From the IMG/VR virus record IMGVR_UViG_3300044695_007754, positions 1-31,806 of that record: a stretch of DNA of 31,806 nucleotides; one strand, 5' to 3'. Shown here piece after piece: positions 1 through 31,806 of the stretch. Within the stretch, counting starts at the first letter, position 1. Each line of letters starts with the position of its first letter. The DNA is from a virus. A program made the position numbers and the translations under genes. The notes under the pieces are model-generated. The model had not been told where the DNA came from, searched no databases, and worked only from the letters and a program-made list of their open reading frames with translations.

Positions 1-168
1 AGATGTATTATTGCTGTTATTAAATTGACCGCCTAAGTATATTGCTCTTTCTATGGATGTAGGCAATACTACATTATCAAAGTTAGGAGCAACATCTAAG
101 TAAGCTGCATTTAATCTTTGTTTCTTATCTATAGCATTAAAAGATAATAGTGCATAATTCTCATAATT
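1..168. repeat. terminal direct repeat, left copy (circular assembly overlap)
   Basis: Bases 1-168 match 31639-31806 with two differences, at positions 127 (A versus G) and 160 (C versus G). The match lies inside one reading frame that continues from one end of the window to the other. This is what a circular or circularly permuted genome looks like when opened at an arbitrary point. The difference at 160 changes Glu to Asp and the one at 127 is silent, so the ends probably come from slightly different population members or contain end-of-contig errors. Confidence 0.9.
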
Positions 169-2556
169 AAGACCTTGAATATAGTTTATATCTGGAGAAT
201 CAAGATATCCCTCAAAGATAGAAATAGGTTCATAATTTGGCTGATTAGAATAATTAAAATTGTATTCTATTCCTCCAGGATATTCTTCTAAAGTATACAA
301 ATTTGTATTGTTAGGAATGCTTACTGCAATTCCTACTAATGTACCGTTTGTTTTGTATACACTGTCTCCAGGAGAAAAATCAGTTAGGAAGCTAGTACCT
401 ACTCCTGTTACTAAAGTTGTTCCAGAACCAGTAGATATAGTGCCATTTAATTGAAATACTCTAGGTTCTAAATTCACTTTAATACTTCTATTAGAAAGAA
501 TATCAGGCTTTACTACTCCTAAGTCTAATAGCAATTTATGTCTAGCATCTAAAGATAAGCTTAAATCACCATTCTCACTTCTAGAAATAGATAAACTTTC
601 TATAGCACTAGTTATATCTACTGCGCTATTAGAAGTTTTTTCATTCTCTAAGGTGTATATTTGATCAAAAGAATATGCAGCTATTCCATAATCATTGCTA
701 GTTGTTGAAGCAGTAGAAGCTAAATTAGAGTGTACATATCTAATTTTAAAACTTTTATTCACATTATCAAAAGCTATTGTAGCTCCAGTAGATGCTAAGA
801 TTTGGCCAGTTAATCTTAATTCTTCATTGTTTGTGTCTGGATATACTTGTCCAAATGTTTCTGTTTGAAAATTAATGTTTAAATTTTTATAAACATTTAC
901 ATTCCTATATATTGGAGTTTGATTACTTCCACCAATACTAGAATAAGAACTTAAATATAGCAATGAGTTAGAAACAATAGAGCTAACTTGACCAACTAGA
1001 TTATCATTGTTATCATAAAGCAAATCATTATTGTTTATTTCAGAAGAAAAACTTGTTCCACTTCCTGTTACAATTGTTGAACCTATTCCAAAAGAAAATA
1101 AACCTGATAAAGGAGTGTCAGTATAGAATTTTGAGTTAGTTAATTTGTAATTACTCTCATTTGTAAGATATATTTCTGTATCGCTATTAATGTCAATTAC
1201 TGTGCCAATTACATTATGTTCTAATGTTAAATAATCTATTGATGAAATTCTAGATCCAAGATTAACCTCAGAAGAAAATAAAGTTCCAGTTCCATTTATT
1301 ACAGTACTACCTTGACTAGCAGAAATAGTTCCAGTGTAATTTCCATAAATTCCAGGAGGAGCAGAAGCAGTGTTTATTACTTGAGAATCAATAGTCCAGT
1401 TGCTTAAAAAGTTTAACTTTGCTAATTGAAAGGCAATTTTACCTTGTGATATTACAGTACTGAAATTTCCTTCTGGTAAGATAATAGGAGTTGAGGAAAT
1501 GTTTGTGTTTTCAACTGATATTCCTGTACCTACTCCGTTAAAATAATAGTTTATGTTAATAGGAGGATTAGGAGTATTCAAATCTGAAAATGAATGAGAG
1601 AAGTTTAATCCATAAGATGTAAGAACTAATAATTCTTTTCCTCTCATAGGAATTAAATAAACATCATTAAATTGATCATTAGGATTAGCAATTGTAGAGA
1701 TAGGTCTTGACTGATTATAATTGCTTTCTGTTCTGCTATATGATTGAACTTTTTTAGGACCTGAATATTGAAAACCATTATTGTCAAAAGCTACTGCGGT
1801 TCTAAAATAACTTCCTGAATAAGTATGACCTGCACCTGAAGATAAGGTTAAACTAGTGTCATTAGATATACTACCAATAGTACCAATTAATCTTCCGTAT
1901 CCGTCATAAATTTCATTACTAACGTTAGTTTGAGTTTGAAATTTAGTAGATGTTCCTGTTACAGCTGTTCCACCACCAGAGGTTTGAATAGTTCCTAATA
2001 AGCTAATATAACCCCTAAAAACATCACAACTACCATCACTATTAAAGTGAAGTTGTGTATCTTTATCTTTATTAGTATCATTAGCCCAGAATAATTTTAT
2101 TAATGGAGCTGTATCAGTATTTTTCTTTTCCATTTTGCTATAGGAGAAGAATAGGGCTTCATTTCTTTTTACGCCGTTAGTTAATCTGATAGGGGCATTT
2201 TGTCTAGATGTTACACTACTACCGCTAAAAATATAACAGTCTCCATTGGCAAAATAATTGTTTACTTTCCAATCTGTAGCACCACCTGCACTAGTAAATG
2301 TAAAATCACCTTTTTGAAAACGATAATAGTTACTAGAAGGATCGCTAGCACCAAATCCACTCTTCCATGTATTAGTCATAGGAAGAGGAGTGCCAAATAC
2401 ACTTAATGTTACAGGATCAATAATACAATTTTTTTTAGAGCCTGCATCTAACTGAGTACCATCTGTTGCAAAAACATATGGACCTTTTCTATTTTGTCTT
2501 TCTTGAGCATAATCTAAATAAACTTTTAAATCAAGATTCTCTAATCCTGTTGGCAT
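1..2556 (-). CDS. tail-tip / central tail protein, N-terminal 852 codons (gene continues across the circle junction)
   Basis: The frame starts at ATG 2556-2554, behind a good AGGAG site and overlapping the tape-measure stop codon as TAATG. It stays open to base 1. Base 1 corresponds to 31639, where the same frame continues to a stop at 30253, giving a protein of about 1313 residues. This part carries four copies of a roughly 50-residue beta-rich module, near residues 188, 407, 481 and 703. Each has the pattern GT(I/F) ... V-x-G-x-G-T-x-F-x-(S/T)-E, then (D)-x-(L/I)-Y-D and L-(V/I)-G-x-V. Such modules occur in phage tail and fibre proteins. Its place after the tape measure suggests a tail-tip or hub-associated structural protein; no enzyme motif was seen. 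I translated it by eye, so single-base frame errors could have been missed. Confidence 0.8.
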   Translation of the reverse strand, partial: MPTGLENLDLKVYLDYAQERQNRKGPYVFATDGTQLDAGSKKNCIIDPVTLSVFGTPLPMTNTWKSGFGASDPSSNYYRFQKGDFTFTSAGGATDWKVNNYFANGDCYIFSGSSVTSRQNAPIRLTNGVKRNEALFFSYSKMEKKNTDTAPLIKLFWANDTNKDKDTQLHFNSDGSCDVFRGYISLLGTIQTSGGGTAVTGTSTKFQTQTNVSNEIYDGYGRLIGTIGSISNDTSLTLSSGAGHTYSGSYFRTAVAFDNNGFQYSGPKKVQSYSRTESNYNQSRPISTIANPNDQFNDVYLIPMRGKELLVLTSYGLNFSHSFSDLNTPNPPININYYFNGVGTGISVENTNISSTPIILPEGNFSTVISQGKIAFQLAKLNFLSNWTIDSQVINTASAPPGIYGNYTGTISASQGSTVINGTGTLFSSEVNLGSRISSIDYLTLEHNVIGTVIDINSDTEIYLTNESNYKLTNSKFYTDTPLSGLFSFGIGSTIVTGSGTSFSSEINNNDLLYDNNDNLVGQVSSIVSNSLLYLSSYSSIGGSNQTPIYRNVNVYKNLNINFQTETFGQVYPDTNNEELRLTGQILASTGATIAFDNVNKSFKIRYVHSNLASTASTTSNDYGIAAYSFDQIYTLENEKTSNSAVDITSAIESLSISRSENGDLSLSLDARHKLLLDLGVVKPDILSNRSIKVNLEPRVFQLNGTISTGSGTTLVTGVGTSFLTDFSPGDSVYKTNGTLVGIAVSIPNNTNLYTLEEYPGGIEYNFNYSNQPNYEPISIFEGYLDSPDINYIQGLNYENYALLSFNAIDKKQRLNAAYLDVAPNFDNVVLPTSIERAIYLGGQFNNSNNTS

Positions 2557-4238
2557 TACGCTCTCCTAAAACTAAAGTTTAAGTTGTTGCTGTTATTATA
2601 ACTTCTGATCATTTTTTCAACTCCTCTACTTATATCGTTAGTAGCAGATATTTGAGGAGATTTTACACTTCTATTTCTTGCCATCTGAGCTTCAGAAATT
2701 CCTTGAGATGCTAAAACACCACCACCATAAGTCATATTTCTTAAGGTTAATTCATTAGCTTTTTGGGTATTTATAGCAATTATATCTAATGCTCTTGTTT
2801 GTTTTTCTTTTACTTTTTTATCTTTTTCTACTTCTGTAGGATCACCTAGCATAGTTCCTGGTAATGTAACTTTTCCAGTTCCTTTAACTTCTAATCCTTT
2901 ATCTGATAATCCTTTTATAGCAGCCCTATTTCTTGCTGATTCTAATTCAAAATATTTTCTTTGCTTTTCAGATACTGCATTTAATTGAGTAAACATTCCT
3001 TCTAATTTAGTTGGCTGATTTTTTCTCATATTTTGGATCATCATAAATTGATCTAATAATTTTTGTGTACTTTCAGAAGGATATCCTGCTGATGCAGAAA
3101 TTGATTCTGCTCTTGTGATGAATCCTTTTTTTTCTAAATCAATTAAAGCTCTATTTCTAATTTCATTAGCAGAAGCTTTAGATTCCATTTCACCAATTTT
3201 TCTAAATATTGCAAAGAAACCTTTTATTGTTGGATCTTCTTGTAATTTAGAAAAGAATTCCTTAACGGCAGGTCCTATTTCCTTAAAAATAATTTGTAAT
3301 CTTGCAGGAAAAAATGCGATATTAGAAAGAATTCTTGTGATAAAATCTGAAATAGCAAATAATGTTTCTTGATTTAGTAAACCGTTTTTAAGTTTCTTAT
3401 TTGCTTGATCACCATAATAGAAAAATTGATTAAGAAATCTATCCCAACTTCCAGAGCTAGTCATTGCTTGTAATACTACTCTTAAGCTATCTACCCAAGG
3501 CTGAGCCCATTGTAATATTTTATTTCCAAGAGTTTCTTTTATTTTGTCAAATTGATCAACTAATGATGAGAAAGATGCTTCAAAAGTTTTTCCAAGAGCT
3601 TTAGAAACTCCTGCAGTTTTACTTTCAATAACTTTGATAACACTTTCTAATGCTGAATTTATATCTCCAACAAGTTTGCCTTTATCAAATTTCAAACCTG
3701 CTTCTGCTAACAAGGTAGGCATTTTTAAGCCTTGTAATAATTCTTGATCTGGTCTTGCCCCAGTTTTAAGAACATTTAATAACCTAACCATACCTTGTAA
3801 TTTATCCTGATCTTTTCCTGCAAGATCAGCAAGTTTAGCAAATGCAGGTAATACTCTATAAATATTAAAACCTGAAAGTTGAACTGATTGAGCTAAAGAT
3901 GTAAGCTCTTTAGTAGTTAAAGTAGACGCAGAAGCAACATCACTAATAAAACTTCTAGTTTTAGTAGCATTCATACCTAAAGCTTCAAATTGAGCATTAG
4001 TAGTTTGGAAATTCATACCCATTTCTAAGACATTCTTTCCAAGATCAAAAGCACTATCAGCCAGTCTTTGTAATAGGTTTCCTACTATATTTCCAGCAGC
4101 AATTTTCATTATGCTGAGGGAAGCTTTTTCAGCTTTATTTGCAGTAGAATCTAGAGCTTTACCAACACCTTCAATTTGTACTTTAACTTCATTAGATCCA
4201 GTTGAGGTGAATTTTATATTTGCTTCTGCTAATGTCAT
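2556..4238 (-). CDS. tape measure protein
   Basis: This 560-residue protein spans the tail lumen and sets tail length in long-tailed phages. The N-terminal quarter has the usual tape-measure look: a helical stretch with conserved-type text such as NIVGNLLQRLAD, then FEALGM and a helical segment beginning SDVASAST around residues 85-110. The remainder is helix-rich, with a hydrophobic segment near residues 300-345 and a Lys/Glu-rich stretch towards the C-terminus. It starts one base after the stop of the frameshifted chaperone extension, with AAGG upstream, and overlaps the next gene as TAATG. Position directly after the G/GT pair is diagnostic. At 560 residues it is short for the family, implying a modest tail. 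Confidence 0.88.
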   Translation of the reverse strand: MTLAEANIKFTSTGSNEVKVQIEGVGKALDSTANKAEKASLSIMKIAAGNIVGNLLQRLADSAFDLGKNVLEMGMNFQTTNAQFEALGMNATKTRSFISDVASASTLTTKELTSLAQSVQLSGFNIYRVLPAFAKLADLAGKDQDKLQGMVRLLNVLKTGARPDQELLQGLKMPTLLAEAGLKFDKGKLVGDINSALESVIKVIESKTAGVSKALGKTFEASFSSLVDQFDKIKETLGNKILQWAQPWVDSLRVVLQAMTSSGSWDRFLNQFFYYGDQANKKLKNGLLNQETLFAISDFITRILSNIAFFPARLQIIFKEIGPAVKEFFSKLQEDPTIKGFFAIFRKIGEMESKASANEIRNRALIDLEKKGFITRAESISASAGYPSESTQKLLDQFMMIQNMRKNQPTKLEGMFTQLNAVSEKQRKYFELESARNRAAIKGLSDKGLEVKGTGKVTLPGTMLGDPTEVEKDKKVKEKQTRALDIIAINTQKANELTLRNMTYGGGVLASQGISEAQMARNRSVKSPQISATNDISRGVEKMIRSYNNSNNLNFSFRRA

Positions 4239-4239
4239 T

Positions 4240-4425
4240 TTAAAACCTTGATCCTAATAAAGATTTTAATATAGCAGAGGCATTTTCAGCCTCTGCTTTT
4301 TCAATCTCTCTTGCCACAACTGCAATTTCAGCTATTTGATCTAATGATAAATTTGTTTCTACCGGATGCCTATTCAAATACTTAACGCAGTAATAAAGTA
4401 CTTGAGTAGAACATCCGATTAGTCG
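4240..4425 (-). CDS. tail assembly chaperone, GT extension made by -1 frameshift
   Basis: No independent start codon introduces this 61-codon open stretch. It is entered from the upstream chaperone gene by slipping back one base at the A-AAA-AAC heptamer (4431-4425). It begins RLIGCSTQVLYY, is helix-rich, and ends at TAA 4242-4240, one base before the tape-measure ATG. In siphoviruses the rarer G-GT fusion is needed with G to load the tape measure. The fused product would be 186 residues (125 plus 61). Position, slippery site phase and coding-like sequence all agree with the family arrangement. Frameshifting itself is inferred. Confidence 0.85.
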   Translation of the reverse strand, partial: RLIGCSTQVLYYCVKYLNRHPVETNLSLDQIAEIAVVAREIEKAEAENASAILKSLLGSRF

Positions 4426-4799
4426 TTTTTTGCTTCTATTACCTTTTCATCTAAGTTACCAGTAGGAAAAGCATTTAAGAATTCAGTTAAGATATAATAA
4501 AAACAATCTTTATTATCTTTAGCTAGTTGACCAAATTCAACTATAGGATTTAAAGAATCTCCATCTTCAGCCTTAATAACATAACATTTTCCAAGTAGTG
4601 CTACCTGATACAACATAGCATCAGGATACTTAGGAAACTTTATCTTAATACTTTTCAACAATTCATTATCTGGGAATAATGCTGCTGCTGTAGGTTCTGA
4701 AAATTCTAAAATACATTCTTCACCAGTGTATTCTTTGATATCGATTTTTACACTAGGTCTAACTTCTAATTTTTTAACTTTTGAAATTGCTTTAATCAT
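4419..4799 (-). CDS. tail assembly chaperone, G-type short product
   Basis: This 126-residue protein lies between the tail tube gene and the tape measure, the standard site of the tail assembly chaperone. The sequence is mixed alpha/beta, with an acidic C-terminus. It ends two codons after the slippery heptamer A-AAA-AAC, so most ribosomes should stop at TAA 4421-4419 and produce this short form, while a minority enter the -1 frame. I did not recognise a named family from sequence alone. The call rests on gene order and the frameshift signal. The Shine-Dalgarno site is weak, which may suggest coupling to the tail tube gene 20 bp upstream. Confidence 0.8.
   Translation of the reverse strand: MIKAISKVKKLEVRPSVKIDIKEYTGEECILEFSEPTAAALFPDNELLKSIKIKFPKYPDAMLYQVALLGKCYVIKAEDGDSLNPIVEFGQLAKDNKDCFYYILTEFLNAFPTGNLDEKVIEAKND
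4425..4431 (-). promoter_or_regulatory. programmed -1 ribosomal frameshift site A-AAA-AAC
   Basis: On the minus strand the zero frame reads GCA AAA AAC GAC TAA. The heptamer A-AAA-AAC is therefore in the exact phase of the X-XXY-YYZ slippery class, six bases before the stop. Slipping back one base opens a 61-codon frame that ends immediately before the tape measure. No strong stem directly downstream was identified by eye. Confidence 0.85.
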
Positions 4800-4819
4800 A
4801 TATTACTTTTACTGTTTTA

Positions 4820-5260
4820 TTATGAATATACTGCTGTGAAACCAAATGCACCTAATTTGATAGATGCTGTTTCCATTTCAACATCACCAGGAGCATATGT
4901 AAGAGTACTATCAGTGATTAATCCTTGATAAGTAAGTGTTGAACCTGCACCACCTGGATTAATTGTTACTTTGCAAAGATATCCTGTTTTATAGGCAAAA
5001 ACTGGTCCTTGAGCTTCATCAACATATAATTCAAGTTCAAGAGTTCCAGTAAGACCTGTAGTAAAGGTTGCTTCTGTTTCTGAACAAAGAGTAGTGAGAT
5101 CAATTGTTCTTGCAGTAATATTTGCAGTTACTGTTTTCGCTTGACACTCATAATTGGCTGATGGAGCACTAGGAATGCTACCTGCTCCACCTGTAGATTG
5201 AGAATCAGATGCAATACTGATTTCAACTACGGCTTCTGAAACTAAAACTGGTTGTGGCAT
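4820..5260 (-). CDS. major tail tube protein
   Basis: The 146-residue protein is beta-rich, with Gly/Ser/Thr-rich loops and repeated Thr in strands (text such as TVTANITARTIDL). Length and composition fit a tail tube subunit. It lies between the tail terminator and the assembly chaperone, the usual position for the tube protein. A Shine-Dalgarno AAGGA stands about eight bases ahead of ATG 5260, stronger than at neighbouring genes, as expected for an abundant product. The call relies on position, size and fold-like composition, because no family signature is obvious by eye. Confidence 0.75.
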   Translation of the reverse strand: MPQPVLVSEAVVEISIASDSQSTGGAGSIPSAPSANYECQAKTVTANITARTIDLTTLCSETEATFTTGLTGTLELELYVDEAQGPVFAYKTGYLCKVTINPGGAGSTLTYQGLITDSTLTYAPGDVEMETASIKLGAFGFTAVYS

Positions 5261-5272
5261 TATTTTATTTCC

Positions 5273-5749
5273 TTATATGGTTGTAATAAATTTATAGAGC
5301 AAAGATAGCCCATAATCGACTCTACCATCAGATTGAACCTCAAATGGCTGATCAGTATCGTATCTCTGGCTTAAATAAGTTAAACCATCGATTGTTTCTG
5401 CTTGCTGATCTAGTAAAACATCTACTCTTTCAGCAATACTTTTTAAATTTTTATATGTCAAACTACCATTACTAGAGTCCCAAATTGTTATTCTAAAAAT
5501 TGGAGAGGTAAGATATCTACCTCCGCAAATAACAAACTGATCACTTGCATCACTTCCTGCTCTACTAAAAACAATATATGGAAGTTGAGGCATCCTTTGA
5601 GATAAAGCATCTTTTTCAGGAGCTATTTCTGCATATATTCCTTGTTGATAGTTCTTAGCCCTGCCTCCTGCTAGTAAAGAAGCTAATGTAGAATCAGCAC
5701 TAAGAGTATCATATATCCATTTTTGTATGACTAATGGTTCAAAACTCAT
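5273..5749 (-). CDS. tail completion/terminator protein, DUF3168-like
   Basis: This 158-residue protein has the layout of the DUF3168/gp17-like tail completion family. It opens with an N-terminal helix (IQKWIYDTLSAD), then residues around PQLPYIVFSR, a central strand ending in FRITIWD, and the helix following NLKSIAERVDVLLD. Family members cap the tail at the head-proximal end. The start codon overlaps the gp10-like stop as ATGA, and the tail tube gene follows 12 bases later. This is the canonical gp10-like, terminator, tube order. Confidence 0.85.
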   Translation of the reverse strand: MSFEPLVIQKWIYDTLSADSTLASLLAGGRAKNYQQGIYAEIAPEKDALSQRMPQLPYIVFSRAGSDASDQFVICGGRYLTSPIFRITIWDSSNGSLTYKNLKSIAERVDVLLDQQAETIDGLTYLSQRYDTDQPFEVQSDGRVDYGLSLLYKFITTI

Positions 5750-6144
5750 TTGCTTAATCCTTTTAATTTTTCAATAAACCATCTTTTAGTTTTTAAGAAT
5801 GCTGGAAGAATAAAAGGTCTAGGCCTCATTTTAGAAGTGCCATATTCTAGAAAAACAGCATAATTTTTACTAATACTAATAATTGCTTTGTTGTTGCTTT
5901 TATTTACTTTAATACTCTTTACCAAAGCTCCTGTTTGATTTGCAGGAGCTTGGCCAGGAGAACTAGAAGTGTGTCTAGATCCATTTTTATAGTATTGATT
6001 ACCAGATTTAGATCCTGATAAGATAGATTTTTTCATATTTTCTACCATATTATCAGCAGCTTCTTCTGTAATTCCCATGGCAGAATCTAATAATTTATTA
6101 AATCCTGCCTTGTTTATCTTTACATCAACACTAGTTTTGATCAT
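5746..6144 (-). CDS. HK97 gp10-like neck protein
   Basis: The 132-residue protein has the features of the HK97 gp10 family: helices at the N-terminus, a Ser/Gly-rich loop with PGQAPANQTGALVKSI, then YAVFLEYGTSKMRPRPFI near residues 101-118. The YGTSKMRPRPF block is the family hallmark. Such proteins act in head-tail joining or tail completion. The start overlaps the stop of the giant repeat protein as TAATG, and its stop overlaps the terminator gene. In related phages this gene directly follows the head-closure gene; here about 5.8 kb of appendage genes separates them. Confidence 0.9.
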   Translation of the reverse strand: MIKTSVDVKINKAGFNKLLDSAMGITEEAADNMVENMKKSILSGSKSGNQYYKNGSRHTSSSPGQAPANQTGALVKSIKVNKSNNKAIISISKNYAVFLEYGTSKMRPRPFILPAFLKTKRWFIEKLKGLSK

Positions 6145-9100
6145 TAATAAGGTCTCACTAAGGTTGTAAGAGGTCCAAATTTGATAGTATTACCTGCCCC
6201 TGCTGCAGAGAGTATGAGGTTATATCTACCTTCAACTCCAGTAACTGCAGTATCAAGTGTGAATTGTACTAATCCAGCAGGTCCATACAATTGGCTAGTA
6301 CCATAACTTGTAGTTAATGTTCCTGCTTGATTGTAGAAGTTTACAGCTAAACCAAGTGCAGTAGTATCAAAAGGATTACCAAATGCATCTGTTACTGTAA
6401 GTTGAATGTCTTGAACCATTCCAGTGATAACATCTAAATTACCATCTTGACCATCAACATTACTCTTGACAAAATATGGTCCATTGATAATATTAGTTGC
6501 AGCATTTACAGTAATACCTGCTCCTGATGTAAGACTTCTTGTTGGATAGGTCCATACATCTCCTGCTGTTGCTCCTCCACCACTAGTAATTGTTCTAGTT
6601 GAGTAATTCCATACAGTTCCTGCAATACCAGTCATAGAACTTGTTGCTACTGTTGCAGGATTAGTGAGGTTATCAACTGTTCCTCCAGTAATTGTTCTAC
6701 TTCCTGCACTCCATACACTAGAAGCTATACTTGCAGCTGTTGGAGGTGTTTCATAAGAAGAGCTTGCTAATCTACTTGATACTGCAACGTCAATTCTTCC
6801 AGTAACAGTAGAAGTAAGTCCTACATCTGAGAGGGAACTGTCTACTTCTGTACCAACTTGAGCCTGTGTAAGAGTAGAAAGACCACTTTGAACTGCAGTA
6901 ACGCCTCCAGCAGAAAGAGCATATCCTGTCTTATCGTTATTAGTTCCAACAGTTACTGGGTTTGTTACAGAAGTTACAGTGTTAGCTAAACCTCCAGTAA
7001 TCTCTCTTGAACCATAAGTCCAAACATCACCAGCAGTTAATCCAGCTCCTGAAGCCGCTTGAACAAGATCAACTTCTGCAGTGTTAGTGTCTGATAATAC
7101 AAAATTCCATACATCGTATGCAGAAATTCCAGATCCTCCAGAGGTAAGTGTTCTAGTAGCTGCATTCCATACACTGCTAGCAATAGAAGCGTATTGTGCA
7201 CTATCAAATATAACTGGATTTGTAACACTAGCTACAGAGCCTGCTACGTTACCTGTTACAGATCCAACACTTCCAACTACATTACCAGTGACAGATGCTA
7301 CAGATCCAGCAACATTTCCTGTAACTGATGCTACACTTCCAACTACATTTCCAGATACATTACCAAGAACGCTAGCAACACTTCCCACTACGTTACCAGA
7401 AACATTTCCAGTTACAGATCCTACAGTTCCAACAACATTACCAGAAACATTTCCAAGAACACTACCTACACTACCAACAACATTTCCTGTTACATTAGAA
7501 ACAGTGTCTGCTATACCGCCAGTAATTGTTCTAGTTGCATAAGTCCAAACGTCCGCTGCAGAGATACCACTACCACTAGAAGTAAGTGTTCTAGAAACAT
7601 ATGACCATACATCTGCAGATATTAAAGATTCATCTACAGAAACATCAGTTACAACAGAATTTACGCTTCCAGCAACATTACCTGTTACGCTTCCAACACT
7701 TCCCACAACATTACCAGATACGTTTCCTGTAACAGCTGCAACAGTACCTGCAACATTTCCAGTTACAGATCCTACACTACCGACTACGTTTCCGCTTACA
7801 TTACCAGTTACACTAGCAACGCTACCAACAACGTTACCAGAAACATTTCCTAATACACTACCAACGCTACCAGAAACATTACCAGTAACATTAGCAACAC
7901 TTCCAACTACATTTCCAGATACATCACCAGTTACGCTAGCTACACTACCAACAACGTTACCAGAAACATTGCCTAATACACTTCCAACACTACCAGAAAC
8001 ATTTCCGGTAACATTAGAAACAGTATCAGCTATACCTCCAGTAATTGTTCTTGAAGGAGCAGACCATACATCTCCTGCAGTTAAACCAGATCCTGCTGCT
8101 GCTTGAACAAGGTCTACTTCTGCTGTGTTAGTGTCAGAAAGAACAAAATTCCATACATCATATGCAGAGATACCAGAACCTCCAGAAGTAAGTGTTCTTG
8201 TAGCGTAATTCCATACAGTTCCAGCAATAGAAGATTCTGTTGGAGGAGTTACATAGGAAGAAGAAGCTAATCTTGAACTAACATCAACATCAATTCTGCC
8301 TGTTACTGTTGAAGTAAGACCAACATCTGATAAGGAAGAGTCTACTTCTGTACCTACTTGAGCTGATGTTAATGTTGATAATCCAGATTGAACAGCACTT
8401 ACACCAGAACCAGATAATTCATATCCAGTTTTATCATTGTTAGTAGTTACAGTAACACCATTAGTGACAGTAGTAACAGTATCAGCTATACCACCAGTAA
8501 TTGTCCTTGTAGCATAAGTCCATACATCGCCAGCACTTATTCCACTACCTGAAGTGAGTGTTCTTGTTGCATATTCCCATACAGTTGCACCCACACCAAC
8601 TAATCTATCTATAATGTTTGAAGTTTGATTTTGAGTAATTATTAAATTTGCAAAAGGATTGCTTCCACCACTATTATATGTAGCAGAAGTTTGATTCCAT
8701 ACAGTTGAAGCTATACTTGATCTAGAAGAAGCAGAAACATCAACTGGATCAGTTACACTTGTAATTGTTCCTCCAGTAACTGTTCTTGTTGCATAAGTCC
8801 ATACATCTCCTGCTGTTAGACCAGATCCAGTACCAACATTAGAAAGATCATAACCTGCACTTGGAGATGTGTATCCACTTATATCAGTTGACCATACACT
8901 GTTAGCTATAGATGCTTGTGTACCAGCTGAAAGAGTTACATCATTAGTGACACTTCCAACACTTCCAGTAACATTTCCATCAATATTTCCAGTGATAGTG
9001 GACCCAACACCAGTAAGAATATCTTTTAATGCAATTGCTGCATTGTAATCCTCATCAATTCTATAAGTGTCAGCAAATACACCGCTAAATGCTCCGCCAG

Positions 9101-10901
9101 TCCATAATGATACTGTTCCTGCTACTCCTGCAAGGTCTGAACGTAAAAGATTATATCCAAAAGTACCATTAGTCGTGTGGTTAGATGTAGCAGAATCCCA
9201 AACTGCAACACTAACATCACCAGAAGTGAGTCCTGCACCTGATGCTGCTTGACTTAATTCAAATCCTGCTTCTCCTGGATTTGTATATCCAGAAATGTCA
9301 GAAGCCCATACGTTATTAGGTATATTGCTAATGTCAGTTTGTATTGTATTAGTGTCAGTTTGAATATCAGTTAAAATTGCTCCAGCTTGAGGAACGGTCA
9401 TTGCTGTTGGATCAAAATTCCATACATCATATGCTGAAATTCCAGTAGCTGAAGTAAGTGTTCTTGTTGCATATGACCATACTGTTCCAGCAATACCTGT
9501 CATACTAGCGGTAGAAACATTTACATCAGCTGTTACACTACCAACACTACCAGTTACATTTCCAGAAACATTACCAACAATATTTCCTGTAATAGTTGAG
9601 CCAATACCTGTAAGAATATTCTTTAAATTAGTAGAAGCATCAGCATCATTATCTATTCTATGCATGTCGGCATCTACCATATTGATACCGCCAGCACTTC
9701 TTAAAGTTACATCTCCAACTTTATTAGCTGCATCTGCTCTAAGAATATTTAAACCAAATGTTCCATTAGAAGAATAAGAAGCTACAGGTGAATTCCAAAC
9801 AGTTCCAGCTACACCAGTCATACTAGCTGATGTAATACTAACAGGATTTGTTACACTTGTTACAGTGTCAGCTATACCGCCTGTAATTGTTCTTGTTCCT
9901 GCATTCCATACACTAGAAGCAATTGCACTATATTGTGATGAAGAGAATGTTACTGGATCTAAAACAGAACTAACTGCTCCTCCGGTAATTGTTCTACCTT
10001 CAATACCAGCATATGTCCAAACATCTTGTGGTGTTTGTGTTGAAACATAAGTTTGAATATTACCAGCAACAAAGTTTGTGTCAGTTACATAAACAGCTGC
10101 AGAGTTTGTTCCACCAAATCCAGTAATATTGAAATCCCATACATCTCCAGCAGTGAGGCCAGCACCACCAGAAGCAGAAAGATTTAATTGAGAACCTGCA
10201 GTACCAGCAGTAGAAATTGCAGAAATATCATATTCCCATATATCTCCAGCAGTTAAACCAGAACCGCCTAATGAAAGACCATAAAGAATTGTTCCTGCAG
10301 TACCGGCAGCATAAGGAGAGTTAGCACCAGCAGTAAGATCATCTCCCCAAACTTGCAATGGTATGTTATTAGTATTGCTCTTTGCATCATTAACATTGTC
10401 GTTAATATTAACTATATATCCACCTGCATTAGAAACGTATTCTGAAATATCAAAATCCCATACTTCTTGAGCAATAGCATAAGCTGTTGCACCACCACCA
10501 GCACTAGCATTTACAAGGTTAGTTTCTGCAGTATCTGAATTTGAAAGAACATAATTCCATACAGATCCAGCAGTAATTCCAACAGCTGCACTATAGAAAT
10601 CAAGTGCAGCAACTTGAACAATACTGTCATAATCACGACAAGCAAGAGCGGTGACGTGAATTCCTGCTAATCCCAAAGTATCTATTTCATCAGGATGTAA
10701 TTCATAATAATATTGACCAAATCCAGAGTTAGCAATTGTTCCTGCTCCTCCTGCAAATGATCCTCCATTACTGTTTACATAGGCATAAATAGTAGTTAAA
10801 GCAACTCCTGCTTGAGCTGTTGTTCCTGTTGCAGCATCAGTAAGAAGGATAGGTACTCTTCTTCTTGCTGCTACACTTTCATTTTGTAAGACATAAAACA
10901 T
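6144..10901 (-). CDS. giant repetitive fibre-like structural protein (1585 aa)
   Basis: Residues 1-105 look like a distinct head or anchor domain (MFYVLQNESVAARRRVPILL). The bulk is Gly/Ser/Thr/Val-rich repeats. Nearly thirty copies of a V-W-x-(Y/F) element recur, often as VWTYATRTITGG or VWNFVLSDTNTAE. Two blocks of a short valine-glycine repeat (NVSGNVVGSVASVTG type) sit near residues 958-1081 and 1134-1222. The last 110 residues resemble an Ig-like beta domain. The periodic beta-forming sequence suggests a long thin fibre or whisker on the virion. The start has GGAG upstream. Placement between head-closure and gp10-like genes suggests attachment at the neck or head. No catalytic motif was seen, and the function is inferred. 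Confidence 0.75.
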   Translation of the reverse strand: MFYVLQNESVAARRRVPILLTDAATGTTAQAGVALTTIYAYVNSNGGSFAGGAGTIANSGFGQYYYELHPDEIDTLGLAGIHVTALACRDYDSIVQVAALDFYSAAVGITAGSVWNYVLSNSDTAETNLVNASAGGGATAYAIAQEVWDFDISEYVSNAGGYIVNINDNVNDAKSNTNNIPLQVWGDDLTAGANSPYAAGTAGTILYGLSLGGSGLTAGDIWEYDISAISTAGTAGSQLNLSASGGAGLTAGDVWDFNITGFGGTNSAAVYVTDTNFVAGNIQTYVSTQTPQDVWTYAGIEGRTITGGAVSSVLDPVTFSSSQYSAIASSVWNAGTRTITGGIADTVTSVTNPVSITSASMTGVAGTVWNSPVASYSSNGTFGLNILRADAANKVGDVTLRSAGGINMVDADMHRIDNDADASTNLKNILTGIGSTITGNIVGNVSGNVTGSVGSVTADVNVSTASMTGIAGTVWSYATRTLTSATGISAYDVWNFDPTAMTVPQAGAILTDIQTDTNTIQTDISNIPNNVWASDISGYTNPGEAGFELSQAASGAGLTSGDVSVAVWDSATSNHTTNGTFGYNLLRSDLAGVAGTVSLWTGGAFSGVFADTYRIDEDYNAAIALKDILTGVGSTITGNIDGNVTGSVGSVTNDVTLSAGTQASIANSVWSTDISGYTSPSAGYDLSNVGTGSGLTAGDVWTYATRTVTGGTITSVTDPVDVSASSRSSIASTVWNQTSATYNSGGSNPFANLIITQNQTSNIIDRLVGVGATVWEYATRTLTSGSGISAGDVWTYATRTITGGIADTVTTVTNGVTVTTNNDKTGYELSGSGVSAVQSGLSTLTSAQVGTEVDSSLSDVGLTSTVTGRIDVDVSSRLASSSYVTPPTESSIAGTVWNYATRTLTSGGSGISAYDVWNFVLSDTNTAEVDLVQAAAGSGLTAGDVWSAPSRTITGGIADTVSNVTGNVSGSVGSVLGNVSGNVVGSVASVTGDVSGNVVGSVANVTGNVSGSVGSVLGNVSGNVVGSVASVTGNVSGNVVGSVGSVTGNVAGTVAAVTGNVSGNVVGSVGSVTGNVAGSVNSVVTDVSVDESLISADVWSYVSRTLTSSGSGISAADVWTYATRTITGGIADTVSNVTGNVVGSVGSVLGNVSGNVVGTVGSVTGNVSGNVVGSVASVLGNVSGNVVGSVASVTGNVAGSVASVTGNVVGSVGSVTGNVAGSVASVTNPVIFDSAQYASIASSVWNAATRTLTSGGSGISAYDVWNFVLSDTNTAEVDLVQAASGAGLTAGDVWTYGSREITGGLANTVTSVTNPVTVGTNNDKTGYALSAGGVTAVQSGLSTLTQAQVGTEVDSSLSDVGLTSTVTGRIDVAVSSRLASSSYETPPTAASIASSVWSAGSRTITGGTVDNLTNPATVATSSMTGIAGTVWNYSTRTITSGGGATAGDVWTYPTRSLTSGAGITVNAATNIINGPYFVKSNVDGQDGNLDVITGMVQDIQLTVTDAFGNPFDTTALGLAVNFYNQAGTLTTSYGTSQLYGPAGLVQFTLDTAVTGVEGRYNLILSAAGAGNTIKFGPLTTLVRPY
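7237..7500 (-). repeat. tandem short repeats encoding NV-x-G-x-V units, block 2
   Basis: Imperfect tandem units of 12-24 bp read on the plus strand as variants of acattaccagaaacatttcc. On the coding strand they give alternating Gly-Asn-Val and Gly-Ser-Val motifs with a higher-order period of about 45 bp (15 residues). They are inside the 1585-residue protein. Synonymous differences between units show this is selected protein sequence, not simple DNA expansion alone. Confidence 0.8.
7660..8030 (-). repeat. tandem short repeats encoding NV-x-G-x-V units, block 1
   Basis: Same unit type as the block at 7237-7500. The two blocks are separated by about 160 bp coding for the VWSYVSRTLTSS and VWTYATRTITGG elements. 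Both blocks are followed on the coding strand by non-repeated text, and both are preceded by the same GGIADTV element. This suggests duplication of a larger cassette. Confidence 0.8.
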
Positions 10902-10932
10902 TTATTTTTCTCCAAGAAGTTGCTATAAATTA

Positions 10933-11697
10933 TTATCCGTTAAAACCTTGACTAAATTGTCTTCCTCCTACTTTTCCTTGATAAGGAGCAGGAGGAAGAT
11001 CAAATCTTGTAACTGTTTCATCGTAAATATTTTGAATATCTGTATTTCCTAATGCAGCATTATAAAAAGAAACGTAAGTAGCTTTACCATTATAAACTTC
11101 ATCATTTAAAGTATTAGCTGGATGACCTATAGCAAATGATGAATTTGATGTTAAGGCGTAAGGAGTATTGAATGATCCTGTATCTACAGATGATGCATCA
11201 ATATAAAAATTATAGTTAGATGAACTATCAACAACAAGACTTGCCATATACCATGTATTTGTTGAAGGTGAATAACCTATGTCTATGTCAGCAATTCCAG
11301 GAATGCTTATACTTAAATTATTACTAGCGCCTAAAATATTAACTCCATATCCTTCATAAGCTCCTTGTCTATTTCCATTTAAAAATAAAAATGTGTAAGG
11401 AGGTTTTGCACTAAAAGAAGTTATATTAAACCAAAAATTAACAGTGAAATCATCTAATCCAGTATTAACATAATTACCAATTTCTGATCTAATAAAAGGA
11501 TTTGGGCTTCCTAAAGGATCTCCCATTGCTAAAGAAAATGTACCTTGTCCACTGTCATAAGTTGCAGCAGTAGTAGTGTCAGTAGTTAATCCAAAACCTG
11601 TTATTACAAGATCATAAATTGAAGTTCCCGATCCAGAATAACAATCTGGATTTAAAAAATCGTATTCTGCTATTAAATTTGATGTTGGTATAGCCAT
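10933..11697 (-). CDS. LamG / concanavalin-A-like lectin domain protein
   Basis: The 254-residue protein reads as a single LamG-type jelly roll. It has NLIAEYDFLNPDCYSGSG at the N-terminus, a strand pair around DDFTVNFWFNITSF (residues 80-95), NTWYMASLVVDSSSNYNFYID (about 150-170) and TYVSFYNAALGNTDIQNIYDE near residue 215, a typical end of the domain. Such domains bind glycans or other proteins and decorate phage virions. A strong GAGGA site precedes the ATG. It lies between the transmembrane/coiled-coil gene and the giant repeat protein, so the three may form one surface appendage at the head or neck. The ligand is unknown. Confidence 0.8.
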   Translation of the reverse strand: MAIPTSNLIAEYDFLNPDCYSGSGTSIYDLVITGFGLTTDTTTAATYDSGQGTFSLAMGDPLGSPNPFIRSEIGNYVNTGLDDFTVNFWFNITSFSAKPPYTFLFLNGNRQGAYEGYGVNILGASNNLSISIPGIADIDIGYSPSTNTWYMASLVVDSSSNYNFYIDASSVDTGSFNTPYALTSNSSFAIGHPANTLNDEVYNGKATYVSFYNAALGNTDIQNIYDETVTRFDLPPAPYQGKVGGRQFSQGFNG

Positions 11698-11699
11698 AT

Positions 11700-11954
11700 C
11701 TAATTCCTCATCCCACTCTGATGCTCTAATAATTCAAGCCTAGTCTGACTTTGAGCTACTTTTGTATGTAATTCTAATTGATGTTTATCTAATGTCTCAA
11801 CTTTATTAACTAGTTTTTCCATGCTACGATCAAAATTTTGTAACTTAATATCTAATCCACTTATTTTAATTTGCATATTAACAAATCCAGTTATTAAAAG
11901 AACTGCATTACTTAAGAAAAATACAAGTATTTCAGACCAGTTAATGTTTTCCAT
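11700..11954 (-). CDS. small protein with one transmembrane segment and a coiled coil (possible holin-like)
   Basis: The 84-residue protein has a hydrophobic segment at about residues 9-26 (LVFFLSNAVLLITGFVNM) followed by a charged heptad-like helix to the end. This architecture resembles XhlA-type or other small phage membrane proteins and would suit a holin or membrane-anchored structural partner. The gene begins on the stop of the head-closure gene (shared base 11954) and ends three bases before the LamG gene. A purely structural role in the neck block is equally possible. No other holin candidate was found in the window. Confidence 0.6.
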   Translation of the reverse strand: MENINWSEILVFFLSNAVLLITGFVNMQIKISGLDIKLQNFDRSMEKLVNKVETLDKHQLELHTKVAQSQTRLELLEHQSGMRN

Positions 11955-12331
11955 TAGTTATAATTAACCTCTGTTTTAGCAGTTTTAAATATTCCTTGAG
12001 AAATAACATCATCAACACCAACAACTAAGAAATATCTAGTAACGTTTACATCATTAACTATCTTTATCTTGTCATCAAATCTTACATCTATATTGTCAGG
12101 AAAAATAAAGAGGTATTCATCTTTATTAGAGATACCGCCTCCTAATGGTTCTTCTTGATATTGCTTATGTACTATTCTTGCTTTTACTGTTGCAACATTC
12201 TTATAATCATTATAAGTACCGCCAAATTCATCAGTAAAAGCTTCTGTTCTTAAGATTTGAACACTATCAGACATCATATAATCTGCTGACACCCCTCTTA
12301 ATCTATTTAGTAATGAAAGTGGGGTAGGCAT
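11954..12331 (-). CDS. head closure / head-tail joining protein
   Basis: The 125-residue protein fits the small head-tail joining (head closure) family. It has an N-terminal MSDSVQILRTEAFTDEFGGTY strand-turn region, a beta-rich middle (VATVKARIVHKQYQEEP) and a YLFIFPDNIDVRFDDKI block, ending in YFLVVGVDDV. Family members stack under the connector and seal DNA in the head. It overlaps both neighbours by a single shared base (TAATG junctions), so translation is probably coupled with the connector above. The call rests on order, size and pattern. Confidence 0.75.
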   Translation of the reverse strand: MPTPLSLLNRLRGVSADYMMSDSVQILRTEAFTDEFGGTYNDYKNVATVKARIVHKQYQEEPLGGGISNKDEYLFIFPDNIDVRFDDKIKIVNDVNVTRYFLVVGVDDVISQGIFKTAKTEVNYN

Positions 12332-12837
12332 TATAGTATTCCAAATGATCTGTAAGAAGATGCCATTTTATGACAGTGCTCGATTAATTTATTTAAGTCT
12401 ACTTTTGTTGCTCCATCATCAGTGTTAATAAGATTTGCACAGATAGAAGCTTTTCTCATCCATCCTTCTCTTGCACTAGCTCTTACATCATAAATTTCAA
12501 CATTAGTAAAACCAACATCCATCCAAGCTAAACTCCAAGAAGTGTTTGGAGGAGTTACGCCGTCAAAAAAAGTTTGATTAACTGCATAACCAATTTGTGG
12601 AAAAACTGGCTCAGTAGTACCACTAGTGCCAGCAATAAAACAACTATAAACACGTCCGTTAGGAACAGTAGGAACAATTTGAGTTCCAACTTCATAATAT
12701 GTATTAGCTTCCCAAGTGGAGAATCTTTTATGTTCATCAATTAGTTCTCCTAAAGCATTAGAGTCTAATTCAGGAAAGCTATCCGCTTGTATCATCCATG
12801 ATAATTTTTTTATTGCTGCTAATCTTGAAAGTGGCAT
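12331..12837 (-). CDS. head-tail connector (gp6-like) with an inserted carbohydrate-binding-like module
   Basis: The helical ends (LAAIKKLSWMIQADSFPELD and the C-terminal ICANLINTDDGATKVDLNKL) resemble the small helical adaptor that docks below the portal. Between residues about 38 and 105 sits a module beginning WEANTYYEVGTQIVPTVPNG. It continues with VYSCFIAGTSGTTEP and a DGVT...W ending. That pattern is familiar from small carbohydrate-binding-like domains in many phage virion proteins. The gene is the first of the long neck/tail unit. It has AAGGA upstream and the candidate late promoter 25 bases before its ATG. The connector assignment is by position and helix layout. Confidence 0.7.
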   Translation of the reverse strand: MPLSRLAAIKKLSWMIQADSFPELDSNALGELIDEHKRFSTWEANTYYEVGTQIVPTVPNGRVYSCFIAGTSGTTEPVFPQIGYAVNQTFFDGVTPPNTSWSLAWMDVGFTNVEIYDVRASAREGWMRKASICANLINTDDGATKVDLNKLIEHCHKMASSYRSFGIL

Positions 12838-12862
12838 CTTTGTTTTCCTTAATGTTATATAT

Positions 12863-12874
12863 TATTTTACGATA
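12863..12874 (-). promoter_or_regulatory. candidate phage late promoter, copy 1 (TATCGTAAAATA)
   Basis: This identical 12-mer is found at 15693-15704 and 20550-20561 as well. Here it lies 25 bases before the connector start codon and just downstream of the capsid-gene terminator. Spacing fits a -10-type element. The phage sigma factor at 24172-24918 is the natural candidate to recognise it, which is an inference. Confidence 0.7.
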
Positions 12875-12888
12875 TATAGATTAAACAT

Positions 12889-12920
12889 AAAAAAAGAGAG
12901 GATTTCTCCTCTCTTTTTTT
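12889..12920 (-). terminator. intrinsic terminator after the major capsid gene
   Basis: A GAGAGGA / TCCTCTC stem with a four-base loop is flanked by A7 and T7, giving a run of U after the stem on either strand. It lies 14 bp past the capsid stop. It separates the protease-capsid unit from the neck/tail unit, which restarts at the late-type motif. Confidence 0.85.
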
Positions 12921-12933
12921 ATCCTCCCCAGGA

Positions 12934-14241
12934 TTAGTTGTTAGCGACGAGGACTGCAATACTTCCGCAAACGGATGCTGTTGGAAGATCGTGATATTGG
13001 AATCCAAATCTTTCTGTTGCACGGAAGAACAAGGAGTCAGAAATGAAGCCTGCTTGATCTGATACTTGAATTCTAAGATCTCTACGTGATCCCATAATTG
13101 CACCAGTACTCATGTTACCAAACAATGCAAGAGCAGTGTCAGCAGCAGGAGTTGGGTCAGCACTTAATACCTGAGTATAAATGACAGGATATCCAAAGAG
13201 TGTTGGATTTGGTCCTGGAGCTGCGGTAAGATCAAAGAAGCCGTTACCACTAAGAGCATCAAGATCATTACATACAACCTGTTGGAAGAATGCACGGTTC
13301 ATATAGAATGCACACTCACCTGGACGATCTGCATACTGAGGAATAGCAGCAGTCAATTTACGGAGGTCAGCAAGAGTAGTAGCATTCCAGTTGCCAGTAA
13401 CGTCTGCACCAGTGTAAATCCAACCTGCATTGTTTCCACCGTTTACAGCAGCAATTGCAGAAATGACACCAGTAATACCACCATAAGTAGATGTACCATT
13501 ACCAGTAAATGTTGCAAGGTCTTCATTATATGCCATTACATATGCCATATCTTGAGCAAGTGCAGCACCAACATCAACAATGCTGTCTTCATTAAGTTCA
13601 GAAGATACTTGAGTAAGAATAGCAAGTTTCTTAGCAAGAATTTGAACGTTTGAGAAGGTAATCTGTGATTGAGTAATGTTGGTGTTTTCAGCTGGCCAGT
13701 AAGCAGTTGTTGAAGCTGTGTTTTTAGGAACGTTCAAGTTGTCTGAACTCATTCCCATAACACGAGCATTCTGTCTCATAACACCATACTGATCACGTAA
13801 GAAGATAACTTCACGAGCAAGAATCTGTGGAACAAGGAATCCACCGTCTGCATCTGTAGCTTCGTTCTGACCTTTGGTGTAATAACCATTTTCAACTAAC
13901 CAAGAATGAGCTTTCTTGTCATTACGGCCAACCATTTTAGCCAACTGACCAAAAGCATAACCCATTTTTTCTTTATCTGAACGTGATTCAGGAGAGAATA
14001 CTTTTACATTTTTATAGGATGAAGATCCTGGAATAATAATATCAGACACTTTTTTTACCTCAGAGTTTGTAGTTGTAGGAATTTCTGAGAGAGCTTTTAA
14101 CATATCAGCCTTCTTCGATAATTCCTCATTTTCATTAAGCATTTTTTGAGCAACTTCGATATCGCTATCTTCTTGCTCTAAGATTTCAGTAGCCTTGATA
14201 GCATTCTCGCTAATCTTGGCTTGGATTTCTTCAAGATTCAT
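12934..14241 (-). CDS. major capsid protein, HK97 fold
   Basis: The 435-residue protein has an N-terminal coiled-coil scaffold-like region (residues 1-50, beginning MNLEEIQAKISENAIKATEI). The mature body follows, with text typical of the HK97 class. This includes DGGFLVPQILAREVIFLRDQ, the VPKNTASTTAYWPAEN strand, an AKKLAILTQVSSELNEDS stretch on the spine helix, and GFQYHDLPTASV near the C-terminus. It forms the capsid lattice, and the delta region is probably removed by the protease encoded directly upstream. AAGGA precedes the ATG. A strong terminator follows the gene, which isolates its mRNA level from the tail genes. Confidence 0.93.
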   Translation of the reverse strand: MNLEEIQAKISENAIKATEILEQEDSDIEVAQKMLNENEELSKKADMLKALSEIPTTTNSEVKKVSDIIIPGSSSYKNVKVFSPESRSDKEKMGYAFGQLAKMVGRNDKKAHSWLVENGYYTKGQNEATDADGGFLVPQILAREVIFLRDQYGVMRQNARVMGMSSDNLNVPKNTASTTAYWPAENTNITQSQITFSNVQILAKKLAILTQVSSELNEDSIVDVGAALAQDMAYVMAYNEDLATFTGNGTSTYGGITGVISAIAAVNGGNNAGWIYTGADVTGNWNATTLADLRKLTAAIPQYADRPGECAFYMNRAFFQQVVCNDLDALSGNGFFDLTAAPGPNPTLFGYPVIYTQVLSADPTPAADTALALFGNMSTGAIMGSRRDLRIQVSDQAGFISDSLFFRATERFGFQYHDLPTASVCGSIAVLVANN

Positions 14242-14267
14242 AATTTTTCCTTTTATATCTGTGCGCT

Positions 14268-15662
14268 TTAGATATTTTTGAATGATTTAGCTTTTTCGAG
14301 AAGAGCTTTTCTCAATTCTGCTTTATCACTATTTGTTTTTATTTGTGGTTCTTGAGATGGCTCAACATCACGCTGAGCATTCCAAACCAGATTAGCCAAT
14401 TGTTTAGATTGACTTCGTGAAATATTTCCTACATCACGCAGGATTTTCTCCACTTCTTTAACAGATGAAAGCTTAATATTCTTCAAAGCTTCATCCATCA
14501 TCATTACAGATTCATCTACCATAGCAGTAGACACTTCATCCACTTTCATTTTGTTAAACAAATCAAGAGCTAAACTATGGAATTTCATAAGAATAGCATC
14601 TGCATCTTCTGCAGTTCCATATTCTAAAACACTTACCATAGCATATTTAAGCTTCATTAACAAACATTTCATACCATATTTGAAAACATCAAGATTAGAA
14701 TCTTCAAATACAGTTCTAGCAATCATACTAGGATCAGAACCAACAGCTATAGAACCTTCGACCATTTCATCAATATCGTCGTATTCATCATCATAGCCTT
14801 CATTCTTCATAGTATTCATTTTGTCAAACATCATGCTCATATATGAATCATAAGACTTATCATCCATTTCAGCTAATTCTTCTCTTGTGTATGGAATAAA
14901 TCTACCTGACTCATCGTAATATCTTTTTACAGATGCCATATTTCTACTCTCCGCTGGTTGAGGGGTTAATGATGCTTCAGCAAGGTTCCATCTTTTAATT
15001 TCAAAACTCTTACCTACTGGCATTCTATCTACCATATGACTTGCTGCTCCTGATGAGAAACCTAATTTACCTTTTTTAGCAAGGTCATAAATCATCTTGG
15101 CATATTCATCTGCCATGTCTAATTGAGCTTCATACCAAAGACCACTATCAGTCATTTTTAAGGATCCATAGCCAATCTTTTTAGTTTTAACTATTGGATC
15201 CATACCATGATTGTAATATAATCCTAACTTATGAGAAGAACCATCAGAAAATTCCATACCAAAATCAGTACTTTTGGTAAAATAATCACGCTCAAGATCA
15301 GTATCTTCAGGATTACCAAAGCGTACAAGATAGCCCTTAACCATTCCATTACCAACAGCTTTAATTGTTGAGCCTTGAAATACTTTAACACTTTTAATAG
15401 GATCAGGAATAACTCTTAATGCATCAGCTCTATGAACAACAGTTTGCTCAGTAAGAACGTCATTACCACTAGAATCTCTCTGAACTAATTTAATAACATA
15501 AACTGGATCATCTTCTGTTCCTGTTAAAGTATAATCAGAAATAGAAGATTCTGCTGGACCGTCTTTTTTAATATCCACAATTTTACCTTGAGCTTTACCA
15601 CCGCTGGCATTCCACTCAACGTAATCATCCATTTTTATATCTTCTGGTTTTGCTTTTATCAT
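14268..15662 (-). CDS. prohead protease fused to an N-terminal TUDOR-like (DUF2945-type) domain
   Basis: The start is ATG 15662, preceded by GAGGA six bases away; a TTG four codons upstream is in frame but less likely. Residues about 5-88 match the DUF2945 / hypervirulence-associated TUDOR-like pattern (DDYVEWNASGGKAQGKIVDI ... VVHRADALRVI). Residues about 105-245 form the HK97-type prohead protease, with the expected His in YYNHG (near 152), Ser in GFSSGAA (near 203) and the WNLAEASLTPQPA motif. The C-terminal 220 residues are acidic and helical and may act as scaffold. The product matures the capsid protein encoded next. Confidence 0.88.
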   Translation of the reverse strand: MIKAKPEDIKMDDYVEWNASGGKAQGKIVDIKKDGPAESSISDYTLTGTEDDPVYVIKLVQRDSSGNDVLTEQTVVHRADALRVIPDPIKSVKVFQGSTIKAVGNGMVKGYLVRFGNPEDTDLERDYFTKSTDFGMEFSDGSSHKLGLYYNHGMDPIVKTKKIGYGSLKMTDSGLWYEAQLDMADEYAKMIYDLAKKGKLGFSSGAASHMVDRMPVGKSFEIKRWNLAEASLTPQPAESRNMASVKRYYDESGRFIPYTREELAEMDDKSYDSYMSMMFDKMNTMKNEGYDDEYDDIDEMVEGSIAVGSDPSMIARTVFEDSNLDVFKYGMKCLLMKLKYAMVSVLEYGTAEDADAILMKFHSLALDLFNKMKVDEVSTAMVDESVMMMDEALKNIKLSSVKEVEKILRDVGNISRSQSKQLANLVWNAQRDVEPSQEPQIKTNSDKAELRKALLEKAKSFKNI

Positions 15663-15692
15663 AACAGTCCTCAAAATTTAAAACTTATAATA

Positions 15693-15704
15693 TATTTTAC
15701 GATA
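15693..15704 (-). promoter_or_regulatory. candidate phage late promoter, copy 2 (TATCGTAAAATA)
   Basis: This copy stands 30 bases before the protease ATG and directly after the terminator of the preceding unit. Bases outside the 12-mer differ from the other copies apart from a generally AT-rich downstream side. This supports selection on the 12-mer itself. Confidence 0.7.
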
Positions 15705-15714
15705 ATTAGGATAC

Positions 15715-15746
15715 AAAAAAACATTATAACTTTATTGTTATAATGT
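15715..15746 (-). terminator. intrinsic terminator of the 17.4-15.8 kb unit
   Basis: On the minus strand ACATTATAAC and GTTATAATGT form a perfect 10-bp stem with a six-base loop, followed by a T run. It lies about 50 bp beyond the stop of the last gene of the unit and immediately ahead of the late-type motif for the protease gene. Confidence 0.8.
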
Positions 15747-15793
15747 TTCTTTTGTTATTGGGTGTTTTATATCTGAGTTCTATCAAGAATAAA

Positions 15794-16303
15794 TTATACT
15801 CCATAAGTGTTCATATGCTCTATAACTCTTTCATCTCTATTGCCTGAAAGAATGTGTTTAGCAAATATAATTCTTGCTGATGTAGAAGTGTGATCCATCT
15901 TCTCCTGGATATATTTCTGATGCCAATCTTCAGATAGTTTTTTTAATTCTTTTATTTCTTCACGTAATTTATTATTGTCTTCCAACACTGATTTATAAAG
16001 ATCATATCCTATAGAAACATTAGAACTATTTCTTCTTTCTGCATCCCTGTATTGCATCTCTATAAATGCAGCTAATCCTTTATCAGCATCATTTAAAATT
16101 CCATAATATATCTCATAAACACCTGAAGTTACATATTCAAATCCTGGCAAATCAACACCAAGATAAACTCTAATATGGTTTTTCTGCATTAAAGGTTGAA
16201 ACTTAACCCAATAAGAATCATTGAGTCTATATTTATAAGTGTCCCAAAGATCATTGCTATCCTTAAAATACTGGTCTACTATTCTTTTAATCTTTTCTGT
16301 CAT
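15794..16303 (-). CDS. unknown protein with C-terminal coiled coil
   Basis: This 169-residue protein is not recognised. The start chosen is ATG 16303, which overlaps the HNH stop codon as ATGA and has GGAAG five bases upstream; an earlier in-frame ATG at 16315 would overlap the HNH gene more. The N-terminal half is rich in aromatic residues (YKYRLNDSYWVKFQPL, GVYEIYYGILND). Residues about 105-140 form a charged coiled coil (EDNNKLREEIKELKKLSEDW). No signal peptide or membrane segment is seen. It is the last gene of the divergent unit, before a terminator. Confidence 0.7.
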   Translation of the reverse strand: MTEKIKRIVDQYFKDSNDLWDTYKYRLNDSYWVKFQPLMQKNHIRVYLGVDLPGFEYVTSGVYEIYYGILNDADKGLAAFIEMQYRDAERRNSSNVSIGYDLYKSVLEDNNKLREEIKELKKLSEDWHQKYIQEKMDHTSTSARIIFAKHILSGNRDERVIEHMNTYGV

Positions 16304-16734
16304 ACATACTTCCATGATTTGTATCTTCTAATTTGATTTATATTTCTTCTGCAAACATTAAACAATTCTGAAATTTCTTTATCAGATTTACCTAAGCTTG
16401 CCATGTTTCTAATGCTTTTCACATCTTCAGCAGTTAACTTTACAGTGTTATGATTACCTGTTAAAACGTTGTCAATTATATTACTTTTTCTAGTGTCTTC
16501 TCTAATATGACTTGGATTTACACAGAGCTTATTATAACATGCATGGCAACACTCATAACCAGGATTTATAGTTCTACCAAGAGAATATTCTTTTGAAAAC
16601 TTGTGAGCATAAAAGAATTTTCCTTTATGACGTAAACAACCATAACCTGATTTATGTACCTGACCAGTCCATATCCAGCATGACTCAGAAACGTCAACTT
16701 GTTTTAAGAATTTATTGTAAATTTCTTCAGTCAT
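16300..16734 (-). CDS. HNH endonuclease with C-terminal helix-turn-helix
   Basis: The 144-residue protein carries an HNH core around residues 62-77 (CCHACYNKLCVNPSHI). The first His, the Cys pair and the final N-P-x-H stand as in phage HNH nucleases, and the typical AHKFSKEYSLG element precedes them near residue 43. Residues 99-140 form a helix-turn-helix (LTAEDVKSIRNMASLGKSDK ... NINQI), as in free-standing homing-type HNH proteins. It may be a homing nuclease or assist DNA packaging or host DNA cutting. It overlaps the zinc-ribbon gene by 8 bp. It is far from the terminase, so a homing role is somewhat favoured. Confidence 0.88.
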   Translation of the reverse strand: MTEEIYNKFLKQVDVSESCWIWTGQVHKSGYGCLRHKGKFFYAHKFSKEYSLGRTINPGYECCHACYNKLCVNPSHIREDTRKSNIIDNVLTGNHNTVKLTAEDVKSIRNMASLGKSDKEISELFNVCRRNINQIRRYKSWKYV

Positions 16735-17161
16735 TAAAGTTTCTCAACAATACAATCTTGTCTAATAAACTGTAATGTAAGGCATAGAAAGGTACATTAC
16801 TTTTATCTAATGTTTCTTCTAATAAATGTAATGACACAACAGCTTTATCATTACTCATAATAAATAAGAAGATGCAATCATACTTATAAAATTCTACTTT
16901 TACTTTCTTACCAGCATCAAATATATAAAAAGTATTCTGATTTGTGCCATCTAATACTTTTTGCACTAGTTTTTCAAGCTTAATTGGCATATTATCAGCT
17001 TTATTAGCAGCAATAATATACTTTTCTTTAAGCTTTTCTATCTTATCTTTGAAACATTCCTTACAATGTGGCATATCTCTCATATCATAATAGTCTAATA
17101 AACCATAAAAAGGTTTAATACTATTACAATTTACACATACATTAGGCAGATTTTGCTTCAT
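16727..17161 (-). CDS. unknown protein with N-terminal zinc-ribbon-like cysteine pairs
   Basis: Two cysteine pairs, CVNC at residues 9-12 and CKEC at residues 33-36, are spaced like a zinc ribbon. A lysine-rich helix follows (KDKIEKLKEKYIIAANKADN). The rest, residues 70-144, is mixed alpha/beta with hydrophobic strands (YDCIFLFIMSND) and is not recognised. It could bind nucleic acid or a host transcription component, but that is inference. It overlaps the upstream gene by 20 bp and the HNH gene by 8 bp, so the genes are co-translated from one mRNA. Confidence 0.7.
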   Translation of the reverse strand: MKQNLPNVCVNCNSIKPFYGLLDYYDMRDMPHCKECFKDKIEKLKEKYIIAANKADNMPIKLEKLVQKVLDGTNQNTFYIFDAGKKVKVEFYKYDCIFLFIMSNDKAVVSLHLLEETLDKSNVPFYALHYSLLDKIVLLRNFND

Positions 17162-17426
17162 ATCCTTCTATAAATTCCTTCTTTTCTTTTGCTGATAAAG
17201 CTTCAAATGCACTTAACTGACTTAAAATATCAGAAACTAAAGTGTGAACTAATATTCTTCTTGATAACATTCTCTTGCTAAAGCTATTAATTACTAGTTC
17301 TTTCTCTTCTTTGCCAATCTTTACCTTCTTCTTAGCAACATAATAAACACCATGCATCTTTATAGTTGCTTTGATATAGTAAAAATCTAAGTTTTCTAAA
17401 TCTAATCTTGTTTTCAATTTTTCCAT
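17142..17426 (-). CDS. unknown small basic protein, first gene of a divergent unit, possibly leaderless
   Basis: The 94-residue protein is Lys-rich (YVAKKKVKIGKEEKELVINS) with a helical C-terminal half, and is not recognised. The ATG at 17426 lies only six bases after an extended -10 box (TGGTATAAT), so transcription would begin at or next to the start codon. No Shine-Dalgarno site is present. A leaderless mRNA is therefore likely, unless a downstream ATG at residue 24 is used. Divergent to the plus-strand methyltransferase gene and sharing its promoter bases. Confidence 0.65.
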   Translation of the reverse strand: MEKLKTRLDLENLDFYYIKATIKMHGVYYVAKKKVKIGKEEKELVINSFSKRMLSRRILVHTLVSDILSQLSAFEALSAKEKKEFIEGYEAKSA

Positions 17427-17427
17427 A

Positions 17428-17455
17428 TTTACATTATACCATTTTCTGTTATAAA
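17428..17455 (+). promoter_or_regulatory. promoter of the plus-strand FkbM gene
   Basis: TTTACA (17428-17433), 16 bp, then TATAAA (17450-17455) with an upstream TG giving an extended -10. The predicted start of transcription is close to 17462. Its -35 box shares base 17433 with the -10 of the minus-strand promoter. Confidence 0.65.
17433..17441 (-). promoter_or_regulatory. extended -10 promoter of the minus-strand 94-aa gene
   Basis: The minus strand reads TGGTATAAT, an extended -10 with a perfect TATAAT. No good -35 was found. The start codon lies six bases downstream, implying a leaderless transcript. Confidence 0.6.
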
Positions 17456-17482
17456 TAAAAGGTGAGTGAGGTAAGATATTTT

Positions 17483-18202
17483 ATGAAGTTTTTTTTGAAC
17501 AGCCGTACGCCTAATGAGCGATATAGCTTTAATGTTAAGTATGATCAGTTTGGAAATATAGTGCATAGAAAAAGCATTGATACCAGTGAAAAGATCTTGA
17601 TCGATGTTTTTGAAAAAGAAGTACTAAGCTTATTAGAAAACGACAATAAGGTTTTCACAATGATAGAGCTTGGTAGTAATCAGTGTTATTATTCTATCAT
17701 GTTTAAGGCTATGTGTAAGCATTTTAAGAAGTCTAGTGATGTATTCCTAGTAGAACCTAATCCAACACATTTACAAAGAGGTATTGAAAATTTCTCTATG
17801 AATAATTACAATGGCTATTTTAACAGCTTGATTATTGGTGAGAAGGAATCCCTAAAAGAAGACTTAGACATTAGCTCATTACCAGGAGGAAGTGAATACC
17901 TCTTTGGATGTAAAGTTATGACAATTCCTTTCAGACAATTTGTAAAGAATAACCTAAATGAAAACTGTGAAGATGGGGTAGACATTCTTCATATGGATGT
18001 TGATTTTGCAGAGATGAGTGTATTAGAAAGCGGAAAAGAATTATTCGCTGATAAATTTTTTAAGAAAGTATTCGTCAGTACTCATAGCGTTGATCTTCAC
18101 AATAGAACTAAAAGCTTTATGCTAGGTTATGGATACAATTTAATACATGAAGAAACTAATAACGTAGTAGGTAATGACAGACTATTAGTTTTCGTTAAAT
18201 AA
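17483..18202 (+). CDS. FkbM-family SAM-dependent methyltransferase
   Basis: The 239-residue product has the FkbM pattern: motif I as MIELGSNQCYYSIMFKAM, VFLVEPNPTHLQRGIENFSM after the second strand, and DILHMDVDFAEMSVLESG as the acidic motif, then FVSTHS. Family members O-methylate sugars and other small acceptors. In a phage it could modify host surface glycans or, less likely, virion or nucleic-acid targets. ATG 17483 has GAGG upstream. A GTG at 17462 extends the frame by seven codons but would sit on the predicted transcript start without a ribosome site. It is one of only two plus-strand genes, with its own promoter and a terminator after the pair, which is typical of acquired cargo. Confidence 0.85.
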   Translation: MKFFLNSRTPNERYSFNVKYDQFGNIVHRKSIDTSEKILIDVFEKEVLSLLENDNKVFTMIELGSNQCYYSIMFKAMCKHFKKSSDVFLVEPNPTHLQRGIENFSMNNYNGYFNSLIIGEKESLKEDLDISSLPGGSEYLFGCKVMTIPFRQFVKNNLNENCEDGVDILHMDVDFAEMSVLESGKELFADKFFKKVFVSTHSVDLHNRTKSFMLGYGYNLIHEETNNVVGNDRLLVFVK

Positions 18203-18204
18203 AC

Positions 18205-18232
18205 TTGCAATGTTATAAAGCTGTGATATTAT
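18205..18232 (+). promoter_or_regulatory. promoter of the 56-aa plus-strand gene with operator-like overlap
   Basis: TTGCAA (18205-18210), 16 bp, TATTAT (18227-18232), with TG one base upstream of the -10. The -10 overlaps TGATAT-T-ATAACA, a one-mismatch copy of the palindrome found at both early promoters. Confidence 0.6.
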
Positions 18233-18248
18233 AACACTAGAGGTAATT

Positions 18249-18419
18249 ATGGAAAGTTTAGATTTTAGCAAGTTTCTTCTTCTAGTGTTGAACAGCAATT
18301 TGTCTGATGATGTTTTAGATCAGGTATTGAGGAGTGCTGATCTAGGAATATTTGATGTTGATTATGTAGTAAAGAATAGCAAATCTACTAAACATCAGAA
18401 GCATTCATTAGTAGCTTAA
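18249..18419 (+). CDS. small unknown protein (56 aa) of the plus-strand island
   Basis: ATG 18249 to TAA 18419 encodes MESLDFSKFLLLVLNS, then a helical acidic middle and a basic Lys/His-rich tail (KNSKSTKHQKH). AGAGGT lies five to six bases upstream of the ATG. It has its own promoter at 18205-18232 and a strong terminator immediately after it, so it is very likely expressed. No family is recognised and there is no membrane segment. It may be a regulator or a small host-takeover protein. It follows the methyltransferase by 46 bp on the same strand. Confidence 0.65.
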   Translation: MESLDFSKFLLLVLNSNLSDDVLDQVLRSADLGIFDVDYVVKNSKSTKHQKHSLVA

Positions 18420-18420
18420 G

Positions 18421-18454
18421 AAAAAAAAGGATCATTATTCTTAATGATCCTTTT
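18421..18454. terminator. bidirectional intrinsic terminator between converging genes
   Basis: AAAAGGATCATTA and its exact complement form a 13-bp stem (18425-18437 / 18442-18454) with a four-base loop. An A8 run on the plus strand gives T8 on the minus strand. It ends the plus-strand island and also the minus-strand 72-residue gene. Confidence 0.88.
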
Positions 18455-18490
18455 AACAAACAAAATAAAGTTATCAAAGTTTTTATACAA

Positions 18491-18709
18491 TTATGCTATA
18501 GAATTCTCTTTGATATAGAGGTTTAATGCATCTTTCACTTCTGGATGATGATTGGTAAAGAAAGAAATAATAGATAGTAAGTTACGTTGTTTCACAAATG
18601 TTTCTGCTTTTGTAAATTCATAAACATTCTTCTTTAATGCCCTATAAACATCTTCATCACCATCAGAAAATTTTAAGATAGCATCATATAAAATTTCTTT
18701 GCTTTTCAT
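18491..18709 (-). CDS. small unknown helical protein (72 aa)
   Basis: The 72-residue, Lys/Glu-rich protein is probably all helical (KEILYDAILKFSDGDEDVYR). It has no recognised domain. It stands alone between the portal-gene terminator and the bidirectional terminator at 18421-18454, so it must have its own promoter. I could not define a convincing promoter or a Shine-Dalgarno site. Upstream, an 11-bp direct repeat (AACAAACCATT, two copies 15 bp apart) may be a regulatory site. Confidence 0.6.
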   Translation of the reverse strand: MKSKEILYDAILKFSDGDEDVYRALKKNVYEFTKAETFVKQRNLLSIISFFTNHHPEVKDALNLYIKENSIA

Positions 18710-18799
18710 GATAGTAGTGTATCACAAATTGTAAAATACTTAATGCACATGTATGATAGAATGGTTTGTTGCTAATGGTTTGTTTCTTTCTTTCTTTTA

Positions 18800-18836
18800 A
18801 AATAAATCCCTAGAAAAATCTAGGGATTTATTTTTT
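18800..18836 (-). terminator. intrinsic terminator after the portal gene
   Basis: AAATAAATCCCTAGA pairs with its complement across a four-base loop, with A and T runs on both flanks. It begins at the portal stop codon and probably works on either strand. Confidence 0.85.
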
Positions 18837-20518
18837 TATTCTTCTTCATCTTTTAGTTTTTGAACTATATTTCTAGACCAAGTAAAACCTGCATCTCCAC
18901 CCCAAAGATCCCATGCTACTCTTCCGTTGCTAGGATATCCTTCTGATCCTTGATAGAATCCAGGAGCTTTCTTATCTACTTCATGTCTGCTGAAGAAACT
19001 AAACATTCTTACCACTGTTTCTTCTGATAAATTGTCACGATTAACTATTTGATTTGCTCTTGCTAAACCAATTCTAGTTCCACCATCAAATCCATCATCT
19101 TTCCATCTTAATGCTCTTCTTGCGTTATTAACCATTGTTTGATTTGGTTCATAGCTAGACTTTTTTTTTACGTTAACGTCTAAGAAGTTTTTAATTGGAT
19201 CACCATTAACGTTTTGTGTGGTGATAAATAATGGAGTAGAATCTGGATGATAGATTTGTTCATCTGTTGGGTTGTAATCATAACCTACTAATCGTTTAGC
19301 TTCTGCACGATCAATAATTCCAGCTTTATAAAGTAACTCAGCTTTTTGTGCTTCCTTATAACTGTCATCCTTTAGTGCTTTAATATCACTAAGATCAAAG
19401 TCAAAGAAATCACCTTCTATTGTTTCAGGGAATTCAGGTAGTAATTCTTGAGTAATGCTTTCTGCAATAACACGCAATAAGGGAATTACACCATTATCCC
19501 AAGCATTTTGAGTAGCTTCTTGGAGGTTGTTATATGTACTATTTTGTAATCCAGCACTAAGATTTAAAACAAGACAGTTAAGACCAAGAGCTGCTGTAAT
19601 TCTTTCTTCAGGAGTATGTCTAACAACATCAAATGCCATATCGCTAGGTGTATGAGAAACTTTTTCCACTTTAAATGGACCACTCATAACAGCTACACTA
19701 CCAGCATTATCCCCAGTAAATGAGTCTTGTAAGCGTTTCTTTAATGTTCTAAGATCGTCATCACTTACATCTACTGCTTGATCTGTTGCATCAGGACCAA
19801 CAAGAAGACTAGGTAATCCACTGTTTTTCATCATTCCATAAGAGGTTGAAGAAGTTTGGTTATCTGTAGCAATTTCTCTTAAGGTTGACATAAGAGGGCT
19901 TCTACCTAAACGCATATCTTCAGGATCACGAGCATAAGCAATGTGAATCATATCTTGAAGTTTAATGCTATAAATTTGCCCATCATTCATATAGTTGTAA
20001 TGGGTTAAGGGATTCTTTCCATCACCTTGAGGAGCACAAGTTTGATAAGGTAAGAATTGCAAACCTATTACAGGTCCATTAGTGCTTTTCCTAATCTTTC
20101 TAATATAAACATTTCCAGAAGTCTTGTAATCAATAATTACATTACTCCAGAAACGACTAGGAGCTAAACCATATTGAGGATTAGCAAGTAAGGCAAGCAT
20201 AGGATGATTAGGATCTTTTTCATATTCTGTTTCTGAACCAGGAATTAAGCGATATACCATAGGTCTAGCTTCAGCATAAGCACGGATAAAGAAATCCATA
20301 CTTATTGCCACTATGCTATTTAACATAATGTCCCCAGCTACACTAACCCAATCCTTCTGACTTCCTGGTAAACGTCTAGAAAGATTAGCATAAAGATCTC
20401 TAAGACCAATAGCAGAAAGGTAGTTTACTCCACTAGCTTGTAATGGTATGGGAAGGTTTTGTGTTGGTACTGCTGCAGCCTTACTTTCCCTATTAAATAA
20501 ATTTGAGAAGAAACCCAT
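18836..20518 (-). CDS. portal protein, HK97/phage-type
   Basis: The 560-residue protein matches the HK97-type portal: an N-terminal MGFFSNLFNRESKA lead, a wing region with NSIVAISMDFFIRAYAEARP (about 70-90), LANPQYGLAPSRFWSNVI, YKTSGNVYIRKIRKSTNGPV and IKLQDMIHIAYARDPEDMRL. It forms the dodecameric DNA gate at the packaging vertex. The last ~100 residues hold an extra domain (ARRALRWKDDGFDGG ... HEVDKKAPG ... RVAWDLWGGDAG) seen in other phage structural proteins and apparently DNA- or scaffold-related. The gene has its own late-type promoter 31 bases upstream, AAGGA near the start, and a terminator right after the stop, so it is transcribed as a single-gene unit. Confidence 0.92.
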   Translation of the reverse strand: MGFFSNLFNRESKAAAVPTQNLPIPLQASGVNYLSAIGLRDLYANLSRRLPGSQKDWVSVAGDIMLNSIVAISMDFFIRAYAEARPMVYRLIPGSETEYEKDPNHPMLALLANPQYGLAPSRFWSNVIIDYKTSGNVYIRKIRKSTNGPVIGLQFLPYQTCAPQGDGKNPLTHYNYMNDGQIYSIKLQDMIHIAYARDPEDMRLGRSPLMSTLREIATDNQTSSTSYGMMKNSGLPSLLVGPDATDQAVDVSDDDLRTLKKRLQDSFTGDNAGSVAVMSGPFKVEKVSHTPSDMAFDVVRHTPEERITAALGLNCLVLNLSAGLQNSTYNNLQEATQNAWDNGVIPLLRVIAESITQELLPEFPETIEGDFFDFDLSDIKALKDDSYKEAQKAELLYKAGIIDRAEAKRLVGYDYNPTDEQIYHPDSTPLFITTQNVNGDPIKNFLDVNVKKKSSYEPNQTMVNNARRALRWKDDGFDGGTRIGLARANQIVNRDNLSEETVVRMFSFFSRHEVDKKAPGFYQGSEGYPSNGRVAWDLWGGDAGFTWSRNIVQKLKDEEE

Positions 20519-20548
20519 AGTAATCTTTTTCCTTAATCCGTACTAATA

Positions 20549-20911
20549 TTATTTTACGATATGCCTAATATTGTGGTAATCAGGTAAAAATTCCTCTATA
20601 TATCTTCTCAATTCTTCTGATATAGGAAAAGATTGTTTAGGAATAATTGTTAATTCACCTCTATGTATATCTTGTTTACTTTTATATAATGACAAACAAA
20701 ATCTAACAAAATCAGAACAAAGATAACTTATATCAATATCTGATGAAAAAAATGTTGGCATATGATCTTGAGGATTTTTAGATTTTTTTCGTAATCCAAT
20801 ATTTTCTTTAGGATTTTTCATACATAAGGTATAAAAATCATCTTTATTCATTTCTGATTTTTTGAGATTACTGTGACCAATAATGTTAGCAATTTGAATA
20901 TAATCACTCAT
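20549..20911 (-). CDS. orphan paralog A (120 aa) of a triplicated family
   Basis: One of three related genes of unknown function. It shares the N-terminus (D)YIQ(I/L)A, an invariant FYTLCMKNPKENIGLR block (residues about 26-41), a YLCSDFVRFCLSLYK block (about 63-77) and an IPKQSFPISEELRRYIEEF block near the end. Three conserved cysteines lie in the first two blocks. No signal, membrane segment or nucleic-acid motif was seen. The start overlaps the stop of paralog B as ATGA. Its last codons (IVK, stop) coincide with the late-type promoter motif of the portal gene, so the two features constrain the same bases. The function is unknown. Confidence 0.8.
   Translation of the reverse strand: MSDYIQIANIIGHSNLKKSEMNKDDFYTLCMKNPKENIGLRKKSKNPQDHMPTFFSSDIDISYLCSDFVRFCLSLYKSKQDIHRGELTIIPKQSFPISEELRRYIEEFLPDYHNIRHIVK
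20550..20561 (-). promoter_or_regulatory. candidate phage late promoter, copy 3 (TATCGTAAAATA)
   Basis: The identical 12-mer lies 31 bases before the portal ATG and overlaps the last codons and stop of paralog A. Copies 1 and 2 are intergenic, so the element persists even where coding sequence constrains it. Confidence 0.7.
20792..20821 (-). repeat. 30-bp exact repeat, copy A
   Basis: These 30 bases are identical in three places (also 21136-21165 and 22336-22365) and encode the PKENIGLR side of the conserved block. Flanks diverge much more. Third codon positions do not vary at all, which is unusual for the family as a whole. Confidence 0.85.
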
Positions 20912-21261
20912 TTTCTGATCCCATAAAAATCAGGTAAGAATTCCTCTAAATATTTTCTCAATTCTTCTGATAAAGGAAAGGATTGTTTAGGAATTAAGGA
21001 TACTTCAGATTTTGAAACATAACTATTATTTTTATAGAATGATAAACAAAATCTAACAAAATCAGAGCACAAATAATCTAAATTTATCTCATTGCTATTA
21101 AACACTAATAATTCATGCTTTCTGCTATTTAATCTTAATCCAATATTTTCTTTAGGATTTTTCATACATAAAGTATAAAAATCATCTAATATCATTTCAG
21201 TAGCTTTCTTAGATCTATTAGGTGTTCCTCTTACTGAAGCTAATTGAATATAATCACTCAT
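20908..21261 (-). CDS. orphan paralog B (117 aa) of a triplicated family
   Basis: This is the middle copy of the family. ATG 21261 is chosen over an in-frame ATG six codons upstream because it overlaps the methyltransferase stop as ATGA and gives MSDYIQLAS, matching the start of paralog A. The conserved blocks are the same: FYTLCMKNPKENIGLR, YLCSDFVRFCLSFYK and IPKQSFPLSEELRKYLEEF. The variable stretches between them (residues 10-23 and 41-58) differ in length, as in surface loops. It is followed directly by paralog A. The function is unknown. Confidence 0.8.
   Translation of the reverse strand: MSDYIQLASVRGTPNRSKKATEMILDDFYTLCMKNPKENIGLRLNSRKHELLVFNSNEINLDYLCSDFVRFCLSFYKNNSYVSKSEVSLIPKQSFPLSEELRKYLEEFLPDFYGIRK
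21136..21165 (-). repeat. 30-bp exact repeat, copy B
   Basis: Second copy of the identical 30-base stretch, inside paralog B. Identity between copies A and B extends further, through the codons for the FYTLCMKN block, than it does with copy C. Confidence 0.85.
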
Positions 21262-22136
21262 TTCTTTAACTGTGTCCAATCCACTTCTTCATAAGGAACA
21301 CGCAAATCCCAAAGAGATCCATTCTGTCTGATATATTCTTTTAGCTCATAAAAGAATGGTCTAACTAGTGGTCTCCATTTACTTCCAAATTTAGTAATTT
21401 CAAAGATATCTTCTTCTAAAAATTTGTCACCAAAATAATCAACAGAGGTGACAAATGTATTTCTAAAATCTATATTGCAAATAACACAAGGAACAAACAA
21501 TTGAATGTTAAAAACAGGATTACCATTAAATGCTCTTACTAGTTTTAAGTGACCTGCTATCTTTTTTCTATAATCCATGTAAAGCTTAAAAGAATGTTTC
21601 AAATCAATTAGCCAAGTAGAAGGATGAACAATTACCCATCTGTCTGAGATATGAAATATTTCTTTTAATATTTTTAAGTCTAAATTTTTATTAAATGGAG
21701 GATTAGTAAAAATTACATCATATTTGTAATTTATATCCTTAAGAAAAAAAGCATCACCATTTATCACGTTTAAGTCTGATGATATATGCTTTAGTTTATC
21801 ACAATTGTCACTATCTATCTCTAAGAAATGTAACTTATTTTTAATGTAAATTTCTAAATTTAAATCTGGATTATTGTTAGCTAAATATCTGAGCCATCTA
21901 ATTCCAAAAACACCTATACCTGCACAAAGATCCATAACTAGAAGATTAACGTCTGGTTCTATCCCGCTAATCATTTCATCAACAATATGGATAGGTGTAA
22001 ATACTTCTCCTAATCTCTTACTTCTATCCTTATCTTGTTCTGGTTTAAGGTTAGGTTCTGTAATAGGAAAAAGGGATAAATCACAATCTATTTTGTAATA
22101 TTCTTTAAATTTATTTTCTATTATTTCTAGTGTCAT
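21258..22136 (-). CDS. DNA adenine-type methyltransferase (Eco57I / N6-MTase-like), no partner nuclease
   Basis: The 292-residue protein has GEVFTPIHIVDEMI near residues 43-56, motif I as MDLCAGIGVFGIR (68-80), an acidic motif II region (HFLEIDSD, 103-110) and the catalytic NPPF at 145-148. This is the pattern of N6-adenine methyltransferases of the Eco57I type. The C-terminal half, with VPCVICNIDF and WRPLVRPFF, probably recognises the target. It would methylate phage or host DNA, perhaps against restriction. No restriction subunit is encoded nearby. It overlaps paralog C by 26 bp and paralog B by four, so it is inserted in the triplicated array. Confidence 0.88.
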   Translation of the reverse strand: MTLEIIENKFKEYYKIDCDLSLFPITEPNLKPEQDKDRSKRLGEVFTPIHIVDEMISGIEPDVNLLVMDLCAGIGVFGIRWLRYLANNNPDLNLEIYIKNKLHFLEIDSDNCDKLKHISSDLNVINGDAFFLKDINYKYDVIFTNPPFNKNLDLKILKEIFHISDRWVIVHPSTWLIDLKHSFKLYMDYRKKIAGHLKLVRAFNGNPVFNIQLFVPCVICNIDFRNTFVTSVDYFGDKFLEEDIFEITKFGSKWRPLVRPFFYELKEYIRQNGSLWDLRVPYEEVDWTQLKK

Positions 22137-22449
22137 AAAAATCAGGTAAAAATTCCTCTATATATTTTTTAAGTTCTTCTGAGATAGGTATTGGTTGTTT
22201 AGGAATTATTTTTAATTCACCAGTGTCATTATGTTGATTATTTTTATATAATGCTAAACAAAACCTAGCAAAGTCTGAGCATAAATAATCTAAAGAAACT
22301 TCATTTTCAAGAAACACAATCTCAGAATCTAATCTTAATCCAATATTTTCTTTAGGATTTTTCATGCATAATGTATAGAAACTATCTTTAACCATTCCTA
22401 TTTTATTAGTGTTATGATTTCCTATAATGCTTGCTAATTGAATATACAT
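22111..22449 (-). CDS. orphan paralog C (112 aa) of a triplicated family
   Basis: This is the most divergent of the three copies but carries all conserved blocks (MYIQLAS start, FYTLCMKNPKENIGLR, YLCSDFARFCLALYK, IPKQPIPISEELKKYIEEF). It starts on the base right after the TerL stop (TAAATG), so translation is surely coupled. The methyltransferase separates it from copies B and A. Loops between blocks are shorter than in A and B. No known family was recognised. Confidence 0.8.
   Translation of the reverse strand: MYIQLASIIGNHNTNKIGMVKDSFYTLCMKNPKENIGLRLDSEIVFLENEVSLDYLCSDFARFCLALYKNNQHNDTGELKIIPKQPIPISEELKKYIEEFLPDFYDTRNNRK
22336..22365 (-). repeat. 30-bp exact repeat, copy C
   Basis: Third identical copy, inside paralog C. 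It lies about 1.2 kb from copy B, with the methyltransferase gene in between. Confidence 0.85.
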
Positions 22450-23763
22450 TTAAACAGCTATAAACTTTCTTGCTTTATTCATTGTTAATTCATAAAAAGC
22501 ATCAGACAAAGCATCTACTTGGTCATCATTTTTTGAATATGGAAAAGTTTCTAATTCTTTGATTAAGTCTTTATTCCAATCAGCCTTAATCATACTAACA
22601 TTTTCAGCATTAACTTGTATTGCAAAAGGTTCAGCTCTAGTCTCTTTATTTCCAGTAACCGTATTACTAACCACTGTAAATCCTGAAAGCATCTTAATAA
22701 AATAATAGGATAAAGACTTTCCTGCACTACCTGGATCTTGAGGAATCCTAATTCTTGTTTCCCTACCATCAAGCTCACTAATTTGTAGTATTTTTGCATC
22801 TCTTTTTTCAGTACCATCTTGACTTCTATAAACATCTAAAATCCAATAATGTTCTTTTTCATCAACTCCAAGAAGAATTCCAGTAGAATAATCACCTTTA
22901 CCAGATGATGCTGCCAAGTCATAAGCTCTTACCTTTCTTAAAATTTTTCCAGGTACACCAATCCTAATACGATCAGGTTTAAAAAGAGCTCCATCTTTAG
23001 GAACTGGTCTGCCTTGATATAGTGCTGAAAAAGCAAATTCACCCATAACTTCCTTAATAGATAAATAATCTTTTGTGCTAAATCTTTCTGGAAATATACT
23101 CTCATCTAATTTTCTACCAAGGGGATCAGATTCTTCATCCTCACATAAAGCAGGAATATTAATCACAGTAAAAGAAGAATCTAAAGAAAGTGCAAAACTA
23201 ATAGGATCATTTTCAGACCATCTAGTGCCAACAAGTATTAAAGATCCGTTAGGCTCTAGTCTAGAATACAGATCTTCACGATAAAAATCCTCTAATTTTG
23301 CTATTATTGTAGAAGAATTAGCTTCTTCCCTGTTCTTTACTAAATCATCACAAATTATAAGATTGTATCCAACGCCGGTTCTAGGATTGTTAACACTTCC
23401 AACATAATAAACACTATTACTTTTAGTGCTCCATTCATCTATACTTTGATGATTCTCTGATAATCCAATTCTTTCATATAGGATTGTCCTTGTTTTTCTA
23501 CTAAATCTTCTGGATATAGATTGATTATATCCAGCACATAATAAGTTGAAATTCTCATGTTTTTCAAGCATAAAAGCTGCAAATCTAAGTAGTGTTTCAC
23601 TCTTACCAGATCTAGGAGGAAGAGATATTGCTAATCTTTTAGTTTTACCATCAGCAACTTCTTGTAAATGTTTACAAATCAACAATATATGAGGACTATG
23701 TAGGTTCCAGGTTTTAGGAGAAGTTTCTAATAGGTATTTATGAAATTGGTTTATTGGCTTCAT
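22450..23763 (-). CDS. terminase large subunit (TerL)
   Basis: This is the packaging motor. In the 437-residue form, Walker A is PPRSGKS (49-55), Walker B is LIICDD (135-140), the coupling motif is VGTRW (178-182), and the RNase H-like nuclease starts at YDLAASSGKGD (281-291) with a late acidic site in DDQVDALSD (413-421). ATG 23763 is chosen because the longest frame (from 23931) would overlap TerS by 194 bp and its extra 56 residues look unlike the family; here the overlap is 26 bp. The Shine-Dalgarno at 23763 is weak, suggesting coupling to TerS. The next gene begins immediately after its stop. Confidence 0.93.
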   Translation of the reverse strand: MKPINQFHKYLLETSPKTWNLHSPHILLICKHLQEVADGKTKRLAISLPPRSGKSETLLRFAAFMLEKHENFNLLCAGYNQSISRRFSRKTRTILYERIGLSENHQSIDEWSTKSNSVYYVGSVNNPRTGVGYNLIICDDLVKNREEANSSTIIAKLEDFYREDLYSRLEPNGSLILVGTRWSENDPISFALSLDSSFTVINIPALCEDEESDPLGRKLDESIFPERFSTKDYLSIKEVMGEFAFSALYQGRPVPKDGALFKPDRIRIGVPGKILRKVRAYDLAASSGKGDYSTGILLGVDEKEHYWILDVYRSQDGTEKRDAKILQISELDGRETRIRIPQDPGSAGKSLSYYFIKMLSGFTVVSNTVTGNKETRAEPFAIQVNAENVSMIKADWNKDLIKELETFPYSKNDDQVDALSDAFYELTMNKARKFIAV

Positions 23764-24172
23764 CAATTTCAAGGTATTGGAATTGATTTGATTGATATTG
23801 CTGTTCTTCCAAGTTTCTGGCTTGTTGTATGTTGTTTGAGGCTTGTAGAATTGATATTGTCCAGTTTTCCAGTGTCCTATGCAATTCTGCAAGGTCTCTA
23901 CTGTTCTGTTGTCTGATATATCCTTTCTCATTTGCTAACTCCGCTATATTGTTCATTCCCTTTAGATGTGTAAGTAAACTTTCAGCAATATATTCACCTA
24001 TATTTTGCTCAACATCTAAAACAGCTTTACCGTATTTACCTTCTTTAATCTGATCCTTAATACGCCAAATTTGACTCTTAGAAACACCAGTAGCCTTATG
24101 TACTTCTCCTATTGTTTTTCCTTGCAATAAGAGAGCAATTATCTCAGGTTTTTTCTCTTGGGTTAGGCTCAT
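23738..24172 (-). CDS. terminase small subunit (TerS)
   Basis: The 144-residue protein opens with a helix-turn-helix (PEIIALLLQGKTIGEVHKAT, then GVSKSQIWRIKDQI) followed by helical oligomerisation text (QNIGEYIAESLLTHLKGMNN, then IAELANEKGYIRQQNSRDLA). This matches the small terminase layout: DNA binding at the N-terminus and oligomerisation after it. It precedes TerL with a short overlap and follows the sigma factor with a TAATG junction. The Gln-rich tail (EEQQYQSNQFQYLEIDE) may contact TerL. The call rests on HTH plus position. Confidence 0.82.
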   Translation of the reverse strand: MSLTQEKKPEIIALLLQGKTIGEVHKATGVSKSQIWRIKDQIKEGKYGKAVLDVEQNIGEYIAESLLTHLKGMNNIAELANEKGYIRQQNSRDLAELHRTLENWTISILQASNNIQQARNLEEQQYQSNQFQYLEIDEANKPIS

Positions 24173-24918
24173 TAAAATAAGTCATCCTTAAAGTTTTCTC
24201 TTAATCTTTTCAATGCTCTGTTCACAACTAATTCACTATCTTTATCTATCACCTTGTCTAAAGCTTTGTAAGTGTGAATTTCATTATCCTTTAAGCCAAA
24301 TTTTAAGATTAGTGCAGTTTTTTCTATTTCAGGTAATAGGTCCAGTAAATTATCTACCAATATTTTATCGAGAGAATATGCTTTTTCTATGTATTCTAGT
24401 TCCCTGTAATCATCTAGGTCAAATGTCTTTTGATTCTTTGTTTCTAGGGCTATTTTTACTTGTTCTAAGGTAACTTTATCTTTGATTAGTTCTGTTAGGT
24501 CTGTTATTTTTGGATCGTCTAAATCTAGTTTGTTAATTTTTGATTGAATTCTGTTTATGTGAGAAGGTTTTTTGATTGTGTTATTTTCAAGATCAACAAT
24601 TCTTCTTATCCTGCCAATAATGTAATAAGTAGCGAAGGTAGTGAATTTAGTATTCTTATTAGGCTTATATGTTTCTGTGGCTGATATTATTCCCTCTCTG
24701 CCTACTGCGATTAAATCATCATAACTAACATTGCTCCAGTAATATCTCTTAGCTGTGTAATGAACTGTATTTTCAAGAAAAAAGATTAATTGGTCTAAAG
24801 CTTTATCTCTTTCCCTAGAGTTTAGCCTCTCTAATAGAAAAGTTTCCATTTCTACTGTTAAAGTTTTATGGCTAAGTTTTTCTAGCTTAAAGCTTGCCCA
24901 GGTTTTTATTTTTTTCAT
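24172..24918 (-). CDS. phage-encoded sigma70-family sigma factor
   Basis: The 248-residue protein has a clear region 2 near residues 50-112. It contains NTVHYTAKRYYWSNVSYDDL, GREGIISATETYKPNKNTKF and TTFATYYIIGRIRRIVD, the core-binding and -10-recognition helices. Region 4 near 190-245 includes LLPEIEKTALILKFGL and a final recognition helix (VVNRALKRLRENF). It would redirect host RNA polymerase to phage promoters. It overlaps the XRE gene by 32 bp, so it is made with the early regulator, and TerS begins on its stop. The repeated 12-mer ahead of the three virion units is its likely target, by inference. Confidence 0.88.
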   Translation of the reverse strand: MKKIKTWASFKLEKLSHKTLTVEMETFLLERLNSRERDKALDQLIFFLENTVHYTAKRYYWSNVSYDDLIAVGREGIISATETYKPNKNTKFTTFATYYIIGRIRRIVDLENNTIKKPSHINRIQSKINKLDLDDPKITDLTELIKDKVTLEQVKIALETKNQKTFDLDDYRELEYIEKAYSLDKILVDNLLDLLPEIEKTALILKFGLKDNEIHTYKALDKVIDKDSELVVNRALKRLRENFKDDLF

Positions 24919-25099
24919 AAATAAATAGCAAAAACTCTTCTTCTGAAATTCCAGTAGCTTCTGAAATTTTCTTTATAGTTTTAGGTCTTGGTATATGTCT
25001 TCCACTAAACCATTTACTAATCATAACTTGAGAAACATTTAACTTTTTAGCTAATTGTGCTTGAGTTAAATTTGTTACAAGTAAATCATTCTTTTTCAA
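24887..25099 (-). CDS. XRE-family helix-turn-helix regulator
   Basis: The short protein (70 residues from TTG 25099) is almost one HTH_3 domain: LTQAQLAKKLNVSQVMISKW, then FSGRHIPRPKTIKKISEATG. TTG 25099 follows GAGGTGAT, a long match to the 16S anti-Shine-Dalgarno, at good spacing. GTG 25111 (four codons longer) would lie inside that ribosome site. It probably represses or times transcription. The palindrome on the -10 of its own promoter and of the replication promoter is the obvious candidate operator. The C-terminus overlaps the sigma gene start. Confidence 0.88.
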   Translation of the reverse strand: MKKNDLLVTNLTQAQLAKKLNVSQVMISKWFSGRHIPRPKTIKKISEATGISEEEFLLFIYEKNKNLGKL

Positions 25100-25125
25100 A
25101 GCTTTAATCACCTCTTTACTAATAT

Positions 25126-25138
25126 TGTTATTATAACA
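25126..25138. promoter_or_regulatory. candidate operator on the XRE promoter (TGTTAT-N-ATAACA)
   Basis: A perfect 6-bp inverted repeat with one central base covers the -10 box at 25130-25135. The same 13-bp palindrome recurs at 26932-26944. Confidence 0.65.
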
Positions 25139-25157
25139 TCTTTTAGAACATTTGCAA
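25130..25157 (-). promoter_or_regulatory. promoter of XRE-sigma-terminase unit
   Basis: On the minus strand: TTGCAA (25157-25152), 16 bp, then TATAAT (25135-25130) with an extended TG. Transcription would start about 20-25 bp ahead of the XRE start codon. Confidence 0.75.
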
Positions 25158-25216
25158 ATTTTTCTTTTAAACGTTTAAAGGAAGCTAGCTAAAGCTAGCT
25201 TAGGACTACTAATTAT

Positions 25217-25246
25217 TTGAAGCTGCGTACCTTGCTTCTGCATAAT
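25217..25246 (+). promoter_or_regulatory. weak candidate plus-strand promoter for a 25.25-25.47 kb RNA
   Basis: TTGAAG (25217-25222), 18 bp, CATAAT (25241-25246) preceded by CTG. The match is moderate. It is reported because a plus-strand terminator follows about 205 bp downstream with no gene between. Confidence 0.3.
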
Positions 25247-25449
25247 TGTAGATCCTGTGATTCTTCTCTTCCTTTTCTTCCTATTAAGCTGGGATTGGAG
25301 AGAGAAGAAAGAGTTCCTTTTTTCTTAGATCTTTCTTGCGTACTTCTTAGCAAAGTAGCGATAGCGTTAAGCTTTGATAAGAGGTACCAAGGGAAAAGCT
25401 TTAGCTTTTCCTCTTATAATGTTCTCTCTAACATTCCTATTTAACATAC

Positions 25450-25471
25450 GGTCAGAAGCTCTGGCCTTTTT
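25450..25471 (+). terminator. plus-strand intrinsic terminator inside the non-coding region
   Basis: GGTCAGA and TCTGGCC form a 7-bp stem (one G-T pair) with a three-base loop, followed by T5. It reads as a terminator only on the plus strand, where no protein gene is present upstream. Confidence 0.6.
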
Positions 25472-25485
25472 AAAAAATATTAAGC

Positions 25486-25515
25486 AAAAAAAAGGAGAGA
25501 TAATAAAATCTCTCC
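25486..25515 (-). terminator. terminator of the replication unit
   Basis: GGAGAGAT and ATCTCTCC pair perfectly over a six-base loop, and the minus strand continues with T8. It lies about 55 bp past the ATPase stop codon. Confidence 0.88.
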
Positions 25516-25569
25516 ATTATGCTAGCTAATAGTTTATTTCCTATTAAGCAGAACCGCAAAACCGCAGAA

Positions 25570-26490
25570 CTAACATATGTGATAGTAAAAAGAAGAATTG
25601 TTAGGACCTTTCCTAATTTCAATATCTTTCATATTTTTTAACAATTTTGATGTTGATCCATCAATAAAAGAAAGACCATTATTTCTCATCTTTTGGAATA
25701 ATTGTGTTTGATTCATTCCATCTTCAAGGTTTTCTAGTATAGCTTTTGAAAGGTCTTTTTTATGCTGAAATTCATCGTTTTTATAGTCTTTTGAACACAG
25801 GCTTACTAATTCACCATCTTCAATATAATCAAAGAAAATAGCGTTATTTTTGTATCCACTTCTATTTTTAGAAACTTTGATTTCTCCGCTTTTATCCATT
25901 ACAAAGAAATTGTCAGATCTATCTTTGATAATAGAAGCTCCTCTAAATTCACTTTCTATTGATTTACCTTTATGATGAATTACAAACGTAGTGCAAATAT
26001 GAGAAAGCTTATCTGCAAATTCCATAAAGATTCTCATATCACTATTAGAATTTTCATCTAAATTTCCACAACAAGCAGATAATGAATCTATTATGACGAG
26101 CTTAAGATCTTCATTTTTAACTTTGTTTTCTATGTAAGTATAAAATGCTAAACATTCAACTTTGTTCTTGACATCTATGAATTGATCCTCTACATAAATA
26201 ACATTTTCTAAATTGTTTTGATCTAAGCTATCCATTTTGCGATCAAATTCATAAATGCCCATTTCATTATCAAATATTAATACTTTTCCCTGGTCAGTAT
26301 TAAAATTTAACCAATCATCTCCATCAGCTATACACTTAGCTAATGAATATAAAACTGTTGTTTTTCCTACATAACTAGGACCTGTAATGAAATTTAAAGA
26401 ATTCTTACAGATTAAACCTTCTACTAAATAACTTTGTTTATTTTCAGTTGTAAACATTTTTGTTTTTGTTCTTGTTGTTTCTTCAAACAT
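25570..26490 (-). CDS. RepA-like AAA ATPase (replicative helicase family)
   Basis: The 306-residue protein has Walker A GPSYVGKTT (37-45), Walker B LKLVIIDSLSA (130-140, with D135), TTFVIHHKGK near 168-176 and a RGASIIKDRSD element near 183-193. This is the AAA_25 / RepA hexameric helicase pattern. A winged-helix-like tail follows (LENLEDGMNQTQLFQKMRNN). It probably unwinds or loads host machinery at the phage origin, since no phage polymerase is seen. ATG 26490 has AAGGGA upstream; the longer TTG frame from 26508 lacks a site. It follows the 130-residue gene in one early unit and precedes the non-coding region. Confidence 0.85.
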   Translation of the reverse strand: MFEETTRTKTKMFTTENKQSYLVEGLICKNSLNFITGPSYVGKTTVLYSLAKCIADGDDWLNFNTDQGKVLIFDNEMGIYEFDRKMDSLDQNNLENVIYVEDQFIDVKNKVECLAFYTYIENKVKNEDLKLVIIDSLSACCGNLDENSNSDMRIFMEFADKLSHICTTFVIHHKGKSIESEFRGASIIKDRSDNFFVMDKSGEIKVSKNRSGYKNNAIFFDYIEDGELVSLCSKDYKNDEFQHKKDLSKAILENLEDGMNQTQLFQKMRNNGLSFIDGSTSKLLKNMKDIEIRKGPNNSSFYYHIC

Positions 26491-26514
26491 AATAAATCCC
26501 TTTTCCAATCCAAA

Positions 26515-26907
26515 CTAATGAGTGTATTGCTTCTTCAATATCACTTCATATTTCTTGTTATCTGCAACATGCTCAATAACATAAGAATTGTTTTTTCCAT
26601 CAAAGAATAAACTTTTTCCATTCCATGTTGAAGATAAGAAAATCTTATCTTTAATCCTGCGGTTAAACAATAAACCTAAATCAACAAATTCATCACAATA
26701 GAAATAATCAATATGCACCTTTCCTGAAATGTATTCTTTTATGAATAAGTAAACGTGATTATTCATGCAATAACAAAATGTGGATTCTAACTTAGGACCT
26801 GCAATTTTACAGATCTTAACTAAGTCTCCTTCATACTTATAGCCACCTATTAGATAAGTATTGTTAGTTTCACCATTGATTATTTTATCTAAAGTGTTTC
26901 TTAGCAT
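26515..26907 (-). CDS. unknown early protein (130 aa)
   Basis: Not recognised. The sequence is beta-rich, with aromatic residues and Asn/Lys (NTYLIGGYKYEGDLVKICKI, YCMNNHVYLFIKEYISGKV, WNGKSLFFDGKNNSY). It contains a few cysteines without metal-site spacing. It is the first gene after the strongest promoter in the genome and has a good AGGAGAG site, so it should be abundant early. Early placement before the helicase suggests a replication accessory or host-takeover protein. No catalytic motif is visible. Confidence 0.75.
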   Translation of the reverse strand: MLRNTLDKIINGETNNTYLIGGYKYEGDLVKICKIAGPKLESTFCYCMNNHVYLFIKEYISGKVHIDYFYCDEFVDLGLLFNRRIKDKIFLSSTWNGKSLFFDGKNNSYVIEHVADNKKYEVILKKQYTH

Positions 26908-26931
26908 AATGCTCTCCTATATAACATTCTT

Positions 26932-26944
26932 TGTTATTATAACA
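26932..26944. promoter_or_regulatory. candidate operator on the early promoter (TGTTAT-N-ATAACA)
   Basis: This 13-bp palindrome is identical to the one at 25126-25138 and again covers the -10 box (26936-26941). A second, half-like TGTTAT lies 10-15 bp downstream on the transcript side. Confidence 0.65.
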
Positions 26945-26964
26945 CTTTAATTCCTGCATGTCAA
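26936..26964 (-). promoter_or_regulatory. consensus sigma70 promoter of the early replication unit
   Basis: On the minus strand TTGACA (26964-26959), exactly 17 bp, then TATAAT (26941-26936). This matches the sigma70 consensus at every position and is the strongest promoter seen in the window. Confidence 0.92.
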
Positions 26965-27020
26965 GAAAAAGTAAAAACCTGGTAAAATATAATTGTTATT
27001 CCTAAAGAATAATTCTCCTA

Positions 27021-27059
27021 AAAAAAATAAACCCAGTTGATCCCTGGGTTTATTTTTTT
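27021..27059. terminator. bidirectional intrinsic terminator with 16-bp stem
   Basis: A7-T-AAA-CCCAG pairs with CTGGG-TTT-A-T7 across a seven-base loop. It ends the minus-strand late unit and prevents read-through into the early unit. It could also end plus-strand RNA. Confidence 0.85.
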
Positions 27060-27107
27060 ATCGTTTAGATTTTTCTAACAATTGTTCTAAGGTCCATACA
27101 TTAAAAA

Positions 27108-27245
27108 TCAAATCATCACTTCCTCTGTGTAATGGTATTTGCTATATAAAAAGGAAATTTCTTTAAATATAGTTCTTTCAAGTGATATAAAATCGATCAA
27201 ATCACTCTCATTATTGATAGTAATAAAATAGCAAGGTTCTTTCAT
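27108..27245 (-). CDS. small unknown ORF (45 aa) at the end of the late unit, perhaps frameshifted
   Basis: ATG 27245 to TGA 27108 encodes MKEPCYFITINNESDLIDFI and continues to 45 residues, with a strand-helix look and no Shine-Dalgarno. The -1 frame beyond it also looks like coding sequence: SDDLIFNVWTLEQLLEKSKR then a stop at about 27060, just before the terminator. One continuous protein of about 60 residues would arise by a single frame change, either programmed, a mutation, or an assembly error. No homolog is recognised and the call is tentative. Confidence 0.4.
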   Translation of the reverse strand: MKEPCYFITINNESDLIDFISLERTIFKEISFLYSKYHYTEEVMI

Positions 27246-27247
27246 AT

Positions 27248-27255
27248 GGTATAAT
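27248..27255 (+). promoter_or_regulatory. plus-strand extended -10 (TGGTATAAT type)
   Basis: GGTATAAT preceded by T makes an extended -10 with perfect TATAAT at 27250-27255. No good -35 was found. It points to a transcript of about 70 nt ending in the plus-strand terminator at 27296-27330. Confidence 0.4.
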
Positions 27256-27295
27256 AACTTTGAAAATAAACGAGCATAATAAATCCCTTAAAGTA

Positions 27296-27330
27296 AACCC
27301 GCTTTTCTTCTCTGGCGGGTTCTTTTTTTT
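27296..27330 (+). terminator. plus-strand intrinsic terminator
   Basis: AACCCGC and GCGGGTT form a 7-bp GC-rich stem with a 12-base loop, followed by C and T8 on the plus strand only. The last T residues belong to the stop codon of the fibre gene. On the minus strand the same stem has no T tract directly after it. Confidence 0.65.
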
Positions 27331-30253
27331 AAGAGAAAGTTATTCCTGAATCTTCTGACCTAAGAACAGTTATGCCGTTGGTAGTATCGTTGTAAATTAA
27401 ATAAACATCAGAATCATAACAATAAGCAGCAATACCATCATTAGCTACGTTTCCAGTAACAACAATACTAGAAGCAATTTCAATGTTACCTGCGTTATCT
27501 ATTCCCACTCTTCTAATACTTCCTCCTGAATCACTTACACGGAAGAAATGAAATTCAAATCCTTGTTTATTTATAGCTAATGCAGGAGTTGATCCTGTTC
27601 CTAATACTGTTGCCAATGTACAAGCTCCTGTTGTTAAATCATTACATATATATCTATTTATATCCCCACTAGTCATCTCTACTGTAAGAATTATCTGGTT
27701 TTGACTTGTTTTAGTTTTCCATCTAACTGCAGGATTTACAGCGTTATATATATCAGTGGCTAGATAAATAAAATTGCTAAAATCAGGCGTTTCTGTTCTA
27801 ATTAGGTTTACTGTTCCAGAAGATACATAACCTATAAGATGTTGATAAATACCACTTAAATCAGCACTTTTAATAAGGTTTCCTGTTGGTGTTGGAGCTG
27901 CTAAATAGAAAGCTCCTCTATTACGTTTAGCTGTTAGGATTGTTGTTCCTATTGCTCCTACTGTTGATACTATATTGTGAGCGTCTTCAGCGGTTCCAAA
28001 AGGTAAAGCTGTTTGATATCTTCCTACAACGTCAGTAACAGAACTACCTACTACATTACTAGAAAGGTCTTGTAATGTAACTGTTTCTCCTAGATCTTGA
28101 AGTTGCACTAATCCATGAGCACATCCTCTTTGAACATTAAAACCATAGAGCAATAACTCTGTTTGACCAGGATCTTCTAAACCAAAAGGATCAGTGTAAT
28201 CAGGAATAAAGTTACAATTTATTTCATCAAAAATGGTCTGAGCCATAATGTTGTAATCATTGTATTCTTGGCTTAAATCACGATCAAAACCATATTTCTG
28301 ATCACCAGAAATATATTCCATCCCTCCACCATTTAACCAGGTTAAGTATCCATCCTTGTTTAAGTAGCCATCTCTTAAATTTGTTGTTCCGTCTCCTGCA
28401 GTACTTGAAGAAGCTGTCCATCCTAAATGTACTCTGCCTCCTTGATATCCAACTAAGCTATTAATATTAGTAACAAATCCAGAGATTGTTTGAGGAATAT
28501 ATGTTCCTGAAGCGTTTATAATGTCATATTCTTCATCATTTCTACCTTCCACATCTTGACTCCAGAATCTTCTTCCTAAATAAGTAGTGGAAGCTGAACC
28601 AGTAAAAACAGTGGTGTAACCTAAACCTGTGTTTGATATAACAGGGCAGAAATCAGCTTTAGCAGAGTTGTCATTACGATAAAGCTTCATCGTATTAACT
28701 GTTACATTTCCATCTACTCTTACTTCTCCAACTTGACCAATTCCATACAAAGAATCATTTATTAGCTTTTGACTAGCCCAATCATAAGAAGAATTTGGAT
28801 TAGCTCTAGGATAAGGATTGTCTTGAGAAGAAAAATCAGCAGCTGGAGAAGTATGTAATGTTCCTGCAAAACAAAGATCAATAAGATTATCAGCTGTAGT
28901 TACACCAGCTTGGAATGTTTGATTTAATACATAAGTGCCAGAATCACCATAAGAGATCCATACATTAGCAGTTTGAGTGGAACTTGTTGCACTAGCTGCA
29001 TTTATTTCTAAGAATCTATAAGCTGAGAAATTAGTTCTATTAGGATCGTTAAAGCTTCTAGTATTACCTGAGCCTGAAAGAGTAGTATATTTATTGTGAT
29101 ATAAAGAAGCTCCAGGGAAACTCCATCCTCTAAAAGGCATTCTAGTATTAAAACCAGCGTCTCCATTAGCTATTAAACTTGCAGATGTTAAATTATTCTT
29201 AAAATAACCAACAGGAATATCATCAAAAGCTTCTGTGTCAGTTAAGGTTGATGGAGGAAGAATTAATGTCGAAGAGAAACTATACTTCTTAAATGTTTCA
29301 GCTTCATCATAATCTCCTGAAAAATTAGTTATTCTTGTGCTGCCATCAAAATTGTTTAAGATTACATCTAAGTTTTCAGGATAATTGAGGTTATATGCAT
29401 TAACCCATCCTTTACATCTTACATTTCTATCTAGTGTAATATCAGCTATTATTTCAGCACTAGTAGTAAGTTGAACTCCAAAAGCATCATCAGCTCCAGT
29501 AGTATGAGCTTTGATTACACTTGTTGATTCTACAAATTGATCTGCTGTTCTTACAAAAGTATAACCTAAGTTTGGTATAGCTATTGAATTGATAACTGGA
29601 GCTGACAATATAGCAGTTTCTACCCCTCCAAGACTGCCCATACTCACTGCTTCTACTGTTGCTTGGAAATTATAGTCTGTAGTTTGACTAGAAGCAATAA
29701 TTCCTGAAGCTGTTACTGTTTGACCATTTAATGTAATTGAACAAGTGGCAGTTCCTCCTACTAAAGATCTTTCATATTGAACGTATCTAGTGTAAGGAGG
29801 ATGTAAATGTTGTCCTGCTATAGGTTGTGATTCAGTAATGTCATAAAGAATTTCACTATTGCAAGAAAAGGAAAATGTTCCTGCTACACTTATGCTTTCA
29901 ACAGTAAATGGAAGATATGCAGGATCATTTGGATTTAGTTCTGTACCACTCAACAACACTAAAGTAGCAGAATTAGTTGTACCGTGTCCATTATCTACAG
30001 TTACAATTGCTCTTAGTTGCCAAGTCCAGTTAATACCAGGAGGAGGAATTTGAGCACTTCCAGTAGTAAATAATTGTGTTGTAATAGTAGCATTACACCC
30101 AAAATGACCACCTATTTGAAAGTTTGCATATCTTTCAAATTCATAGGTTTCCGGCGGTTTTGCATAACTTCCATCCCATAATTTTCCATAAATGTCGTAA
30201 GCAATAACACACGATTGATTGCTTACTCTATTTAAATCTTTGTAAGTTGCCAT
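27329..30253 (-). CDS. tail fibre / receptor-binding candidate (974 aa) ending in an Asp-box
   Basis: This is the last large virion gene. The sequence is beta-rich and Thr/Ser/Asn-rich throughout. N-terminal residues 1-60 (MATYKDLNRVSNQSCVIAYD) would attach to the tail, followed by Ig-like strands with cysteines to about residue 220. The central part contains WYAN-like aromatic patches (GWSFPGASLYHNKYTTLSGS). The last residues read SEDSGITF, a sialidase-type Asp-box (S-x-D-x-G-x-x-F), stopping there as if only the start of a BNR repeat remains. It most likely recognises or degrades host surface glycans. It starts on the stop of the 1313-residue gene as TAATG. Confidence 0.75.
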   Translation of the reverse strand: MATYKDLNRVSNQSCVIAYDIYGKLWDGSYAKPPETYEFERYANFQIGGHFGCNATITTQLFTTGSAQIPPPGINWTWQLRAIVTVDNGHGTTNSATLVLLSGTELNPNDPAYLPFTVESISVAGTFSFSCNSEILYDITESQPIAGQHLHPPYTRYVQYERSLVGGTATCSITLNGQTVTASGIIASSQTTDYNFQATVEAVSMGSLGGVETAILSAPVINSIAIPNLGYTFVRTADQFVESTSVIKAHTTGADDAFGVQLTTSAEIIADITLDRNVRCKGWVNAYNLNYPENLDVILNNFDGSTRITNFSGDYDEAETFKKYSFSSTLILPPSTLTDTEAFDDIPVGYFKNNLTSASLIANGDAGFNTRMPFRGWSFPGASLYHNKYTTLSGSGNTRSFNDPNRTNFSAYRFLEINAASATSSTQTANVWISYGDSGTYVLNQTFQAGVTTADNLIDLCFAGTLHTSPAADFSSQDNPYPRANPNSSYDWASQKLINDSLYGIGQVGEVRVDGNVTVNTMKLYRNDNSAKADFCPVISNTGLGYTTVFTGSASTTYLGRRFWSQDVEGRNDEEYDIINASGTYIPQTISGFVTNINSLVGYQGGRVHLGWTASSSTAGDGTTNLRDGYLNKDGYLTWLNGGGMEYISGDQKYGFDRDLSQEYNDYNIMAQTIFDEINCNFIPDYTDPFGLEDPGQTELLLYGFNVQRGCAHGLVQLQDLGETVTLQDLSSNVVGSSVTDVVGRYQTALPFGTAEDAHNIVSTVGAIGTTILTAKRNRGAFYLAAPTPTGNLIKSADLSGIYQHLIGYVSSGTVNLIRTETPDFSNFIYLATDIYNAVNPAVRWKTKTSQNQIILTVEMTSGDINRYICNDLTTGACTLATVLGTGSTPALAINKQGFEFHFFRVSDSGGSIRRVGIDNAGNIEIASSIVVTGNVANDGIAAYCYDSDVYLIYNDTTNGITVLRSEDSGITFS

Positions 30254-31806
30254 TATATTGTTGGATAAACTCTTACGTTGAAAAAGAATGATGAAGAACT
30301 AGTACCATCAAAAGCTATTACTTCAATGTTCTCGTAAATCTGGTTTTCATCACCTACAGATGGAGTCCATTCTATTTGACCAGTACGATTAACAGTGGTT
30401 ATTGTCATTCCTGCTGGAGCATTAGCTAAACTATAGGTTATTGTTCTATAAGCTTCTAAAGCAATTGCCAATACTTGGAATGACATAGTATAACCAGAAG
30501 ATACTATCCAATTGTTTATAAGTGGAAAATCTTTATCGTCAGAATAGTAAAATGGAGCATTATCAGCAGGAATTTCTACTTTCTTTGCTCTATATTTAGC
30601 ATTTCTAGGAATTACTGTTGTATATTCTGGATTGATATATTCTCTTATAAAATCAACACTAAAATCAATAATCATATAAGATGTTAAATTGTCTTCTAAA
30701 TCAGCTAAATAAAATATATCACCAATATCTAAATAATTATATTGATTTAAATAGTATGTTGATTTGTTAAATGTAACGTCAACAGGATAACCTATTAATG
30801 CGTTATTAATTAAATCTAAACTTATATCTGAATTTATTACTTTTACAATTCCTAATTTATTCCCTAAATTGTCATATAAAGTATCACCTATTGATATTTC
30901 AGTAGTAAATAAAGTGCTAAATCCAGATACAGTTGTTGAAGATGAACTTGTAGTAATAGTTCCAGATAAAACTACTATACTAGAAGTGAATTTAGCTTGA
31001 CTATTGAAAAAAGTTAGTAAGTCTGTTTCAAATTCAATTAATTCTCTACCTGGAGTTAATTTAGCATAGAATTGATCTCCAGCTTGTTTAGCATCCTGGA
31101 ATGTATTAAATTTATCATTAATCATTACAAAAGGATAAACATCTCCAAGCCAGTTATCAGCTCTTGAGTTAGGAGGTAACATTGCATCTTGTGAATTTAC
31201 ATCATCTTTTTGATAAGTAATTCTTGATCCATCTGTTTTATCTAATCCAGTAATAATTATTCTGTTAGCTTCAGGAGTTTCATATGTTCTTTTTAAGTTT
31301 CTAATAGTCCTCTTATCGCTTTCATATGTTGGAATACCACCAAAATCAAAAGCTGATTCTTCATTTAAATAAAGAATGATAGGAGGAGCTGAAATTGGAA
31401 CATAATCTAAGTCTTGCATTTGGAATCTAGTAGCAAAATTCCATCCATTTTCTGATAATAAGTTTTTATTCCAAAATCCTCCAGCATAAAAAGTAAAGTT
31501 TTGAGCGTAATCACTTCTTACTTTTTCAATATATCCTCCAGAAGTATCTCCTAAATTTAAAACAAAGTTATATTGTCCTTGAGAATTGTTTCTGTTTATA
31601 GGAATTGGAAAGAATAATGATGGATCAGTGCCAAAGCTAGATGTATTATTGCTGTTATTAAATTGACCGCCTAAGTATATTGCTCTTTCTATGGATGTAG
31701 GCAATACTACATTATCAAAGTTAGGAGCAACATCTAAGTAAGCTGCATTTAATCTTTGTTTCTTGTCTATAGCATTAAAAGATAATAGTGCATAATTGTC
31801 ATAATT
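30253..31806 (-). CDS. tail-tip / central tail protein, C-terminal 517 residues (5' end across the circle junction)
   Basis: Continuation of the gene described at 1-2556, open at the window edge. The apparent start at 31704 is an internal TTG, not a real start. It contains the fifth copy of the beta module (GTITTSSSSTTVSGFSTLFT, about residue 1076 of the whole protein). The end has a cadherin/He_PIG-like Ig domain, recognisable by ANAPAGMTITTVNRTGQIEW followed by TP. Such domains decorate tail tips and bind surfaces. The stop TAA shares its last base with the fibre ATG. The whole protein is about 1313 residues. Confidence 0.8.
   Translation of the reverse strand, partial: NYDNYALLSFNAIDKKQRLNAAYLDVAPNFDNVVLPTSIERAIYLGGQFNNSNNTSSFGTDPSLFFPIPINRNNSQGQYNFVLNLGDTSGGYIEKVRSDYAQNFTFYAGGFWNKNLLSENGWNFATRFQMQDLDYVPISAPPIILYLNEESAFDFGGIPTYESDKRTIRNLKRTYETPEANRIIITGLDKTDGSRITYQKDDVNSQDAMLPPNSRADNWLGDVYPFVMINDKFNTFQDAKQAGDQFYAKLTPGRELIEFETDLLTFFNSQAKFTSSIVVLSGTITTSSSSTTVSGFSTLFTTEISIGDTLYDNLGNKLGIVKVINSDISLDLINNALIGYPVDVTFNKSTYYLNQYNYLDIGDIFYLADLEDNLTSYMIIDFSVDFIREYINPEYTTVIPRNAKYRAKKVEIPADNAPFYYSDDKDFPLINNWIVSSGYTMSFQVLAIALEAYRTITYSLANAPAGMTITTVNRTGQIEWTPSVGDENQIYENIEVIAFDGTSSSSFFFNVRVYPTI
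31639..31806. repeat. terminal direct repeat, right copy (circular assembly overlap)
   Basis: Matches bases 1-168 with two substitutions and no gap. Both copies keep the same reading frame of the split tail-tip gene, which argues for one genomic locus read twice. Confidence 0.9.

Follow-up and report, generated by a model that had tools for sequence, protein, structure and literature searches.

The DNA analyzed here, hereafter the window, is a 31,806-nt viral sequence taken at its full length. On its minus strand, a compact four-gene cassette lies between the genes for the terminase large subunit (TerL; 22450-23931; PF17289, PHROG 38), its upstream border, and the portal protein (18836-20518; PF04860, E 4.6e-43), its downstream border. 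Read along this strand, TerL is followed by copy A (22111-22449; 112 aa), a gene for the catalytic part of a gamma-class N6-adenine DNA methyltransferase (MTase; 21258-22136; 292 aa), copy B (20908-21261; 117 aa from its ATG), copy C (20549-20911; 120 aa) and the portal gene. The copies, each a putative stand-alone TRD-like subunit, are thus three intact, related genes arranged around an MTase, as a first-pass annotation of the sequence had noticed. It had also described overlaps of 4-26 nt or abutting genes, which the coordinates bear out: TerL and copy A abut; copy A overlaps the start of the MTase gene by 26 nt; and 4-nt overlaps (ATGA) join the MTase stop to copy B and copy B to copy C, leaving a gap of 30 nt between copy C and portal. 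Copy B most likely starts at the ATG of its ATGA overlap with the MTase stop (21261) rather than at the TTG upstream (21279). The same arrangement is present on three further IMG/VR metagenome contigs (DNA identity 99.97-99.98%), one of which (L007) ends inside the MTase gene; it is therefore not an error of one assembly. Between bases 1-168 and the last 168 bases of the window, 126 bases are identical; this terminal repeat fits a nearly complete genome of ~31.6 kb that is terminally redundant or circularly permuted.

The MTase has motifs X (LGEVFTP), I (DLCAG) and IV (NPPF), in this order, and matches PF02384 (E 1.5e-9; 38.1 bits, cutoff 20.4). The order X, I, IV with a catalytic NPPY/F defines the gamma class, in which motif I and motif IV are followed by a TRD (PMC8187626). 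Where is the TRD of the window enzyme? In alignments, its C-terminal end (..WDLRVPYEEVDWTQLKK) falls at about the point where fused relatives run on into an additional domain, and the three copies start at the first conserved residues of that very domain (YIQLA..); the MTase by itself thus seems to lack a recognition domain. Pfam finds neither a helicase nor a nuclease domain in its 292 residues, which sets it apart from Type ISP enzymes, where nuclease, helicase, MTase and TRD form one chain, and neither a restriction gene beside it nor an HsdR is seen.

The copies are 59-62% identical in pairwise BLAST comparisons and have in common an invariant block of 16 residues, FYTLCMKNPKENIGLR; an invariant run of this length is reached in ~0.07% of column shuffles of their alignment, so the block, which the first-pass annotation had picked out, exceeds chance. 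Invariant columns cluster, as do the variable ones (p = 0.002), which carry indels. Between the paralogues, dN/dS is ~0.3-0.5, a pattern consistent with purifying selection on all three; that such ratios are found despite a dS of 0.65-0.85 suggests that all three have been kept as proteins for some time. A mosaic (recombinant) origin was tested with informative sites, which favor AB|CD in the middle and AD|BC further on; it is not claimed because their clustering is not significant (p = 0.098).

To what family do these proteins belong? They had been taken for orphans matching no family, but PHROG 11371 (383 positions) matches all three (E 9e-9, 2e-8 and 4e-10): its first part (positions 3-104) matches the window MTase, and each copy matches within positions 142-236. 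In members of PHROG 11371, a family listed as “unknown function,” the domain follows the catalytic half of an adenine MTase in the same polypeptide. The copies match no curated TRD family in Pfam and yield no match to Methylase_S at E up to 1; NCBIfam (one sub-cutoff match) and PADLOC return nothing usable for the copies themselves. Pfam near-matches (poly(A) polymerase RNA-binding, MACPF_D3, TECR_N) fall below cutoff and are not common to all three, and when the first domain alignment was searched as a profile against the PDB, the sole match, a minor capsid protein (E 0.12), was taken as chance.

Phages carry the domain in several layouts: (i) a single polypeptide of ~500 aa in the order X-I-IV-domain (L027 and two IMG/VR phages, L026 and L032); (ii) two genes, with X-I separate and IV fused to the domain (L015, L025, L028; the layout in S-CAM7 is similar); (iii) IV-domain, then X-I, then an extra domain copy (L024); and (iv) a permuted single chain, IV-domain-X-I, in Aeromonas phages (L004:3554-4714, L019:4554-5708). 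The last represent a natural circular permutation within the same MTase family. The domain occupies the TRD slot after motif IV in both motif orders; in the fused L026 and L032 proteins it follows motif IV at the C-terminus, where it would recognize DNA, and in the window its homologs are separate genes. The link between the copies and methylation, which the first-pass annotation considered a matter of proximity only, is thus one of homology to a domain that is covalently joined to the MTase elsewhere. One of its suggestions, that the copies are cofactors of the MTase, gains backing from these fusions in many phages and from plasmid restriction proteins.

The plasmid proteins are distant kin. 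Bacterial and archaeal genome contigs, searched with the motif IV-domain alignment, yielded no relative, and the close family therefore looks phage-borne. Three Lactobacillales plasmid proteins of ~1450-1480 aa (ResIII helicase, Eco57I methylase) end in the domain (WP_014570255, WP_169043412 and WP_195702120; i-Evalues 1e-13, 1e-13 and 2e-12 at Z = 10000), with homology limited to its C-terminal part (profile 55-129 of 137); a profile built from the window copies and L010, the closest relative of the window, finds none of the three. Their C-termini match the PADLOC MTase_II and REase_MTase_IIG models, and next to each gene lies a second, small gene for an “N-6 DNA methylase.” In these loci (L043:1-4877, L044:583-5738, L045:1055-6137), a protein of ~1450 aa holds helicase, motif IV and the domain, and the small methylase holds X-I, a split restriction-modification layout. 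Type ISP enzymes such as LlaBIII carry a C-terminal TRD after a gamma-MTase, and in the Eco57I-type plasmid proteins the domain of the window copies follows motif IV; unlike these long chains, the window MTase has no helicase fused to it.

Structure models add to the class assignment. Modeling copy A alone gave low quality (pLDDT 61), and nothing in the PDB matched the model. The natural fusion from L032 gives a confident model (pLDDT 79.6, pTM 0.78); its best solved matches (Foldseek) are CamA-DNA complexes (E 1e-11), then BpuSI, Type I HsdM, which resembles the model in fold, MmeI, M.BseCI and LlaBIII. Since the Foldseek table leaves the aligned residues unseen, these matches to a predicted structure support the overall MTase class but do not by themselves support the TRD fold. 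CamA, an orphan adenine MTase of C. difficile, carries its TRD at the C-terminus, after the catalytic domain (PMC8187626); it is one chain with a TRD of ~257 residues, whereas the window domain has ~120 and is separate.

What would three detached copies of such a domain do beside a catalytic subunit that ends where the domain should begin? They are likely to be stand-alone TRD (specificity) subunits of the adjacent gamma-class N6-adenine MTase, in an M+S-like system of the “Type 1 1/2” kind. The 292-aa MTase would supply cofactor binding (motifs X and I) and catalysis (motif IV) without a recognition domain; the overlapping genes are probably translated in a coupled manner, and a TRD subunit would dock on the MTase in trans and guide it to a target in the DNA, in the way that HsdS or a single-TRD S subunit does for its M subunit. 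A “hetero-oligomer,” another early suggestion, would fit such an assembly. The most plausible use, we infer, is protection of phage DNA from restriction. A point against assigning the copies as TRDs is their size: 112-120 aa is small for a TRD.

Known systems provide precedents for the parts. “Type 1 1/2” MTases (M.AhdI, M.BsaBI, M.PshAI) have separate M and single-TRD S genes, and M.AhdI is a 2M+2S complex (PMC3874165). The window likewise has an M gene separate from small genes, whose identity as TRDs is deduced from homology and position; unlike these systems, it has three S-like genes per M, its small subunits are phage-borne, and the likeness is one of gene layout. The gene junctions resemble that of the hsdM/hsdS pair, overlapping genes that are translationally coupled (PMC3510504). 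In Type I systems whose hsdS genes are duplicated or invert, one catalytic subunit is served by several specificity modules (PMC7394358), and the window too has one catalytic subunit and several candidate modules; in contrast to inverting loci, which keep a silent inverted store, its copies are three complete, same-strand, separately started genes. The phage MTases of PHROG 11371 (Aeromonas phages; related Lak-phage proteins) have the homologous domain directly after the motif IV half, but there the domain is fused and the MTase permuted or split, whereas the window has an entire catalytic part and, detached from it, three copies of the domain. Where several TRDs are present in one cell, their fusion restricts which combinations can form (PMC3874165); by analogy, the window would be the unfused case of several TRDs in one cell. 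While the parts are of known kind, the arrangement, one MTase with three putative detached readers, is unusual; a literature search, with most subscription journals outside its reach, found no published description of it.

If this assignment is right, extra TRD genes of ~350 bp, in place of whole methyltransferases, may allow a phage of ~31.6 kb to reach several methylation targets, a cheap way to keep pace with host restriction. The system would also be a very small M+S type adenine MTase in which the mixing of recognition subunits could be studied in a natural setting, and PHROG 11371 would acquire a likely function.

If the copies are TRD subunits, why are there three? In L010, whose MTase is 75% identical to that of the window, a single copy lies directly behind the MTase, at the position of copy B; copy B is probably the original partner, and copies A and C are probably lineage-specific extras that would give alternative or combined specificities. 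The first-pass annotation had reasoned that copies that are always single and never near the MTase in related phages would speak against a joint function: L010 indeed has just one copy, yet it directly follows the MTase, and other phages have duplicates. On a tentative reading, one catalytic subunit with three interchangeable recognition subunits would make a natural multi-specific adenine MTase; were its active form to contain two TRDs, it could have as many as three homomeric specificities and three mixed ones.

Duplications of TRD-like domains recur in other phages. In L016 and L024, the paired copies are 77-78% identical in the C-terminal half and 27-45% in the N-terminal half, a split between conserved and variable halves such as specificity modules show. 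In the tree, the L024 copies are each other's closest relatives, with good support, and the L016 copies fall into a separate, well-supported Lak-like group. L016 (3550-5848) has two tandem motif IV + TRD-like genes followed by one X-I gene; possibly, one cofactor-binding half is common to two catalytic/recognition halves.

The window copies do not display this contrast between halves. They are evenly similar along their length (copies A and B are identical at 35/54 and 35/55 positions in the two halves), which makes different specificities uncertain for the window phage, and it is accordingly possible, although we would not presume it, that the copies are TRD-like but redundant, with one being enough and A and C of the same specificity, kept for dosage or drifting. 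Identical DNA tracts of 30-36 nt common to the copies, the grouping of A, B and C together next to, and apart from, L010 (modest support, 84/74), and the fact that L010 manages with one copy all point this way. Yet all three genes are intact and, by their dN/dS at this dS, long kept; their variable columns cluster and carry indels; and duplication with strong divergence of one half is known from the other phages.

Could the extra copies instead be regulators, TRD-like proteins that lower or redirect methylation or restriction by competing against copy B or the specificity subunits of the host? Each starts at a codon of its own, none has a catalytic domain, and all would be expected to bind an MTase surface. 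This is nonetheless improbable: the conserved core is kept in every copy, and no named anti-restriction family in Pfam, NCBIfam or PADLOC matches them. The related suggestion of decoys against host defense, made in the first-pass annotation, finds no support.

The location between TerL and portal might hint at a part in packaging. Sister phages, found by portal and TerL searches (portal 65-86%), reveal that this junction varies: it contains nothing in L049, one HNH-endonuclease-like gene in five phages (L050, L051, L052, L054, L056), two in L053, a ParB-like gene plus one HNH-like gene in L055, and two HNH-like genes plus the MTase and one copy in L010, the HNH and ParB labels coming from reading the sequences, not from a profile search. 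Given these varied inserts, the window set is best viewed as an accessory cassette in a hot spot and not as packaging machinery; that the copies are packaging or head factors beside the MTase by chance is very unlikely and was rejected from this gene-order survey, most sisters having HNH endonucleases or nothing in place of the copies, and is nearly refuted by the MTase fusions of the same domain elsewhere. The junction (L049-L056, L062) is an insertion hot spot of this phage group.

Lak megaphages present a different organization. In Lak-B6, an 88-nt inverted repeat (95%) brackets two convergent copies (L006:3598-3685 and 4834-4921); Lak-A2 and Lak-C1 have inverted repeats of 64-69 nt (83-84%; L005:3776-3844 and 5050-5118; L041:3567-3630 and 4841-4904). 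One TRD type occupies the plus slot in Lak-B6 and the minus slot in Lak-A2, while the slot-specific tails have not moved. By analogy to hsdS loci (PMC7394358), inversion or conversion appears to have exchanged TRDs here, and the Lak locus is possibly an invertible specificity locus in a phage; if the copies are indeed specificity subunits, the exchange between inverted slots could be read as specificity switching. The window locus has no inverted copy, all three being complete and on the same strand, and thus lacks the hallmark of a phase-variable inverting locus.

Two other window genes deserve mention. At 17462-18202, on the plus strand and opposite to the surrounding genes, lies a second methyltransferase-like gene (PHROG 8156, E 2e-6), and a sigma-factor-like gene (24172-24918, minus strand; PHROG 351, Sigma70_r2) lies directly upstream of a putative small terminase gene.
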